Source: Clostridia bacterium
Lineage (GTDB): Bacteria > Bacillota > Clostridia > Oscillospirales > CAG-272
Direction: 5' to 3'
Assembly: GCA_017503285.1 (NCBI GenBank)
Contig: JAFVTH010000015.1
Span: 1-57,645, forward strand
DNA length: 57,645 bases
Shown here: positions 1-57,645 of the stretch, piece by piece
Layout: every line of letters starts with the position of its first letter
How positions within the stretch are numbered: position 1 is the first letter of the stretch
The notes under the pieces: generated by a model
Databases searched by the model: none
Told to the model about the DNA's origin: nothing
Seen by the model: the letters and a program-made list of their open reading frames with translations, nothing else
Position numbers and translations under genes: made by a program

Positions 1-204
1 AAAAAAAAAAAAAAATGATTATATTTGTTTATATTGCATAATAAAATTAAAAATATTGTTGATAGGTCTACAAAAACACGATATTTTGAACCTGTTTTAG
101 ACTATCGGTATTTTACTTTTTAGGCAAAATGAAATTTGTTAAATTTTTGTAAATTTGGGTTTTTGGTGCAAAAAAGTGGCATTGTGATGATAAAAAGATG
201 ATTT

Positions 205-818
205 GCGGGCAGTCGGGGACGCCTGCCCCTACGATGGGTGTGAGGGCGTTTTACGTTTTTTTCGGGCGGATATGGAATCCGCCCCTACGGGGACAAACCT
301 CTCTTTTGAAATAAATATAGATAACAATCTCTTTTAAAAGCCCCCTTGTGAAGGGGGGAGAGCCACGATAGTGGAGGGGTGATTGTTTCATATGTGTGAG
401 GACCACAATCCCTCCGTCATTTTCTCTCGAAAATGCCACCTCCCTTTAACAAGGGAGGCTTTGAAGAAAGACATACCTTGAGAATTTTCGGTGGGAGACA
501 CGCCCCTGCCCTACGGGGTGCATTATTTATAGTCATTCGGGTGGTCTTTCGCAGGGTGGGATTTGTAACATTGTTGCGGGCAGTCGGGGACGCCTGCCCC
601 TACGTGGGTGTGAGGGCGTTTTACGTTTTTTTCGGGCAGATATGGAATCTGCCCCTACGGGGTATGGCAAATACCATAATTCTCGGCGGGAGCAAGCCCC
701 TGCCCTACGAGGGTAAGAGCGTTATTTCCATATTTCGGGCAGATATGGAATCTGCCCCTACGATGGGTGTGAGGGCGTTTTACGTTTTTTTCGGGCGGAT
801 ATGGAATCCGCCTCTACG
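205..818. repeat. Field of short palindromic repeats ending in CCCTACG
   Basis: No gene is supported from 1 to 907; 1-204 is A/T-rich with nothing recognisable. From 205 there are eight short GC-rich hairpins, at about 205-233, 264-289, 491-514, 576-604, 634-659, 684-709, 737-762 and 793-818. Most end in the tail CCCTACG. The stem arms vary but stay complementary: GGGCGGA pairs with TCCGCCC in two copies and GGGCAGA with TCTGCCC in two others, around the same TATGGAA loop. Three copies are joined by an identical linker containing GGGTGTGAGGGCG. Reading frames here are by-products of the repeats. Confidence 0.8.
337..463. repeat. Imperfect inverted-repeat (MITE-like) element
   Basis: The left end carries a CCCCCTT/AAGGGGG hairpin after AAAG, and the right end a CCTCCCTT/AAGGGAGG hairpin before CTTT. 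Between them GGAGGG...TTGT on the left mirrors ACAATCCCTCC on the right, so the ~127-bp block folds into a long imperfect inverted repeat. It has no coding capacity. It resembles the non-autonomous palindromic elements scattered in many Clostridia, but no target-site duplication was confirmed. Confidence 0.5.
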
Positions 819-880
819 ATGTACACAACAAAAAAGCAGAAAATTTCATTTAGAGGGGCTTTACATTTTGAAATAAAAAA

Positions 881-897
881 GGAGCGAATTTCGCTCC
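881..897 (-). terminator. Intrinsic terminator after degV
   Basis: GGAGCG and CGCTCC pair around an AATTT loop. The hairpin is flanked by an A-run on the left and a T-run on the right, so it can act on both strands. It lies just downstream of the minus-strand degV stop codon and closes the fakA-plsX-degV operon. Confidence 0.8.
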
Positions 898-907
898 TTT
901 TTTGGTT

Positions 908-1804
908 TTATTCCTTGTTTTCGGTAACCTCTTTACCGATAAAGTAGATGGCTATTGTGCCGGGGCCGGCAGATGTGCCGATGATTGGACCTATTCTATC
1001 CATTTGGATATTTAGCTCCTTGCCCTCAAATTTTGCCTCAATAACTGCTCTGAATTCCTCTGCGGCAGCCTGGTCGTCTGCGTGGCAGATAATAACCTTT
1101 TGGTATGGATGATCCTCATACTCGTCGAAAACTCTTTCAGCAAGGCGCTCCATTGATGCGCGTCTGCCCTTTACTGTTTCGATAGCGTGGTTTTGACCGA
1201 TTGCGTCGGAGATGATAATTGGCTTTTTATTAAGCAAGCCACCGAAGAACGCCTTTGCAGCACTAACTCTGCCTGCATTCTTAAGATATGTAAGCTTTTC
1301 TACTGTGCATTCCTGATGAACCTTAAGCTTATTCGCTTCAATCCACTCTGCAACCTCTTCAATTGTCTTGCCCTCTGCTCTAAGCTCAGATGCGGTCATA
1401 CAGATAATGCCAAGACCGAAGCAGGAGTTTAAGCTGTCAATACAAATGATTTTTGCATCAGGATAGATCTCAAGAAGCTCATCCCTTGCAACCTGGCTTG
1501 CCTTTATAGATGCTGAAAGCGCAGATGAGCAGGAAATAGAAAGGATATCGCAGCCTGCGTCAAGGTACTTTGTAAATGCTTGCTTGTACTCTTGTGTGTT
1601 TATTTGGGCTGTTTTAATTCTTATGCCCTCACGAAGCATCTTAAAATATTCCTCATAGGAAATCTCATTAAAATCAAGGTCGGCAGGGATATCTCTTTCG
1701 CCATCGATGATAAGGTGCATTGGAATGTAATCAATGTCGTACTTCTCACGGAGTGCCTTATGAAGGTCACTACAGGAGTCTGTTACAATAACGAATTTTC
1801 TCAT
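908..1804 (-). CDS. DegV family fatty-acid-binding protein (FakB-type)
   Basis: 298 residues, the usual DegV length. The N-terminus has the family signature VTDSCSDL (residues 7-14), and GRVSAAKAFFGGLLNKKPII lies in the second half, as in DegV proteins. Family members bind a long-chain fatty acid and present it to the kinase FakA for phosphorylation in the cytosol. The gene follows plsX by a few bases and ends in a strong terminator, so it is the last gene of fakA-plsX-degV. That context makes a FakB role more likely than for an isolated DegV. Acyl-chain preference cannot be read from the sequence. Confidence 0.88.
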   Translation of the reverse strand: MRKFVIVTDSCSDLHKALREKYDIDYIPMHLIIDGERDIPADLDFNEISYEEYFKMLREGIRIKTAQINTQEYKQAFTKYLDAGCDILSISCSSALSASIKASQVARDELLEIYPDAKIICIDSLNSCFGLGIICMTASELRAEGKTIEEVAEWIEANKLKVHQECTVEKLTYLKNAGRVSAAKAFFGGLLNKKPIIISDAIGQNHAIETVKGRRASMERLAERVFDEYEDHPYQKVIICHADDQAAAEEFRAVIEAKFEGKELNIQMDRIGPIIGTSAGPGTIAIYFIGKEVTENKE

Positions 1805-1808
1805 TTTA

Positions 1809-2774
1809 TTATTCTCCTTTATTTACGCACATTTTCAGTGCTTGCTTAACAACATTTACCACGGTTTTCTCATTGGCAGAGCCGTGCATTTTTATAACTG
1901 GCTTTTTGGTGCCTAAAAGAACTGCGCCGCCCATAGAATTAAAGTCATAAATGCCCAAAAAGTCCCCAACTGCCTTTTTAACGAAGGTAAGGTCGGTGCC
2001 CTCGGGAGCATTTTTCTTAATCAGGTCAACGAAAATTTTTATAACGGCTTGTGAAACACCCTCAACAGATTTAAGCGCCACATTGCCGGCAAAGCCGTCG
2101 GTAACAATAACGTCAGCTTCTCCGGACAGGAGAGTTTTTGCCTCCATATTACCAACAAAATTAAGGTCGCTTTCCTTAAGGAGTGCAAACGTCTCCTTAG
2201 TTAAGGTATTACCCTTTTTATCCTCTGTACCAACAGAAAGCAGGGCAACCCTTGGGCTTTCTATACCATAGGTATTTTTCATATATTCACTGCCCAGCTT
2301 GGCAAACCTTAAAAGGTGCACCGCCCTTGAATCAATGCTTGCGCCGCAATCAACAAGGCAGGAATATGTGCCCTTGATTGTAGGAAGGATTGTGGAAAGC
2401 GCCGGCATTTCAACACCCTGCGCCTTGCCGAGAAGTAAAACTGCGCCGACAATAACTGCGCCTGTGTTACCACCGGATATAAAAGCAATAACGTCCTCAT
2501 CCTGCTTTGCAATTTGATATGCACGAACCATTGAGGCATCCTTTTTTGCTCTTAGCGCCTCAAGGGGAGAGTCGTTATTTGTGATAACATCCCTTGCGTC
2601 AACAATTTCAAGCCTTGCTCTATCAAAGGTCTTGTCCTTAAGTGTTGAGCTTATAATTTCCTCATTGCCAACGGCAACTATAACAATGTCCTTTGTTGCG
2701 TTTATAGCATCAGCTATGCCATTTATAACGGCAATAGGATTGTCACAGCCGAAGGCATCAATAACTATTTTCAT
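1809..2774 (-). CDS. plsX: Phosphate acyltransferase PlsX
   Basis: Interconverts acyl-ACP and acyl-phosphate, feeding PlsY for phosphatidic acid synthesis and linking acyl-phosphate made by FakA to the ACP pool. The 321-residue protein begins MKIVIDAFGCDNP, matching the conserved PlsX start, and has the SGGNTGA and DCGASID segments. I chose the ATG at 2774 over an upstream TTG because GAGG sits at the right distance and the protein then begins at the family consensus. It starts 10 bases after the fakA stop, so the two are probably translationally coupled. Confidence 0.93.
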   Translation of the reverse strand: MKIVIDAFGCDNPIAVINGIADAINATKDIVIVAVGNEEIISSTLKDKTFDRARLEIVDARDVITNNDSPLEALRAKKDASMVRAYQIAKQDEDVIAFISGGNTGAVIVGAVLLLGKAQGVEMPALSTILPTIKGTYSCLVDCGASIDSRAVHLLRFAKLGSEYMKNTYGIESPRVALLSVGTEDKKGNTLTKETFALLKESDLNFVGNMEAKTLLSGEADVIVTDGFAGNVALKSVEGVSQAVIKIFVDLIKKNAPEGTDLTFVKKAVGDFLGIYDFNSMGGAVLLGTKKPVIKMHGSANEKTVVNVVKQALKMCVNKGE

Positions 2775-2784
2775 AAGAAGCCTC

Positions 2785-4443
2785 TTACTCAAAAATCAAA
2801 ATAAAGTCGTAAACGTCCTGTCCGCCCTCAACCTCATATAGCTCAAGGCTCTTATGCGCCTTTGCCACATAATCATTGATGGCTTCTCTATCCTCATCGG
2901 TGGTGGTTTTACCATATACCATAATAAGGAATTCTCTATCCTCTGCAAGCTTGTCAATAAGCTGCTTTGTGCTTTCAAGCTTTGATGGGGTGGAAACAAG
3001 CATTGTTTTGCCTGTAAAGCCCATATAATCGTCCTTCTCGATATGAACGCCGCCTGCCTGTGTGGTTCTGACGGATTTTGCAACCATACCCGTTACGGAC
3101 GCTTGCATGCTTTCCTTTAGATTGTTTGCAATTTCATCAGGGTCGTCTGACGAATAGTCAAGCACGGAAATGGCTGAGTAGCCCTGACCTATGCTCTTTG
3201 ATTCGATAACATAAATATTTGCCTTTGTATAAAGCTCTTTAGCCTGGTTTGCCGCAAGAATAATATTTGAGTTATTGGGGAGAACAAAAATGTTATCTGC
3301 GTTTACCTCATCAAAGGCACGTAGAAAATCCTCGCTTGATGGGTTGTTGGTTTGCCCACCGTTAATAACCTCATCTGCACCCATTTCCTTGAAAAGGTCA
3401 ATAAGTCCGTCGCCCATAGCAGTTGTAACTACTGCGTACTTCTTATGGGGTCTTACCTTTTTCGGTGCTTCCTTCTTCTCAACGGTTTCGTTGTGCTGAA
3501 GAGTCATATTTTCAATCTTAACTGTAAGATATTCGCCATACTGCTGACAGTATTCCAAAACCTTGTACGGGGTCATTGTATGTACATGGATTTTTACAAC
3601 TGTGCCTGTTTTGAAGGCAACAATTGAGTCGCCGATTGTATTCAGGTACTCAATAAGTCCGTCAACAACAAATGCGTCAACATCTGTTTTGCTCCTTTGA
3701 AGCTGTAAAAGAAGCTCTGTGCAATAGCCATATACCATTTGGCTATCTGCGTTGAACTTGGAAAAGTCAAGCTCTGCCTTGCCCTTATTGTAGGATGATT
3801 CAAAGCCTGTGCCGATTTCCTCGCCCTTAAGAGCCTTGGAAAAGCCCTCGATAATATAAACAAGTCCTGCTCCGCCGCTATCTATAACACCGGATTCCTT
3901 TAGAACCTCCAAAAGCTCCGGAGTGTGGTCAAGGCTAAGGCGCATTTCATCAAGAAACAGCTCAAAAAACTCAGCCACGCTTGCATTTTCGTTTACCTTT
4001 TTGCATGCGTTTTCAGATGCCTCTCTTGCAACGGTCAGGATTGTACCCTCAACAGGAACAGCAACTGCACCGTATGCGCACTTAACACCATTTGCAAGAG
4101 CCTTGCCAAACGCCTTTAGGTCAGCGCTGTGTCTGCCCTTTAGTCCTTCTGCCAAGCCATAGAAAAGCTGGGAAAGGATAACGCCGGAGTTACCTCTTGC
4201 GCCCATAAGCATTCCGCTTGCCATAGCGCTTGCCTTATCGGAAAGTCCTGCTTCTTGAGTATTTTTCAAGCCCTCAACACCGCCCTTAAAGGTAAGGAAC
4301 ATATTTTCGCCTGTATCGCCGTCCGGAATTGGGAAAACGTTTAGATCGTTTACAGTCTCCATATTCTCGTAAAGGTTTGCGGCACCACCGAAGACCATTT
4401 TTTCAAAGAGCTCGCCGTCTATAACATTACCAGTATATTTCAT
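2785..4443 (-). CDS. fakA: Fatty acid kinase catalytic subunit FakA (DAK2/YloV family)
   Basis: 552 residues; family members are about 550. The N-terminal DhaL-like kinase domain carries NVFPIPDGDTGENM, whose aspartates bind Mg-ATP, followed by the MLMGARGNSGVILSQ segment. The C-terminal half is DegV-like and typical of YloV. It phosphorylates fatty acids delivered by a DegV-type FakB to give acyl-phosphate. The ATG at 4443 is preceded by GGAGG; an in-frame upstream extension has no such site. First gene of fakA-plsX-degV, a compact exogenous-fatty-acid incorporation unit. A TATAAT at 4487-4492 may start it, but its -35 is poor. Confidence 0.92.
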   Translation of the reverse strand: MKYTGNVIDGELFEKMVFGGAANLYENMETVNDLNVFPIPDGDTGENMFLTFKGGVEGLKNTQEAGLSDKASAMASGMLMGARGNSGVILSQLFYGLAEGLKGRHSADLKAFGKALANGVKCAYGAVAVPVEGTILTVAREASENACKKVNENASVAEFFELFLDEMRLSLDHTPELLEVLKESGVIDSGGAGLVYIIEGFSKALKGEEIGTGFESSYNKGKAELDFSKFNADSQMVYGYCTELLLQLQRSKTDVDAFVVDGLIEYLNTIGDSIVAFKTGTVVKIHVHTMTPYKVLEYCQQYGEYLTVKIENMTLQHNETVEKKEAPKKVRPHKKYAVVTTAMGDGLIDLFKEMGADEVINGGQTNNPSSEDFLRAFDEVNADNIFVLPNNSNIILAANQAKELYTKANIYVIESKSIGQGYSAISVLDYSSDDPDEIANNLKESMQASVTGMVAKSVRTTQAGGVHIEKDDYMGFTGKTMLVSTPSKLESTKQLIDKLAEDREFLIMVYGKTTTDEDREAINDYVAKAHKSLELYEVEGGQDVYDFILIFE

Positions 4444-4535
4444 AAATCCTCCGTCTTTTTGACAGTTTTCTTCATTTTTCGACAGTATTATATATATCGT
4501 TTCTAAACTGAATATTAACAAATCGTTAATTTTAA

Positions 4536-5609
4536 TTAAATTTTTACAGTGAAGGTTGTTTTTCCGTTTCTGCTTTTTGCCTCAATTGTGCCACCGTGCA
4601 GCACCACAATGTGCTTGACTATGGAAAGTCCTATGCCGTTGCCTTCCTTATTGTGTGTTGAGTCGGATTGATAGAATTTGTTAAAGATTTTTTCTCTTTC
4701 CTCATCCTTAATTGCCACACCTGTGTTTGTTATTTTAACAACAGTCTTCTTTTCCTCATCCTCAAGCTCAACGCTAAGCTCGCTGCCCTCGTCGGCAAAT
4801 TTTATTGCATTATCAAGGAGATTTATCCACACCTGCTTAAGCATTTCCTCATCGCCCTTTATCATATACTCATCAAAATCAAGGCTGAGGGAAAGGTTCT
4901 TTTTGCTCCATTTCTTTTCAAGAAGCACAATACAGCTTCTTATTTGCTCGGAAAGATTAAACCTTGTTACGCTTTTAAGGCTTGTTTCGTTTTCTATTTT
5001 GGAAAGGTTTAATACGTTTGTTGACATTTCGTGAAGGCGATGGGTTTCCTCCTCAATAACGGCAATATACTCTTGCCTTTTTTCGGGGGTTAGGTCGTCT
5101 CTTTTAAGAAGCTCCAAAAGACCGCTGATTGAGGCAATCGGAGTTTTGAATTCGTGCGAGAAGTTATTGACAAAGTCAGCACGCAAAAGCTCCACCTGTC
5201 CAAGCTCGGTTGCAAGGTTGTTAAAGCCCTGCTCCGCCTCCTTCAAAATGTTATTGTTTCCAAAGTCGATACGTGTTGAATAATCCCCCTGTGAAAGGCG
5301 CATCATAGCCTCAACAAGCTGCTTAAAGGGGTTCATAAAGAACTTTGCGGCAATGGCGGCAAGACCAATACCGATAATTATGCTTGAAAGTCCTGTCAGC
5401 ACAATGATTGCAGGGTTGTTTGTTGTTATTGTGCTTGAGCCGATAACACCAGCCTCGGAAAGTATGAATGAGGTTGCAACAATGATTGCAACAGAGCAAA
5501 TTTGAATGATAACAACTATTAAAATAAATGCAAGATTGAATTTTGCCGTGTCAATCTGCTTTTCAAGGTTGATTTTTGGAACCTTGAGAATTTTCTTTTC
5601 CTTTTTCAT
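4536..5609 (-). CDS. Membrane sensor histidine kinase
   Basis: 357 residues. Two membrane segments at about 25-50 and 66-92 bracket a very short outer loop, followed by a HAMP linker (about 93-140), a HisKA dimerisation domain with the phosphoacceptor His152 in FSHEFKTP, and a C-terminal HATPase domain with N- and G-boxes (NLLDNAIKFA, GNGIGLSI). The outer loop is too small for a ligand domain, so it may sense the membrane itself or a partner protein. It overlaps the response regulator by 4 bases. Its neighbours downstream are the lipid genes fakA-plsX-degV, but a functional link is only a guess. Confidence 0.92.
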   Translation of the reverse strand: MKKEKKILKVPKINLEKQIDTAKFNLAFILIVVIIQICSVAIIVATSFILSEAGVIGSSTITTNNPAIIVLTGLSSIIIGIGLAAIAAKFFMNPFKQLVEAMMRLSQGDYSTRIDFGNNNILKEAEQGFNNLATELGQVELLRADFVNNFSHEFKTPIASISGLLELLKRDDLTPEKRQEYIAVIEEETHRLHEMSTNVLNLSKIENETSLKSVTRFNLSEQIRSCIVLLEKKWSKKNLSLSLDFDEYMIKGDEEMLKQVWINLLDNAIKFADEGSELSVELEDEEKKTVVKITNTGVAIKDEEREKIFNKFYQSDSTHNKEGNGIGLSIVKHIVVLHGGTIEAKSRNGKTTFTVKI

Positions 5610-6277
5610 TTGATTTCTGCCTTATAGCCCAGCCCTTTGATGGACTTGATTTCAAATTCCTCCCAGCCCTCGAAGCGCTTTCTCAAGCGAGAGATATGCA
5701 CGGTAACTGTGTCTGTAACCGTATCGCAATCGTAGCCCCAAATTTCGTCCATAATCTGAATCCTTGTAAAGATTTGATTTGGCGAGGAAAGGAGCTTGAA
5801 AAGTAGCATAAATTCCTTTTGAGGAAGCTCTATGCTCTCCCCCTCTCTTGACACGGTTTGGGAGTTATAGTCAAGGATAACCTTGCCTATATGAAGCTTA
5901 TGCTCGTTGGCGATGTTGGCACGCCTTAAAAGCGCCTTTATATGCAAAAGAAGCTCCTCTGTGTCGATAGGCTTTGACATATAGTCGTCTATTCCTGAAA
6001 GGAAGCCCTTTTTCCTGTCCTCGGGAAGCTGCTTTGCTGAAACCATAAGCACAGGCAGGTCGCTTTTGAAGGTGCGAAGCTCTCTTGTAAACTCATAGCC
6101 GTCCATCTTTGGCATCATTATATCTACAATAACTAAATCCACGTGGTTGCTATCAAGAAGGTCAAGTGCCTCTTTACCGTTTGAGGCGGTAAGCACGGTG
6201 TATTTTTCCAGCTCCAGCCTTTCCTTCATAACATATCTTATGTTTTTATCGTCATCTACAATGAGTATTCTAAACAT
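5606..6277 (-). CDS. OmpR-family response regulator
   Basis: 223 residues: a receiver domain with acidic pocket (DDD near residues 8-10), phosphoacceptor Asp52 in VDIMMPKMDG and Lys102 in MSKP, then an OmpR/PhoB winged helix ending in the typical HISRLRKR...IKGLGYKAE. Paired with the sensor kinase, whose start codon overlaps this gene's stop region. A good promoter lies just upstream (6313-6341). The target genes are not evident; no paired direct repeats of OmpR type were recognised nearby. Confidence 0.94.
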   Translation of the reverse strand: MFRILIVDDDKNIRYVMKERLELEKYTVLTASNGKEALDLLDSNHVDLVIVDIMMPKMDGYEFTRELRTFKSDLPVLMVSAKQLPEDRKKGFLSGIDDYMSKPIDTEELLLHIKALLRRANIANEHKLHIGKVILDYNSQTVSREGESIELPQKEFMLLFKLLSSPNQIFTRIQIMDEIWGYDCDTVTDTVTVHISRLRKRFEGWEEFEIKSIKGLGYKAEIK

Positions 6278-6312
6278 TTCTGCTTCTCCTTGTATATTAA
6301 ATTACGTTTTTT

Positions 6313-6341
6313 AGTATAACATATATTTTGCTCTTTTGCAA
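6313..6341 (-). promoter_or_regulatory. Sigma-A type promoter of the two-component operon
   Basis: On the minus strand TTGCAA (6336-6341) is 17 bases from TATACT (6313-6318), about 35 bases upstream of the response-regulator ATG, which has an AAGGAG ribosome site. Confidence 0.7.
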
Positions 6342-6408
6342 TTGTGTTTTTTTCCTCAGCCTTCAACAAATGACACTTAATAAAAATTTTGACAAATTCA
6401 TAAAAAAA

Positions 6409-6424
6409 CAGGGCAAATGCCCTG
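6409..6424 (-). terminator. Intrinsic terminator after the PHP gene
   Basis: CAGGGCA and TGCCCTG pair with a two-base loop, between an A-run and a T-run. It ends the RNA ligase-PHP transcription unit just past the PHP stop codon and could act in either direction. Confidence 0.8.
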
Positions 6425-6431
6425 TTTTTTA

Positions 6432-7094
6432 TTAGTCTGTTATTAGCTGATATGTGCCCTCTTTAAGGGTTTTTACAAGTGTGTCAAGGCTTGTAATTTC
6501 GTACTCGGTAAGAATACCTGCGTTAGCCGGCACGTCGTTATAATGGAAGTCTGTGCCTGAGGTTTTAATAAGGTTAAAATGCTCTGCCCAGGCTTGTGCC
6601 ACATGATTTCTGGAATCGTGCCCCTTATGTCCGTTGAAGACCTCAACGCCATCAAGATAGACAGGATTTACAACGGTCATATGATTTCTGAATGGGTGAG
6701 CCTGTATGATAAGCACACCATTTTCCTTGGCTATCGGGTAGAATTTTTCCGGATTTAGTTCAAAAATTTCCGGGTGGGAAAGCAAAAACTCCTTTGTAAT
6801 GCCGAATAGCAAATAGTCGTTTATATTTTCGTTAAATCGAAGCTCTGCACCGATAAGAACATTAAGCTTGCCCTCGGCACACGCCTTAAGCTTCTCGTAG
6901 CCTTGGAAGAATTTATCAACAAACTCCTCCCAGGTGCTTGCGCCGTTAAAGCCCATTGTACCTTCGTTGAAATGGTTTGACAAAACCAGGGTTGTATAGC
7001 CTGCCTCTGTGTACTTTTTTACTATATCCTCTACGCTAACGCATGCGCAAGCGCTGACGTCCTTTGAATGACAATGTAGCTCTGTTTTGAACAT
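6432..7094 (-). CDS. PHP-domain phosphoesterase
   Basis: 220 residues. The N-terminus has the metal-binding ELHCHS of PHP domains, with further His/Asp ligands in LSNHF, IIQAHPF and GTDFHY near the end. PHP proteins use two or three metal ions to hydrolyse phosphate esters; relatives include HisK-type phosphatases and nucleases. It starts 12 bases after the RNA ligase gene on the same strand, so the two are almost certainly co-transcribed. That suggests a role on nucleic-acid ends, but a small-molecule phosphatase is equally possible from sequence alone. Confidence 0.85.
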   Translation of the reverse strand: MFKTELHCHSKDVSACACVSVEDIVKKYTEAGYTTLVLSNHFNEGTMGFNGASTWEEFVDKFFQGYEKLKACAEGKLNVLIGAELRFNENINDYLLFGITKEFLLSHPEIFELNPEKFYPIAKENGVLIIQAHPFRNHMTVVNPVYLDGVEVFNGHKGHDSRNHVAQAWAEHFNLIKTSGTDFHYNDVPANAGILTEYEITSLDTLVKTLKEGTYQLITD

Positions 7095-7106
7095 ATTTAC
7101 CTCGCT

Positions 7107-7736
7107 TTATTTTAACTTGTTTTTTTCAACCTCGCCACTGCCCCAGCTGCTATCGGTCTGAATGTGGTTTTTTCTTACGAACTTTGCGATGGATTTTGAA
7201 AAATCATCATAGTGAAAGCCGTCGCTAAGCCTAACGACAATGCCCTCTCTACCACGCAAAACGGTTTCCTTGGCTATTTTTTTGATAAGCTCCTCATCGT
7301 AAACGCCCTCGTAAAGTGTGGGAACAACCTCTAGCCCCAGCTCCTTACAAATGTCTACCATATCTCCCCAGGCAAGGCAACGATTTGTTTCATCCCATAT
7401 GGAAAAGACCATAAAATATGATGGCAAGTCGTCGTAGCCGATTGAATGCTTTGCAAAAAGATACTCTCCACAAATGCGCCAGCCCTCCGGTATTTGATGC
7501 TGGAAGGTGGGAATTTGAGAAAGCAGCCAGGAGTGGTAGCCCTTATGCTTACTGTCTATGCTCCTTGCGTGACAATGGTCGTTATATATGGTGGTGTTTT
7601 CTCCATCCATTTTTTCTGTAACCACTACTCTTTTGCCCTTAAAATGATCTGTTGAGTCAAGAATCTTATCATCATCTGTTGCACCCTCGGAAAAGGGAAA
7701 ATGAAAGGTCCTTGGATATTTATATCTTTGCGCCAT
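7107..7736 (-). CDS. RNA ligase family nucleotidyltransferase
   Basis: 209 residues, about one nucleotidyltransferase domain. The ligase motifs appear in order: motif I EKMDGENTTIY with the lysine that would take AMP, ICGEYLFAKHSI (motif III), FMVFSIWD (IIIa), EGIVVRL (IV) and AKFVRKNH (V). This matches the PF09414-type RNA ligases rather than DNA ligases, and no extra C-terminal domain is present. The ATG at 7736 follows GGGGAGA; the longer in-frame extension begins with hydrophobic residues and no ribosome site. It is followed by a PHP phosphoesterase gene, a pairing that suggests RNA end-healing plus sealing. RNA-repair function is inferred. Confidence 0.82.
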   Translation of the reverse strand: MAQRYKYPRTFHFPFSEGATDDDKILDSTDHFKGKRVVVTEKMDGENTTIYNDHCHARSIDSKHKGYHSWLLSQIPTFQHQIPEGWRICGEYLFAKHSIGYDDLPSYFMVFSIWDETNRCLAWGDMVDICKELGLEVVPTLYEGVYDEELIKKIAKETVLRGREGIVVRLSDGFHYDDFSKSIAKFVRKNHIQTDSSWGSGEVEKNKLK

Positions 7737-7767
7737 ATATTCTCCCCTTTCTTTGAAATACATTAAT

Positions 7768-7796
7768 AGTATAAAGAGGTTAGCCAAAAAAATCAA
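7768..7796 (-). promoter_or_regulatory. Promoter of the RNA ligase-PHP unit
   Basis: Minus strand TTGATT (7791-7796), 17-base spacer, TATACT (7768-7773), about 30 bases before the RNA ligase ATG. Confidence 0.65.
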
Positions 7797-7814
7797 GACT
7801 TATAAAAGAAAAAA

Positions 7815-7830
7815 GGACACTTTTGTGTCC
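7815..7830 (-). terminator. Intrinsic terminator after the ABC permease
   Basis: GGACAC and GTGTCC pair around TTTT with A- and T-runs on either side. It closes the ABC transporter operon, whose last stop codon is at 7837. Confidence 0.8.
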
Positions 7831-7836
7831 CTTTTT

Positions 7837-8652
7837 TTATTTTAGGTCCTTTTTGTTAAATACAATCAAGCCAAGAGCAAGGAATATGGCTGTGCCGCCA
7901 AGTGTTGGCATAAGAATATACATAACGTCCTCAAAGGTGTAGGTTGAGCCTGTGCCTATTAAGGTTGAGGTAAACACGTTTGTGTTGTTTAAGAACTCAA
8001 GAATAGTTACGGCTGTGGTGTTTTCCGGGTCTACTGCCAAGCCGGCAACCATAATTATAGAGCCGACAATTGCAAACAGAAACGCAACTGCCACATACAT
8101 AACAACTGCAAGTCCTGTGTTTTTCATAAATACTGCAAGGAAGCAAACCAAGGCAGAAACAAACACATATACAAGAAGTGCAAACAGAATGGAAATAAGC
8201 ATATAGCCAAAATCCTTTCCTGTAAAGCCACCCTGCTGATAGTCAAAGAAAATCAATGACATACCGAGGGTTAAAAGTGCTTGTGCAAGGACAACTGCGC
8301 ACATAGCTATTGTGCTTGTTGTGAACATTGACATAAATATTGCGCTTCTTGACTTACCGGAGATAATTTTGTTCCTTACTGTGCCATAGCTAAAGTCCTT
8401 ACAAATAATAATCGCTATAAGGATAGGAACGATAAGTCCAAAATCTCCGCCCGGTGAAAATGCAGAAAAGAACATGGTTTTTGCATCTAATGCCATTCTG
8501 AATTCACCAATCTCCATTTCCCCAAGACCTGTGAAAATAAGCACGTACAAAAGTGGCATAATTATTGCAAAAACAGCGCCGATAATACATACAACAAGGA
8601 AAAGCTTATCCTTGAAGGTGCGTTTCAAATCAGTTTTCAAAAGATTAAGCAT
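7837..8652 (-). CDS. ABC-2 type transporter permease
   Basis: 271 residues with about six hydrophobic segments, starting near residues 17-38 after a short basic N-terminus (LLKTDLKRTFKDK), the layout of ABC-2 permeases. It overlaps the upstream ATP-binding gene by 8 bases, so the pair forms one transporter. ABC-2 systems of this shape usually export lipids, peptides or antibiotics, and the substrate cannot be told. No peptide precursor gene or dedicated regulator is next to it. Confidence 0.87.
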   Translation of the reverse strand: MLNLLKTDLKRTFKDKLFLVVCIIGAVFAIIMPLLYVLIFTGLGEMEIGEFRMALDAKTMFFSAFSPGGDFGLIVPILIAIIICKDFSYGTVRNKIISGKSRSAIFMSMFTTSTIAMCAVVLAQALLTLGMSLIFFDYQQGGFTGKDFGYMLISILFALLVYVFVSALVCFLAVFMKNTGLAVVMYVAVAFLFAIVGSIIMVAGLAVDPENTTAVTILEFLNNTNVFTSTLIGTGSTYTFEDVMYILMPTLGGTAIFLALGLIVFNKKDLK

Positions 8653-9568
8653 TGTGATTACCTCCTACGTGTGATAGGTAGTAGTCCTCTATGCTGCCCT
8701 TTGTTGTTACAACATTTTGGATTTCAAGACCTAAATCAAGCGCCTTTGCAAAGAGCCAGTTAAGGTGAATATTTCCATATACCTTAACACCCTTTGGCTC
8801 AAGCACCAAATTCTTTTCATCCATTGTTTGAACAAGTGTCTCGAAAAGCTTAATTGGATTGTCAACCTCAAGGTAGGTTGATTGCCTGCACTGCTCTGCA
8901 AGGTCCTTTGCGGAAATTTCAACAACCATTTTACCCTTGGAGATAATGCCGTATTTTGTTGCAACAAGCGCAAGCTCTGTAAGAATGTGCGAGGAGATTA
9001 AAAATGTGATGCCCTTGTCCTTGTTGAGCCTTAAAATCAGCTCACGGATTTCTACAATGCCCGCCGGGTCAAGACCGTTCATCGGCTCATCAAGAATAAT
9101 AAACTCAGGCTCGCCAATAAGAGCCATTGCAATGCCAAGCCTTTGACGCATGCCGAGAGAAAAGTTGCTGGCATTCTTTTTGTTTGCGTACATATCGAAA
9201 AGACCAACCTCAAAAAGCACCCTTTTGATTTTTTCCTCATCATTAATTCCGAGAATATCGCATTGCATTTTTAGGTTATCACGAGCTGACATATTAAGGT
9301 AAATTGATGGAGATTCTACAATTGCGCCAACCCTTCTTCTTGCATCATAGATGCTTGGAGAATTGTTGTCAGCCCCAAAAAGCTCAAAGCTACCCTCGTT
9401 GGGACTTATAAGCCCTGTAATTAAGCGAATAATTGTGGTTTTGCCGGAGCCGTTTTCTCCAACAAAGCCGTAAATATCGCCCTTTTCTATGTTCATATCA
9501 ACCTTGCTAAGCGCCCAGGTGCCCTTGTAGCACTTGGATAAGCCGAAGGTGCGAAGCACATATGACAT
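8645..9568 (-). CDS. ABC transporter ATP-binding protein
   Basis: 307 residues. Walker A GENGSGKTT, signature FSLGMRQRLG and Walker B FIILDEPMNGLD are intact, followed by the H-loop ISSHIL. The extra C-terminal ~90 residues are typical of the BcrA/CcmA-like exporters that pair with ABC-2 permeases. The ATG at 9568 is chosen because AAAGGAGG precedes it by 8 bases; an upstream in-frame start lacks a ribosome site. First gene of a two-gene operon. Confidence 0.93.
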   Translation of the reverse strand: MSYVLRTFGLSKCYKGTWALSKVDMNIEKGDIYGFVGENGSGKTTIIRLITGLISPNEGSFELFGADNNSPSIYDARRRVGAIVESPSIYLNMSARDNLKMQCDILGINDEEKIKRVLFEVGLFDMYANKKNASNFSLGMRQRLGIAMALIGEPEFIILDEPMNGLDPAGIVEIRELILRLNKDKGITFLISSHILTELALVATKYGIISKGKMVVEISAKDLAEQCRQSTYLEVDNPIKLFETLVQTMDEKNLVLEPKGVKVYGNIHLNWLFAKALDLGLEIQNVVTTKGSIEDYYLSHVGGNHNA

Positions 9569-9597
9569 ATTATCGCCTCCTTTTATTTTATGCTTTA

Positions 9598-9626
9598 ATA
9601 GTAGCATATTTCTTTTTGCTTTTCAA
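9598..9626 (-). promoter_or_regulatory. Promoter of the ABC transporter operon
   Basis: Minus strand TTGAAA (9621-9626), 17 bases, TACTAT (9598-9603), 30 bases upstream of the ATP-binding gene. It is divergent from the promoter at 9636-9664. Confidence 0.55.
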
Positions 9627-9635
9627 TATTAATGG

Positions 9636-9664
9636 TTGAAAATATAATTTTTTTGTGCTAAAAT
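9636..9664 (+). promoter_or_regulatory. Promoter of the CrtO-like gene
   Basis: TTGAAA (9636-9641), 17 bases, TAAAAT (9659-9664), followed by GGGAGAG and the ATG at 9692. Confidence 0.65.
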
Positions 9665-9691
9665 GTAGGGGTACAAGAAGGGAGAGTCCTT

Positions 9692-10300
9692 ATGCTTTTT
9701 TATATTGTTACTATTATCGTTTGTATGCTTGCAATAATTGCAGGCAATGTTTTTTCTGTTCCCTTTGAATGGAATAATTTGCTTTGGGTTTCTGTAAACG
9801 TAGTAATTGGCACAATTGGTGTTATTACTGCTGACGGAATTGGGGCTACTGTGATAAGAAGGCTTTTACCTAAGAAATGGTTTATGCCAACGAACAAATT
9901 TTGGGATGTGCCAAAATGGGAGCATAATTTTTACAAGGCTATTAAAATTAAGGCATGGAAGGACCACGTGCCAGAGCTTGGTGGCTTTACAAGCTTCAGC
10001 AAAAGTGAGCTGAAAAGCACCAGCGACAAGGCTTACCTTGAGCAGTTTTTGGTTGAGATAAACTACGGATATGTTATACATTGGCAAAATGCTATTTGTG
10101 GCTTTGTTATTATGTTTATTCCCTATTGGTTTAACCTAACCGGAGTTTTGTTCCCTTGCCCACTGTCAATTTGGATTCCTATTTTTGCTGTTAACTTTAT
10201 TTTAAGCCTTTTACCTGCTTTTATACTTAGATACACAGGCTACACACTATCAAGGCTTTATAAAAAACAAGCTAAAAAGGCGCAAGAAGCAAGTGAATAG
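9692..10300 (+). CDS. CrtO-like membrane acyltransferase
   Basis: 202 residues with four hydrophobic segments: about 2-20, 25-45, 130-148 and 152-175. The central soluble loop WDVPKWEHNFYKAIKIKAWK and the nearby HVPELGGFTSFSK match the conserved core of glycosyl-4,4'-diaponeurosporenoate acyltransferase (CrtO) proteins, which esterify a sugar carboxyl intermediate in staphyloxanthin synthesis. No carotenoid genes are nearby, so here it is more likely an acyltransferase of another membrane lipid or glycolipid. It is a single-gene unit with its own promoter and a strong terminator. Confidence 0.72.
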   Translation: MLFYIVTIIVCMLAIIAGNVFSVPFEWNNLLWVSVNVVIGTIGVITADGIGATVIRRLLPKKWFMPTNKFWDVPKWEHNFYKAIKIKAWKDHVPELGGFTSFSKSELKSTSDKAYLEQFLVEINYGYVIHWQNAICGFVIMFIPYWFNLTGVLFPCPLSIWIPIFAVNFILSLLPAFILRYTGYTLSRLYKKQAKKAQEASE

Positions 10301-10306
10301 CAAAAA

Positions 10307-10327
10307 AGCTACCCACCTTGGGTAGCT
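10307..10327. terminator. Bidirectional intrinsic terminator
   Basis: AGCTACCC and GGGTAGCT pair around ACCTT, with an A-run before and a T-run after. It separates the plus-strand CrtO-like gene from the convergent minus-strand gene ending at 10333. Confidence 0.85.
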
Positions 10328-10332
10328 TTTTC

Positions 10333-12270
10333 TTATTTGATGAACAAAATCTCAGGCTCTAGTGTATAAAGAGGTAATTCTAAGGTATAGGTGCTTCCCT
10401 CTTTTGTGAACACAACATTTTCTTTTTCTCCATTTGGCAAAAGATGCTCTATTTCAGTCGCTTCGTTTTCAAGGACAAGCTTTATTTTTTCCACAGGGTC
10501 AAGACCTAAGTTAAATAGTGCAACAAAAAGACTTGAATCAGCCGTTTGAGCGCACTTGAGATAAATTTCCTCATCACCCGGGAAATATACAGGCAGCTCC
10601 TTTGTTTCCTTAAGCATGCTTATGAGCATTTCCTTTCTTGAATAGTTTAGGAAGGAAAATGCAGTTGATAAATGAAACTCTGCCACAGGTGTGCCGGCAA
10701 AGGTGAAAATTTGACCACCGAGGCTGTTTTTATATGATATAACACCCGGGAAAAGCCTTTCATAGCTTTGGTTATCTGTGGTGTTCAGAACCCATGAAAG
10801 TGCCTTAGCTTGGTTATCTATTGGAGCTAGCTCCTTAAGCTGCATTTGGATTTTTGTATATTTTTGACTTTCCAAAATAAGCTCCGTAACGGGCTGCTTG
10901 CCCTGCCACTCCCTTACATCAACGCCAAGATACTTGGAAAAACCTCTCTTACAAAGATTTTTGGCAGTATCTGACGCAATAAATACAGGACCCTTTAGGA
11001 TATCCATAATCTGCTCATCGGTAAGGCGTGTGTCAACGTCCCCCTCCAAGCAACAAACGCCACCGACTTCACTTGAAAAATACATAGGTATGCCAAGCTT
11101 TTCAAGAACGCAGTAGCTCCAGCCGTCCCACTCCTCCTTTACTCTACCATAGGTAAAGTCCGGCTCGTCGGGTGTATAGATACGACAGCCGTGCCATTTA
11201 AGAGTTGGTGTAAGACGGCACAGCTCCTCATAAAAGCCATGATATTTGCTAAGCTTTTTACGATATGCAGCTCCGCTTTGCGGCTCATAAGTCAGCAAGC
11301 GAGTTATCCAGTGCTTTGCTCCGTTTGCACCCTCTAAAATAGAGCCTGTAAAGTGTGTATGCAGAGATTGGGCGCTTGTGCTATAACGGTTTTGTGGGCA
11401 TGTGTCGGTTTCGGCAAGAATGATATCACACTTGCCCTTTAGCTTTTCGATTTGTGTCCTGCAGCGATGGAAAACACGGCTGAAATATCTTGGACCTGTT
11501 GGGGTATAGTTGCCGTTGTTTATCCTTACCATAACAGGATTGCCCTTGCCTGCTAAGATGGTGGCAATTTCGGAGGCAAACTCTGCATTATTACCACAGC
11601 AGCAATAGGATGCGTGCAATGTCGGGTCTACGCTATCAATTGCATCTCGCATAATCCTTGCCCCTGCCAGCAAGGATTCCTTTTGTGTTTCTATAAATAT
11701 GTCTGTATATTTTTTCGCTGTTTCTGTTTTTTGGTTAACTATCTCCCAAAGCTCCTGCCTTGAAAGCTCGGTGCCTGCTCCCTCGTTAAAGCGAGCCATA
11801 TGTAGCGGGCACGCGCAGCCCTCGCCCTTAAACCAAATAAGACGAAAGTCATCATCTATCATTATAGTTTCGGGCCCTGCTTGAGCAACGGTTTTGATGG
11901 CATTGTACAGATATTTCTTAAAGCCCTCATCACAGGGGCAAGCAACCCTTGTTGGAGTACCGTCTGTAAAGTTTACGTGGGTTTGATAAGGAAACATCTC
12001 GCCTAAAATCCAGCCGTGTCCCACGGTGGCTTGCACAAGAATACCGCTTTTTATCCCCATTTTATCGAGGCGCTTTTTGAATTTTGCATATTTTTCGCAA
12101 AGAATTTTTGCCTTATCTGCAGGGGGATTGCCCTCCGGCACAAGTGTCATACAAAATAGGGCGCAATTTGCAATGCCGGAATCTACCTGCATTTTTATAT
12201 CTTGACAAATTTCCTCAAGATGCTCCAAAAGCAGGGGCATTATTGTATATGAATATAGCTTGTTTTCCAT
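10333..12270 (-). CDS. Uncharacterised glycosidase-like protein
   Basis: 645 residues, no signal peptide, so cytoplasmic. I do not recognise the family with confidence. The N-terminal two thirds read like a TIM-barrel glycosidase: alternating strand and helix stretches and carboxylate clusters such as IMIDDDFRL (about residues 135-145) and ILAETDTCPQN (about 280-290), where barrel-lid catalytic residues would be expected. The C-terminal ~120 residues look like a beta-domain typical of glycoside hydrolases. Several cysteines cluster in GCACPLH and ASYCCCG. It lies divergent from a CE15 esterase and near a GH51 gene, supporting a role in polysaccharide breakdown. Substrate unknown. Confidence 0.5.
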   Translation of the reverse strand: MENKLYSYTIMPLLLEHLEEICQDIKMQVDSGIANCALFCMTLVPEGNPPADKAKILCEKYAKFKKRLDKMGIKSGILVQATVGHGWILGEMFPYQTHVNFTDGTPTRVACPCDEGFKKYLYNAIKTVAQAGPETIMIDDDFRLIWFKGEGCACPLHMARFNEGAGTELSRQELWEIVNQKTETAKKYTDIFIETQKESLLAGARIMRDAIDSVDPTLHASYCCCGNNAEFASEIATILAGKGNPVMVRINNGNYTPTGPRYFSRVFHRCRTQIEKLKGKCDIILAETDTCPQNRYSTSAQSLHTHFTGSILEGANGAKHWITRLLTYEPQSGAAYRKKLSKYHGFYEELCRLTPTLKWHGCRIYTPDEPDFTYGRVKEEWDGWSYCVLEKLGIPMYFSSEVGGVCCLEGDVDTRLTDEQIMDILKGPVFIASDTAKNLCKRGFSKYLGVDVREWQGKQPVTELILESQKYTKIQMQLKELAPIDNQAKALSWVLNTTDNQSYERLFPGVISYKNSLGGQIFTFAGTPVAEFHLSTAFSFLNYSRKEMLISMLKETKELPVYFPGDEEIYLKCAQTADSSLFVALFNLGLDPVEKIKLVLENEATEIEHLLPNGEKENVVFTKEGSTYTLELPLYTLEPEILFIK

Positions 12271-12302
12271 TTGTTTTTTCCTTTGATTTTATTTACAAGC
12301 CA

Positions 12303-12332
12303 ATTATAGCACATTTATATTTTGTCATGCAA
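12303..12332 (-). promoter_or_regulatory. Promoter of the glycosidase-like gene
   Basis: Minus strand TTGCAT (12327-12332), 18 bases, TATAAT (12303-12308). It is back-to-back with the CE15 promoter at 12341. Confidence 0.55.
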
Positions 12333-12340
12333 GATATTAT

Positions 12341-12369
12341 TTGACTTTTAAGCTTTTAGGTGGTAAAAT
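12341..12369 (+). promoter_or_regulatory. Promoter of the CE15 gene
   Basis: TTGACT (12341-12346), 17 bases, TAAAAT (12364-12369). It begins 9 bases from the divergent promoter's -35, so one regulator could cover both. Confidence 0.65.
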
Positions 12370-12420
12370 TATTTTGTGAATATGGTAAGTATGATTTTCA
12401 CCCCACAAGGAGCATTTAAT

Positions 12421-13488
12421 ATGATAAATGAGCTACAAAAAAGAAATTTAGCCTCTTTACTTTCAAGAGAGGAAATGAAGGATATACTCTGCCGACAGAT
12501 GTATGGCTATTTGCCAACGGTAAATTTTGAAATGACAGTTAGTGAGCCAACCGATGTGTATGGCGAGTATCAGCTCGGCACGGTTGTGCATTCCTATGTT
12601 CAGATGACTATTACTGTTGAAGGGAAATCACACAGCTTTAGGGTGGACAGGCTTTTACACAACGACGGCATGAAAAGACCGACTATCATTTTGAATAATT
12701 TTCATCCGATTTACGCCTCCAGATATTTTGCTATTGAGGAAATGACCGAAAAGGATGTAAACTTTATCGCAGTTTCCTACGAGGACCTGACAACTGATAA
12801 TGATGACTTTACAACGGGTCTTGCGCCCTTGCTTTTACCAAATGGACAAAATACAGACACAGCCTGCGGTAAAATCGGTATTTGGGCTTGGGGAAATATG
12901 CGTCTTGTTGACTATGCGCTGACCCTTGACTGTGTAGATAAGGACAACATTTGTATAGCGGGACATTCTCGTCTTGGCAAGACTGCGCTTTACACAGGTA
13001 TGCAGGATACAAGAATTAAGTTTGTTTTCTCTAATGCCTCCGGTTGCTGCGGAGACAGCCTTGCCAAGGGTAACAGCGGACACGAAAGCGGCGAGGATAA
13101 GCGAATGAGTGGGGAGCTATACTCTGATATTTACAGGGTTTTCCCATTCTGGTTTTGCAAGAGCTTTGAAAAGCACACAAAAAAGAATTATTGCGATGAT
13201 TTCGACCAGCATTTCCTTTTAGCTTCTATTGCCCCAAGATATGTGGTTCTTGGAGCTTGCAGCCACGACTTTTGGGCGGACCCTGTGTCTGCGCAACTAA
13301 GTGCGCTTGCTGCTTCCCCTGCTTGGGAGAGCCTTGGGCTTGCCGGCTATACAGCTAAGGAGCTTTTAAGTGTTGGGCAGGCAAATGACGAGGGGCATAT
13401 CGGCTTTTTCCTCATTAACTCCAGACACTATCTTTCAAGGCATAGCTGGAACCATTTTATTGACTTTATATTGAAGCACAAGAATTAG
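12421..13488 (+). CDS. CE15-type glucuronoyl esterase-like alpha/beta hydrolase
   Basis: 355 residues. The nucleophile elbow AGHSRLGKTAL and the following FSNASGCCGDSL match carbohydrate esterase family 15, with a Glu-bearing loop (GHESGEDKRM) and a C-terminal catalytic His in NDEGHIGFF. CE15 enzymes cleave ester bonds between glucuronic acid on xylan and lignin alcohols. No signal peptide is present, so it would act inside the cell on imported oligosaccharides, or on another ester. The ATG at 12421 follows AAGGAG by 8 bases; an upstream GTG has no ribosome site. Divergent from the glycosidase-like gene. Confidence 0.8.
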   Translation: MINELQKRNLASLLSREEMKDILCRQMYGYLPTVNFEMTVSEPTDVYGEYQLGTVVHSYVQMTITVEGKSHSFRVDRLLHNDGMKRPTIILNNFHPIYASRYFAIEEMTEKDVNFIAVSYEDLTTDNDDFTTGLAPLLLPNGQNTDTACGKIGIWAWGNMRLVDYALTLDCVDKDNICIAGHSRLGKTALYTGMQDTRIKFVFSNASGCCGDSLAKGNSGHESGEDKRMSGELYSDIYRVFPFWFCKSFEKHTKKNYCDDFDQHFLLASIAPRYVVLGACSHDFWADPVSAQLSALAASPAWESLGLAGYTAKELLSVGQANDEGHIGFFLINSRHYLSRHSWNHFIDFILKHKN

Positions 13489-13540
13489 ATTTTATTGTTT
13501 ATTTTGCCCTTTTAAGATTAAACTAATAAGGGGTGGTTTT

Positions 13541-14431
13541 ATGAAGAGGTTTAGACCTTTTATTGTTAATTTGGCATTTATTTTGATAGGCTCGTTTGTT
13601 TTGGCACTGGGTATTAATATGTTCCTTGTGCCAAGCAAAATCTCCTCCGGAGGTATATCCTCTATTGGAACTATTCTTTTACACCTTTTCGGTGTGAGAA
13701 TGTCTATTACCAATATTGTAATAAATGCTCTGCTCTTTCTTTTAGGCTTTAAGTACCTTGGAAAGGAATCGGTTTTGAAAACGGTTATTGGCATTATTGC
13801 CTTGACCGGCTTTTTGGAGCTGACAAGTCTTTTCCCGGCTTATAGTGAGGACCTTGTGGCTTCAACTGTGGTTGGTGGCTTGCTTATAGGAATTGGGGTG
13901 GGACTTGTTGTCAGACAGGGGGCTTCCACCGGTGGCAGTGATTTTTTGGCGCTGATGATAAAGCGCATTATCCCCCACGCCTCCATTGCACATATTATTC
14001 TGATTCTTGATAGCGCAGTTATTATCCTTTCCGGTATTGTTTTTAAGAGTATTACTATTACAATTTACTCTGTAATTGCTATGTATATTTCTTCCCTTGT
14101 TACGGACTTTATTGTAACCCTTGGAAATAAGGCAAAGGCTGTGCAAATCTTTTCAAATAAGCACGAGGAAATTGCAGATTTTGTTATGAACAGCTTTGAA
14201 AGAGGGGCAACGGGTATACATTGCCGCGGTATGTACTCTCACAAGGAAAAGACTATGCTTCTTTGCGTTGTTTCTCCTAAGGAGCTACCGATTTTGGTAG
14301 GCGCAATTAAAAAATTTGACAAGAGCGCATTTGTTATAATTAATGACGCAACCGAGGTGCTTGGGCTGGGCTTTCGCTCCTATGCCGAGTATGACGAGGT
14401 TAACATTGATAAAAAGAAAAAAGCCCCATAA
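13541..14431 (+). CDS. YitT family membrane protein (DUF161/DUF2179)
   Basis: 296 residues. Five to six hydrophobic segments in the first ~185 residues include the typical INMFLVPSKISSGGISSIG and GLVVRQGASTGGSDFLA repeats of YitT proteins, followed by a soluble DUF2179 domain with GATGIHCRGMYSHKEKTML. Function in the family is not established; a transport role is often assumed. RBS GGGGTGG precedes the ATG. It ends at a strong bidirectional terminator facing the arabinofuranosidase gene. Confidence 0.92.
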   Translation: MKRFRPFIVNLAFILIGSFVLALGINMFLVPSKISSGGISSIGTILLHLFGVRMSITNIVINALLFLLGFKYLGKESVLKTVIGIIALTGFLELTSLFPAYSEDLVASTVVGGLLIGIGVGLVVRQGASTGGSDFLALMIKRIIPHASIAHIILILDSAVIILSGIVFKSITITIYSVIAMYISSLVTDFIVTLGNKAKAVQIFSNKHEEIADFVMNSFERGATGIHCRGMYSHKEKTMLLCVVSPKELPILVGAIKKFDKSAFVIINDATEVLGLGFRSYAEYDEVNIDKKKKAP

Positions 14432-14440
14432 TTTGGGGCT
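14422..14440. terminator. Bidirectional terminator between yitT-type gene and abfA
   Basis: AGCCCC and GGGGCT pair around ATAATTT with A-run and T-run flanks; it lies between two convergent genes. Confidence 0.85.
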
Positions 14441-14449
14441 TTTTTATGC

Positions 14450-15928
14450 TTATTTTTCAAATATGAGCATATTCCAGGATTGCTTGCTTAATAAAATACT
14501 TTTTGATATTGCCTTGCTTTGTGGCTTAACCTGCTCACATTCCTTGGTGTTTGTTGCTTTTAGGTCGCTTGAATATAGCTCTATATGCTCCTTTAGGGTG
14601 TAGCCCTCAAATCCCTCTAGGCTTACATCAAGCTCCATATCGGACTCTAGACTACGATTCACTGCGAAAACAACAACCTGTTCCTTTTCTTCATTATAAA
14701 TAACCGAGGAATAAAGGTATGGAATATCGGTATTTTCCTTGGATTTGTAGGTGTCGCTTTCGTTTTCTGTTTTTAGGGTTGTGCCATTTCCATAAAGGGA
14801 TGCGTACATATATGGATAGAAGATTGTTTGCTTCCAGGCGCTGCCGCCGTTTTCGGTCATAATTGGTGCGATTACATTAACAAGCTGTGCAAGGCAACCG
14901 ATTTTTACCCTGTCGCAGTTATTTTGAAGAGTCATAAGCATACAGCCGACCAAAAGTGCGTCCTCAAAATTAAATTTTTCCTCAAGAAGATAGGGGGCAA
15001 TTTGCCATCTTTCGGCAGTTTTTTCCTCATCCTTGGTTCTGTACCAAACATTCCATTCATCAAAGGAAAGGTTAACTGTTTTGGTGCTGTTCTTTTTTGC
15101 CTTGATTTCGTCGCAGATTTGGGCAGTTTTCTTAATGAAATTGTCCATATCCTCGGCTCTGGCAAGGAAGTTTTTGGTATCATTTTCCTTGTTGCCATAG
15201 TAGCAATGGAGAGATAGATAATCTATGTAGTCATAGGTGTGGTCAAGCACGGTCCTTTCCCACTCTCCATAGGTGGGCATATGGGGGTCGGAGCTACCAC
15301 AGGCAACAAGCTCAATTTGTGGGTCAACCCACTTTAGAACCTTGGCTGTTTCTGTGGCTACTCTGCCATATTCCTCGGCGGTTTTGTGGCAAATTTGCCA
15401 GTCGCCATCCATCTCATTTCCCAAGCACCATAGCTTAATATCAAAGGGCTTTTCAAAGCCGTTTTTTCTGCGGAGATTTGCAAAATATGTATTTGTGTCG
15501 CTGTTGCAATATTCAATAAGCTCTCTTGCCTCATCCGGTCCTCGTGTGCCAAGGTTGACAGCCATCATAATTTCGGAATTGGCTTTTTTTGCCCACGCCT
15601 GAAACTCGTCAATGCCCACCTGGTTTGTTTCGACGGTGAGCCAAGCAAGGTCCAGCTTTTGCGGGCGCTTGCTTTTGTCCCCTATGCCGTCCTCCCAGTT
15701 ATAGCCGGAAACAAAGTTTCCACCGGGGTAACGCACAACAGGCACAGAAAGCTCCTTAATAAGCTCCAAAACGTCGCCTCTAAAGCCTTGGTCGTCGGCG
15801 CTTGGATGCTCCGGCTCGTATATGCCGTTATAGACTGCTCTGCCTAAATGCTCAATAAACGAGCCATATATACGTCTGTCGATTTTATCTATTATATTTT
15901 CTCTTTTAGCACTTATTTTTGCTTTCAT
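14450..15928 (-). CDS. abfA: GH51 alpha-L-arabinofuranosidase
   Basis: 492 residues, the normal intracellular GH51 length. The start region has RRIYGSFIEHLGRAVYNGIYEP and VVRYPGGNFVSGYNWEDGIG. The acid/base Glu is in LWCLGNEMDG and the nucleophile Glu in LSFDEWNVWY, both intact. It removes terminal alpha-L-arabinofuranosyl residues from arabino-oligosaccharides in the cytosol. It sits with CE15, a glycosidase-like protein and a Gfo/Idh/MocA oxidoreductase, consistent with arabinoxylan use. The leader of ~165 bases from its promoter (16096-16124) contains two tight hairpins. Confidence 0.95.
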   Translation of the reverse strand: MKAKISAKRENIIDKIDRRIYGSFIEHLGRAVYNGIYEPEHPSADDQGFRGDVLELIKELSVPVVRYPGGNFVSGYNWEDGIGDKSKRPQKLDLAWLTVETNQVGIDEFQAWAKKANSEIMMAVNLGTRGPDEARELIEYCNSDTNTYFANLRRKNGFEKPFDIKLWCLGNEMDGDWQICHKTAEEYGRVATETAKVLKWVDPQIELVACGSSDPHMPTYGEWERTVLDHTYDYIDYLSLHCYYGNKENDTKNFLARAEDMDNFIKKTAQICDEIKAKKNSTKTVNLSFDEWNVWYRTKDEEKTAERWQIAPYLLEEKFNFEDALLVGCMLMTLQNNCDRVKIGCLAQLVNVIAPIMTENGGSAWKQTIFYPYMYASLYGNGTTLKTENESDTYKSKENTDIPYLYSSVIYNEEKEQVVVFAVNRSLESDMELDVSLEGFEGYTLKEHIELYSSDLKATNTKECEQVKPQSKAISKSILLSKQSWNMLIFEK

Positions 15929-15972
15929 TTTAATACTCCTTGGTTGTGGTAAGATTATTATATCATAAAAGT

Positions 15973-16005
15973 AAACGCTTCAGCGTTTGTAACGTCGCAA
16001 GACGT
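15973..16005. repeat. Twin tetraloop hairpins in the abfA leader
   Basis: AAACGC/GCGTTT around TTCA (15973-15988), then ACGTC/GACGT around GCAA (15992-16005), three bases apart. They lie in the 5' leader of abfA. They may be a regulatory structure or one of the hairpin repeats common in this genome; no T-run follows, so they are not a terminator. Confidence 0.5.
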
Positions 16006-16095
16006 AGCTTTTCAAGCCATAGGCGCAGAATATCCTTTTAGCCATCAATGAAATTACCGCAATAATGCTTGCCATTTTTGATATAAGTTAATTTC

Positions 16096-16124
16096 ATTAT
16101 ACCACACAAATATTTTCTTGTAAA
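16096..16124 (-). promoter_or_regulatory. Promoter of abfA
   Basis: Minus strand TTTACA (16119-16124), 17 bases, TATAAT (16096-16101). The surrounding 33 bases (16096-16128) match the promoter at 19451-19483 with two differences. Confidence 0.7.
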
Positions 16125-16151
16125 GTTTAAAGGGAAAACTTTGAATTATTC

Positions 16152-16179
16152 TTGCAAAGCCGTATTTTTTTGATATACT
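16152..16179 (+). promoter_or_regulatory. Promoter of the Gfo/Idh/MocA gene
   Basis: TTGCAA (16152-16157), 16 bases, TATACT (16174-16179), with AAGAGG ahead of the ATG at 16213. Confidence 0.6.
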
Positions 16180-16212
16180 AAAGGTGTAAATTAATTTCTT
16201 TAAGAGGTATTT

Positions 16213-17310
16213 ATGGAAAAGAAGGTTATCAAGTTAGGCGTTGTGGGGCTTAAAAGAGGGGCTTATGTTGCTTGGACCTTGATTGGGGATGACAATGTGG
16301 TTATCCGTGCTATTGCAGATAGCGACCCTGCTACGCTTAAGTCGTGCAAGGAAGACTACGAGAAAAACGGAGTTAAGGATTTGCTCTGCTTTGATAGTAT
16401 TGAAGAGCTTTTGAAAAGTGATATAGATGCTGTTTACATAGCAACCGACAAGCCACTACACACAAGGCATACAGTTATGGCTCTTGAGGCGGGTAAGCAC
16501 GTTTTAAGTGAAATCCCTGTAATTGAAACCATTGACGAGGTGAAAATCCTTTATGATGCAGTAAAATCACATCCTGAGCTTAAATATATGGCAGGGGAAA
16601 ACTGCTTTTACTGGGCTTTTATAGAAAAATGGAAGGAAATGCACGAGGCTGGCGAATTTGGTGACATTCTTTATGCAGAGTCTGAATATTTGCACGCACC
16701 ACACCCCGACGAGATAAAGCCGTATAACCCAGAAAACCATTGGAGAAAATACAACCCTGCAATTACATATTTGACACATAATTTGGGACCTTTACTCTAC
16801 ATAATGGACGACTACCCCATTAGCGTTTCTTGTATGGCTCCTAATGCTGCTAGATATAATCAATACAGTAAGGGAGACGAAAACGGAATAGCAATTTTCA
16901 AGACCGCCAAGGGTGCAGTAATCCGTATTTTTATCGGCTTTGGTATGTATGTTGGCTATGACCATAATTTTGCTCTTTATGGAACAAAGGGCTCAATTCT
17001 TACTGATAAGACAAAGCCACTTGAGGAGGCAACCTCCTTTGCTAAGCTTTACGATGTGCCAAATACCTTCGAAAAGTATTTTGAAATTCCCGTTAAGCTA
17101 TCGGAAACAGATGATGTATACGGCCATGGTGGTGTAGATGCTAAAATGATACGCGATTTTATAAGGTGCATAATAGACGACACTGCCCCACCGATTGATG
17201 TTGAAATGGGAATAAGGATTTCCCTGCCCGGCATTATTGCAAACGAGTCGGCTAAGCTTGGTGGCGAGCTTATGACAATCCCTACAATTGAAGATTTGAT
17301 TAAGGATTAA
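16213..17310 (+). CDS. Gfo/Idh/MocA family NAD(P)-dependent oxidoreductase
   Basis: 365 residues. The N-terminal Rossmann fold begins LGVVGLKRGAYVAW (a GxxRG variant of the dinucleotide loop) and contains the family EKP-type segment as GKHVLSEIPV, where the usual lysine-proline is replaced by IPV. The C-terminal alpha/beta domain has HNLGPLLYIMDDYP and GGVDAKMIRDFI. Members oxidise or rearrange sugars and cyclitols. The altered EKP lysine is odd, since that lysine is usually catalytic, so the reaction may differ. It is monocistronic, beside abfA. Confidence 0.88.
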   Translation: MEKKVIKLGVVGLKRGAYVAWTLIGDDNVVIRAIADSDPATLKSCKEDYEKNGVKDLLCFDSIEELLKSDIDAVYIATDKPLHTRHTVMALEAGKHVLSEIPVIETIDEVKILYDAVKSHPELKYMAGENCFYWAFIEKWKEMHEAGEFGDILYAESEYLHAPHPDEIKPYNPENHWRKYNPAITYLTHNLGPLLYIMDDYPISVSCMAPNAARYNQYSKGDENGIAIFKTAKGAVIRIFIGFGMYVGYDHNFALYGTKGSILTDKTKPLEEATSFAKLYDVPNTFEKYFEIPVKLSETDDVYGHGGVDAKMIRDFIRCIIDDTAPPIDVEMGIRISLPGIIANESAKLGGELMTIPTIEDLIKD

Positions 17311-17320
17311 GAGAAGAAAA

Positions 17321-17344
17321 AAGGACACTCAAAATAGTGTCCTT
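17321..17344 (+). terminator. Terminator after the oxidoreductase gene
   Basis: AAGGACACT and AGTGTCCTT pair around CAAAAT, followed by TTT. It is nearly the same stem as the terminator at 7815-7830. The tRNA-Glu relic follows at once. Confidence 0.8.
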
Positions 17345-17349
17345 TTTGG

Positions 17350-17366
17350 TTTGCTGGTGACCCGTA
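17350..17366 (-). repeat. Relic of the tRNA-Glu 3' end (possible attachment site)
   Basis: TTTGCTGGTGACCCGTA matches the intact tRNA-Glu 3' end plus flank at 19985-20001 with one mismatch, in the same orientation, and TCGAA follows at T-loop distance. The rest of the tRNA is missing. The two copies bracket 2.6 kb holding the zinc-ribbon gene. From here to 17555 no gene is seen; there is only a weak AAGTG/CACTT hairpin near 17421-17447. Confidence 0.6.
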
Positions 17367-17555
17367 GGCATGTCGAATCCTGCACACTTCCACGCCCTAA
17401 ATTTTCTCTAAAAACGCCCGAAAGTGTCGCATTTTGGCACTTTTTTCTTGATTTTTGAGGCTCAGTTAGACTAATGTTGAAAGCCTAATTTCGAACACAC
17501 TTTCGCGAGAATTCGTAGTTGAGGGAGTAGGGAGAAAATCGCTATTGTAATAATA

Positions 17556-19421
17556 TTAATCAGAATCAGGTTTCTTTCGTCCTGAGCAATATGGACAGCC
17601 ACGACCGTTGTTTCTGCTTTGTATTATTGCTTCCCATTCGTGCCCTTTTTTACATTTCCACCAAACTTTTTTGTTGCTGTTTGGAAATACATGCGCTGGA
17701 GTTAACTCGGCGTTTTTTTCGTAATTCCATTCACTTGCTAAAATAGGATTAATCGTTTGTAAATCGTTCTTACCCTTGATAAGTCTTTGCCCTGAGCAAT
17801 ACGGACAACCATTACCCCTGTTTCTACTGGATATTACTGCTTGCCATTTATGTCCATTTTTGCAAATCCACCAAACCTTTTTATTGCTGTTAGGAGTTAC
17901 GTCCGTAGGCAATAATCCATTATTCTTTACGTAATCCCATTCACTTGCTAAAGTTGGGTTGAGTGTTTGCAAATCATTTTCACCTTTTATAGCAAAATAT
18001 CCAGAGCAATATGGACATCCAGCACCTTTATTCCTGCTTGAAATCGCAGCTTGCCACTCATGCCCTTTGCTACAAATCCACCGAGCTTTTTTATGACTGC
18101 TTGCAGAAACGATCTCAGGTCTTAACTTGCCATTTTTTGCATAATTCCATTCTTGAGCAATTTTTGGATTCATAACCAAAAGAGAGTTTTCTTTTTCTGT
18201 GTATTCACGTAAACTTTCTATTTCAATAACATCTCTTTTTAGATCAATATCTAAACTGCAATTTGTTATTTCATCTAAAATCATTTTAATTATTTTTTGC
18301 AGATCTTTATAATAATCATCTACAATATAATCCAAAGAACTATCGTTTAATGGTGGTAGTTTTTCTCTTATTCTGTATAGTTTTATACCATCTTTTTTGC
18401 ATTTTTCATTTTTTTCTAAATCTTTTTCTGCTTTGTTTTTATGCCAAAAATATCCGTCATATTCAATGGCAGTTTTCATTGAAGGAATATATATATCTAA
18501 TTCATATCCAAAATCCTTGTAAGAGTGTCGTACATCTATACCAAATTTTTTTAGATAAAAAGCAAGAGCATATTCAGGGAAGGATGTCCTTCGTTCGGAA
18601 CTACAAATAGGACAACCTCTACCATTGCTCCTATGAGAAACCGTCGCTTGCCATTCGTGCCCTTTTTTGCATTTCCACCAAACTTTTTTGTTGCTATTAG
18701 GCATAATATCTAAAGGGGTTAATTCATCGTTTTTTTCATAATTCCATTCTTTCGCTAAATTAGGATTAATTGTTTGTAAATCATTAAATCCTTTTATTGC
18801 TTTTTGATTTGCACAATATGGGCAATTAGCCCCTTGAGTTCTGCTGCTTATTGTGGCTTGCCATTCGTGCCCTTTTTTGCATTTCCACCAAACTTTTTTA
18901 TCACTTCCGGAAGAGACTTCTGCAGGTGTTAACCCGTTGTTCTTTTCATAGTTCCATTCACTTGCTAAAACTGGATTAGTAGTCTGTAAATCTGTATAAC
19001 CTTTTATAACTTTTTTGCCTGCACAATAAGGACAATTGCGTCCATTATTTCTATGATTAATTGATGATTCCCACTCATGGTCTTTACTACATTTCCACCA
19101 AACTTTTTTATTGCTATTAGGCAATACATCCATAGGTGTTAATCCTTTGTTTCTTTCATAATTCCATTCTTTTGCCAAAGATGGATTAACAGTTTGTAAA
19201 TCATTTTCGCCTTTAATGGCTATTTTTCCTGCGCAAAAAGGACAATCAGCACCTTTATATCTGTTCCATATTATTGCTAACCATTCGTGACCATTTTCAC
19301 ATTTCCACCAAACTTTTTTGTTGCTACCAAGTGTCAATTTTGATGGGTCAAGGTCTGTATTCTTTTCATAGTTCCATTCAGTCATTAATTTGGGATTATC
19401 AATTAAATATTTCTTTTCCAT
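17556..19421 (-). CDS. Seven-zinc-ribbon (DUF4379-like) protein with central nuclease-like domain
   Basis: 621 residues (625 if the ATG at 19433 is used; GGGGGA before the inner ATG favours 19421). Residue numbers below follow the longer form. Four near-identical 70-residue repeats (1-280) and three more (421-620) each read NP-x-LA-x-EWNYEKN...NKKVWWKC-x2-GHEW...CPYC, with Cys-x4-His and CPxC as metal ligands. Between them, 281-415 has FPEYALAFYLKKF, YELDIYIPS and AIEYDGYFWH, which look like a PD-(D/E)xK or Vsr-type nuclease core. Such proteins occur in Firmicutes and phages without known function. It sits between a tRNA-Glu relic and intact tRNA-Glu, suggesting acquired cargo; a nucleic-acid-binding or defence role is inferred. 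Confidence 0.8.
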   Translation of the reverse strand: MEKKYLIDNPKLMTEWNYEKNTDLDPSKLTLGSNKKVWWKCENGHEWLAIIWNRYKGADCPFCAGKIAIKGENDLQTVNPSLAKEWNYERNKGLTPMDVLPNSNKKVWWKCSKDHEWESSINHRNNGRNCPYCAGKKVIKGYTDLQTTNPVLASEWNYEKNNGLTPAEVSSGSDKKVWWKCKKGHEWQATISSRTQGANCPYCANQKAIKGFNDLQTINPNLAKEWNYEKNDELTPLDIMPNSNKKVWWKCKKGHEWQATVSHRSNGRGCPICSSERRTSFPEYALAFYLKKFGIDVRHSYKDFGYELDIYIPSMKTAIEYDGYFWHKNKAEKDLEKNEKCKKDGIKLYRIREKLPPLNDSSLDYIVDDYYKDLQKIIKMILDEITNCSLDIDLKRDVIEIESLREYTEKENSLLVMNPKIAQEWNYAKNGKLRPEIVSASSHKKARWICSKGHEWQAAISSRNKGAGCPYCSGYFAIKGENDLQTLNPTLASEWDYVKNNGLLPTDVTPNSNKKVWWICKNGHKWQAVISSRNRGNGCPYCSGQRLIKGKNDLQTINPILASEWNYEKNAELTPAHVFPNSNKKVWWKCKKGHEWEAIIQSRNNGRGCPYCSGRKKPDSD

Positions 19422-19450
19422 AAAATCCCCCATTTCGTGATGTTTACTTA

Positions 19451-19479
19451 ATTATAACACACAAATGTTTTCTTGTAAA
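19451..19479 (-). promoter_or_regulatory. Promoter of the zinc-ribbon gene
   Basis: Minus strand TTTACA (19474-19479), 17 bases, TATAAT (19451-19456). It is near-identical over 33 bases to the abfA promoter. Confidence 0.7.
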
Positions 19480-19519
19480 GTTTCAGGTGTCTTGAAATTG
19501 TGACACCTTGTAAAAAGTT

Positions 19520-19950
19520 AGAGGGAGACGTACTTTTGCGCTGCAAAAGCAAGCGGGAAGGCTCCTGACGGAGCTATTTCTGCCGAGCCTTTTCCTTGCA
19601 ACCCGTGAACCCCAAAACTCATACTTCGTTTTGAGGACCCCTTGGCGCTGACAACGGCTTTCGTCAGAAATGCGAACCCGATTTTCTCAATTAAGCGAGT
19701 CGAGCAAGCAAATTTTCGTTAAGCAAGAAGCTATCGAAAATTTGTACGGGAAGATGCCTTGCCAAACAAGCTTCCGACACGTGACCCTACTCTCGTGAAC
19801 GAGAGCAAGCGGGAAGGTTCACTTCGTGAACTATTTTCGTCTAGCCTCTTGTGAGCAAGCTCCCGTCGGCTTTAGCCGAAAATGCGAATCCGATTCAAAA
19901 TGCGATTGCATTTTGAAGATGGGTCGATGAGCGTACGGAAGTCACAACAA
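19520..19950. repeat. Hairpin repeat zone downstream of tRNA-Glu
   Basis: No gene is seen between 19434 and 19989. Two related units occur, near 19532-19590 and 19790-19850. Each has a hairpin, then CAAGCGGGAAGG, then a second hairpin and TATTT. Hairpin sequences differ but keep pairing: CTTTTGC/GCAAAAG versus CTCTCG/CGAGAG for the first, GGCTCC/GGAGC versus GGTTCAC/GTGAAC for the second. A copy of the CCCC hairpin module lies at 19607-19641. Near 19890-19920 CAAAATGC/GCATTTTG forms another hairpin. Confidence 0.7.
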
Positions 19951-19958
19951 AACGAAAA

Positions 19959-19980
19959 AAGCACTCCATTTGGAGTGCTT
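19959..19980 (-). terminator. Terminator of the tRNA-Met-tRNA-Glu unit
   Basis: AAGCACTCCA and TGGAGTGCTT pair with a two-base loop, with A- and T-runs on either side, immediately past the tRNA-Glu CCA end on the minus strand. Confidence 0.85.
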
Positions 19981-19989
19981 TCATTTTGT

Positions 19990-20064
19990 TGGTGACCCGT
20001 ACGGGAATCGAACCCATGTTACAGCCGTGAAAGGGCCGTGTCTTAACCGCTTGACCAACGGGCC
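19990..20064 (-). tRNA. tRNA-Glu (UUC)
   Basis: 75 nt including an encoded CCA. Acceptor GGCCCGT pairs with ACGGGTC (one G-U), the anticodon loop is CTTTCAC giving anticodon TTC, and the T-loop is GTTCGATTC. It is co-transcribed with tRNA-Met from the strong promoter at 20176-20204. Its 3' end is copied at 17350-17366. Confidence 0.95.
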
Positions 20065-20069
20065 AAATG

Positions 20070-20145
20070 TGGTGGCGGAAATGGGATTTGAACCTATGAC
20101 CTGCCGGGTATGAACCGGATGCTCTAGCCTCTGAGCTATTCCGCC
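20070..20145 (-). tRNA. tRNA-Met (CAU)
   Basis: 76 nt with encoded CCA. Acceptor GGCGGAA pairs with TTCCGCC, and the loop TTCATAC gives anticodon CAT. The paired first acceptor base argues for an elongator-type Met tRNA rather than an initiator. A tRNA-Ile2, whose CAU anticodon is modified after transcription, cannot be fully excluded without identity-element analysis. Confidence 0.9.
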
Positions 20146-20175
20146 ATATACACATTTGCGCTTTAATGCTTGGAT

Positions 20176-20204
20176 ATTATATCATACGCTTTTTATGTTG
20201 TCAA
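20176..20204 (-). promoter_or_regulatory. Consensus promoter of the tRNA pair
   Basis: Minus strand TTGACA (20199-20204), exactly 17 bases, TATAAT (20176-20181): a perfect sigma-A promoter about 30 bases before tRNA-Met. Confidence 0.92.
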
Positions 20205-20260
20205 GTCCTTTTTTTGCTTTTTTTCAAAATTTTTGTTTAGGAGCGAGAATTAAAATCAAA

Positions 20261-20283
20261 AAGGGCTACTCTGTGTAGCCCTT
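20261..20283 (-). terminator. Terminator after the thioesterase gene
   Basis: AAGGGCTAC and GTAGCCCTT pair around TCTGT with flanking A- and T-runs, just past the thioesterase stop. Confidence 0.85.
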
Positions 20284-20288
20284 TTTAA

Positions 20289-20681
20289 TTATTTGCTTAG
20301 CTTTGCGTAGGTTTTTTCGGTAAATTTTTCGTTGTAAACAATAAATCTTTCGTGTGTGCCCTCGCCTATTACGCCACATTCATCATATGCCTTTACGCTG
20401 AAGGTAATTTTTCTGCCGTCAACCGCTATAACCTCTGTTTCTGCATACACCTGCATACCTACCGGTGTGGCGGAAAGGTGTGAAACGTCCATTTTAGTGC
20501 CCACTGTACCAGAGCCAATGTCCAGACACGGGGTCAAGGATTTATATGCACACTCTTCCATAAGTGCAATCATACGCGGGGTTGCTAAAACCAAAAGCTC
20601 TCCACTACCAAACGCCTTGGCTGTATCCTTTTCTGAAACTGTGATTTCTATCTTATTTTTAATGCCGTTAGTTATCATCAC
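20289..20681 (-). CDS. Hotdog thioesterase (FlK-like)
   Basis: 130 residues, one hotdog fold. It resembles fluoroacetyl-CoA thioesterase (FlK)-like proteins: an N-terminal TVSEKDTAKAFGSGELLVLATPRMIALMEE helix region with the catalytic-type Glu, and TVGTKMDVSHLSATPVGM in the middle. Such enzymes hydrolyse acyl-CoA thioesters in the cytosol; the substrate here is unknown. The start overlaps the end of the XRE regulator gene by 14 bases with ATGATG, so ATG 20681 or 20678 may be used; GAGGAG lies upstream. It is co-transcribed with that regulator. Confidence 0.85.
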   Translation of the reverse strand: MMITNGIKNKIEITVSEKDTAKAFGSGELLVLATPRMIALMEECAYKSLTPCLDIGSGTVGTKMDVSHLSATPVGMQVYAETEVIAVDGRKITFSVKAYDECGVIGEGTHERFIVYNEKFTEKTYAKLSK

Positions 20682-21339
20682 TCTCTTGCTCCTCTAAAAT
20701 ATCCTCTGCCTTGCTCTTTTCTCTTAAGTATCCATATTTCGCAAGCTTTTGCATTAGGAACAAAATGGCTTGAACGGGAATACCGATAAAGAAAATTGGC
20801 CAAAAATTATATGCATTTTCTACCGATGTGAAGAAAACAAGATGCAAATATATGCTTGCAAGGGTTGCCCACGCACAAACCGAGGACAAAATAAACTTTA
20901 CAATCCAGTTAAATACATTTTTGCCAAAAAGCAAAACAGCAACACAAGAAAGCGGCACCGCCCAAACAAACACAATCCAAGGTGGCTGACCGTTACCCTT
21001 AACTGTATCGTATATAAAATATATTATTGCTGCTATAAGCCAAATAGATACACCGGCAAAGCAACAAATCCATGCGCCGTATGCCCTAATATCCCTTTCC
21101 TTTTTGCTTTCTATTTTCGCCTGTGGCTCAGTCTCTCCGACAAGGTCGTTCATTGTTATACCATAAAACTCACAAATCTCATAAAGAACATTTAGGTCAG
21201 GGAGAGTGTCGCCCTTTTCCCAACGCGAGATAGCCTTGTCCGAGTAGTTAAGCCTTTCAGCAAGCTCAGCCTGAGTGAGCCCCTTTTGCTTACGGAGTAT
21301 ACCCAAATTTTGGGCAACAACCGATTTAACATCCTTCAT
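20668..21339 (-). CDS. XRE-family regulator with membrane domain
   Basis: 223 residues. Residues 5-65 are a Cro/C1-type helix-turn-helix (RKQKGLTQAELAERLNYSDKAISRWEKG), followed by a linker and four hydrophobic segments at about 88-108, 120-138, 145-170 and 180-198. Membrane-tethered XRE proteins of this sort are common in Clostridia and may sense membrane state. It is the first gene of a two-gene operon with the thioesterase. Promoter at 21416-21444; it is divergent from the GT8-PlsC gene, which it might regulate. Confidence 0.9.
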   Translation of the reverse strand: MKDVKSVVAQNLGILRKQKGLTQAELAERLNYSDKAISRWEKGDTLPDLNVLYEICEFYGITMNDLVGETEPQAKIESKKERDIRAYGAWICCFAGVSIWLIAAIIYFIYDTVKGNGQPPWIVFVWAVPLSCVAVLLFGKNVFNWIVKFILSSVCAWATLASIYLHLVFFTSVENAYNFWPIFFIGIPVQAILFLMQKLAKYGYLREKSKAEDILEEQESDDN

Positions 21340-21415
21340 AAAGCCTCCATAAAATTCAAAAAAACAACTTTAGATTGAATTTTTCTTACTATCGGTCTTT
21401 CTATGATTTTTTATC

Positions 21416-21444
21416 ATTCTATCACAAAAACCCAGCAAAGTCAA
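21416..21444 (-). promoter_or_regulatory. Promoter of the XRE-thioesterase operon
   Basis: Minus strand TTGACT (21439-21444), 17 bases, TAGAAT (21416-21421). Confidence 0.65.
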
Positions 21445-21460
21445 GGGTTTTTAGGCTCAT

Positions 21461-21489
21461 TCTACAGTTTGTAGAGTTATAATTCTACA
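21461..21489 (+). promoter_or_regulatory. Triple TCTACA/TGTAGA operator overlapping a -10
   Basis: TCTACA (21461-21466), TGTAGA (21470-21475) and TCTACA (21484-21489) form two nested inverted repeats. The second pair brackets a plus-strand TATAAT (21478-21483) with a poor -35, upstream of the GT8-PlsC gene. This looks like an activator- or repressor-controlled promoter; the divergent XRE protein is one candidate. Confidence 0.45.
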
Positions 21490-21609
21490 AAAATGAGGGT
21501 TATGTTCTAAAACATTAGGAAAGGAAAACCAATATGTCCTTTACTTTTTTTGGGGTTTTTGATAAAATTCCCTTGTTGTTTAACCATTCTATTTTTCGAG
21601 GAGACGACA

Positions 21610-23421
21610 ATGAACAAAAAAATTATTCCTATTTTCTATGCATGTGATGATGCGTTTGTTAAGTACACTATCGTATCGCTAAAATCAATGATTGAAAATG
21701 CATCTAAGGATTACAGCTATAAAATTTACGTTTTGAATACTAACATTGGCGATGATATGGCGGATAGACTCTCTGCCCTTTCAAATGATAGCTTTGAGGT
21801 TATCTTTACCAATGTTTCCTCTTACCTAGAATCCATTTCTGACAGGCTTCCTCTTAGACACTACTACTCTAAGACAACCTATTACAGACTCTTCATTTCT
21901 GAAATGTTTACCGAATACGACAAGGTTATCTACATTGATAGCGATACTATTGTTCAAGGCGATATTTCAGAGCTTTATAATACCGATATCGGGGACTTTT
22001 ATTTAGGTGGCTGTCGTGAGCAGGCTATGGAGCAGGTTGATGTTTATGGCACTTACTGTGAGGAGGTTGTTGGTGTTAGCCGCCATGCTTTCTTTAATGC
22101 CGGTGTGATGCTTATGAACACAAAGCAGTTCAGAGATAAGAAGGTGCTTGACAGATTTATCAGCTACCTTGGCGAATATGACTTTATAGTTACACAGGAC
22201 GAGGACTATCTAAACCTTATTTGTAAGGACCATGTTTACTGGCTTGACCAAAAATGGAACACAGAGCTGACTGACGGACTTGAATATCCTTATGACTACA
22301 GAGATGCCTCTATTCTCCACTATATTATGGTAAACAAGCCTTGGCATTATCACGAGTGCCGTGGGGCTGATATTTTCTGGTCCTATGCTAAGACCACCTC
22401 TGTTTATGATATGCTAAAGGCTGAGCTTGAGGCATATACTGACGAGGAAAGACAAAGAGATGCTGAAAGTGCAAGACAGCTTGCCCAAATGGCTGTTGAC
22501 GAAACAAACCGTGAGGACAACTTCTTAAAGCAGCATATTAAAAAAAAACGCTCTCAATACAGAGTTAAGCTTGAAGAAAAAATAAGACAGTACGAAAAGG
22601 AAGGTAGATTTGACGAGGATGTTGAGGACGACCCACCATCAAGACAGATCATGCCTGACGAAATTGATTACTTAAGACGTGGACTTGGTGCTAAATTCAA
22701 GACCTGGGTTGCACACCAAAAGGCAAAGATTTTTCTAAAGACTATTCTTGATAAGAAAATCATGATTATTAAGGATATCAAGGGCATTGAAAACTGGAAA
22801 AGCCTAACCACCGGTGCAATTGTTACCTGCAACCACTTTAACGCCTTTGACAGCTTTGCTATCCAAGAGGCTTATCATGCCTCCAAGCAATGGCCAAAGC
22901 AAAAGTTTTATCGTGTTATTAAGGAAGGCAACTACACCTCATTTCCCGGCTTTTTTGGGGAGCTTATGAGGCACTTCTATACCCTGCCCCTTTCCTCTAA
23001 CCTAAAGACAATGGTTAAGTTTACAGAGGCTACAAACACGCTTCTTCAAAAGGGCAATTTTGTGCTTTTCTATCCTGAGCAGGCTATGTGGTGGAACTAT
23101 CGTAAGCCAAGACCCTTAAAGCCCGGCGCTTACAAGTTTGCTGTAAAAAATAATGTGCCTGTTCTCCCTTGCTTTATAACAATGAGGGATTCCGAAATTC
23201 TTGGCGAGGATTTAAGAAGATCTATCAAGGACTTTGATATTGACGAAAACTTTATTCCGGACGGATATTATGTACAGGAATATACAATCCACGTAGGTGA
23301 GCCTATTTATCCCGACCCTAACCTAAGCTACAAGGAAAATATGGCTTATCTTGCAGAAAAGAACTTTGAATGCTGGAAGGCGATTTACGAAAAGGAATAC
23401 GGCATTAAGCTTGAATATTAA
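21610..23421 (+). CDS. GT8 glycosyltransferase fused to PlsC-type acyltransferase
   Basis: 603 residues from the ATG at 21610, chosen because GAGGAG lies 6 bases before it. Residues 1-270 are a GT8 (LgtC-like) glycosyltransferase: IIPIFYACDDAFVKYT, the metal-binding DSD in YIDSDTIVQGD (110-112) and FFNAGVMLMN. About 275-340 is a charged, probably coiled linker. Residues 375-600 are a PlsC/1-acyl-glycerol-phosphate acyltransferase domain with the HX4D motif NHFNAFD (His409, Asp414) and FYPEQAMWW in place of the usual EGTRS block. No membrane segment is evident. A single protein that adds a sugar and an acyl chain suggests glycolipid synthesis; this is inference. Confidence 0.88.
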   Translation: MNKKIIPIFYACDDAFVKYTIVSLKSMIENASKDYSYKIYVLNTNIGDDMADRLSALSNDSFEVIFTNVSSYLESISDRLPLRHYYSKTTYYRLFISEMFTEYDKVIYIDSDTIVQGDISELYNTDIGDFYLGGCREQAMEQVDVYGTYCEEVVGVSRHAFFNAGVMLMNTKQFRDKKVLDRFISYLGEYDFIVTQDEDYLNLICKDHVYWLDQKWNTELTDGLEYPYDYRDASILHYIMVNKPWHYHECRGADIFWSYAKTTSVYDMLKAELEAYTDEERQRDAESARQLAQMAVDETNREDNFLKQHIKKKRSQYRVKLEEKIRQYEKEGRFDEDVEDDPPSRQIMPDEIDYLRRGLGAKFKTWVAHQKAKIFLKTILDKKIMIIKDIKGIENWKSLTTGAIVTCNHFNAFDSFAIQEAYHASKQWPKQKFYRVIKEGNYTSFPGFFGELMRHFYTLPLSSNLKTMVKFTEATNTLLQKGNFVLFYPEQAMWWNYRKPRPLKPGAYKFAVKNNVPVLPCFITMRDSEILGEDLRRSIKDFDIDENFIPDGYYVQEYTIHVGEPIYPDPNLSYKENMAYLAEKNFECWKAIYEKEYGIKLEY

Positions 23422-23426
23422 TAAAA

Positions 23427-23450
23427 AAAGGAACGGTAAACCGTTCCTTT
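23427..23450 (+). terminator. Terminator after the GT8-PlsC gene
   Basis: AAAGGAACGGT and ACCGTTCCTTT pair around AA, followed by a T-run. Confidence 0.88.
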
Positions 23451-23463
23451 TTTATTTGTAAAA

Positions 23464-23498
23464 GCACCCATTATGCTAAGCTTTTGCATAATGGGTGC
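23464..23498 (-). terminator. Terminator-like hairpin after the his operon
   Basis: A perfect 13-bp stem, GCACCCATTATGC with GCATAATGGGTGC, around a 9-base loop. On the minus strand it is followed by TTTTAC and lies 22 bases past the last his-operon stop codon. Confidence 0.7.
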
Positions 23499-23519
23499 GT
23501 TTTCAGACACGGCTTTTGC

Positions 23520-24317
23520 CTACTGTCCTATTATTTCTTTAAGAGATTTTATATAGGTATAACCCTTTTTCTCAAGCTTTTGTCTTTCCTCTTCCATGTA
23601 AGCCGCTATACTGCTTGTGGAATGGGTATCAGAGCAAATTGCAAAGGGCTTTTTCGATTTTGCAATAAGGTCAATCATTTCCTCGCTTGGATACGGGCTT
23701 GTCCTATAGCCGCGGGAAATTGCGCCTGTATTGATTTCAAAAATAGCGTCTGTTTTATTAAGCTCCTCGATTGCCTCGGTATACGCCTTTATATAACGAG
23801 GGTCGGCTGTATCTATAAGGGGCATTTTTTCATTAAACTTAGTAATTAAGTCAAAATGACCGATGATTTGGCAATTGGTAACCTTGACAATGTCCTTCAC
23901 AAGCTTAAAGTAGTCTATTGCGTATAAAACACCGTCGCCACCATAATATTTATCAATATTTTCCTTTGTGATTTGGGCGCTGTTATCAAGCTCCAAATAT
24001 ACGCCGTCCTTGTATATATAATGGACAGAGCCTAAAATGTACTCATAGCCCTTGGCAGGGGTGGAAAAATAGTCCTGCTCTATGCCTAAGTAGATTTTGA
24101 TTTTGTCCTTGTATTTTTCCTTGAGGGACAAAACTTCTTTTTTGTACTCCTCCTGCTGATTTTCCCCCATGCTCCAGCTACAATCAAAAATCATTGGTGC
24201 GTGGTCGGAAAAGCCAAGCTCGGGCATACCGGCATCAATGGCTGATAAAACCATTTCCTCTAAGGAGTCTTTACCGTCACTATATGTGGAGTGTGTGTGG
24301 TAGGTAGATACTATCAT
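23520..24317 (-). CDS. hisJ: Histidinol-phosphatase, PHP type (HisJ)
   Basis: 265 residues. It begins with [15 protein letters not shown] and has the PHP metal ligands in [14 protein letters not shown] and ICSDTHS. It removes phosphate from L-histidinol phosphate, the step before HisD. It is the last gene of the his operon and overlaps hisIE by 4 bases, so assignment to histidine synthesis is secure from context. The HAD-type or HisB N-terminal phosphatase is absent from this operon, which fits use of HisJ. Confidence 0.9.
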
Positions 24318-24964
24318 TGTGTCATTTTTTCCTGCTTTACCTTGTGGTCTATTATGTGTCTTGACGCAAGCTCCCTGTGGATATCTTCAACGGAAATACC
24401 CATTTGAACCATCAAAACCATAACATGGTATGCAAGGTCAGCTATTTCGTAAATTGTTTCCTTCTTGTCGTCTGCCTTACCGGCGATAATAACCTCTGTG
24501 CATTCCTCGCCAACCTTTTTAAGGATTTTGTCTGTGCCCTTTTCAAAAAGGTATGTGGTGTAGGAGCCCTCCGGCTTATCCTTTTTTCTGCCAACTAATA
24601 GGTCGTAAAGCCCCTCAAGCGTAAACTCGTGCATATCCTCGCTTTGGTATACAGGCTCAGTAAAGCAGGAGTCTGTGCCCTTATGGCAGGCAGGACCGTC
24701 CTTTTCTACTACTACGGTCAAGGCATCGTAATCGCAATCGGCTGTGATGGAAACAATATGCTGATAATTGCCACTTGTTTCTCCCTTTAGCCAAAGCTCC
24801 TTACGGCTTCTGCTGTAAAAGCAGGTAAGCCCCTTTTCCATAGATATTTTTAGGCTCTCCTTGTTCATATACGCAACTGTGAGCACCTTTTTGGAAATGG
24901 AGTCCACAACCACGCAAGGAATCAAGCCGTCCTTATCAAATTTCAACTTTTCAATATCTAACAT
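24314..24964 (-). CDS. hisIE: Phosphoribosyl-AMP cyclohydrolase / phosphoribosyl-ATP pyrophosphatase (HisIE)
   Basis: 216 residues: HisI domain first (residues 1-110, [19 protein letters not shown], Zn ligands CDYDA and CHKG), HisE domain after (about 120-216, [27 protein letters not shown]). It catalyses steps 2 and 3 of histidine synthesis. It starts 2 bases after the hisF C-terminal part stops and overlaps hisJ by 4 bases. Confidence 0.96.
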
Positions 24965-24966
24965 AA

Positions 24967-25260
24967 CTATAACCTAACCCTTATGTCGTTTTCCTTAAGC
25001 TCTTTTTTAAGCTCCTTAATTTCCACCTCACCAAAGTGGAAGATGGATGCAGCAAGACCTGCATCTATATCCGGTATTTCCTTAAATAGCTCTATAAAAT
25101 GGTTTATTGAGCCTGCACCGCCGGAGGCTATAACCGGCACATTAACTGCCTCGCAAACAAGCCTTAAAAGCTCTATATCAAAGCCGTTTTTAACGCCGTC
25201 TGTGTCGATGGAGTTTACAACAACCTCTCCCGCACCAAGCATAACGCACCTTAAATCCAT
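24967..25260 (-). CDS. hisF: HisF, C-terminal part (split by frameshift)
   Basis: About 94 residues of clear HisF sequence from [15 protein letters not shown] onward: catalytic Asp in SIDTDG, the phosphate-binding [13 protein letters not shown], and [17 protein letters not shown]. The reading frame differs from the N-terminal part by one base; the join lies at about 25245-25260, in the helix after strand 5. An ATG at 25260 overlaps the upstream stop codon, so independent translation is possible but the three residues before VMLGAGE do not look HisF-like. Either a real lesion or an assembly error. Confidence 0.85.
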
Positions 25261-25724
25261 TCAATGGCTTCCATACCTGTGTTTTCTCTGCCACCCTTGG
25301 AAAATACCATAAACTGTCCGTCAACTCTTTTAATATCCGCTGACAAAACAACGCATTGGCTACCATACTTTAGTGCTGCCTCTTTTATAAGCTGAGGGTT
25401 TTTAATTGCACCGGAGTTTACGCTAACCTTATCTGCGCCACATTTCAAAACCCTATCAAAGTCCTCAAGGGTATTTATTCCACCGCCAACGGTAAGCGGA
25501 ATGAATACGTTTTTGGCAACCTCTGTAAGAATTTCGGTAAACAGCTTCCTTTCCTCATAGGATGCTGTAATATCGTAAAAAACAAGCTCGTCTGCGCCGT
25601 TTTGAGAGTAGTATTTTGCAAGGTCAACAGGAGAGGAAACATCCTTAACCCCCTCGAAATTTACGCCCTTTACAACTCTGCCATCACGAACATCAAGACA
25701 AGGAATTATTCTTTTTGTAATCAT
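25251..25724 (-). CDS. hisF: HisF, N-terminal part (split by frameshift)
   Basis: 157 residues matching HisF strands 1-5: [23 protein letters not shown] with the catalytic Asp, [10 protein letters not shown] and [22 protein letters not shown]. It then stops with WI-stop where an intact protein would continue through about seven residues to GAGE. One missing base would explain it. HisF makes imidazole-glycerol-phosphate with HisH, and both halves are otherwise well conserved with no other damage, which favours a recent lesion or sequence error over long decay. It overlaps hisA by 4 bases. Confidence 0.88.
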
Positions 25725-26434
25725 TTTGCCACCTCAAGTGCCTTAGCAAGGTCTATTGCGCCTGTATAGTAGGCTTTGCCTATGATAGCACCATACATAT
25801 CCATTTCCTTAAGGCTCTTTATATCATCAATTGTAGACACTCCCCCCGATGCAATTATATCAAGGGAGTATTTTTTGTTAAGTGCTTTATAAAGCTCCAA
25901 ATTGGTGCCACCCATAGCGCCGTCCTTGGAAATGTCGGTGCAGATTACGGTTTTGACACCTATTTTTTCTATTTTGGAAAGAAAGCTCTCAAGGGTGTAT
26001 CGGCTTTTTTCAACCCAGCCCTTAATTGCAATATAGCCATCCTTAACATCAGCACCTACGGCAACCTTGTCCCCATACAGCCTTACTGCCTCCAAAAGAA
26101 AGCCCTCATCTGTTACTGCGCTTGTGCCAAGAATAACACGGTCAGCACCGTTATTTAGGTACTTTTCAACCACCTCGATAGAACGGATACCGCCACCGAT
26201 TTCAAGAAACAAATCTGTTTCCTCGGCAATCCTCTTTACTATTTCAATATTAGGTGTATCACCGTTTTTTGCCCCCTCAAGGTCAACCACGTGTATGAAT
26301 TTTGCGCCCTTTGCTTCAAAATCCTTGGCAATTTCCCAAGGTCTTTCGCTATAGACGGTCATTTGGTTGTAGTCCCCCTTGAAGAGTCTGACTGCCTTTT
26401 TATCGTATAAATCTATTGCGGGAAAAATTCTCAT
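25721..26434 (-). CDS. hisA: Phosphoribosylformimino-AICAR-phosphate isomerase (HisA)
   Basis: 237 residues, a half-symmetric TIM barrel. [22 protein letters not shown] carries the first catalytic Asp and [12 protein letters not shown] the second; phosphate sites are LEIGGGIRS and IIASGGVST. Step 4 of the pathway. It overlaps hisF by 4 bases and follows hisH by 3. Confidence 0.97.
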
Positions 26435-26437
26435 TTA

Positions 26438-27049
26438 TTACTCCATTTCGCAAAATGCTCTGAGTATATTTAGTCCTACATCTCCACTTTTCTCCGGGTG
26501 GAATTGTGCGCCCATAACATTGTCCTTGCCCACTATTGCAGTAAGCTCACAGCCATACTCAGTTGTGGCAAGAAGGCTATCCTCACAGTCTGTGGCATAA
26601 TAGGAATGAACGAAGTATACAAAGTCTCCGTCCTTTATGTACTTAAAAAGCGGATGCTGTTTTTTGAAAATCAAGCCGTTGTAGCCTATATGTGGAATCT
26701 TTAGCTTGCTGTCGATAGCCCCCTTCATAGGAACAACTGAGCCCTTTAAGAGCCCTAAGCCATCAAACTGCCCAAACTCGTAGCTTTTTTCAAAAAGCAG
26801 CTGCATACCAAGGCAAATACCCAAAATCGGCTTGCCGTTTTTGGCTTCCTCAATTATAACCTTGTCAAGCCCCGTTTCGCGAAGCTTGCCTATGGCATCC
26901 TCAAATGCGCCAACACCCGGCAGAAGAATTTTGTCTGCCTTTTTTATAACGTCCTTGTCGCCTGTGACTACTGCCTCGGCGCCAATATAACTAAACGATG
27001 ACTTAACGGAGAAAAGATTTCCCACCCCGTAGTCAATAATTGCTATCAT
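26438..27049 (-). CDS. hisH: Imidazole glycerol phosphate synthase glutaminase subunit (HisH)
   Basis: 203 residues. Class I glutamine amidotransferase with Cys in GICLGMQLLFE and His-x-Glu in QFHPEKSG; the oxyanion region is LPGVGAFEDA. It supplies ammonia to HisF, so the neighbouring hisF frameshift would also disable its purpose. Its start overlaps the hisB stop by one base. Confidence 0.97.
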   Translation of the reverse strand: MIAIIDYGVGNLFSVKSSFSYIGAEAVVTGDKDVIKKADKILLPGVGAFEDAIGKLRETGLDKVIIEEAKNGKPILGICLGMQLLFEKSYEFGQFDGLGLLKGSVVPMKGAIDSKLKIPHIGYNGLIFKKQHPLFKYIKDGDFVYFVHSYYATDCEDSLLATTEYGCELTAIVGKDNVMGAQFHPEKSGDVGLNILRAFCEME

Positions 27050-27636
27050 TAGATTACCCCTTTGGTAGATGGAATTTCGTCCTTGAATTTTTCGTCAATT
27101 GCAACTGCCTCCTTAAGCACCCTTGCAAGAGCCTTAAAGGCACCCTCAATAATGTGGTGAGAGTTAGAGCCGGCAAGCTGTCTTATGTGGAGTGTTATTC
27201 CCGCTTCTCTTGCAAGAGCGCTCAAAAACTCCTCAGTCAGCTCTGTATCAAAATCCCCAACCTTGTACGCCGGAATACTAAGGCCATAGAAAAGACCGCC
27301 TCTGCCTGAGATGTCAACGGCGCACATAACAAGCGCCTCATCCATGGGCAAAATAATATCGCCATAGCGACAGATGCCCTTCTTATCTCCAAGCGCCTCT
27401 GAAAGTGCCTTACCAAGGGCAATGCCTATATCCTCGGTGGTGTGGTGATAGTCAACCTGTGTGTCGCCCACGCACTTAACTGTTAAATCAAATCTTGCGT
27501 GCTTTGAAAAAAGAGTGAGCATGTGGTCAAGGAAGCCACAGCCTGTTGAAATATCACTTTCACCCTTGCCGTCAAGGCTTAGGGTAAGCATAATATCGGT
27601 TTCGTTTGTTTTTCTTGCTATGCTTGTCTTTCTCAT
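27049..27636 (-). CDS. hisB: Imidazoleglycerol-phosphate dehydratase (HisB)
   Basis: 195 residues, the single-domain form. The Mn-binding HxxxHH-type motifs are GFLDHMLTLFSKH, DYHHTTEDIGIALG and SNSHHIIEGAFKALA, all intact. Step 6 of histidine synthesis. It overlaps hisC by 4 bases. Confidence 0.97.
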   Translation of the reverse strand: MRKTSIARKTNETDIMLTLSLDGKGESDISTGCGFLDHMLTLFSKHARFDLTVKCVGDTQVDYHHTTEDIGIALGKALSEALGDKKGICRYGDIILPMDEALVMCAVDISGRGGLFYGLSIPAYKVGDFDTELTEEFLSALAREAGITLHIRQLAGSNSHHIIEGAFKALARVLKEAVAIDEKFKDEIPSTKGVI

Positions 27637-28697
27637 TTTTCTCCCTCCAATATGGCCTTAATTTGGGTAAGCAAAACATCCATTTGCTCTCTTGTGCCTA
27701 TGGTAATTCTGTTGAAATCCGCAATCTTGGGCTTGGTGAAATGTCTAACAAGGACACCCCTCTGCTTCAGCTTCAAATAAAGCTCCTCACCATTGATTTT
27801 GTCGCTTTTTGCAAACAGGAAGTTTGCACTTGAGCTTAAGACCTCAAAGCCAAGTGCCTCAAGATTCTTTTTTGTGTACTCTCTTGTTTTTATAATTTTC
27901 TTGGCATTATTCATATAGTACTCATCATCGTCAATTGCACGAGAGCCGGCAATTTGACTTAGGCGATTAACGTTATATGGATTTGTTGAGTACTTTATGG
28001 TGTTAAGGTCACAAATAAGCTCCTTTGAGCCGATGCCAAAGCCTATTCTGCCACCTGCCATTGAGCGAGATTTAGAAAAGGTCATTGTAACAAGAAGGTT
28101 GTCGTATTTTTCTACAAGCGGAACACAGCTTTCAGCACCGAAGTCCACATACGCCTCGTCAACTATGACAACACGATTGGGATTTGACCTAACAAGCTTT
28201 TCTATTTCGTCTCTTGGGAGCGCTATGCCTGTTGGTGCGTTTGGATTTGCTATAACTATGTTTTCCTCAAGCTCGTAATAATCACTTAGGTCGATTGTAA
28301 AATCGTCCTTTAGTGGAATTATTTTATATTTTATGTTATTAAGCTCTGCAAAAACGGAATAAAAGCCGTAGGTAATATCGGCAAAGGCTATTCCCCTATT
28401 GCTATCGCAAAACGCCATAAATGCAAAATTCAAGATCTCATCACTGCCATTCGTTACAAGGACCTGGTCCGCACAAACGCCATAACGATTGGCAATTTTT
28501 TGTGTAAGCTCAGTACACTCCGGGTCAGAATACAAATGTAGCCTTTCCGCCTCTTTCCTAACTGCCTCGTATACACCCTTAGATGGTGGATATGGAGATT
28601 CATTTGTATTCAGCTTTACATATTTCATATCCTTAGGTTGCTCGCCCGGGGTGTAAGGTGTTAGCAAGGAATACTTGCCAGAAAAAAATCTACTCAT
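27633..28697 (-). CDS. hisC: Histidinol-phosphate aminotransferase (HisC)
   Basis: 354 residues from the ATG at 28697, which follows AGGAGC; an upstream in-frame extension would run into hisD and has no family match. A fold-type I PLP enzyme: KLNTNESPYPPS at the N-terminus, NPNAPTG, DEAYVDF, and the PLP lysine in TFSKSRSMAGGRIGF. Step 7. It begins 16 bases after the hisD stop and overlaps hisB. Confidence 0.96.
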   Translation of the reverse strand: MSRFFSGKYSLLTPYTPGEQPKDMKYVKLNTNESPYPPSKGVYEAVRKEAERLHLYSDPECTELTQKIANRYGVCADQVLVTNGSDEILNFAFMAFCDSNRGIAFADITYGFYSVFAELNNIKYKIIPLKDDFTIDLSDYYELEENIVIANPNAPTGIALPRDEIEKLVRSNPNRVVIVDEAYVDFGAESCVPLVEKYDNLLVTMTFSKSRSMAGGRIGFGIGSKELICDLNTIKYSTNPYNVNRLSQIAGSRAIDDDEYYMNNAKKIIKTREYTKKNLEALGFEVLSSSANFLFAKSDKINGEELYLKLKQRGVLVRHFTKPKIADFNRITIGTREQMDVLLTQIKAILEGEK

Positions 28698-28713
28698 TTG
28701 TCTGCTCCTGTTT

Positions 28714-29988
28714 TTAGTCCTCGAAGCGAACCTCTGCGCTTCTTGCATGGGCATCAAGCCCCTCTTTCCTTGCAAAGGTAGCTATTTTGTCGTATACCTT
28801 TGAAAGGGCTTCCCTTGTGTAATAGGTAAACTGGGATTTCTTTACGAAATCATCAACGGAAAGCGGTGATGAAAACCTTGCACTACCACTGGTTGGTAAT
28901 GTGTGGTTTGGACCTGCAAAGTAATCGCCAAGAGCCTCCGGACAATATTTACCCATAAAGATAGAGCCTGCGTGCTTGATGCTGTCAAGATAATCAAATG
29001 GATTATCAACACAGATTTCAAGATGCTCCGGTGCAATTTCGTTAGCAATTTCAATTGCGCTCATAAGATTGTCGCTGACTATGATTTTACCGTTTTTGTC
29101 AATGGAATATCTTGCAATCTCTGCTCTTGGTAATGTGGGAATTTGCTTTTCAAGCTCACAGCTTACTGCCTCGGCAAATGCCATAGAATCAGTTACCAAA
29201 ACAGCGCTTGCCATTTTGTCGTGCTCTGCCTGTGAAAGCAAGTCGGCAGCGATGTGTCTTGGATTGTTTGTGTCGTCTGCCACAACCAAAATCTCGCTTG
29301 GTCCTGCAATCATATCAATAGAAACCTTGCCAAAAACCTGCTTTTTAGCCTCGGCAACAAATGCGTTGCCCGGACCAACGATTTTATCAACACAAGGAAT
29401 AGTTTCTGTACCATATGCAAGGGCAGCGATAGCCTGTGCGCCGCCAACCTTGAATATTCTATCTACACCGGCGATTTTTGCAGCGGCTAAAATTGCAGGA
29501 TTTACCTTGCCATCCCTTGATGGTGGGGTAACCATATAAATTTCCTTACAGCCTGCAATCTTGGCAGGAACGCTATCCATCAAAACCGTTGAAGGATATG
29601 CAGCAGTACCGCCCGGAACGTAAAGACCGACCCTTTCAATAGGAGTTACCTTTTGTCCTGTAACAATACCGTCCTCGCCCTCGGTAAGAAAGCCCTCTCT
29701 TACCTGCTTTTTGTGGAAGGCAACGATATTCTCCTTTGCCTCCTTAACAATTTCGATAAATGCGCTATCCACAGAGGCAAACGCCTCGTCAATCTCTGCC
29801 TCGGTAACCTCTAGAGAGGAAAGCTTTACCTTATCAAATTTTTCTGCATAATCGTAAAGCGCCTTGTCTCCGTTTTTTCTGACATTGTAGATAATATCAA
29901 GAACAATGTCCTCAACGCCAGCGTCAATATTTTCACGGGCAAAAATTTCGTCATTTGAAACCTGTCCGTACTTGTATATCTTAATCAT
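28714..29988 (-). CDS. hisD: Histidinol dehydrogenase (HisD)
   Basis: 424 residues, normal length. Conserved blocks include GLYVPGGTAAYPSTVLM, GPGNAFVAEAKKQVFG, DMIAGPSEILVVAD, AEHDKMASAVLVT and the C-terminal GPNHTLPTSGSARF with Zn/catalytic His. It oxidises histidinol to histidine in two NAD-dependent steps. Overlaps hisG by 8 bases. Confidence 0.97.
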   Translation of the reverse strand: MIKIYKYGQVSNDEIFARENIDAGVEDIVLDIIYNVRKNGDKALYDYAEKFDKVKLSSLEVTEAEIDEAFASVDSAFIEIVKEAKENIVAFHKKQVREGFLTEGEDGIVTGQKVTPIERVGLYVPGGTAAYPSTVLMDSVPAKIAGCKEIYMVTPPSRDGKVNPAILAAAKIAGVDRIFKVGGAQAIAALAYGTETIPCVDKIVGPGNAFVAEAKKQVFGKVSIDMIAGPSEILVVADDTNNPRHIAADLLSQAEHDKMASAVLVTDSMAFAEAVSCELEKQIPTLPRAEIARYSIDKNGKIIVSDNLMSAIEIANEIAPEHLEICVDNPFDYLDSIKHAGSIFMGKYCPEALGDYFAGPNHTLPTSGSARFSSPLSVDDFVKKSQFTYYTREALSKVYDKIATFARKEGLDAHARSAEVRFED

Positions 29989-30610
29989 TTGCTTCTACCT
30001 GTGCCTTTAGCATTGCTGCTATATTTTCAATCTTTTCTGTCTTAAACTTAAAGCTTGCCTTGTTTACAATAAGCCTTGCAGAGATTGGAACAATTGTTTC
30101 CTTTACCTCAAGGTTATTTTCCTTAAGCGTTGTACCTGTTTCTACAATATCCACAATAACATCGGATAAATCAAGAATAGGTGCAAGCTCTATTGAGCCG
30201 TTTAGCTTGATAATATCAATATCACGGCATTTTGAGGCGTAATGCTTTGATGCAATATTTGCAAACTTGGTAGCAACCCTTAGGGTGCTGGAGTTATCGT
30301 CATAAAACTCCTTTTTTGCAGCTACTGCCATTTTGCACTTACCTATATTAAGATCCAAAAGCTCGTAAACATCAGGCTCATATTCTAGAAGAATGTCCTT
30401 GCCACAAACACCGATGTCGGCAGCGCCTCTTTCAACATAAATTGAAACATCAGATGGCTTTACCCAAAAGAAGCGTATGCCCTTTTGTGGGTTTTCAAAA
30501 ATGAGCTTTCTGTTATTTTCGAGAATCGAAGGACAGTCGTAGCCACTTTGTGCAAACATATTATATACCTTTTCGCCAAGTCTGCCCTTGGGTAGTGCTA
30601 CATTAATCAT
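29981..30610 (-). CDS. hisG: ATP phosphoribosyltransferase, short form (HisG)
   Basis: 209 residues: the short HisG form that lacks the C-terminal regulatory domain and needs HisZ, encoded directly upstream. Recognisable MINVALPKGRLGEKV start, DIGVCGKDILLE, and the PRPP loop DIVETGTTLKENNL. First committed step, condensing ATP with PRPP. The HisG/HisZ pairing is consistent. Confidence 0.97.
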   Translation of the reverse strand: MINVALPKGRLGEKVYNMFAQSGYDCPSILENNRKLIFENPQKGIRFFWVKPSDVSIYVERGAADIGVCGKDILLEYEPDVYELLDLNIGKCKMAVAAKKEFYDDNSSTLRVATKFANIASKHYASKCRDIDIIKLNGSIELAPILDLSDVIVDIVETGTTLKENNLEVKETIVPISARLIVNKASFKFKTEKIENIAAMLKAQVEAND

Positions 30611-30613
30611 GCC

Positions 30614-31696
30614 TTAATCCTCCATTTCCTTTAGCTCTTTATATCTTAATTTTTCCGGGATTGATTTTTGTGCGCTAACGCTTTTTCCCTGTGAAACAAG
30701 CCACTCTACTGCGTCCTCAACCTTTTTGTAAGGTGTTTCGTCCTTGTAGATAAGAAGCACGTCAACATCGTATCCCTTTGATTCCTTATTAATACCGGCA
30801 ATAAGGTCGGTGTAAATGGCAAAGCCAACGCCACCACCACTCTTGCCCATTTTGGTAAGGAGCTTATCGTATCTGCCACCAAACAGCACGCACTCGCAAA
30901 CGCCCTTAATAAAGCCGTTAAACACAATGCCGTTATAGTAGTTCATATCGTTGACAATTGAAAAGTCAAGACTGATTTGCGCCTTGCCGTCAAGTAAAGC
31001 GCAAAGTGATTTTAGCTCCTTTATAGCAGGAAGACTATCCTCAAGCCCAAGGGCGCTTAGCTTTTCAAAAACTACGCTTGGCGCGCCATAAACAGTAACA
31101 AACTCGCAAAGGAGATTTGCACCGTTTTTATCAACTCCATATTTTTCGCAGCACTCAATAATCTCATGCTGACTCTTTTTCCTTATGCACTCTGCAATTT
31201 CAGCAAAAAAGCCCTCGCTACCACCGATTTTTTCAAGAACGGCAGACAAAATGCCCATATGTGAAATTTCAATAACATAATCCTTGGAAATAGCCTCAAG
31301 GCTTTTTGCAGATAGGGACACAACCTCACAAACGTCGTAAAGGTCGATATCTCCGATGCATTCAAGACCGGTTTGCATAATTTCCTTATACTGTCTTGTG
31401 CTGCCGGACACTCTATAAACATTTTCGCTATAATAAACCTTTTGCTTAACACCCTTTGCCTCTGTGGCGTTTTTAATAATAGAAAGGGTAACGTCAGGCT
31501 TAAGAGCAAGGAGCTTACCGTTGGTGTCGGTAAAGGTAATAACGCCATCGCTAACCAAAAACTCCTTGTTTTTGGCGTAAAGGTCGTATTCCTCAAACTT
31601 GCTCATTTTGTATGGCAAATAGCCATATTTACTGTAAAGGGAGCGAAGGGCGAAAATAATCCTTTCCTCACTCTTTAGATACTTCTCATCTAGCAT
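30614..31696 (-). CDS. hisZ: ATP phosphoribosyltransferase regulatory subunit (HisZ)
   Basis: 360 residues, a histidyl-tRNA-synthetase paralogue: class II core with FALRSLYSKYGYLPYK, LALKPDVTLSIIKNA (motif 2 region) and VGFAIYTDLIAGI, but no anticodon-binding domain. It joins short HisG into the active hetero-octamer and gives feedback control by histidine. It sits between hisR and hisG. Confidence 0.95.
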   Translation of the reverse strand: MLDEKYLKSEERIIFALRSLYSKYGYLPYKMSKFEEYDLYAKNKEFLVSDGVITFTDTNGKLLALKPDVTLSIIKNATEAKGVKQKVYYSENVYRVSGSTRQYKEIMQTGLECIGDIDLYDVCEVVSLSAKSLEAISKDYVIEISHMGILSAVLEKIGGSEGFFAEIAECIRKKSQHEIIECCEKYGVDKNGANLLCEFVTVYGAPSVVFEKLSALGLEDSLPAIKELKSLCALLDGKAQISLDFSIVNDMNYYNGIVFNGFIKGVCECVLFGGRYDKLLTKMGKSGGGVGFAIYTDLIAGINKESKGYDVDVLLIYKDETPYKKVEDAVEWLVSQGKSVSAQKSIPEKLRYKELKEMED

Positions 31697-31699
31697 TTC

Positions 31700-31987
31700 T
31701 TAGTCCTTTGTAATGCGGTCAAGCACCATAGAATATCCACCGTCACCATACTCAAGGCAACGATTAACACGGCTGATTGTTGCAGTGCTCATACCTGTTT
31801 CCTTTGTAATTTCTGCGTAGTTAATGCCGTCTCTCAGCATTTTTGCCGCCTTAAGCCTTTGGGCAATTTCTAAAACCTCTTTAATTGTGCATGCGTCCTC
31901 AAAGAACTTATAGCACTCTTCAACACTATTTAGGGAAAGGATTGCCTCAAAAAGCTGATCAACCTCTTTAGTATGCATCTTACTCAT
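31700..31987 (-). CDS. TrpR-like repressor, HisR/YerC family
   Basis: 95 residues, TrpR/YerC-YecD family: helical, with the reader EVLEIAQRLKAAKMLRDGINYAEITKETGMSTATISRVNRCLEYG forming the helix-turn-helix. Members in Firmicutes have been proposed as histidine-pathway repressors (HisR). It is the first gene of the his operon, 3 bases before hisZ, and the promoter has a palindrome (32025-32040) overlapping the expected start of transcription. Autoregulation together with the operon is therefore likely. Confidence 0.88.
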   Translation of the reverse strand: MSKMHTKEVDQLFEAILSLNSVEECYKFFEDACTIKEVLEIAQRLKAAKMLRDGINYAEITKETGMSTATISRVNRCLEYGDGGYSMVLDRITKD

Positions 31988-32024
31988 CTAATACTCCTCG
32001 CTTTCAACGTTTTGCATTTTAACG

Positions 32025-32040
32025 CTTTAGTGTACTAAAA
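32025..32040. promoter_or_regulatory. Candidate HisR operator at the his promoter
   Basis: CTTTAGTGTACTAAAA has arms CTTTAG and CTAAAa with a 4-base centre. It lies directly downstream of the -10, over the expected transcription start. A near-identical site lies at 46841-46856 in front of ilvE. Confidence 0.65.
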
Positions 32041-32041
32041 T

Positions 32042-32070
32042 ATTATAATACTTTTATTTTTACTTGTCAA
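32042..32070 (-). promoter_or_regulatory. Consensus promoter of the his operon
   Basis: Minus strand TTGACA (32065-32070), 17 bases, TATAAT (32042-32047), a perfect sigma-A promoter; GCGAGGAG is the ribosome site for hisR. Confidence 0.9.
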
Positions 32071-32095
32071 TAGTTATTATATAAATAATAAAAAA

Positions 32096-32112
32096 GGCTC
32101 GATAATCGAGCC
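32096..32112 (-). terminator. Terminator after ridA
   Basis: GGCTCGAT and ATCGAGCC pair with a one-base loop and a T-run on the minus strand; it ends the leuC-to-ridA operon just before the his promoter. Confidence 0.85.
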
Positions 32113-32119
32113 CTTTTAG

Positions 32120-32494
32120 TTAGATTTTAGCAATAACCTCAACCTCTACAAGAACGTTTTTAGGTAGAGTTTTTACAGCAACACAGCTTCTTGCAGGCTT
32201 TGAGGTAAAGTATTTTCCATATACCTCATTAAACGCACCAAAGTCGTTCATATCATAAAGGAAGCATGTTGTCTTTACTGCATTTTCAAAGCTTGTGCCG
32301 GCTGCCTCAAGCACAGCGCCAAGGTTTTTCATAACCTGCTCTGCCTGCTCCACAATGCCCTGCGCATCTACATTTCCTGTTTCCGGATTGATTGCAATTT
32401 GACCGGAGGTGTATACCATACCATCACAAACAATAGCCTGTGAGTATGGACCGATAGCACCCGGTGCTTTATCTGTTGCGATTTTCTTTAACAT
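32120..32494 (-). CDS. ridA: RidA family enamine/imine deaminase
   Basis: 124 residues, typical Rid length, with GAIGPYSQAI, YTSGQIAINPETGN and the active-site Arg in KPARSCVAVKTLP. It hydrolyses 2-aminoacrylate and related enamines released by PLP enzymes such as threonine deaminase. It lies directly after ilvA, which makes exactly such an intermediate, so the pairing is functional. Last gene of the operon. Confidence 0.95.
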   Translation of the reverse strand: MLKKIATDKAPGAIGPYSQAIVCDGMVYTSGQIAINPETGNVDAQGIVEQAEQVMKNLGAVLEAAGTSFENAVKTTCFLYDMNDFGAFNEVYGKYFTSKPARSCVAVKTLPKNVLVEVEVIAKI

Positions 32495-32504
32495 AATTTT
32501 CTCC

Positions 32505-33698
32505 TTAGATTAGCTTGAAGCCAAAATCGGTAAGTCCCTTTTTGATTTCCTCAATATGCTCGAAGTTTCTTGTTTCCATAACTATTCTCAGATAGCAGCC
32601 ATTTACGTCAGAGCCTTCATTTGCTCTTTCGTGGTGTACAGATGTAACATTACCGCCAAGGTCCGCAATAATTCTTGAAACATTCTTAAGCTGACCAGGC
32701 TTATCAACAAGCTCTATCATAAGCTGTGCTGTTCTGCCGGACATCAAAAGACCACGCTTGATAACCCTTGAAAGGATTGTAACGTCAATGTTACCGCCTG
32801 AGAGCAAGCAAACTGTCTTTTTGCCCTTCAAATCAATTTTATCAAACATTGCAGCAGCAACAGCGATAGCGCCGGCGCCCTCTGTAACAAGCTTCTGCTG
32901 CTCCATAAGAGCAAGGATTGCCGCAGAGATTTCATCATCTGTTACTGTAACTATCTTATCAACATATTTTGAGCAAAGCTCATATGTAAGGTTGCCGGGC
33001 TTTTTAACCGCTATACCGTCGGCAATTGTGGAAACAGAGGAAAGTTCCTCAATTTTGCCGTCCTTAACGGAGTTATACATAGATGGAGCGCCTGCAGCCT
33101 GTACGCCATATACCTTAACACGGGGGTTAAGGGTTTTTAGTGTATAGGCAATACCGGAAATAAGTCCACCGCCACCAACCGGAACAATAACTGCGTCAAG
33201 GTCCGGAAGTTGCTCAATAAGCTCAAGCGCGATTGTGCCCTGACCTGCTATAACATCCTCGTCATCAAACGGATGAATGAAGCTGTAGCCCATTTCGTCT
33301 CTTAGCTCAAGCGCCTTCTTATAAGCGTCATCATATACGCCCTCAACAAGGCAAACCTCTGCGCCATAGCTTTTTGTAGCCTCGATTTTGGAAATCGGTG
33401 CTCCGTCCGGCAAGCAAATAACTGCCTTAATTCCGTTTTTCTGCGCGGCAAGAGCAACGCCCTGTGCGTGGTTACCCGCTGAGCAAGCAATTACTCCACG
33501 AGCCTTTTCCTCGTTTGAAAGTGTGGATATTTTGTAGTATGAGCCTCTTACCTTAAAGGAGCCTGTTGTTTGTAGGTTTTCTGTCTTTAAGTAAAGCTCT
33601 ATGCCCTTCTTTAGCTTTGGTGCGTAAATGATGTCTGTCTTACGAATGACATCCTTTAAGGCATAGCTTGCACGATATACATTATCAATAGTCAACAT
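32505..33698 (-). CDS. ilvA: Threonine ammonia-lyase (IlvA)
   Basis: 397 residues. Fold-type II PLP enzyme: PLP lysine in TTGSFKVRGSYYK, CSAGNHAQGVALAA, VPVGGGGLISGIA and LLSGGNID. One ACT domain at the C-terminus (about 325-397, MIELVDKPGQLKNVSRII) gives the length of the TdcB/short IlvA class. It makes 2-oxobutanoate for isoleucine. Followed by ridA and co-transcribed with leuCDB. Confidence 0.93.
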   Translation of the reverse strand: MLTIDNVYRASYALKDVIRKTDIIYAPKLKKGIELYLKTENLQTTGSFKVRGSYYKISTLSNEEKARGVIACSAGNHAQGVALAAQKNGIKAVICLPDGAPISKIEATKSYGAEVCLVEGVYDDAYKKALELRDEMGYSFIHPFDDEDVIAGQGTIALELIEQLPDLDAVIVPVGGGGLISGIAYTLKTLNPRVKVYGVQAAGAPSMYNSVKDGKIEELSSVSTIADGIAVKKPGNLTYELCSKYVDKIVTVTDDEISAAILALMEQQKLVTEGAGAIAVAAAMFDKIDLKGKKTVCLLSGGNIDVTILSRVIKRGLLMSGRTAQLMIELVDKPGQLKNVSRIIADLGGNVTSVHHERANEGSDVNGCYLRIVMETRNFEHIEEIKKGLTDFGFKLI

Positions 33699-33715
33699 AT
33701 ATTCCTCACAAATTT

Positions 33716-34891
33716 TTAGATTAAGCTATCTATAAACTGCTCTGCGCATCTTGCAGAACGGTAGCCACGGTTCAAGGCAAATGCCTCTGCCTTTGTTTCC
33801 AGTTCCGTTTTGTCCATTGTGATGCCGTTGCGCTGAGCAAGCTCGTTAACGATCTCCAAATATAGCTGTTTATTTGGCTTGCCAAACAAAACAGTAAGGC
33901 CAAAGCGCTCCGACAAGGAAAGAGTTTCCTGCACGGTGTCGTTTCTATGAATGTCTGAGCCTTCTCTGTCGCCAAAGCTTTCCTTTACTATATGGCGACG
34001 ATTGCTTGTTGCATAAATAACCGCGTTGCTTGCTCTTGCAGATGCAGAGCCTTCAAGGGTTGCCTTAAGCATGCTAAAGTTATCGTCATTTGTATTAAAG
34101 GAAAGGTCATCAATGAATATAATGAATTTAAGTGGATTTTTGCTGATTTCTCCCATAATTTTAGGGAGCAAAAGAAGCTGGTTTTTTCTAAGCTCTACAA
34201 GACGCAAGCCACTATCGAACAGGTGGTTGACAACTGCCTTTACTGTTGAGGACTTGCCCGTGCCGGCATCGCCATAAAGCAAGATGTTTGCAGCAGGCTT
34301 GCCGGAAAGAAATGCAAGGGTGTTGTCCATAACCTTTTTTCTTTCCTCGTGGTAGCCTATAAAGCTATCAAGGGAAATTTTATCGGCTGATACGATTGGC
34401 AAAATCTCGCCACTATCCCCTACGGAGAACATAGCGTATGAGGCGAAAATGCCATAGCCATACTTGTCTATGCTTGAAAGGCGCTCCTCATATTCTTTTT
34501 TGAAGTTAACGGTTTCTGTTTCAAATTCCGGCAGGGTTGCCTTTGTCCCCATATCAATTTTGAATGAGCTGGCAGTTAAGGAGGCAAGGCTTGAAAGTGC
34601 GCTTAGCTCCTTGTCCACGCTTTTTCTTATGTAAGGACTGACTTCCTGTCCCTTTGAGACGGAAACCACGAATACATTTTCGTCCTCGAAGAGGTATTTT
34701 CGTACACTCCCCGCCAGATTTCCACCATTTTTGTAAATTTCAGACACAAGCTCACCATACTTTTTCAGCTTAGCTTGTGGATTATCTTCCTCACAATAAT
34801 CCATAAAATTTTTGAAGAGCTTTTTGTCAAGAAGCCCTCTAAAAACGCTAAGCAAGCACAGGCTTGTGTATACCTCTGTTACCTTTGACAT
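33716..34891 (-). CDS. DUF815 AAA+ ATPase
   Basis: 391 residues. The second half is an AAA+ module: Walker A LLYGDAGTGKSSTV, Walker B FIIFIDDLSF, sensor-1 YATSNRRH, and the FGDREGSDIHRNDTVQETLSLSERFGL stretch that marks DUF815 proteins. The N-terminal ~190 residues are helical and poorly conserved. Function is unknown. It is embedded in an amino-acid operon, 2 bases before leuB's end and 17 after ilvA's start in map order, so it is co-expressed with leucine and isoleucine genes for no obvious reason. Confidence 0.9.
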   Translation of the reverse strand: MSKVTEVYTSLCLLSVFRGLLDKKLFKNFMDYCEEDNPQAKLKKYGELVSEIYKNGGNLAGSVRKYLFEDENVFVVSVSKGQEVSPYIRKSVDKELSALSSLASLTASSFKIDMGTKATLPEFETETVNFKKEYEERLSSIDKYGYGIFASYAMFSVGDSGEILPIVSADKISLDSFIGYHEERKKVMDNTLAFLSGKPAANILLYGDAGTGKSSTVKAVVNHLFDSGLRLVELRKNQLLLLPKIMGEISKNPLKFIIFIDDLSFNTNDDNFSMLKATLEGSASARASNAVIYATSNRRHIVKESFGDREGSDIHRNDTVQETLSLSERFGLTVLFGKPNKQLYLEIVNELAQRNGITMDKTELETKAEAFALNRGYRSARCAEQFIDSLI

Positions 34892-34893
34892 AC

Positions 34894-35961
34894 TTAAATA
34901 TTCTCTATAATCTTGTCTGTAATTTCTGTTGTTGTAAGATATTCTCCGCCGTGTGCAAGGTCAGCAGTTCTGTATCCTGCTGCCAAAACCTTGTCAACTG
35001 CGTTTACAATCGCGTCACTCTCTGCCTTTAGATCAAAGGAGTAAAGGAGCATCATAGCGCCGGAAAGAATTGTTGCGATTGGGTTTGCGATATTCTTGCC
35101 TGCAATATCAGGTGCAGAGCCGTGAATTGGCTCATAAAGTCCTCTTGATGTGTTACCAAGGGATGCAGACGGAAGCATACCGATAGAGCCTGTAATTTGT
35201 GATGCCTCATCGGAAAGGATATCGCCAAACATATTAGATGTAACTATAACGTCAAATTGCGCAGGGTTGCGAACAAGCTGCATAGCTGCATTGTCAACAA
35301 GCATATCCTTGCATACTACATCCGGGTAGTCCTTTTCCATCTCGTGAACGATTTTTCTCCAAAGACGGGAGCTTTCAAGAACGTTAGCTTTATCAATGCT
35401 AATAAGATTGCCTCTTCTCTTTCTTGCGGTTTCGTATGCAACCTTAGCTATCCTTTCAATTTCCATACGGGAGTAGCACTCTGTGTCGTATGCCTCCTCG
35501 CCATATTGACCCTGTCTCATACCACGCTCGCCAAAGTAAATACCACCTGTAAGCTCACGGACAATCATTATATCAAAGCCATTTTCAACAATGTCCTCTC
35601 TAAGTGGGCATTCTCCCTTAAGAGCCGGGTAAAGCTTTGCAGGACGAAGATTTGTAAAAAGCTCCATTGCGGCACGAATGCCAAGAAGAGCCTTCTCCGG
35701 TCTTTGGTTGCCCGGTAGGGTGTCCCACTTTGGTCCACCAACTGCGCCAAGAAGAACGCTATCTGATGCAAGACAGCCCTTTACAGTTTCCTCCGGAAGC
35801 GGCATACCTGTCGCATCAATTGCTGAGCCACCTATTAAATATGGTGTAAAATTAAACACGTGTCCGTACTTTTTGCCAACAGCCTCTAAAACCCTTGTTG
35901 CGCTATCTACTATTTCCGGACCGATGCCGTCGCCCTTTAGTAATGCTATATTGTAAGTCAT
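34894..35961 (-). CDS. leuB: 3-isopropylmalate dehydrogenase (LeuB)
   Basis: 355 residues. [16 protein letters not shown] start, [11 protein letters not shown], the substrate/metal site [13 protein letters not shown], and [18 protein letters not shown] near the end are all conserved. It oxidatively decarboxylates 3-isopropylmalate with NAD. It sits 15 bases after leuD. Confidence 0.97.
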
Positions 35962-35976
35962 TTTTGTACCCTCTTT

Positions 35977-36471
35977 CTAATTAAGCTCGCCCTTTTTGAT
36001 AGACTCAATAAGTCCACCGTTTTGAATTATTCTTTGAATAAACTCCGGGAAGGGTTGAGTTTTGAAGCTCTTGCCTGTTGTTCGATTGTAAATAATACCA
36101 TTATCAAGGTCTGCCTCTACTGTGTCGCCATCGTTTATGTTGGCAACTGCCTCCGGGCATTCAAGAATAGCAAGACCGATATTTATTGAGTTACGATAGA
36201 AAATTCTTGCAAAGGTGTTTGCAATTACAAGCGAAATACCGCTTGCCTTAATTGCAATTGGTGCGTGCTCTCTTGATGAGCCACATCCAAAGTTGTCCCC
36301 AGCCACCATAATATCTCCTGCCTGTACCTTCTTTGTAAAGTCCTTATCAAGGTCCTCCATACAGTGTGAGGCAAGCTCCTTATGATCACTTGTGTTTAGA
36401 TATCTTGCCGGGATAATAACGTCTGTATCAACGTTGTCGCCATATTTGATAACTTTTCCTGTAAAATTCAT
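35977..36471 (-). CDS. leuD: 3-isopropylmalate dehydratase small subunit (LeuD)
   Basis: 164 residues, the short LeuD form. [15 protein letters not shown] and [21 protein letters not shown] are diagnostic. It partners LeuC, which starts upstream and is separated by 12 bases. Confidence 0.96.
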
Positions 36472-36483
36472 AATCCTGCCTCC

Positions 36484-37743
36484 TTATATGTTATTTGGGT
36501 CTGCGATTTTGCCTGCGATTGCGCTTGCTGCGGCAACTGCCGGGCTTGCCAAATAAACCTCACTTGTAACGTCGCCCATACGACCCACAAAGTTTCTGTT
36601 TGTTGTAGCAACTGCTCTTTCGCCTGCTGCCAAAATACCCATATAGCCGCCAAGGCATGGACCACAGGTAGGTGTGGAAACGACACAGCCAGCCTCAATA
36701 AATATCTTAACAAGACCGTTTTCAATAGCCTTTAGATAAATATCCTGTGTAGCCGGAATGATAATTGCGCGAACATTTTTTGCAACCTTTTTGCCCTTTA
36801 ATATCATAGCTGCCTCTTCAATGTCCTTATACTGTCCATTGGTACAGGAGCCTATAACAACCTGGTCGATTTTGATATCCGGGATTTCATCAAAGGTTCT
36901 TGTGTTTTCCGGTAAGTGTGGGAATGCAACGGTGGACTTAATTTCTGAAAGGTCAATTTCATAAACCTCATCATATTTTGCGTCCTCGTCTGCCTTATAG
37001 GAAACGATTTCTCTGTCGCTTCTTTCCTTTATATAAGCTATTGTCTGCTCGTCAACCTCGAAAATACCATTCTTCGCGCCAGCCTCAATAGCCATATTGC
37101 AAATAGTAAGACGGTCATAAATTGTAAGAGAGGAAACGCCCTCGCCAACGAACTCCATAGATCTGTAAAGCGCACCGTCAACACCGATTTTGCCGATGAT
37201 ATGAAGGATAACGTCCTTGCCGGAAACGTATTTGTTGAGCTTGCCCTTTAGGACAAATTTAATAGCAGATGGCACCTTGAACCAAGCCTTGCCTGTTGCC
37301 ATGCCACACGCCATATCAGTTGAGCCAACGCCGGTTGAAAACGCGCCAAGCGCACCATAGGTACAGGTATGGGAGTCTGCTCCGATAACAACGTCGCCGG
37401 AAATAACAAGTCCCTTTTCCGGAAGAAGCGCATGCTCAATACCCATACGACCAACGTCGTAGAAGTTTGTAATTTCCTTTTCGTTGCAGAATTCACGGCA
37501 CATTTTACATTGAACTGCCGCCTTTATATCCTTGTTTGGTGCAAAGTGGTCCATAACCATGGTAACCTTTTCCTTGTCGTAAACCTGATCTACACCAATT
37601 TTGTTAAACTCTTTAATAGCAACAGGAGAGGTAATATCGTTACCCAAAACTCTATCCAAATTTACAAGAATGAGCTGTCCTGCCTCAACATGGTCAAGCC
37701 CTGCATGAGCTGCCAGGATTTTTTGAGTCATTGTCATTGACAT
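36484..37743 (-). CDS. leuC: 3-isopropylmalate dehydratase large subunit (LeuC)
   Basis: 419 residues, aconitase family, the Clostridia/archaea LeuC class. [4Fe-4S] cysteines lie in [12 protein letters not shown] and [33 protein letters not shown] is also present. The ATG at 37743 follows GGAAG; in-frame ATGs two and four codons later are less well placed. First gene of leuC-leuD-leuB-DUF815-ilvA-ridA, under a promoter covered by a 36-bp inverted repeat. Confidence 0.96.
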
Positions 37744-37773
37744 ATGTATATCTTCCTTTCAAAATGAATTCAA

Positions 37774-37809
37774 ACCAAAATGCACTATTATAGAATAATG
37801 CACTTTGGT
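37774..37809 (-). promoter_or_regulatory. 36-bp inverted repeat over the leuC promoter
   Basis: Arms ACCAAA / TTTGGT, TGCA / TGCA and TATT / AATA are spaced symmetrically about the centre ATAG, with matched single-base gaps. The minus-strand -10 TATAAT lies at the centre; the -35 is weak. This looks like a repressor operator covering the promoter about 35-65 bases before the leuC ATG. Confidence 0.6.
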
Positions 37810-37812
37810 CTG

Positions 37813-37832
37813 CCCACCACCGAGGTGGTGGG
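37813..37832. other. CCCACCACC hairpin upstream of the leuC promoter
   Basis: CCCACCACC and GGTGGTGGG pair with a two-base loop, followed by TGTTTTTTT on the plus strand. It has terminator form only on the plus strand, where no gene runs into it. For the minus-strand ilvD operon there is no T-run, so read-through towards leuC is possible. Confidence 0.55.
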
Positions 37833-37860
37833 TGTTTTTTTATGTGTTTTCTGCTAAGCA

Positions 37861-38164
37861 AAATACTCAGCTTATCAGCCTTAACCTGCTAAAAGTTAGA
37901 AACAAGAAAGACAAGGCGCACCGCAGTGTGAGGGCGTAGACGTACTTAGCGTACGTCAAGGTCGACTCGCGAACCCCCAAAAAAGTTATACTTTTTCGGG
38001 GAACCCCTCAATATGATGAGCAACGCAGTATTTCATCTTTTTGTTAAGGCTTAGAAGCAAGTATTTTTAGGCGCACCGGAGTTGGTTGGGTGCAGACGTA
38101 CATAGTGTACGTCAAAGTCACCAACGAGGAGCAACAACAAAATACGAAGCTTATCAGCCTTAAC
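37861..38164. repeat. Two hairpin-repeat units abutting the ilvD stop codon
   Basis: No gene between 37744 and 38159. A 25-bp direct repeat ending in AGCTTATCAGCCTTAAC (37861-37885, 38140-38164; two mismatches) brackets two units beginning AAGGCGCACCG (near 37913 and 38068). Each has a GACGTAC/GTACGTC hairpin. Outer arms of the second unit pair across 90 bases: GTTAAGGCT...AAGC with GCTT...AGCCTTAAC. Its inner arms GTTGGT/ACCAAC replace GTGTGAG/CTCACAC of the 45684 unit. The first unit also carries the CCCC hairpin module (37971-38007). The last bases overlap the ilvD stop codon. Confidence 0.75.
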
Positions 38165-39821
38165 GATTGATGATGGCGCCTTTATCTGCAGATGACACCA
38201 TCTGCGCATAGCGCTTTAGATAGCCTGTTATATTTTCCTTGCGCTTAATTGGCATTTCTGCCTTACGCTTTTCAAGCTCCTTATCGGAAACCTTAAGCTC
38301 TATTTTATACTCCGGAATATTAATGGAGATAATATCTCCGTCCTTTACGTAAGCGATTGTACCACCGCTAACAGCTTCAGGAGAGACGTGTCCTATAGAT
38401 GCACCTCTTGTTGCACCGGAGAAGCGACCGTCTGTAATAAGAGCAACGTCCTTATCAAGACCCATACCTGCTATTGCAGAGGTTGGAGAAAGCATTTCTC
38501 TCATACCCGGGCCGCCACTTGGACCCTCGTAACGGATAACAACAACGTCACCCTTTACTATTTTACCGGCGTAGATGGCACTAATTGCCTCCTCCTCGCT
38601 TTCGTATACCTTGGCAGGTCCCTCGTGTACAAGCATTTCAGGTGCTACTGCACTTCTCTTTACTACACAGCCGTCCGGAGCAAGGTTGCCCTTCAAGACA
38701 GCGATACCACCTGTTTTGGTAAATGGATTATCAATTGGTCTTATTGTTTCTTTGTCAAGGTTATACGCGTTTTCAATATTTTCGCCAAGAGTTTTTCCTG
38801 TTACAGTCATAACGCTTATGTCAAGAAGATTTAGCTTTGTAAGCTCCTTCAAAACTGCGTATACACCACCAGCCTCGTTAAGGTCCTCCATATATGTTGG
38901 GCCTGCAGGCGCTAAGTGGCAAAGGTTTGGAGTCCTTTCGCTGATTACATTTACATAATCAAGGTCGAACTCAACACCGCACTCGTTAGCGATTGCCGGT
39001 AAGTGCAGCATACTGTTTGTTGAGCAGCCGAGAGCCATATCTGCGGTAATTGCGTTCTTAATAGCAGCCTCGGTCATAATATTTCTTGGTCTTATATTCT
39101 TTCTAACAAGCTCCATAACCTGCATGCCTGCATGCTTTGCAAGCTCAATTCTTGCAGAATAAACCGCAGGGATTGTGCCGTTGCCACGAAGACCCATACC
39201 AAGAACCTCGGTAAGGCAGTTCATAGAGTTTGCTGTATACATACCTGAGCAGGAGCCACAGGTTGGGCAAGCCTTGTTTTCATATTCGCAAAGCTTACAC
39301 TCGTCAATTGTGCCAGCCTTATATGAGCCAACTGCCTCAAACATTGCAGAAAGGCTTCTCTTTTTACCGTCAACTCTACCTGCAAGCATTGGTCCACCAC
39401 TTACAAATACTGTTGGGATATTAAGCCTTGCTGCTGCCATCAAAAGACCCGGCACGTTTTTGTCGCAGTTTGGAATCATAACAAGACCGTCAAAGCCGTG
39501 AGCCATAACCATAGCCTCTGTGGAGTCGGCAATCAAATCTCTTGTAACAAGAGAATATTTCATACCAACGTGGCCCATTGCAATACCGTCACAAACGGCA
39601 ATTGCAGGGAACATAATCGGTGTTCCCCCTGCCATTGCAACGCCAAGCTTAACGGCTTCTGTAATTTTATCAAGGTTCATATGTCCCGGCACGATCTCGT
39701 TGTATGAGCTAACTATACCGATAAGAGGTCTGTCCAGCTCCTCTCTTGTTAAGCCAAGAGCCTTATAAAGAGAACGGTGTGGGGCATTATGAGCACCGTC
39801 AACTATTTTTTCCTTAATCAT
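38160..39821 (-). CDS. ilvD: Dihydroxy-acid dehydratase (IlvD)
   Basis: 553 residues. Fe-S ligands in PNCDKNVPG and [22 protein letters not shown], and the C-terminal [19 protein letters not shown] are intact. It makes the 2-oxo acids of valine and isoleucine. Last gene of leuA-ilvB-ilvN-ilvC-ilvD, 20 bases after ilvC. Its stop codon is the edge of a hairpin repeat that carries a copy of the gene's final bases. Confidence 0.97.
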
Positions 39822-39841
39822 TTTTCTTCTCCTAAAAAGGA

Positions 39842-40885
<1,044 letters not shown>

Positions 40886-41416
40886 TTATCTGATTTTATG
40901 TACACCTGTTTTGGTGTTTTTTGAAAGTAGTGTGCCACTACCTCTTTCAAGAGCAACTATACCTGTACGGCACATTTCGATGATTTCGTAAGGCTTCATA
41001 TACTCAATAAAAGCGTTGATTTTGCTTGGCTCTCCTGTAATTTCGATACACATTTCGCTGGCGGTAAAGTCAATTACCTTGGCTCTGTATACCTCAACTG
41101 CTGAAAGAACATCTGCTCTTGTTTGTGAATTGTTTTTAACCTTAATAAGTGCAAGCTCGCGCTTAACGCTCATATTGTTCTCGATAACCTCAACCTTTTT
41201 AACGTTGATAAGCTTACGAAGCTGATTAATGAGCTGCTCCTTTGCGTAGCCGTCACCACTTAAGCAAATTGTAATTCTTGAATACTCCGGACATTCTGTT
41301 TCGCCAACTGTCAAGGCATCAATATTGAAGCCACGACGAGTAAACATACTTGTTACTCTTGTAAGAACACCGAATTTGTTGTCAACATAAACAGCGATTA
41401 CAAACTTATTATTCAC
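40886..41416 (-). CDS. ilvN: Acetolactate synthase small subunit (IlvN/IlvH)
   Basis: 176 residues: N-terminal ACT domain (VDNKFGVLTRVTSMFTRRGFNIDALTVG) and a C-terminal ACT-like half. It binds valine for feedback control and activates IlvB. Overlaps ilvB by 8 bases. Confidence 0.96.
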   Translation of the reverse strand: MNNKFVIAVYVDNKFGVLTRVTSMFTRRGFNIDALTVGETECPEYSRITICLSGDGYAKEQLINQLRKLINVKKVEVIENNMSVKRELALIKVKNNSQTRADVLSAVEVYRAKVIDFTASEMCIEITGEPSKINAFIEYMKPYEIIEMCRTGIVALERGSGTLLSKNTKTGVHKIR

Positions 41417-43103
41417 TATCCTTACCTCCTATATCAGTAATGATGTCGTCAATTGACCCACCCGGTGGAAGCATAGGAAGAACGAACTCGTCCTTATCTA
41501 CAAGAGTGTCAATCAAAACAGGACCACCGGCTGTAAGTGCCTTCTTGAACGCAGACTCAAACTCCTCAATATTTGTTGCGCGCATACCTATTGCGCCAAA
41601 TGCCTCGGCAAGCTTTACAAAGTCTGTTTTTCTGTCAAGAACGGTTTGTGAAAATCTCTTTTGGAAGAAGAGGTTTTGCCATTGTCTAACCATACCCAAA
41701 ACGCCATTGTTCATAAGAACGATAACTACCGGGATATTGTAGCTAACGGCTGTTGCAAGCTCGTTAAGGTTCATACCAAAGCTACCGTCGCCGGTGATGA
41801 GTATTGTTGGGTCGCCCGTTGCAACCATAGCGCCCATTGCAGCACCTAAGCCAAAGCCCATTGTGCCAAGACCGCCGGATGAAACAAAGCGCCTTGTTGT
41901 ATCAAATTTTGCATATTGTGCAGCCCACATTTGGTGCTGACCAACGTCTGTTGTAATAATTGTTCTTGGAAGCTTGTTTGCATTGATAACATCAAAAATC
42001 ATTTTTGGTGTCATTCTATCCCCTGCCATCTTAGCAGCCTTTTTTGCAATTTCCTCTTCCTTAACCTTTAGCTCCTCAACCTGCTTTTCCCACTCAGGCT
42101 TTTTGCTTGCCTGACATTTTTCTGCAATTCTTAGGAAGGAATCACGAACGTCGGCAATAATGCCAAGGTCAACATTAACATTCTTGTTGATTTCAGCAAA
42201 GTCCGGGTCTAACTGAATAATCTTTGTTTGCTTTGCAAATTTTGCAGTATTTCCTGTTGCTCTATCGCTAAAGCGAACGCCGACACCGATAATAAGGTCT
42301 GCATGCTTTTGAGCAACCGAGGAAGCAAAGTGACCGTGCATGCCCTGCATACCAAGGAACCTATCACAGCCGTCCGGAACGGCGGAAAGACCCATAAAGG
42401 TACAGCCGATGCAAGCGTCTATCTTCTTAGCAAATTCAATAATTTCCTTGCCCATACCAAGGCCGGCAGCACCGCCACCTATGTAGATATACGGTCTTTT
42501 TGACTCGTTAATAAGTGCAACTGCCTCATCAATAGATTCCTCATCTGCCTTAGGCAAAGGAATTTTCTCAACTATCGGCTGTGGCTCGTAGTCGTAAACT
42601 GCAACCTGTACATCCTTCGGAACGTCTACCAATACAGGACCGGGTCTGCCGGATTTTGCAATTTGGAACGCCTCGCGAATGGAGTCTGCCAAATCTTCGA
42701 TTTTGTTAACGAAGTAGTTGTGCTTTGTAATTGGAAGTGTAATACCTGTTATATCAATCTCCTGGAAGCTATCCTTACCGATAAGGGAGCAAGGAACGTT
42801 GCCTGTAATGGCAACCATCGGAATTGAGTCAAGCATTGCTGTTGCAATACCTGTAACAAGGTTTGTAGCTCCTGGACCTGAGGTTGCTATACAAACGCCA
42901 ACCTTGCCTGTTGCTCTTGAATATCCGTCTGCTGCGTGGGCAGCACCCTGCTCATGAGCAGTAAGGATATGGTTAATTCTATCACTATTCTTATAAAGTG
43001 CGTCGTAAATGTTGATTACCTGTCCGCCCGGGTAACCGAAAACATCGGTTGTACCCTGCTCAATCAAGGTGTTTATGATGATTTCTGCGCCTGTCATTTT
43101 CAT
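41409..43103 (-). CDS. ilvB: Acetolactate synthase large subunit (IlvB)
   Basis: 564 residues. ThDP-dependent: catalytic Glu in LTAHEQGAAHAADGYSRATG, FAD/central domain, and the ThDP motif GDGSFGMNLNELATAVSYNIPVVIVLMNN. GGAGAG lies 9 bases before the ATG at 43103. It condenses pyruvate with pyruvate or 2-oxobutanoate. Second gene of the T-box-controlled operon, 15 bases after leuA. Confidence 0.97.
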   Translation of the reverse strand: MKMTGAEIIINTLIEQGTTDVFGYPGGQVINIYDALYKNSDRINHILTAHEQGAAHAADGYSRATGKVGVCIATSGPGATNLVTGIATAMLDSIPMVAITGNVPCSLIGKDSFQEIDITGITLPITKHNYFVNKIEDLADSIREAFQIAKSGRPGPVLVDVPKDVQVAVYDYEPQPIVEKIPLPKADEESIDEAVALINESKRPYIYIGGGAAGLGMGKEIIEFAKKIDACIGCTFMGLSAVPDGCDRFLGMQGMHGHFASSVAQKHADLIIGVGVRFSDRATGNTAKFAKQTKIIQLDPDFAEINKNVNVDLGIIADVRDSFLRIAEKCQASKKPEWEKQVEELKVKEEEIAKKAAKMAGDRMTPKMIFDVINANKLPRTIITTDVGQHQMWAAQYAKFDTTRRFVSSGGLGTMGFGLGAAMGAMVATGDPTILITGDGSFGMNLNELATAVSYNIPVVIVLMNNGVLGMVRQWQNLFFQKRFSQTVLDRKTDFVKLAEAFGAIGMRATNIEEFESAFKKALTAGGPVLIDTLVDKDEFVLPMLPPGGSIDDIITDIGGKDSE

Positions 43104-43118
43104 AGGCTAGCTCTCCTT

Positions 43119-44777
43119 TCATTTTGTAAGCATAATGTTTACTGCGCTAAGAAGAGCCTTGATGGATGAGGTAATAATATCGCTATCAATACCTGTGCCA
43201 TAGTAGGTTTTTCCATTTGCGCTAATGCTTACATATGATGCAGCCTCAGAGGTGGTTTTGCCCTCGAGTGCATGCTGTGTATAATTTTCTAATTGATAAT
43301 CAACACCGGTAGCCTGCTTGATTGCATTGCTAACTGCATCCAAGCGACCGTTGCCCTGTGTTGTTAGCATTGTAATTTTATCGCCGTATTTAATTTCACA
43401 CTCTGCCATACGACCTTCCTCAATCTTAGAGAAAACAGCCTTTTCTACGCTGACAGGAGTATCTATATTAACGAAGTCACGAACGAAAATATCGTAAACC
43501 TCCTTAGGCTGAAGCTCTCTGTGCTCGTGGTCGGAGATGCTCTTGATATGATAACCAAATGCCTCTCTCATTTTCGGTGGTAGAATGTGATTGAACTGTG
43601 TTTCAAGAATATAGCCAATGCCACCCTTACCGGACTGGGAGTTAATACGAATAACATCTGCCTCGTATACTCTGCCAACGTCGGTTGGGTCGATTGGAAG
43701 ATATGGCACATCCCAGACTCGCTCTCTGTCCTGTCTATACCTCATACCCTTTGCAATTGCATCCTGGTGAGAGCCACTAAATGCAGCAAATACAAGCTGA
43801 CCACTATATGGCTGTCTTTCGTAAACATGCATCCTTGTAACCTTTTCATAAACCTCTGTAATTTCAGGAAGGTTGGAAAAGTCAAGCTGTGGGTCAATGC
43901 CCTGTGAATACATATTAAGCGCTAAGGTAATGATGTCTACATTTCCTGTTCTTTCGCCATTTCCAAAGAGGGTGCCCTCTATTCTGTCGCCACCTGCCAA
44001 CAGACCCATTTCGCTATCTGCAACGGCACAGCCACGGTCATTGTGTGGGTGGAGAGAAATAATAAGGCTTTCTCTGTTTTTAAGATTTTTGCACATATAT
44101 TCAACCTGATTTGCGTAAACGTGAGGCATTGAGTGCGACACAGTAACAGGCAGGTTGATAATAACCTTGTTATCGGGGGTTGGCTGCCAAATAGATATAA
44201 CCTCATTACAAATTTCAGCAGCAAATTCAGGCTCGGTACCGGTAAAGCTTTCGGGAGAATATTCAAAGGTGATTTTGCCCTTAGCCTTCGCTTTATACTT
44301 GTTGCAAAGCTCTGCACCGAACTTGGCAATTTCGATAATTTCCTTCTTGCTCTTTTTAAACACCTGCTCTCTTTGAGCAACCGAGGTGGAGTTGTAAAGA
44401 TGGACAACTGCGTGCTTTGCGCCATCAATTGCCTCAAAGGTTTTTGCAATAATATGCTCTCTTGACTGTGTAAGCACCTGAATGGTTACATCGTCCGGAA
44501 TAAGATTTTCCTCAATAAGCTTTCTACAAAACTCATATTCAGTTTCCGAGGCTGCCGGAAAGCCGATTTCGATTTCCTTAAAGCCAACCTTGCAAAGGAG
44601 CTTAAAGAATTCAAGCTTTTCCTCAAGGCTCATTGGAATTATAAGGGCTTGGTTACCGTCTCTAAGGTCAACGCTACACCAAATTGGTGGCTTCTCAATA
44701 GATTCCTTCTTAACCCAGTCCATTGTTACGCCCGATGGGGCGAAAAATTGTTTTGAATACTTTTTACAGTTTTTCAT
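43119..44777 (-). CDS. leuA: 2-isopropylmalate synthase, long LeuA form
   Basis: 552 residues. Of the LeuA class seen in yeast and some bacteria: starts KKYSKQFFAPSGVTMDWVKKESIEKPPIWCSVDLRDGNQALI with the metal-binding Asp, HPHNDRGCAVADSEMGLLAGGDRIEGTLFGNGERTGN, and a C-terminal regulatory domain (about 430-552) for leucine feedback. ATG 44777 follows GGAAGG; an in-frame extension would run back into the T-box. First gene of leuA-ilvBNCD. Confidence 0.96.
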   Translation of the reverse strand: MKNCKKYSKQFFAPSGVTMDWVKKESIEKPPIWCSVDLRDGNQALIIPMSLEEKLEFFKLLCKVGFKEIEIGFPAASETEYEFCRKLIEENLIPDDVTIQVLTQSREHIIAKTFEAIDGAKHAVVHLYNSTSVAQREQVFKKSKKEIIEIAKFGAELCNKYKAKAKGKITFEYSPESFTGTEPEFAAEICNEVISIWQPTPDNKVIINLPVTVSHSMPHVYANQVEYMCKNLKNRESLIISLHPHNDRGCAVADSEMGLLAGGDRIEGTLFGNGERTGNVDIITLALNMYSQGIDPQLDFSNLPEITEVYEKVTRMHVYERQPYSGQLVFAAFSGSHQDAIAKGMRYRQDRERVWDVPYLPIDPTDVGRVYEADVIRINSQSGKGGIGYILETQFNHILPPKMREAFGYHIKSISDHEHRELQPKEVYDIFVRDFVNIDTPVSVEKAVFSKIEEGRMAECEIKYGDKITMLTTQGNGRLDAVSNAIKQATGVDYQLENYTQHALEGKTTSEAASYVSISANGKTYYGTGIDSDIITSSIKALLSAVNIMLTK

Positions 44778-44837
44778 AGTCCTTCCTTTCTGTGCGACAC
44801 CTAAGAGTAAAATAAAAATTGTCCCTCTTATGCGCAC

Positions 44838-45062
44838 TTCAAAATAAATCGCATAAAAGAGACGAAGCTTTCTCCGCGGTACCACTCTTTTTGACTAATA
44901 GTCCACTCTGGCTGTCTATCAACAGCGCCATCTCTGTAACGGGAGAAGCCCGACTAAGCCTACCGGTTTCCTTTCGGTTAGCAACTCAGGGATGAGACAA
45001 CCCTCCATCGGCTACTGTCTTGCACCACCCGACAGCTCTCTAAAAGCCCCCAAAAGGTATAG
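44838..45062 (-). promoter_or_regulatory. T-box leader with leucine specifier
   Basis: On the minus strand, AGTGGTACCGCGG (44874-44886) is the T-box bulge sequence that binds the uncharged tRNA acceptor end. Upstream, AGAGAGCTGTC...GGTGGTGC...GACAG and ATCCCTGAGTTG match stem I. The codon in specifier position is CTC (44994-44996), a Leu codon. Downstream AAAAGAG and CTCTTTT can form the competing terminator. Uncharged tRNA-Leu would let transcription enter leuA-ilvBNCD. The 44778-45768 gap holds this leader, its promoter, a palindrome, a terminator and the 140-bp repeats. Confidence 0.88.
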
Positions 45063-45091
45063 TTCCCTTCAAAGTTTTATATATATTGTAT

Positions 45092-45120
45092 ATTTTATAG
45101 TATGTTTGTCTATTTGTCAA
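45092..45120 (-). promoter_or_regulatory. Promoter of the T-box leader and leuA operon
   Basis: Minus strand TTGACA (45115-45120), 17 bases, TAAAAT (45092-45097). Confidence 0.8.
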
Positions 45121-45145
45121 TAGTTTTTTGCAAATTTATTAAAAA

Positions 45146-45180
45146 ATATTTTACTTTGCTAAAGCACTAAAGTAAAATAT
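45146..45180. repeat. 35-bp A/T-rich palindrome upstream of the leuA promoter
   Basis: Perfect 12-base arms ATATTTTACTTT / AAAGTAAAATAT around an 11-base loop with two CTAAAG-like half-sites, resembling those of the his and ilvE operators. It is 26 bases upstream of the -35, so it could be an upstream binding site. Confidence 0.6.
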
Positions 45181-45188
45181 AACAAAAA

Positions 45189-45205
45189 ACGGGCAAAAAG
45201 CCCGT
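45189..45205 (-). terminator. Terminator downstream of ilvE and the repeats
   Basis: ACGGGC and GCCCGT pair around five A, with a T-run on both sides. It is probably the original ilvE terminator, now 560 bases from the stop codon because repeats lie between. Confidence 0.75.
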
Positions 45206-45254
45206 TTTTATTGTGTTTATTGAACAAATTTTCCGATGTGTAAGCAATACAAGC

Positions 45255-45768
45255 TTCTGATTTCAAGGCGTACCGCAGTATTAGGGCGTAGACGTACCTT
45301 TGTACGTCAAGGTCTACTCGTGTACCCCAAAAAAGTTACACTTTTTCGGGGAACCCCTCAATACGAGGAAAACCCAGTATAAGCTCTAAGAAGCAAGAAA
45401 GACAAGGCGCACCGGAGTCGGTTGGGCGCAGACGTACCTTTGTACGTCAAGGTCTACTCGTGAACCCCAAAAAAGTTATACTTTTTCGGGGAACCCCTCA
45501 ATACTAGGAAAACCCAGTATAAGCTCTAAGAAGCAAGAATTTCAAGGCGCACCGGAGTCGGTTGGGCGCAGACGTACTTTGTGTACGTCAAGGTCTACTC
45601 GTGAACCCCAAAAAAGTTATACTTTTTCGGGGAACCCCTCAGCACGAGGAAAACCCAGTATAAGCTTTAAGAAGCAAGAATTTCAAGGCGTACCGCAGTG
45701 TGAGGGCGTAGGCGTACCTTTGTACGTCAAGATCTCACACGAGGAACAACGCAGAAATTCGACGCTTA
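45255..45768. repeat. Tandem ~140-bp hairpin repeats abutting the ilvE stop codon
   Basis: Four units start at CAAGGCG (45264, 45403, 45543, 45684; spacing 139, 140, 141). Each has a GACGTAC/GTACGTC hairpin. The first three carry the CCCC hairpin module (45322-45357, 45462-45497, 45603-45638); the fourth lacks it and instead closes with GTGTGAG/CTCACAC arms. The outer arms AAGCTCTAA / TTAGAGCTT and GAATTTC / GAAATTC pair, and the right end reaches the last codons of ilvE. It is not CRISPR: no unique spacers and units too long. Confidence 0.8.
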
Positions 45769-46830
45769 TTAGAGCTTATAAATCCAGTTAAATGTGTCCT
45801 CTACCTTACCCCACTGAATTCCTGTGAGGGTGTCATAAAGCTTTTGAGTAACTTCTCCGATTTTACCACCGTTTACATCGTATTCCTTGCCGGCATAGGA
45901 AAATCTGCCGATTGGGGATACAACTGCTGCTGTACCTGTGCCCCATGCCTCCTCAAGCTTGCCGTTTTCCAGAGATTCAATTAACTCATCAACGGACAAA
46001 AGTCTTTCGTTTACCTTATAGCCGAAGGATTTTAGAACCTCGATGCAGGATTTTCTTGTAATGCCCGGTAAGATTGAGCCTGTGAGCATTGGTGTTACGA
46101 TTTCGCCATTGATTTTGAACATAACGTTCATTGCGCCAACCTCTTCAATGTACTTTCTATGTACACCGTCAAGCCACAAAACCTGTGAATATCCAACACG
46201 GCTTGCCTTTTCGCCTGCTCTGTTGGATGCGGCATAGTTACCACCGCATTTAACGGCACCTGTACCACCCTTTACGGCACGAACGTCCTCGTTTTCAATC
46301 ATAATTTTAACAGGGTTAATGCCCTCTGCATAGTAGCTACCACTTGGAGAGCCAATAATCATAAAGGTTGCTCTCTTTACTGTGTGAACACCGAGGGTTT
46401 CATCGTTACCAAACATATATGGACGGAGATAAAGTGATGTGCCAAAGGAGTGCGGAACAAACTTTTCCTCAAGCTTTACAAACTCGCAAATAGCCTGTAA
46501 AAAGTCCTCCTCGTTAATCTTAGGTAGGCACATTCTATCAGCGGAGTCATTCATTCTTCTTATATTCTCCATTGGACGGAAGAGCTGAACGCTACCATCT
46601 TCTGTTCTGTAAGCCTTTAAGCCCTCGAAAATTTCAGCACCATAGTGCAAAACTGTGGATGCCGGGTGAAGGCTGATATATCCGAACGGAACTATCCTTG
46701 CGTTATGCCAGCCCTTGCCTGCCTCATAGTCCATTATAAACATATGGTCGGTAAAGTGCTTACCGAAGCCAAGGGTGCTTTCGTCTGATAATTCTGTCGG
46801 GTTTTGTGTTTTAGTGATTTTGATTTCCAT
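45769..46830 (-). CDS. ilvE: Branched-chain amino acid aminotransferase (IlvE)
   Basis: 353 residues, the longer class-II BCAT form with GWHNARIVPFGYISLHPASTVLHYGAEIFEGLKAY, PLP lysine in KCGGNYAASNRAGEKA and LWLDGVHRKYIEEVGAMNVMF. Last step of leucine, isoleucine and valine synthesis. A single-gene unit with its own promoter (46869-46897) and a palindrome like the his operator. The last two codons and stop form the edge of the 140-bp hairpin repeat. Confidence 0.97.
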   Translation of the reverse strand: MEIKITKTQNPTELSDESTLGFGKHFTDHMFIMDYEAGKGWHNARIVPFGYISLHPASTVLHYGAEIFEGLKAYRTEDGSVQLFRPMENIRRMNDSADRMCLPKINEEDFLQAICEFVKLEEKFVPHSFGTSLYLRPYMFGNDETLGVHTVKRATFMIIGSPSGSYYAEGINPVKIMIENEDVRAVKGGTGAVKCGGNYAASNRAGEKASRVGYSQVLWLDGVHRKYIEEVGAMNVMFKINGEIVTPMLTGSILPGITRKSCIEVLKSFGYKVNERLLSVDELIESLENGKLEEAWGTGTAAVVSPIGRFSYAGKEYDVNGGKIGEVTQKLYDTLTGIQWGKVEDTFNWIYKL

Positions 46831-46840
46831 AGCTATACCT

Positions 46841-46856
46841 CTTTAGCATACTAAAG
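46841..46856. promoter_or_regulatory. CTTTAG-N4-CTAAAG operator before ilvE
   Basis: CTTTAGCATACTAAAG is a palindrome 10 bases from the ilvE ATG and just downstream of its promoter. It matches the his-operon site (32025-32040) in 13 of 16 positions. Confidence 0.6.
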
Positions 46857-46868
46857 TATTATGAGTTA

Positions 46869-46897
46869 ATGATAGCACAGGCTTTTTTTCAAGTCAA
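46869..46897 (-). promoter_or_regulatory. Promoter of ilvE
   Basis: Minus strand TTGACT (46892-46897), 17 bases, TATCAT (46869-46874). Confidence 0.7.
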
Positions 46898-46928
46898 TAC
46901 CTTTTCAAATATTTTTTGAAACAAAAAA

Positions 46929-46950
46929 AGCACCACACGAGGTGATGCTT
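46929..46950 (-). terminator. Terminator after the ECF-HAD gene
   Basis: GCACC and GGTG(A)TGC pair with a single bulge; the minus strand continues with seven T. It lies just past the stop codon at 46958. Confidence 0.75.
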
Positions 46951-46957
46951 TAATTTT

Positions 46958-48256
46958 TTACTCAATGATAATTGCCTTGATTTCCTCAGCGGTGCTTGCG
47001 ATATGGGTTGCGCCAGCCTCCTTAAGCTCCTCTTCTGAGCCAAAGCCGAAGGTAACACCTATCGATGGAATACCGAATGATTTTGCACCGTTTATATCAA
47101 AGTGTCTGTCGCCTATCATAACAATTTCGCTCTTGTCGTAGTCCTTAAGCTGCTCCATAGCCAGGGATAAAACCTGCTCCTTGGTGGTAAGCGTTTTTTC
47201 ATCAGACGATGCGCAGGCAAAAAAGTCAAAATAAGGGCTAATTTCCAAGTTTCGAGCCACCCTGTGTGCGAAAATGTCAGGCTTTGAGGTTGCAAGATAG
47301 ATTTTTACACTGGCTTTTTTGAGATCTTGAAGTAGAGCTTTCATACCGTCATAAAGCTCACACTCTAAAATACCCTTGTCGTTGTAATACTCTCTAAAGT
47401 ATTCCATTGCTGTATCTACCTTTTCATCACTGTAGCCACAAAAGTCCTTATAGGATTGGTTAAGTGGCGGGCCAATGAAAAGTCTTGGGTTTTCCGGTGC
47501 CGGCTCTCCAAGCTTGTCAGCTGCGTACTCTAATGAATTTTTAACGCCCTCGAATGTATTTACAAGAGTGCCATCCATATCAAAAAGTGCCACCCTGTAT
47601 CTGGTTTTCACAGTCTTTTCTCTTTCAAAGCCAACCTTTTTCTCTACCAGCTCAACAAGGAAATGTATTGTTGGAGCAAGAACCATATTAAGAGTGAACT
47701 CAAAAAGGAAGTTAATACCTGCTATAACAATAAATAGCACGTAAAGAATGTTTTGCCCCTCTGCGTGGTTAACGAAGTTTGCATTAAAGGTATCAGACAT
47801 AATAAGACAGCCAATAATGAACACGCCCGTGTTAACAATTGGGGCAATAGCAGCAGATATGAATGTACCGAAGATGCGAACGCTTCTCTTCTCGTTTCTT
47901 ACAGGTGCGTAAGCAAGACCCGAAAGAAAGCCTGCAAGTGTAGATTTAGATAGGCAAAGTAAAACAGTTATAACCGGGTGCGCCTGGAAAAGAATACCGG
48001 TAAACGCGGGGTCCATACCCATAAAGCAATTGGTAATGGTAATAACAAGTCCAAAAACGAAGCCAAGAATTGCGCCTGCCCTTGCACCCAAGAGACATCC
48101 GCCCAAGACAATGGGCACAAGCACTAGGCTAACCTGAGTTGCAAGACCGGGAATTTTGATGACGACGCCTGTGAGCTGTAAGACAACCACAACTGCAATC
48201 AGCACGGCAAGATAGGTCATCCTTACAATAAGTTGTTTGTTTCTTGTAATTTGCAT
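46958..48256 (-). CDS. ECF transporter S-component fused to a HAD phosphatase
   Basis: 432 residues. The first ~210 hold five to six membrane segments in the order of ECF S-components (about 12-32, 40-75, 90-112, 130-152, 165-200). From about 219, RVALFDMDGTLVNTFEGV is HAD motif I, followed by LATSKP (motif II), a lysine near TTKEQV, and IGDRHFDINGAKSFGIPSIGVTFGFGS (motif IV), as in phosphoglycolate-phosphatase-like HADs. The neighbour coaX suggests the S-component takes up pantothenate or a phosphorylated precursor and that the HAD domain dephosphorylates something linked to it. That coupling is inference; no ECF A/A'/T genes are in the window. Confidence 0.85.
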   Translation of the reverse strand: MQITRNKQLIVRMTYLAVLIAVVVVLQLTGVVIKIPGLATQVSLVLVPIVLGGCLLGARAGAILGFVFGLVITITNCFMGMDPAFTGILFQAHPVITVLLCLSKSTLAGFLSGLAYAPVRNEKRSVRIFGTFISAAIAPIVNTGVFIIGCLIMSDTFNANFVNHAEGQNILYVLFIVIAGINFLFEFTLNMVLAPTIHFLVELVEKKVGFEREKTVKTRYRVALFDMDGTLVNTFEGVKNSLEYAADKLGEPAPENPRLFIGPPLNQSYKDFCGYSDEKVDTAMEYFREYYNDKGILECELYDGMKALLQDLKKASVKIYLATSKPDIFAHRVARNLEISPYFDFFACASSDEKTLTTKEQVLSLAMEQLKDYDKSEIVMIGDRHFDINGAKSFGIPSIGVTFGFGSEEELKEAGATHIASTAEEIKAIIIE

Positions 48257-48373
48257 ACAAGTCTCCTTTACTGCCGTTCATATGATACGGCGAAAAAAAT
48301 ATTACAAAATAGCACCGTTTCGGTATTGTCCATAAGGTACAATCCATTTTGAATTGGCTCTATATTCGTTCAA

Positions 48374-49162
48374 TTAAAGCTTGAAGGTGTGCTTTTTTGG
48401 ATTTGTGTTATAAATTGCGTTCAAGCCCTTCAAGGTAAGGCTTGGTATATGCTTTGCTTTTATATTAAAATATGTCATAAACATATCTGCAAAGCCACCA
48501 GTAACTACAACCTGTGTTGTTTTTGGTAGGTCAAATTCTCTTTTGAAGGTATCAATAAAGCCCTCTGCCGCAAGAACGGAGCCGAAAACAACGCCTGCAC
48601 GCATGGAGTCTACGCTATTCTTGCCTACAACCGGGAAGGCTCTGTCTGCCATAACCGACGGCAAAAGCCCTGTGCTATTTAGCGCATTTAGGCTCATTTG
48701 TATACCCGGCATAATATAGCAGCCAACCAAGGACTTTTCCCTGTCGATACAGGAAATTGTGGTTGCTGTGCCAAAGTCTACAATTATAGCAGGAGCGCCA
48801 CACTCCTCAATAGTTGCGGCAACGTTTGCAGCAAGGTCCGCCCCCAGCTGAGATGGATCATCAAGCTTGATGTGGAAGCCTGTTTTTGTGCCGGGACCAA
48901 CCAAGAGAGGTCTTATACCCGTGATTTTATATACAGCATATTCAAGCTTGCTTGTAACGTGTGGGGCGACGGAGCCAATAATCACGCCATCTATTTCAGA
49001 TATTTTAATGCTATCAGACTCAATGAGAGATTTTAAGGTAAAGGCATATTCATCTCCTGAGCGCTGGTCGTCTGTACCTAAGCAAAAGCTATGTGTAAGC
49101 TTATTCTTTTCAAAGGTGCCAACATGTATATTTGTGTTTCCTATATCAAGAGCCAAAAGCAT
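48374..49162 (-). CDS. coaX: Type III pantothenate kinase (CoaX)
   Basis: 262 residues. MLLALDIGNTNIHVGTF carries the nucleotide-binding Asp, with GPGTKTGFHIKLDDPSQLGADLAANVAAT and VDFGTATTISCI as the other ASKHA-fold motifs. It phosphorylates pantothenate as the first step of CoA synthesis; type III enzymes are not feedback-inhibited by CoA. It is upstream of the ECF-HAD gene on the same strand, and its promoter is divergent from the MATE gene. The 117-base gap to the next gene shows no riboswitch I can support. Confidence 0.96.
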   Translation of the reverse strand: MLLALDIGNTNIHVGTFEKNKLTHSFCLGTDDQRSGDEYAFTLKSLIESDSIKISEIDGVIIGSVAPHVTSKLEYAVYKITGIRPLLVGPGTKTGFHIKLDDPSQLGADLAANVAATIEECGAPAIIVDFGTATTISCIDREKSLVGCYIMPGIQMSLNALNSTGLLPSVMADRAFPVVGKNSVDSMRAGVVFGSVLAAEGFIDTFKREFDLPKTTQVVVTGGFADMFMTYFNIKAKHIPSLTLKGLNAIYNTNPKKHTFKL

Positions 49163-49188
49163 AGTATTATCCTCCGTATTTTTTCAAT

Positions 49189-49217
49189 ATGATATCACAA
49201 CTTTTTTCCCTTGTCAA
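49189..49217 (-). promoter_or_regulatory. Promoter of coaX
   Basis: Minus strand TTGACA (49212-49217), 17 bases, TATCAT (49189-49194); GGAGG precedes the ATG. Confidence 0.8.
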
Positions 49218-49225
49218 GTTATGGC

Positions 49226-49254
49226 TTGACATTTATATATTTCTAATATATAAT
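49226..49254 (+). promoter_or_regulatory. Consensus promoter of the MATE gene
   Basis: TTGACA (49226-49231), 17 bases, TATAAT (49249-49254). Its -35 is 9 bases from the divergent coaX -35. Confidence 0.85.
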
Positions 49255-49281
49255 TCTCTTAATGACTAATGGGGGTATCTT

Positions 49282-50610
49282 ATGAAAATACAGCTTTCGG
49301 ACCATTTTTCCTATAAAAATTTAATAAGATTTACTTTGCCCTCTGTGGTTATGATGGTTTTTACTTCAATTTACTCCCTTGTTGACGGTTTTTTTGTTTC
49401 TAACTTTGTTGGCGAGAGTGCTTTTGAGGCTGTTAACTTTATTATGCCATACACCATGATTCTCGGCTCGGTGGGATTTATGTTTGGCACAGGTGGCTGT
49501 GCATTGGTGTCCAAGACACTTGGGGAGGGCAATCGAGAAAAGGCTAACAAAATCTTTTCCCTATTTATATATCTGCCTGCCATAATTGGTGTGGTGTTGA
49601 GCCTCTTGGGTAATATATTTATTGAAGAGGCAGCAACGCTTCTCGGTGCAACCGGTCAACTGCACGCAAACGCCGTTACATACGGTATGATTATTGTAGC
49701 CGGCAATGTGTTCTATATGCTGCAGGTGGAATTCCAAAGCTTTTTTGTTACTGCCGAAAAGCCTAAGCTGGGACTTATTTTTACGGTGGCGTCGGGAGTA
49801 ACGAACATTATTCTTGATGGGCTTTTTGTTGGTCTTTTTGGTTGGGGACTTGTTGGCGCTGCGGTGGCTACTGTGCTTAGCCAAATTGTTGGTTGTGTCG
49901 GACCTGTTGTTTATTTCGCAAGGGAAAATTCAAGTCTGCTTAAGCTGGGCGAGGCAAGCAGAGATTTGAAGAGCCTTTTGCAGGGCTGTCTTAACGGCTC
50001 GTCGGAGCTGATGACAAACATTTCGTTATCTGTTGTTGGTATGCTTTATAACTTCCAGCTGCTTAAGTATCTTGGAGATGACGGCTTGGCAGCCTATGGA
50101 GTGTTAATGTATGTAAACTTTATTTTTATTGCTGTTTTCCTTGGCTATGCTATTGGGTCTGCGCCGATTATCGGATACAATTATGGTGCGAATCGGCATG
50201 GAGAGCTACACGGAGTTTTCAAAAAAAGCCTGATTATTATGGGTGTGTTATCCGTTTCGATGTTTATACTTTCGGTTGCTTTAGCTAAGCCCATGTCATA
50301 CCTTTATGTTGGATATAACGAGGAGCTGCGACAGCTTACGGAGCATGCCTTTTACATTTATTCCTTCTCTTTTTTGTTCTCCGGATTTGGAATTTTCGGC
50401 TCATCCTTCTTTACTGCGCTAAACGACGGACCTGTTTCAGCGGCGATTTCGTTTTTAAGAACCTTTGCTTTTCAGGTTGTTGCAGTTTTGATTTTGCCTC
50501 TTATCTTCGATGTAGACGGAATATGGGCGGCAATGGTGGTTGCGGAGGGGCTTGCAGTTATAGTTACTGCCCTGTTTATGATTGTAAAAAGGAAGAAATA
50601 TAAATATTAA
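49282..50610 (+). CDS. MATE family multidrug efflux transporter
   Basis: 442 residues with twelve hydrophobic segments in two homologous halves, starting LIRFTLPSVVMMVFTSIYSLVDGFFVSNFVG and with VTNIILDGLFVGLFGWGLVGAAVATVLSQ and SAPIIGYNYGAN. Such proteins export cationic compounds with Na+ or H+. RBS GGGGG lies before ATG 49282. Monocistronic, divergent from coaX; the substrate is not predictable. Confidence 0.93.
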   Translation: MKIQLSDHFSYKNLIRFTLPSVVMMVFTSIYSLVDGFFVSNFVGESAFEAVNFIMPYTMILGSVGFMFGTGGCALVSKTLGEGNREKANKIFSLFIYLPAIIGVVLSLLGNIFIEEAATLLGATGQLHANAVTYGMIIVAGNVFYMLQVEFQSFFVTAEKPKLGLIFTVASGVTNIILDGLFVGLFGWGLVGAAVATVLSQIVGCVGPVVYFARENSSLLKLGEASRDLKSLLQGCLNGSSELMTNISLSVVGMLYNFQLLKYLGDDGLAAYGVLMYVNFIFIAVFLGYAIGSAPIIGYNYGANRHGELHGVFKKSLIIMGVLSVSMFILSVALAKPMSYLYVGYNEELRQLTEHAFYIYSFSFLFSGFGIFGSSFFTALNDGPVSAAISFLRTFAFQVVAVLILPLIFDVDGIWAAMVVAEGLAVIVTALFMIVKRKKYKY

Positions 50611-50650
50611 AAACGGACCCTGTGTCTGTCTTTGCGAAAAAAACAAGAAA

Positions 50651-50673
50651 AAAGCAGGTGCTTTGCCTGCTTT
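50651..50673. terminator. Bidirectional terminator between MATE and TraX-like genes
   Basis: AAAGCAGG and CCTGCTTT pair around TGCTTTG with A- and T-runs; the two genes converge here. Confidence 0.8.
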
Positions 50674-51380
50674 TATTTTATCAATAGTTTAATTGCCATT
50701 ATTACTACAATGTGAGCCGGATAATAAACATAAAAAAGATATTTTAGGTTTAACACTCCCCTTTTACCGCTGTAAAATATCAAGGGGATTAATGCAAAGA
50801 GGCAGAACCATTGAACCGTCCAAGAGGTGGTAAGGCACAAAAGAATCAGACACACAGCGCAAGCAACCAGCTTTAGGGGGCGAGTTGGCGTATATCTAAC
50901 TGCAACCGGCAAAAGCACACCGAAAAATCCATATTCTATGCCAAAAAAGCCATAATCGAAAAGATTTGGCATTATGACTGTTATAAATACAACAGCAAGG
51001 GACACGAGCGTGGCAAGAATGATAGACAGCGCGCTCCTTTTGCTTACTGCTCTATCAACAAAATAAATTACCGTTGTGGAAAGGGCGAATGTAACAAAGA
51101 TGCACATTTGCATATTGCCTGTGGCAACTGACATAACCACCTGGCACACAATTGCGACACCCCACATAAGTCCTAAGTGCTTTTCCTTGTTGCGAGTGTA
51201 AAAGCAGCCCTCGGCAACCATATAGGCAAAGATTGGAAATGCAAGCCTGCCAAGGATTCTAAGTATCTCTATGTTTGGAAAAAGGTGATAACCAATGTGG
51301 TCGATGGTCATAGAAACAAGGGCAAACAGCTTTAGCACGTTGCCACTTAAAAAGAAAATTTTACTTTGCTTTTCTTCCAT
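50673..51380 (-). CDS. TraX-like integral membrane protein
   Basis: 235 residues with about seven hydrophobic segments. LKLFALVSMTIDHIGYHLFP near the N-terminus and LGRLAFPIFAYMVAEGCFYTRNK are the TraX family signatures (an acyltransferase-3-like membrane fold; TraX acetylates F-pilin in conjugative plasmids). In Firmicutes these chromosomal relatives have no proven role. ATG 51380 follows GAGGGTGA; the longer in-frame start has no ribosome site. No conjugation genes are nearby. Confidence 0.85.
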   Translation of the reverse strand: MEEKQSKIFFLSGNVLKLFALVSMTIDHIGYHLFPNIEILRILGRLAFPIFAYMVAEGCFYTRNKEKHLGLMWGVAIVCQVVMSVATGNMQMCIFVTFALSTTVIYFVDRAVSKRSALSIILATLVSLAVVFITVIMPNLFDYGFFGIEYGFFGVLLPVAVRYTPTRPLKLVACAVCLILLCLTTSWTVQWFCLFALIPLIFYSGKRGVLNLKYLFYVYYPAHIVVIMAIKLLIK

Positions 51381-51444
51381 TATATCACCCTCTTTCCTTA
51401 GCATTTTACCACAGACGTGTCTGTTTTTCAATATAAAAAGCAAA

Positions 51445-51467
51445 AAGAGAGGATTTTTTCCTCTCTT
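51445..51467 (-). terminator. Terminator overlapping the lipoprotein stop codon
   Basis: AAGAGAGGA and TCCTCTCTT pair around five T, followed on the minus strand by TTTTTGCTTTTTA. The stem includes the gene's last codon bases. Confidence 0.75.
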
Positions 51468-52419
51468 AATTTTCGCTTTCCTTTAGCTCAAACGGTCTTT
51501 CTCCATTCCAACCATTTATAAAGCCTGCCGGAATTTCAGTAAAATCACACTTTATTGTAAGCTTATTGCATTTTTTGAAGGCATCAATCTCAATTATTGA
51601 AACTGATGATGGAATTTGTATTTCGGTAAGGGCGGCACAATAGTAAAATGCTTTTTCGCTGATTTTAGTAATGCCCTTGCCAAAGGTAAAGGATTCTACA
51701 CCTATGCACCTACCAAATGCACCATATTCAAGAGTGGTGATTTCGTCTGACAGAGTTATGCTTTTTAGCCCTGTGTAGTCGTAGAAGGCGTTTTTACCAA
51801 CAACTGTAATTTTCTTGCCGTTATACTCAGCCGGAATTGTAATTTCGGTGGCATCTGTGTCTGTAAAACGCACAATTTTGTATGTGTCGTCCTCTAAAAG
51901 CTCCAAGGTAAATGGCTGATATACGACCTTGGCATAGAGCTTTTTAGCCCCTGTTGTGCCAACATCTATTTTTGTAATTGGCTTAGTAAGCTCTTCATCC
52001 TCGTACCAGCCAAAAAACTCATAGCTATTTCTTGAGCCCTCTGTCAGTTCAACCTGGTCCTCAATGGTGTAATATTCTCTTGGACCGTTTGCATTAACAT
52101 ATTCAATGGGGTATTCTATTGGGCGCCATTTTGCATTTAGGGTTATGCTTTTTATTGGCACATCATTAAAATCCCATTTAATTTTGTCCTGAAAATACCA
52201 GCCCTCAAAGGAATAACCAAATTTTTCCGGCACCTTTTCCGGCTCGGTAATTACACTACCCTTTTCGATAACCTGCGTGGTGCTTGTCTCGCCATTTAGA
52301 TATTCAAAGGTGATGGTGTGATGGGTTTCCTCCGGTGGAGTTTCTGCCCCATTACAGGATGCAAGAAGGACTATTATCATTATGCAAACGGTTGCAAATA
52401 TGCTTGTTTTTATTTTCAT
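51466..52419 (-). CDS. Lipoprotein with InlB-type and BspA-type repeats
   Basis: 317 residues. The N-terminus is a lipoprotein signal with lipobox LLASC (Cys about 22). Two InlB B-repeat/Listeria-Bacteroides repeats follow, marked by GYSFEGWYFQDKIKWDF and YEFFGWYEDEEL, then a BspA-like leucine-rich block: ITIPAEYNGKKITVVGKNAF, LKSITLSDEITTLEYGAFGRC, ITKISEKAFYYC. It should be anchored on the outer face of the membrane and bind a protein or glycan. ATG 52419 follows GGAGAA, and an in-frame upstream ATG would bury the signal. Monocistronic. Confidence 0.88.
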   Translation of the reverse strand: MKIKTSIFATVCIMIIVLLASCNGAETPPEETHHTITFEYLNGETSTTQVIEKGSVITEPEKVPEKFGYSFEGWYFQDKIKWDFNDVPIKSITLNAKWRPIEYPIEYVNANGPREYYTIEDQVELTEGSRNSYEFFGWYEDEELTKPITKIDVGTTGAKKLYAKVVYQPFTLELLEDDTYKIVRFTDTDATEITIPAEYNGKKITVVGKNAFYDYTGLKSITLSDEITTLEYGAFGRCIGVESFTFGKGITKISEKAFYYCAALTEIQIPSSVSIIEIDAFKKCNKLTIKCDFTEIPAGFINGWNGERPFELKESEN

Positions 52420-52447
52420 TTTCTTCTCCGTTTTAGTTTTCGAGTAT

Positions 52448-52476
52448 ATTTTATCATATTTATTCATGCTTTGCAA
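52448..52476 (-). promoter_or_regulatory. Promoter of the lipoprotein gene
   Basis: Minus strand TTGCAA (52471-52476), 17 bases, TAAAAT (52448-52453). Confidence 0.65.
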
Positions 52477-52550
52477 GTAATAAATAAGCCGCCATTTTTC
52501 AAGAGGCTTTTACCCTTTGAAAAATTATTTAAACAAAAACAAAAAAAGTA

Positions 52551-52579
52551 TTGACAAACCATTTTCTCTTTGCTATAAT
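52551..52579 (+). promoter_or_regulatory. Consensus promoter driving the tRNA-Pro locus
   Basis: TTGACA (52551-52556), 17 bases, TATAAT (52574-52579). The first thing downstream is a truncated tRNA-Pro 5' end; the intact tRNA begins 168 bases after the -10. Confidence 0.9.
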
Positions 52580-52608
52580 AGTAGGGCATTGAACGAAAAC
52601 ATGCATTT

Positions 52609-52626
52609 CGAGATGTAGCGCAGTTG
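52609..52626 (+). repeat. Truncated tRNA-Pro 5' end
   Basis: CGAGATGTAGCGCAGTTG is identical to the first 18 bases of the intact tRNA at 52748-52765, then is interrupted by a hairpin element. It sits where the tRNA would be expected relative to its promoter. Confidence 0.85.
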
Positions 52627-52683
52627 TAATGAGTTTCCAAGAACACGAGCCACAAGCGATGTGTGATTGGCTAAAACGAATTA
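52627..52683. repeat. 57-bp hairpin element, copy 1
   Basis: TAAT...GTTT / AAAAC...ATTA outer arms and CCAAGAACAC / GTGTGATTGG inner arms. Further copies lie at 52897-52953 and 53093-53151. In the third copy the inner arms are GCAC/GTGC and the outer arms TAAGT/ACTTA, so pairing is kept while sequence changes. Confidence 0.75.
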
Positions 52684-52747
52684 TCCAGCGATCCTTTTGG
52701 CGAGTCGGAGTAGCGCCTTTTCTAAATTGAGAAAACCAAATAAAAAC

Positions 52748-52823
52748 CGAGATGTAGCGCAGTTGGTAGCGCGCATGGTTTGGGACCATGATGCCGTAGG
52801 TTCGAATCCTATCATCTCGACCA
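52748..52823 (+). tRNA. tRNA-Pro (UGG)
   Basis: 76 nt with encoded CCA. Acceptor CGAGATG pairs with CATCTCG, the loop TTTGGGA gives anticodon TGG, and the T-loop is GTTCGAATC. It is preceded by a truncated 5' copy and followed by three copies of its 3' end (52977-52994, 53285-53301, 55459-55476). Confidence 0.96.
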
Positions 52824-52824
52824 T

Positions 52825-52858
52825 AAAAACGACTTACTCATTTGAGTAGGTCGTTTTT
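52825..52858 (+). terminator. tRNA-Pro terminator
   Basis: AAAAACGAC...TACTC pairs with GAGTA...GTCGTTTTT. The copy at 52995-53030 has the same frame but a different stem (CGG..TACCC / GGGTA..CCG). Confidence 0.85.
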
Positions 52859-52890
52859 ATTTTTGAAATAATGGAAGGATGAGAACCGAG

Positions 52891-52994
52891 GTTCGATAAT
52901 GAGTTTCCAAGAACACGAGCCACAGGCAAAGTGCGATTGGCTAAAACGAATTATGCAATGAGCATAGCGAATTGTAATCCTATCATCTCGACCA
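52891..52994 (+). repeat. tRNA-Pro T-arm copy split by the 57-bp hairpin element
   Basis: GTTCGA (52891-52896) is followed by hairpin element copy 2 (52897-52953), a TATGC/GCATA hairpin, and then ATCCTATCATCTCGACCA (52977-52994), the tRNA-Pro 3' end. Removing the insert restores a T-arm and acceptor end. Confidence 0.75.
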
Positions 52995-53092
52995 TAAAAA
53001 CGGTGTACCCTTTGGGGTATGCCGTTTTTATTTTTGCGTATGACTGGTGCGCACCTTCCTTTTGCGTTAGCAAAATCAGGTTCGCCTAGCGA
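52989..53092 (+). repeat. 104-bp direct repeat, left copy
   Basis: Identical to 55290-55393. It starts at CGACCA of the tRNA-Pro 3' end, contains the terminator-like hairpin CGGTGTACCC / GGGTATGCCG and a TTTTGC/GCAAAA hairpin, and ends CCTAGCGA. The pair brackets the GH63/37-like gene. Confidence 0.92.
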
Positions 53093-53301
53093 TAAGTGAC
53101 ACTCCAAGAGCACGAGCCTAAAGCGAAGTGCGATTGGCTAAGTGGAACTTATGCACGGGAGCGTAGCGAGTCGCAGTGAAGTCGCATAGGGGTTCCCCGA
53201 AGCGAAGTATGAGCTTTGGGGGTTCGCGTGATAGCTAGCACATCAGAGGCTGCGAAGTGTTACGAGCAACTAAGTTGCGATGCTTCCTATCATCTCGACC
53301 A
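53093..53301. repeat. Composite hairpin block ending in a tRNA-Pro 3' copy
   Basis: It holds hairpin element copy 3 (53093-53151), a reverse-orientation CCCC hairpin module (53189-53225), CACATCAGAGGCTGCG (also at 55414-55429), a GCAAC/GTTGC hairpin (GCAAT/ATTGC in the other copy), and TCCTATCATCTCGACCA (53285-53301). No gene. Confidence 0.75.
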
Positions 53302-53303
53302 CC

Positions 53304-53350
53304 TATGACTAAGTTGAACACACGGGGTTATAAACCCAAACTTAGTCATA
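53304..53350. repeat. Inverted repeat after the tRNA-Pro 3' copy
   Basis: Perfect 12-base arms TATGACTAAGTT / AACTTAGTCATA around a GGGTT/AACCC inner hairpin. A comparable but unrelated inverted repeat (TCTCTAATTCG / CGAATTGGAGA) occupies the same place at 55481-55523. Confidence 0.7.
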
Positions 53351-53363
53351 CTTTGTATAATAC

Positions 53364-53392
53364 AAGGGATTACTCATTATCGAGTAGTCCCT
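53364..53392 (+). terminator. Terminator-like hairpin before the glycosidase gene
   Basis: AAGGGATTACTC and GAGTAGTCCCTT pair around ATTATC, followed by TTG and T-rich sequence. It shares TACTC/GAGTA with the tRNA-Pro terminator. Confidence 0.75.
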
Positions 53393-53415
53393 TTTGTTTT
53401 TCAATAATATAAACC

Positions 53416-53444
53416 TTGATTTTGCACTGATAATATTGTATAAT
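53416..53444 (+). promoter_or_regulatory. Promoter of the GH63/37-like gene
   Basis: TTGATT (53416-53421), 17 bases, TATAAT (53439-53444); AAGGAG before the ATG. Confidence 0.7.
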
Positions 53445-53480
53445 TTGGTTATACGATACCGAATTTAACAAGGAGTTTAT

Positions 53481-54953
53481 ATGAGTAATAGATATATATT
53501 TAAAAAAGACAAGCTCCCGAGACCGATTATTGAAGGGCGTAATGAATTTATAAAATTATACTATAATGCTTGGGAACTTGCGTTTAAGAATATTGAATAT
53601 ATTGACCGCGATGGGTGGAAGGATATTTTAACCTGTATGCCCGGTGTAGGAATTATGTGGCAATGGGATTCCTGCGTTATGACATTTATCACTAATTATT
53701 CAAACGGTACGCTTAGTGCGTTTAATAATCTTGATAATTTATATATGCTCAGGCGTGAGGACGGCTTTATGTCTATGGCGTACAATCTTGATGATGGTAT
53801 GCCCACTTACGGTGAAAGAATAAACCCACCTCTTATGGCTTGGGCAGAGTGGGAGCATTATTTGATTTCAGGAGATTGTTCTCGCTTCGAAAAGGCACTT
53901 CCTGCACTTGAGGGGATTTATAATTTTATCGAGAAAAACAGAAAAAGAGAAAGTTGTGGTTTATACTATTTCGAGGACACAGGTTCAAGCGGAATGGATA
54001 ATTCGCCTGTCAGTGGATACGGAGCTAAACATCTTGACGGAAGCGACACTTGTTTTGTTGATTTATCATGTCAGCAGGCACTTAGCGCACTTTGTATTTC
54101 AAAAATTTGTGATAAGCTTTCTTTAAATGATAAAGCAACTTTCTACAAAAATGAACATTCAAGAATTTGTAATTTGATAAATAAATATCATTACAGTGAA
54201 AGAGTGGGTTGGTATTTCAATTTTTTTGCCCGTAATTGGAGCGATGAAAGAGTTAAATTTATCAATTCTAAAACCGCAGCAGGTTTTTGGCCTCTTGTGG
54301 CAGAGGTAGCAAATGGTGAACGCTTGCGTTCTGTTGTTTCCCATATGATGAACGAAAATGAATTTTATACTAAAATTCCATTCGCTACTCTATCCAAGGA
54401 TGACCCTAACTACGACTCAAACGGTGGATACTGGCTTGGTGGTGTTTGGGCACCTACAAATCTTTGTGCAATAAAGGGGCTTTCTAAAAACGGATATAAG
54501 GAATTTGCACGTGAGGCCTCAATTAAATATTTAGAGGGAATGTGCAAGGTGTCAGATGACAGTGCCTTCGGTAGCATTTGGGAGGCATATGCTCCTGATT
54601 TTTACAGACCCGCAACAACGGAATACAATACACTGTCCCGTGCGGAATTTGTTGGTTGGAGTGGAATTGCACCTATAACCTTGCTTATTGAAAATATTAT
54701 CGGTTTAGAATTTAACGCACAAGAAAATTTAGTTACCTTTAATCTAAATGAACGTGGCAAATGTGGAATTGAAAATATGATTTTTAATTCTAATAATATA
54801 AGTGTTGTTTGCACAGAATACGTACCGTTTAAGGATAAAACCATAATAGAGGTTGAAGCCGAAAAACCGTTTAAATTAAAGGTGGTAACAAAATATCTTT
54901 GGTACCCTAAGGAATTTGACATACCACAAGGAAAAACCGTATTAAAAATATAA
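53481..54953 (+). CDS. GH63/GH37-like inverting glycosidase (MGH1-type)
   Basis: 490 residues, no signal peptide. It reads as an (alpha/alpha)6-barrel: MWQWDSCVMTF (about residues 59-69) corresponds to the WDS segment of GH63 and trehalases, SNGGYWLGGVWAPTNLCAIKGL to the YWxGPxW block, WEAYAPDF carries the likely base Glu, and FVGWSGIAPITLLIENIIGL is the family's closing helix. A short beta-tail follows. The substrate could be an alpha-mannoside or another alpha-glucoside. Codon use looks more A/T-rich than in the operons upstream. It is bracketed by 104-bp direct repeats downstream of tRNA-Pro, suggesting acquired cargo. It has its own promoter and terminator. Confidence 0.8.
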   Translation: MSNRYIFKKDKLPRPIIEGRNEFIKLYYNAWELAFKNIEYIDRDGWKDILTCMPGVGIMWQWDSCVMTFITNYSNGTLSAFNNLDNLYMLRREDGFMSMAYNLDDGMPTYGERINPPLMAWAEWEHYLISGDCSRFEKALPALEGIYNFIEKNRKRESCGLYYFEDTGSSGMDNSPVSGYGAKHLDGSDTCFVDLSCQQALSALCISKICDKLSLNDKATFYKNEHSRICNLINKYHYSERVGWYFNFFARNWSDERVKFINSKTAAGFWPLVAEVANGERLRSVVSHMMNENEFYTKIPFATLSKDDPNYDSNGGYWLGGVWAPTNLCAIKGLSKNGYKEFAREASIKYLEGMCKVSDDSAFGSIWEAYAPDFYRPATTEYNTLSRAEFVGWSGIAPITLLIENIIGLEFNAQENLVTFNLNERGKCGIENMIFNSNNISVVCTEYVPFKDKTIIEVEAEKPFKLKVVTKYLWYPKEFDIPQGKTVLKI

Positions 54954-55024
54954 CTTTTTATATAATTAAACATTCTATAACAACTTTTCAATTGAAGCTT
55001 TCGTATTTTCAATATTGTTTTGCA

Positions 55025-55058
55025 AAAAGACCTGATGAAATTCCTCATCAGGTCTTTT
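55025..55058 (+). terminator. Terminator after the GH63/37-like gene
   Basis: AAAAGACCTGATGA and TCATCAGGTCTTTT pair around AATTCC. Between 54954 and 55289 nothing else is recognised; 55060-55289 is A/T-rich with no supported gene and ends in a unique stretch joined to the 104-bp repeat. Confidence 0.85.
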
Positions 55059-55289
55059 GGTCTTATGCAGAACATACTTTTGCTCTCTTGAAATCTATGT
55101 TTTACACTCTTAAAACTCTTATTTTGGGAAAATCCCAAATTTCAAAAAGTACCGTTTTCGATGTCATTTTAAAATATAATTTTACATTTTTCTCAAAATT
55201 TTTGCCACACAAAAAAGTCCTAAAACTCCTTTTGCCATAAGGGTTTATCGCACTTTTTCATAGGGTGTTCAACTGGGGTTGGCTCACTC

Positions 55290-55393
55290 CGACCATAAAA
55301 ACGGTGTACCCTTTGGGGTATGCCGTTTTTATTTTTGCGTATGACTGGTGCGCACCTTCCTTTTGCGTTAGCAAAATCAGGTTCGCCTAGCGA
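55290..55393 (+). repeat. 104-bp direct repeat, right copy
   Basis: Identical to 52989-53092. Here only CGACCA of the tRNA-Pro end is present at its left edge, and the sequence before it is unrelated to the tRNA. Confidence 0.92.
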
Positions 55394-55458
55394 GCAAATC
55401 CGAGAGGTGCTTGCACATCAGAGGCTGCGAAGTGTTACGAGCAATTTATTGCGAAGTC

Positions 55459-55476
55459 ATCCTATCATCTCGACCA
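55459..55476 (+). repeat. tRNA-Pro 3' end copy
   Basis: ATCCTATCATCTCGACCA is identical to the last 18 bases of tRNA-Pro. It precedes an inverted repeat (55481-55523) and the GH2 gene, in the same order as upstream of the GH63/37-like gene. Confidence 0.88.
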
Positions 55477-55526
55477 CGCGTCTCTAATTCGAACCACCGT
55501 GATTATGATGCCGAATTGGAGATTTG

Positions 55527-55559
55527 AAAAAAGACTACTCAAATTGAGTAGTCTTTTTT
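55527..55559 (+). terminator. Terminator-like hairpin before the GH2 gene
   Basis: AAAAAAGACTACTCAA and TTGAGTAGTCTTTTTT pair with a one-base centre. Same position and similar stem to 53364-53392. Confidence 0.8.
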
Positions 55560-55585
55560 CGTTTCTTAGATTTATAAATACAATG

Positions 55586-55614
55586 TTGAAATTTTTTTGT
55601 AAGTATGATATTAT
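55586..55614 (+). promoter_or_regulatory. Promoter of the GH2 gene
   Basis: TTGAAA (55586-55591), 17 bases, TATTAT (55609-55614). Confidence 0.6.
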
Positions 55615-55657
55615 AATTTTGTTTAAGAAATCACTACCATTGATAAAGGGGTATGAA

Positions 55658-57645
55658 ATGATACAATCTCTTAACGGAATTTGGGATTACAGAATTGGGA
55701 AGGGTGCTTGGCTGAAAAAGCAAATACCCTTTTCTGAGCTTTGTGTTGGTCATTCAGAATGTAGAAAATATTTTGACTTAGAGCATTTTGATGACACAAT
55801 TCTTTTGAAATTTGACGGCATTACTTATAATGCAAGTGTATATTTGAACGATTATTATTTGGGCAAAATGCTCCCTTACTGTGAATATACCTTTGACGTA
55901 ACCAAAATCGTTCAAGATAAGAGCAACTGTCTTTTTGTTGAAATAGAAGATATAGATGCAAGCTTTGGACCTAGCGAGGGTTGGGAAAATTATGGCGGTA
56001 TTATAAGAGATGTATCTATTCATTACAAAAAAGCCTTTTACATAAATGATGTTTTTTTCGCACACTCGCTTATAAATGATTATAAGGATGCTGAATACTC
56101 TATTACGGTTTCATCCTCTTTGGATAAATATCGTGTAACACTATCATTAGATGAGGAAATTATAGATACCTATACCGCTAACAAAGTCAACATAAGAACT
56201 ATCAAAAATATTAAGCTGTGGTCGCCTGAAAGCCCTGTTTTATACACCTTAGAGGTTGAGCTTTTGGAAAACGAAAATGTGGTTGACACATATAAAACAA
56301 GGGTCGGTTTTCGTGAATTTAAATGTAATAAAAATCATTTCATGCTAAACGGACAAGACATTTTTATAAAAGGCGTTTGCAAGCACGAAATGTATGGCAA
56401 GAATAGCGGACACACAGTTGCCTACGATGATATTTACAATGACCTAAAAATGATTAAGGACTCCGGTTGCAATTTTGTACGCTTGGTTCATTATCCGCAT
56501 AATAAGGTAACTCTTGACATAGCTGATGAGTTAGGACTTTTATGCTGTGAGGAGCCCGGAATGTGGCAAGCGGATGTTACAGATTCACAATTAACAAGTG
56601 AGTGTCTTGAGGTTTTAAAAAGAACGATTTTACGCGACAGAAATCATCCAAGCATCGTTTTTTGGTTGGCCTTTAACGAATGTGATTTTGACGAGGCTTT
56701 CTTAAAAAGTGCCGTGCAAATTTGCCGTGAAAATGACGGGACTCGTTTAATTTCCGGTGCAAATAATATGTCAAACGAGGATACGAAAAAATATTACAAT
56801 CTTTGCGGTCTTGATTTTTATACTACTCATCCGTATAGTGAAACCTTCGATATGGCAAGAAAAGCAAGCGAGGAGCTATGCGACAAGCCACTTATGTTTA
56901 CGGAATGGGGCGGATACTATGTTTATGACAATCCACATTTACTAAGCGATTTCTTAATGTCTATGTACGAGCTTTACAAAAACAATGCACTTGCCGGAAC
57001 CTGCCTTTGGTATTGGGCAGAAATCAACGACTATAATCGTGGTGGTGCTGCATGTGTTGACGGCACTTTAAAGGAAGCTCTTGTAGACTTTGACAGGAAG
57101 CCAAATTTAATTTATGATGCTTTTTGTCGCTCACTCAAAAAAATGGACAAGAACAGTACCCCGTACGATAGCTACGAAGCTATTGTTCTTAACAAGCTTT
57201 CAAAAGCACCTTTAAAATGCACGGATAAGCCAAGCTATGAAACGCTTTTGTCTATTGCGCGTATGCCGCTTAAAACAAGGCTTGCAAAAACAAGAAAAAA
57301 GAAAATAACCATTGGTCCCATATTGCAGAACGAGGAAATTTCGGGCATTTCAATAATCCCACATTTAGTAACGGAAAAGCCTCTTGTGTTTAAATGCAAC
57401 GATTCAACCGACTGTATTTCCATATTGGGAATGACATCATTAAATTACGGTTATCCGATTTTAGGAGAATATGGCGAGGATGTGGCGCAAATCTCAATCC
57501 AATATAAAGACGGAAAAGTGCAAAATTATATTGCCAAAAACGGACTTGATGTTACAATCGCATATACCTCTGTCGGTTCTTCAAGAATCAATCCGGTAGC
57601 CGAAAACGCAAAAAGAGCTTTAATCTTTAGTTATGACAAAAATTT
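55658..57645 (+). CDS. GH2 family beta-glycosidase (partial, runs off the window)
   Basis: At least 662 residues, open to the window end, so the C-terminus is missing. ATG 55658 follows AAAGGGG; an overlapping ATG at 55653 stops at once. An N-terminal sugar-binding beta-domain (starting MIQSLNGIWDYRIG) and an immunoglobulin-like domain lead into the TIM barrel: NGQDIFIKGVCKHEMYG, then the acid/base Glu in PSIVFWLAFNEC and the nucleophile Glu in KPLMFTEWGGYY. GH2 includes beta-galactosidases, beta-glucuronidases and beta-mannosidases; I cannot choose among them. No signal peptide. Second cargo gene of the tRNA-Pro zone. Confidence 0.9.
   Translation, partial: MIQSLNGIWDYRIGKGAWLKKQIPFSELCVGHSECRKYFDLEHFDDTILLKFDGITYNASVYLNDYYLGKMLPYCEYTFDVTKIVQDKSNCLFVEIEDIDASFGPSEGWENYGGIIRDVSIHYKKAFYINDVFFAHSLINDYKDAEYSITVSSSLDKYRVTLSLDEEIIDTYTANKVNIRTIKNIKLWSPESPVLYTLEVELLENENVVDTYKTRVGFREFKCNKNHFMLNGQDIFIKGVCKHEMYGKNSGHTVAYDDIYNDLKMIKDSGCNFVRLVHYPHNKVTLDIADELGLLCCEEPGMWQADVTDSQLTSECLEVLKRTILRDRNHPSIVFWLAFNECDFDEAFLKSAVQICRENDGTRLISGANNMSNEDTKKYYNLCGLDFYTTHPYSETFDMARKASEELCDKPLMFTEWGGYYVYDNPHLLSDFLMSMYELYKNNALAGTCLWYWAEINDYNRGGAACVDGTLKEALVDFDRKPNLIYDAFCRSLKKMDKNSTPYDSYEAIVLNKLSKAPLKCTDKPSYETLLSIARMPLKTRLAKTRKKKITIGPILQNEEISGISIIPHLVTEKPLVFKCNDSTDCISILGMTSLNYGYPILGEYGEDVAQISIQYKDGKVQNYIAKNGLDVTIAYTSVGSSRINPVAENAKRALIFSYDKN

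Follow-up and report, generated by a model that had tools for sequence, protein, structure and literature searches.

We found that the tRNA-Pro locus in the window, i.e., the whole 57,645-nucleotide stretch of DNA analyzed, is probably (at a rough estimate, two chances in three) a stack of non-autonomous gene cassettes that were inserted site-specifically behind the tRNA gene. Two kinds of module occur at the locus. Short structured modules (P1, P2, P2′) are gene-free and combine a terminator and hairpins with a terminal 17–19 nt copy of the host tRNA tail. Gene cassettes, where seen with both ends, span about 1.4–5 kb, lack an integrase and have common ends: at the left, a hairpin follows CGACCA, and at the right, a conserved arm terminates in CGACCA. 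The modules, their borders and the use of both tRNA-Pro(TGG) and tRNA-Pro(CGG) were evident from sequence comparison.

The intact tRNA-Pro(TGG) gene, whose 3′ end represents the insertion site, lies at 52748..52823 (all features are on the + strand). Exact matches to its 3′ end, CTATCATCTCGACCA, start at 52809, 52980, 53287 and 55462, all at the tRNA-Pro locus, and thus bear out the three extra 3′-end copies proposed earlier in a sequence-only reading of this DNA. Outside the locus, no occurrence with up to one mismatch was found in the 1.50-Mb assembly; chance expectation averaged 0.86 matches even when up to three mismatches were allowed. The tail copies measured 19 nt (52976-52994), 17 nt (53285-53301) and 18 nt (55459-55476). 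Six of the 25 tRNAs in the genome had an own-tail copy of 18–20 nt within 500 nt downstream, and the longest match among 600 mismatched tail/downstream pairs was 10 nt. The copies had been taken for cassette borders, a view that we could not uphold: they end the gene-free modules P1, P2 and P2′, and the cassettes keep only CGACCA.

P1 (52824..52994) consists of a terminator, hairpins and the 19-nt copy, P2 (52995..53301) of a terminator, nested hairpin elements and the 17-nt copy, and P2′ (55296..55476) of a terminator, hairpins and the 18-nt copy. P1 was the sole module in genome G012 and was placed after P2 in G003. While P2 folded with a z score of –3.0, the fold of P1 by itself was weak (z –1.5, mononucleotide shuffles). 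Against mononucleotide shuffles, the weakest z scores were –1.4 for Leu P3 and –1.5 for Pro P1, and the strongest was –6.2, for a Gln element; folding alone fails to separate all modules from shuffles. A further class, P3, occurred behind a wide variety of tRNAs, in 54 of the 146 family genomes sampled, and terminated in a tail copy of its own tRNA in 17 of 19 pairs, compared to 0 of 334 mismatched pairs. In the predicted P3 fold, the 3′ strand of the T-stem pairs with the left arm, and the acceptor strand and CCA stay unpaired, making it unlikely that the P modules are plain tRNA mimics. An RNA-templated (primer-like) origin was set aside as well, since the terminator 3′ of the tail was duplicated along with the tail behind one tRNA-Leu, indicating duplication at the DNA level. 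A scan of 12 loci returned no Rfam model for P modules at gathering score; matches above gathering were tRNA genes only and one Gut-1 match (L041, 141-210) away from the module. No description of P modules was found in the open-access papers searched, within the wording tried.

Gene cassette 1 (GE1; 53302..55295, 1994 bp) follows its left-junction CGACCA at 53296..53301. It comprises a left-end hairpin GACTAAGTT-GAAC...AACTTAGTC (53304..53351), a terminator-like hairpin (53364..53393), a promoter-like site (53416..53444; 10/12 consensus positions), a gene for a 490 aa glycosidase of the MGH1-like/GH63 clan (53481..54953) and a conserved right-end arm of type R1 (55131..55295) that ends in GTTCAACTGGGGTTGGCTCACTC-CGACCA and closes the cassette at 55290-55295. 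Gene cassette 2 (GE2; 55477..57645) is cut by the contig end at 57645. Its hairpin (about 55481-55523), terminator (55525-55561) and promoter-like site (55586-55614) precede a GH2 glycosidase gene with a missing 3′ end (55658..57643). These coordinates agree with the order hairpin, terminator, promoter, gene that had been noted after the last two tail copies, the promoter-like sites being common in this AT-rich stretch (18 found, 10.4 in shuffles), and both genes are glycoside-hydrolase-like, as the earlier reading had it. Three features had escaped that reading: a copy of the tRNA 5′ end, a 104-nt exact repeat and the closure of the cassette at its right-hand CGACCA. The ends seem not to belong to the gene, given that nine loci outside the genus with relatives of the GH63-like gene revealed no tRNA by ARAGORN and no cassette ends by pattern.

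We inspected 25 left ends, drawn from 27 of two hairpin types. Three lay directly at tRNA-Pro(TGG), three at tRNA-Pro(CGG), two at partial tRNA-Pro(CGG) and 15 at module tails; two adjoined another cassette's right end with no intervening tail copy. At the right, unrelated cargo shared a common arm, 11 of type R1 and 7 of type R2; since the pattern used to select right ends falls within roughly the last 30 nt, only the part of the arm upstream of it counts as evidence. The right borders of gene cassettes have only CGACCA in common with the tRNA tail, leaving a shared core of only about 6 bp. A mirror-symmetric attachment site built on CGACCA-N11-13-TYGAAC was dropped as a candidate, as the bare motif was not enriched genus-wide (38 occurrences vs 37 for a backward control). 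Chance may therefore explain why its spacing mirrors that of the tRNA T-loop, and a left end is marked by the conserved hairpin sequence only. Likewise, nine tail-pattern matches in G009 were rejected as further arrays, eight of the nine having been read and found to represent a dispersed repeat, TGTCATCTCGACCGAGC..., instead of tRNA tails. In viral contigs, neither the right end (exact 20-mer) nor the two left-end patterns occurred, and the cassette ends had no match among plasmid and phage records. Eight genomes of the 146-genome family sample had a match to the right end; in the five outside the genus, it covered only 26–37 bases (E 8e-5 to 7e-4).

Cassette variation among relatives, the check proposed with the earlier reading, was indeed found, here between species rather than strains. 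Same-genus genomes differed at tRNA-Pro in how many modules they carry, in what order and with what content: the first cassette was preceded by a bare tRNA-Pro, P1, P2, P2-P1, P1-P2, P3 or P3-P3. Furthermore, the flanks around one and the same cassette differed between genomes, and the borders fell at CGACCA. GE2, for instance, was 98.1% identical to its counterpart in G018 over 2177 bp from CGACCA at 55471 onward, with unrelated left flanks: the tRNA tail in the window and another cassette's right end in G018. A cassette common to G006 and G017 (94.0% over 2581 bp) ended at CGACCA before different sequences, a G025/G026 match (84.3%) began at CGACCA, and a G006/G011 match (97.6%) began one base before it. 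The longest match at the Xer locus in compared pairs was 69–76% identical, and the genes upstream of tRNA-Pro were 65–67% identical (G000 vs G018 and G002). Overall, the compared chromosomal stretches were 65–82% identical vs 98.1% for the GH2 cassette, which supports the accretion of cassettes at the tRNA end. At the level of these alignments, transfer of cassettes between species is demonstrated, and the different stacks in related species make the tRNA-Pro locus a likely hotspot for gene trading. Of the proposed accretion, the repeated acquisition and the ordered array thus stood, and the interpretation of the 17–19 nt tail copies as scars of gene acquisition did not.

In agreement with the earlier observation that the array is devoid of an integrase, the 20 array proteins scanned (part of the cargo genes) included no integrase or transfer family and thus lacked the integrase, together with relaxase or mobilisation genes, that an ICE or IME would carry. 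The sole PF00589 protein of this genome was Xer-like, and the one tyrosine recombinase found scored 87.7, compared to a cut-off of 265 for integron integrases; an IntI integrase was not found in the assembly, which is 74.7% complete, so that an integrase could be missing from it. Forty regions around integrases gave only three matches of 24–28 nt to ends or modules (E 0.002–0.008). These searches revealed no recombinase linkable to the cassette ends, no integrase-bearing element with such ends and no tyrosine recombinase inside a tRNA-bounded element, and serine recombinases were absent from the cassette-carrying G008 and G018. An integrase adjoining tRNA-Pro(GGG) in G008 was discarded as a candidate because the tail of this tRNA is not CGACCA.

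We propose that a trans-acting recombinase, which would act from elsewhere as in the earlier reading and would most likely be a tyrosine recombinase of the tRNA-3′-end type, would recognise both cassette ends, the left hairpin and the right arm, whatever the cargo. A presumably circular cassette would recombine with the CGACCA that ends tRNA-Pro, with that of a tail copy or with that bordering a resident cassette, so that cassettes would accumulate serially. By multiplying the tRNA tail, the short modules may provide extra landing sites. Weighing against this proposal are the failure to link a recombinase to the cassette ends, the shortness of the common core and the absence of the ends from the phage, plasmid and viral collections searched.

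The most serious alternative, which we nevertheless consider unlikely, is that the cassettes are decayed relics of integrase-bearing integrative elements that accreted at tRNA-Pro and no longer move as units. The excerpted text of PMC5704250 describes such cis-mobilizable elements (CIMEs) as decayed ICEs or IMEs that are integrase-less, keep both attachment sites and accrete in tandem at, e.g., the 3′ end of a tRNA gene, and it treats their formation and accretion at such integration sites as established. The cassettes here also keep both ends without integrase or transfer genes in the proteins scanned, and their right arms resemble attachment-site arms. However, the presence of both ends, the compact layout repeated across unrelated cargo and a cassette identity of 94–98% between species with Xer loci 69–76% identical imply recent movement as units, and the units compared were compact and recurred between species, unlike CIMEs as portrayed in that excerpt.

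Rather doubtful is the broader idea of a gene-capture system separate from integrons, in which the tRNA 3′ end would be the primary attachment site, the P modules would be folding attachment sites, and promoter-bearing cassettes would be inserted by a recombinase of the host itself, which could be its single Xer-like enzyme. The modules would copy the host tRNA tail, have one arm able to pair with its T-arm and, as attachment sites, multiply the landing places; P3 behind many tRNAs across the family would be a sign of one widespread system.

That homologous recombination among repeated tails, terminators and hairpin modules shuffled the genes without a site-specific enzyme appeared improbable. 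Long repeats are present (104 nt exact, 52989-53092 = 55290-55393), terminator and tail were co-duplicated, e.g., behind the tRNA-Leu mentioned above, near-identical modules stand in tandem in G017, and some cassette pairs (G006/G017, G003/G013) have the whole tail in common at the left. Against this, the GE2/G018 left border has only about 6 bp in common, which is too short for ordinary homologous recombination, and two of the 25 inspected left ends come immediately after the right end of another cassette. In integrons, too, small cassettes with a conserved end are lined up, and their attC sites have a GTT core. An ordinary integron with its integrase elsewhere would fit the arrayed small cassettes, their conserved 3′ region and the many landing sites, but is highly improbable in view of the low recombinase score, junctions of CGACCA in place of the GTT core of the familiar attC consensus, a tRNA gene as primary site and promoter-like sites inside both window cassettes. 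An artefact of assembly or binning of this metagenome-assembled genome, to which the fragmented genomes and the array reaching the contig end could point, is scarcely credible, as a count by eye put conserved-hairpin left ends in 19 separate genomes among 29 of the genus, several of these ends lying within contigs.

The proposed stack of gene cassettes behind a tRNA gene has its closest known counterparts in the additive flexible genomic islands of Methylophilaceae (PMC10872708), Actinomarinales (PMC7771536) and Alteromonas (PMC4119200). As far as the excerpts of these reports describe them, such islands share the tRNA target, serial cassettes, borders with partial-tRNA repeats (the last 20 nt in Methylophilaceae, PMC10872708) and strain-variable content; the Alteromonas report also covers an integron (PMC4119200). 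The present locus likewise has a tRNA-3′-end insertion site with tRNA-end direct repeats, the long copies ending modules and the cassettes sharing CGACCA. In contrast to the islands in those excerpts, the cassettes here are tiny, free of integrase and share a 6-bp core as well as ends that do not depend on the cargo. The tail repeats form part of structured modules distinct from the cassettes, and the excerpts give no equivalent for such modules or ends. Tycheposons, as outlined in the excerpt of PMC10872708, are also tRNA-bounded cargo elements but span 4–200 kb and carry a tyrosine recombinase, which was not found in the elements here. tRNA-anchored cassette islands are already known; what looks new is the small size of cassettes that have their ends in common, along with the modules that copy the tRNA tail.

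If the proposed reading is true, gut Clostridia use tRNA-Pro to exchange small cassettes that each bring in a single gene for carbohydrate activity, defence or transport, and such cassettes would be easily overlooked, as they lack the integrase and transfer genes that usually flag islands. Such loci can be searched for by the recognisable signature, in sequence and structure, of the tail-copying modules, and the common cassette ends open the missing recombinase to direct testing. The host is an uncultured gut bacterium, and its cassettes carry genes for sugar-cutting enzymes. At the upstream side of the locus, 18 nt of the tRNA-Pro 5′ end recur at 52609-52626 with a P1-type core behind them; this segment (together 52609..52747) sits between the intact tRNA gene and its promoter TTGACA-17-TATAAT (52551..52579; 12/12 consensus positions), which thus lies 5′ of the truncated copy; a similar layout was also seen at tRNA-Arg(CCG).

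The tRNA-Pro(TGG) gene (52748-52823) is followed by an array of short, gene-free structured modules and gene cassettes. The sequence-only reading had claimed three extra copies of the tRNA 3' end behind the intact gene, and this was borne out: the 15-nt end CTATCATCTCGACCA recurred exactly at 52980, 53287 and 55462 and was absent elsewhere in the 1.50-Mb assembly (74.7% complete), of which the window represents the entire contig C16. Two modules, P1 (52824-52994) and P2 (52995-53301), each have a terminator and hairpins at the start and a copy of the tRNA tail at the end. They precede the cassette GE1 (53302-55295), in which a hairpin, a terminator, a promoter-like site and the gene for a 490-aa MGH1-like/GH63 glycosidase are followed by a conserved right end closing at the core CGACCA. 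Module P2' (55296-55476), which has 104 exact nt in common with P2, leads into a second cassette, GE2, with a hairpin, a terminator, a promoter-like site and a GH2 gene that is cut off by the contig end. Nested within P2, at 53183-53235, is a 44-nt hairpin repeat (GGGGTTCCCC...GGGGGTTC) that is also scattered over contigs C9, C6, C21, C5 and C2 and forms tandem copies in places. Upstream, the region 52551-52823 places the tRNA-Pro promoter before a truncated 5' tRNA copy and a hairpin core, so that transcription of the intact tRNA would pass through both; comparable layouts were seen at tRNA-Arg(CCG) on C2 (L025) and at the tRNA-Pro of several relatives.

The copying of tRNA tails is not confined to Pro. 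Six of the 25 tRNAs of the source genome had 18-20 nt of their own tail repeated in the 500 nt that follow them (Pro, Arg-CCG, Trp, one Gln, one Ser and one Leu, the last three by anticodon reading), compared with a longest match of 10 nt in 600 mismatched tail/downstream control pairs from the same genome. Three classes of short module were observed. P1 occurred at Pro and Arg tRNAs, and one form of it sits upstream of the tRNA gene and downstream of its promoter, carrying a second copy of the tRNA 5' end; P1-type modules at tRNA-Arg(CCG) lie singly downstream on C2 (L025 60-430) and as a tandem pair at the end of C29 (L024 1-260). By visual comparison, P2 resembled elements that follow Gln, Tyr, Ser and other tRNAs. 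Hairpin-rich, P2-like DNA with a tail match of just 9 nt is also present downstream of a minus-strand tRNA-Glu at about 19780-19990 of the window. P3 was found at Pro, Trp and Leu tRNAs. In an alignment of six P3 sequences, of which four, closely related, come from tRNA-Pro, 13 of 30 predicted pairs showed changes on both sides, and the closing helix is predicted to follow the T-arm of the host tRNA. A model of P3 matched 54 of 146 family genomes sampled (34 of 71 genera). Of the 30 P3 loci returned, 19 lay downstream of a tRNA, usually at a distance of 39-59 nt (293 nt in one case, abutting in another), and one of the 19 had served to train the model. Seventeen of these ended in at least 13 nt of the upstream tRNA's tail versus 0 of 334 mismatched pairs, and the other two in 8-9 nt; the left arm matched the reverse complement of the tail over 10.4 nt on average, versus 6.1 nt. 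The remaining 11 loci showed no tRNA upstream in the available stretch, some lying near a contig edge and some being dispersed copies. Across the bacterial family, P3 (L333-L362) accompanied a wide variety of tRNAs, the tails being host-specific, and dispersed cores without a tRNA reached 27 matches in one genome (G113). A Gut-1 RNA match above the Rfam gathering score was recorded at L041 141-210. In G116, from another genus, tRNA-Ser(CGA) is followed by two P3 modules with about 2.6 kb between them, on which lie two genes that resemble glycosyltransferases by eye (L363 124-3160, C15); this single case suggests that the layout may extend beyond tRNA-Pro.

Comparison of arrays with one genome per species (21 rows, 19 at tRNA-Pro) revealed no single fixed arrangement among relatives, as the proposal of glycosidase cassettes added successively at this tRNA had anticipated: modules differed in number, order and kind. 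The first cassette lay directly at tRNA-Pro in G022, G015 and G026, and elsewhere was preceded, for example, by P1 in G012, P2 in G002, P2 then P1 in G003, P1 then P2 in the source genome (G000), P3 in G010 and two P3 in G017. G023 and G019 showed neither kind of element within the stretch inspected, and the G001 array runs off its contig. GE2 was 98.1% identical over 2177 bp to a cassette of G018, the homology beginning at CGACCA; to its left lies the P2' tail in the window versus the right end of another cassette in G018. A cassette with a 704-aa gene (G006 vs G017, 94.0% over 2581 bp) ended at CGACCA, beyond which the two sequences differ. Homology began at the core in G025/G026 (84.3%), one base before it in G006/G011 (97.6%), and within the tail, which is common to both, in G003/G013 (98.3%). 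The Xer locus of cassette-sharing species pairs, in contrast, was only 69-76% identical in its longest match (73.5% for G000 vs G018, where a separate 259-bp segment matched at 82%). For genes upstream of tRNA-Pro, the identity of G000 to G018 or G002 was 65-67%. Taken together, these identities and borders suggest that the cassettes passed recently between species, and as units.

The left end is a hairpin after CGACCA, for which two sequence types predominate. The motif CGACCA-N11-13-TYGAAC was dropped as left-end evidence by itself because its backward control gave 37 matches versus 38, the latter in 20 of the 29 genus genomes searched (source included). One of the two hairpin sequences was present in 27 of the 38 (19 genomes, counted by eye); it is these hairpins, not the bare motif, that count as evidence. 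The 25 left ends with inspected flanks followed tRNA-Pro(TGG) itself (3), tRNA-Pro(CGG) (3), a partial tRNA-Pro(CGG) (2), a module tail (15) or another cassette (2). Right ends fell into two related types (11 R1 and 7 R2 sequences) with a common arm upstream of GTTCRA-17 nt-CGACCA. They were selected by pattern over the last ~30 nt, which are thus alike by construction; the arm, some 45 nt, lies outside that pattern, so its likeness is not built in, and one R1 sequence (G001) aligned poorly there. Right ends matched in 23 of the 29 genomes at E up to 0.01, some matches being short, and beyond the genus gave short and weak matches only. A dispersed repeat on C21 of G009 (TGTCATCTCGACCGAGC...GAGAGATCTA; L176, L177) starts with a resemblance to the tRNA-Pro tail.

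The tRNA 3' end as target points to a tyrosine recombinase supplied in trans as the candidate enzyme. PF00589 was present in 27 of the 29 genomes; the single such protein of the source genome is Xer-like and fell short of the cut-offs for XerC, XerD and integron integrase. Several genus integrases were located at tRNA-Ser or other tRNAs, and 40 integrase-flanking regions, a subset of those in the genus, yielded just three 24-28 nt matches to cassette ends or modules. Serine recombinases occurred in 21 of the 29 genomes and were absent from the cassette-bearing G008 (96% complete) and G018 (93%). These searches of genus genomes assigned no recombinase to the cassettes. In published accounts, additive flexible genomic islands grow by serial cassette addition at a tRNA gene, part of which is repeated (PMC10872708, PMC7771536, PMC4119200), and CIMEs by accretion of integrase-less units (PMC5704250); on that description the tRNA-Pro array, with cassettes in series, partial tRNA repeats and accreted integrase-less units, is of the same kind. 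In the open-access literature searched, no description was found of tiny cassettes whose ends do not depend on the cargo and whose core is 6 bp long, in combination with host-tail-copying modules.

Twenty array proteins, from cassettes or their neighbours, were scanned for cargo. Two large ones in or adjoining cassettes (L220 2731-4854; L134 3072-5000), whose scanned frames gave 708 and 643 aa, matched nothing in Pfam, NCBIfam or the PDB. Carbohydrate-active genes were frequent (GH63/MGH1-like, GH2, two GH43, melibiase and the arabinofuranosidase ArfA) and not exclusive, the others comprising DUF6259, YjbR, HTH with IrrE-like genes, WYL with PD-(D/E)XK, TrkH, DUF2971, BspA-type repeats and type I restriction-modification subunits. 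Outside the genus, a pattern search for cassette ends around nine relatives of the GH63-like gene found none. The nine named relatives of the GH63-like protein all came from MAGs labelled Clostridia, Clostridiales, Lachnospiraceae or Ruminococcus, several of which bear ungulate-gut names.
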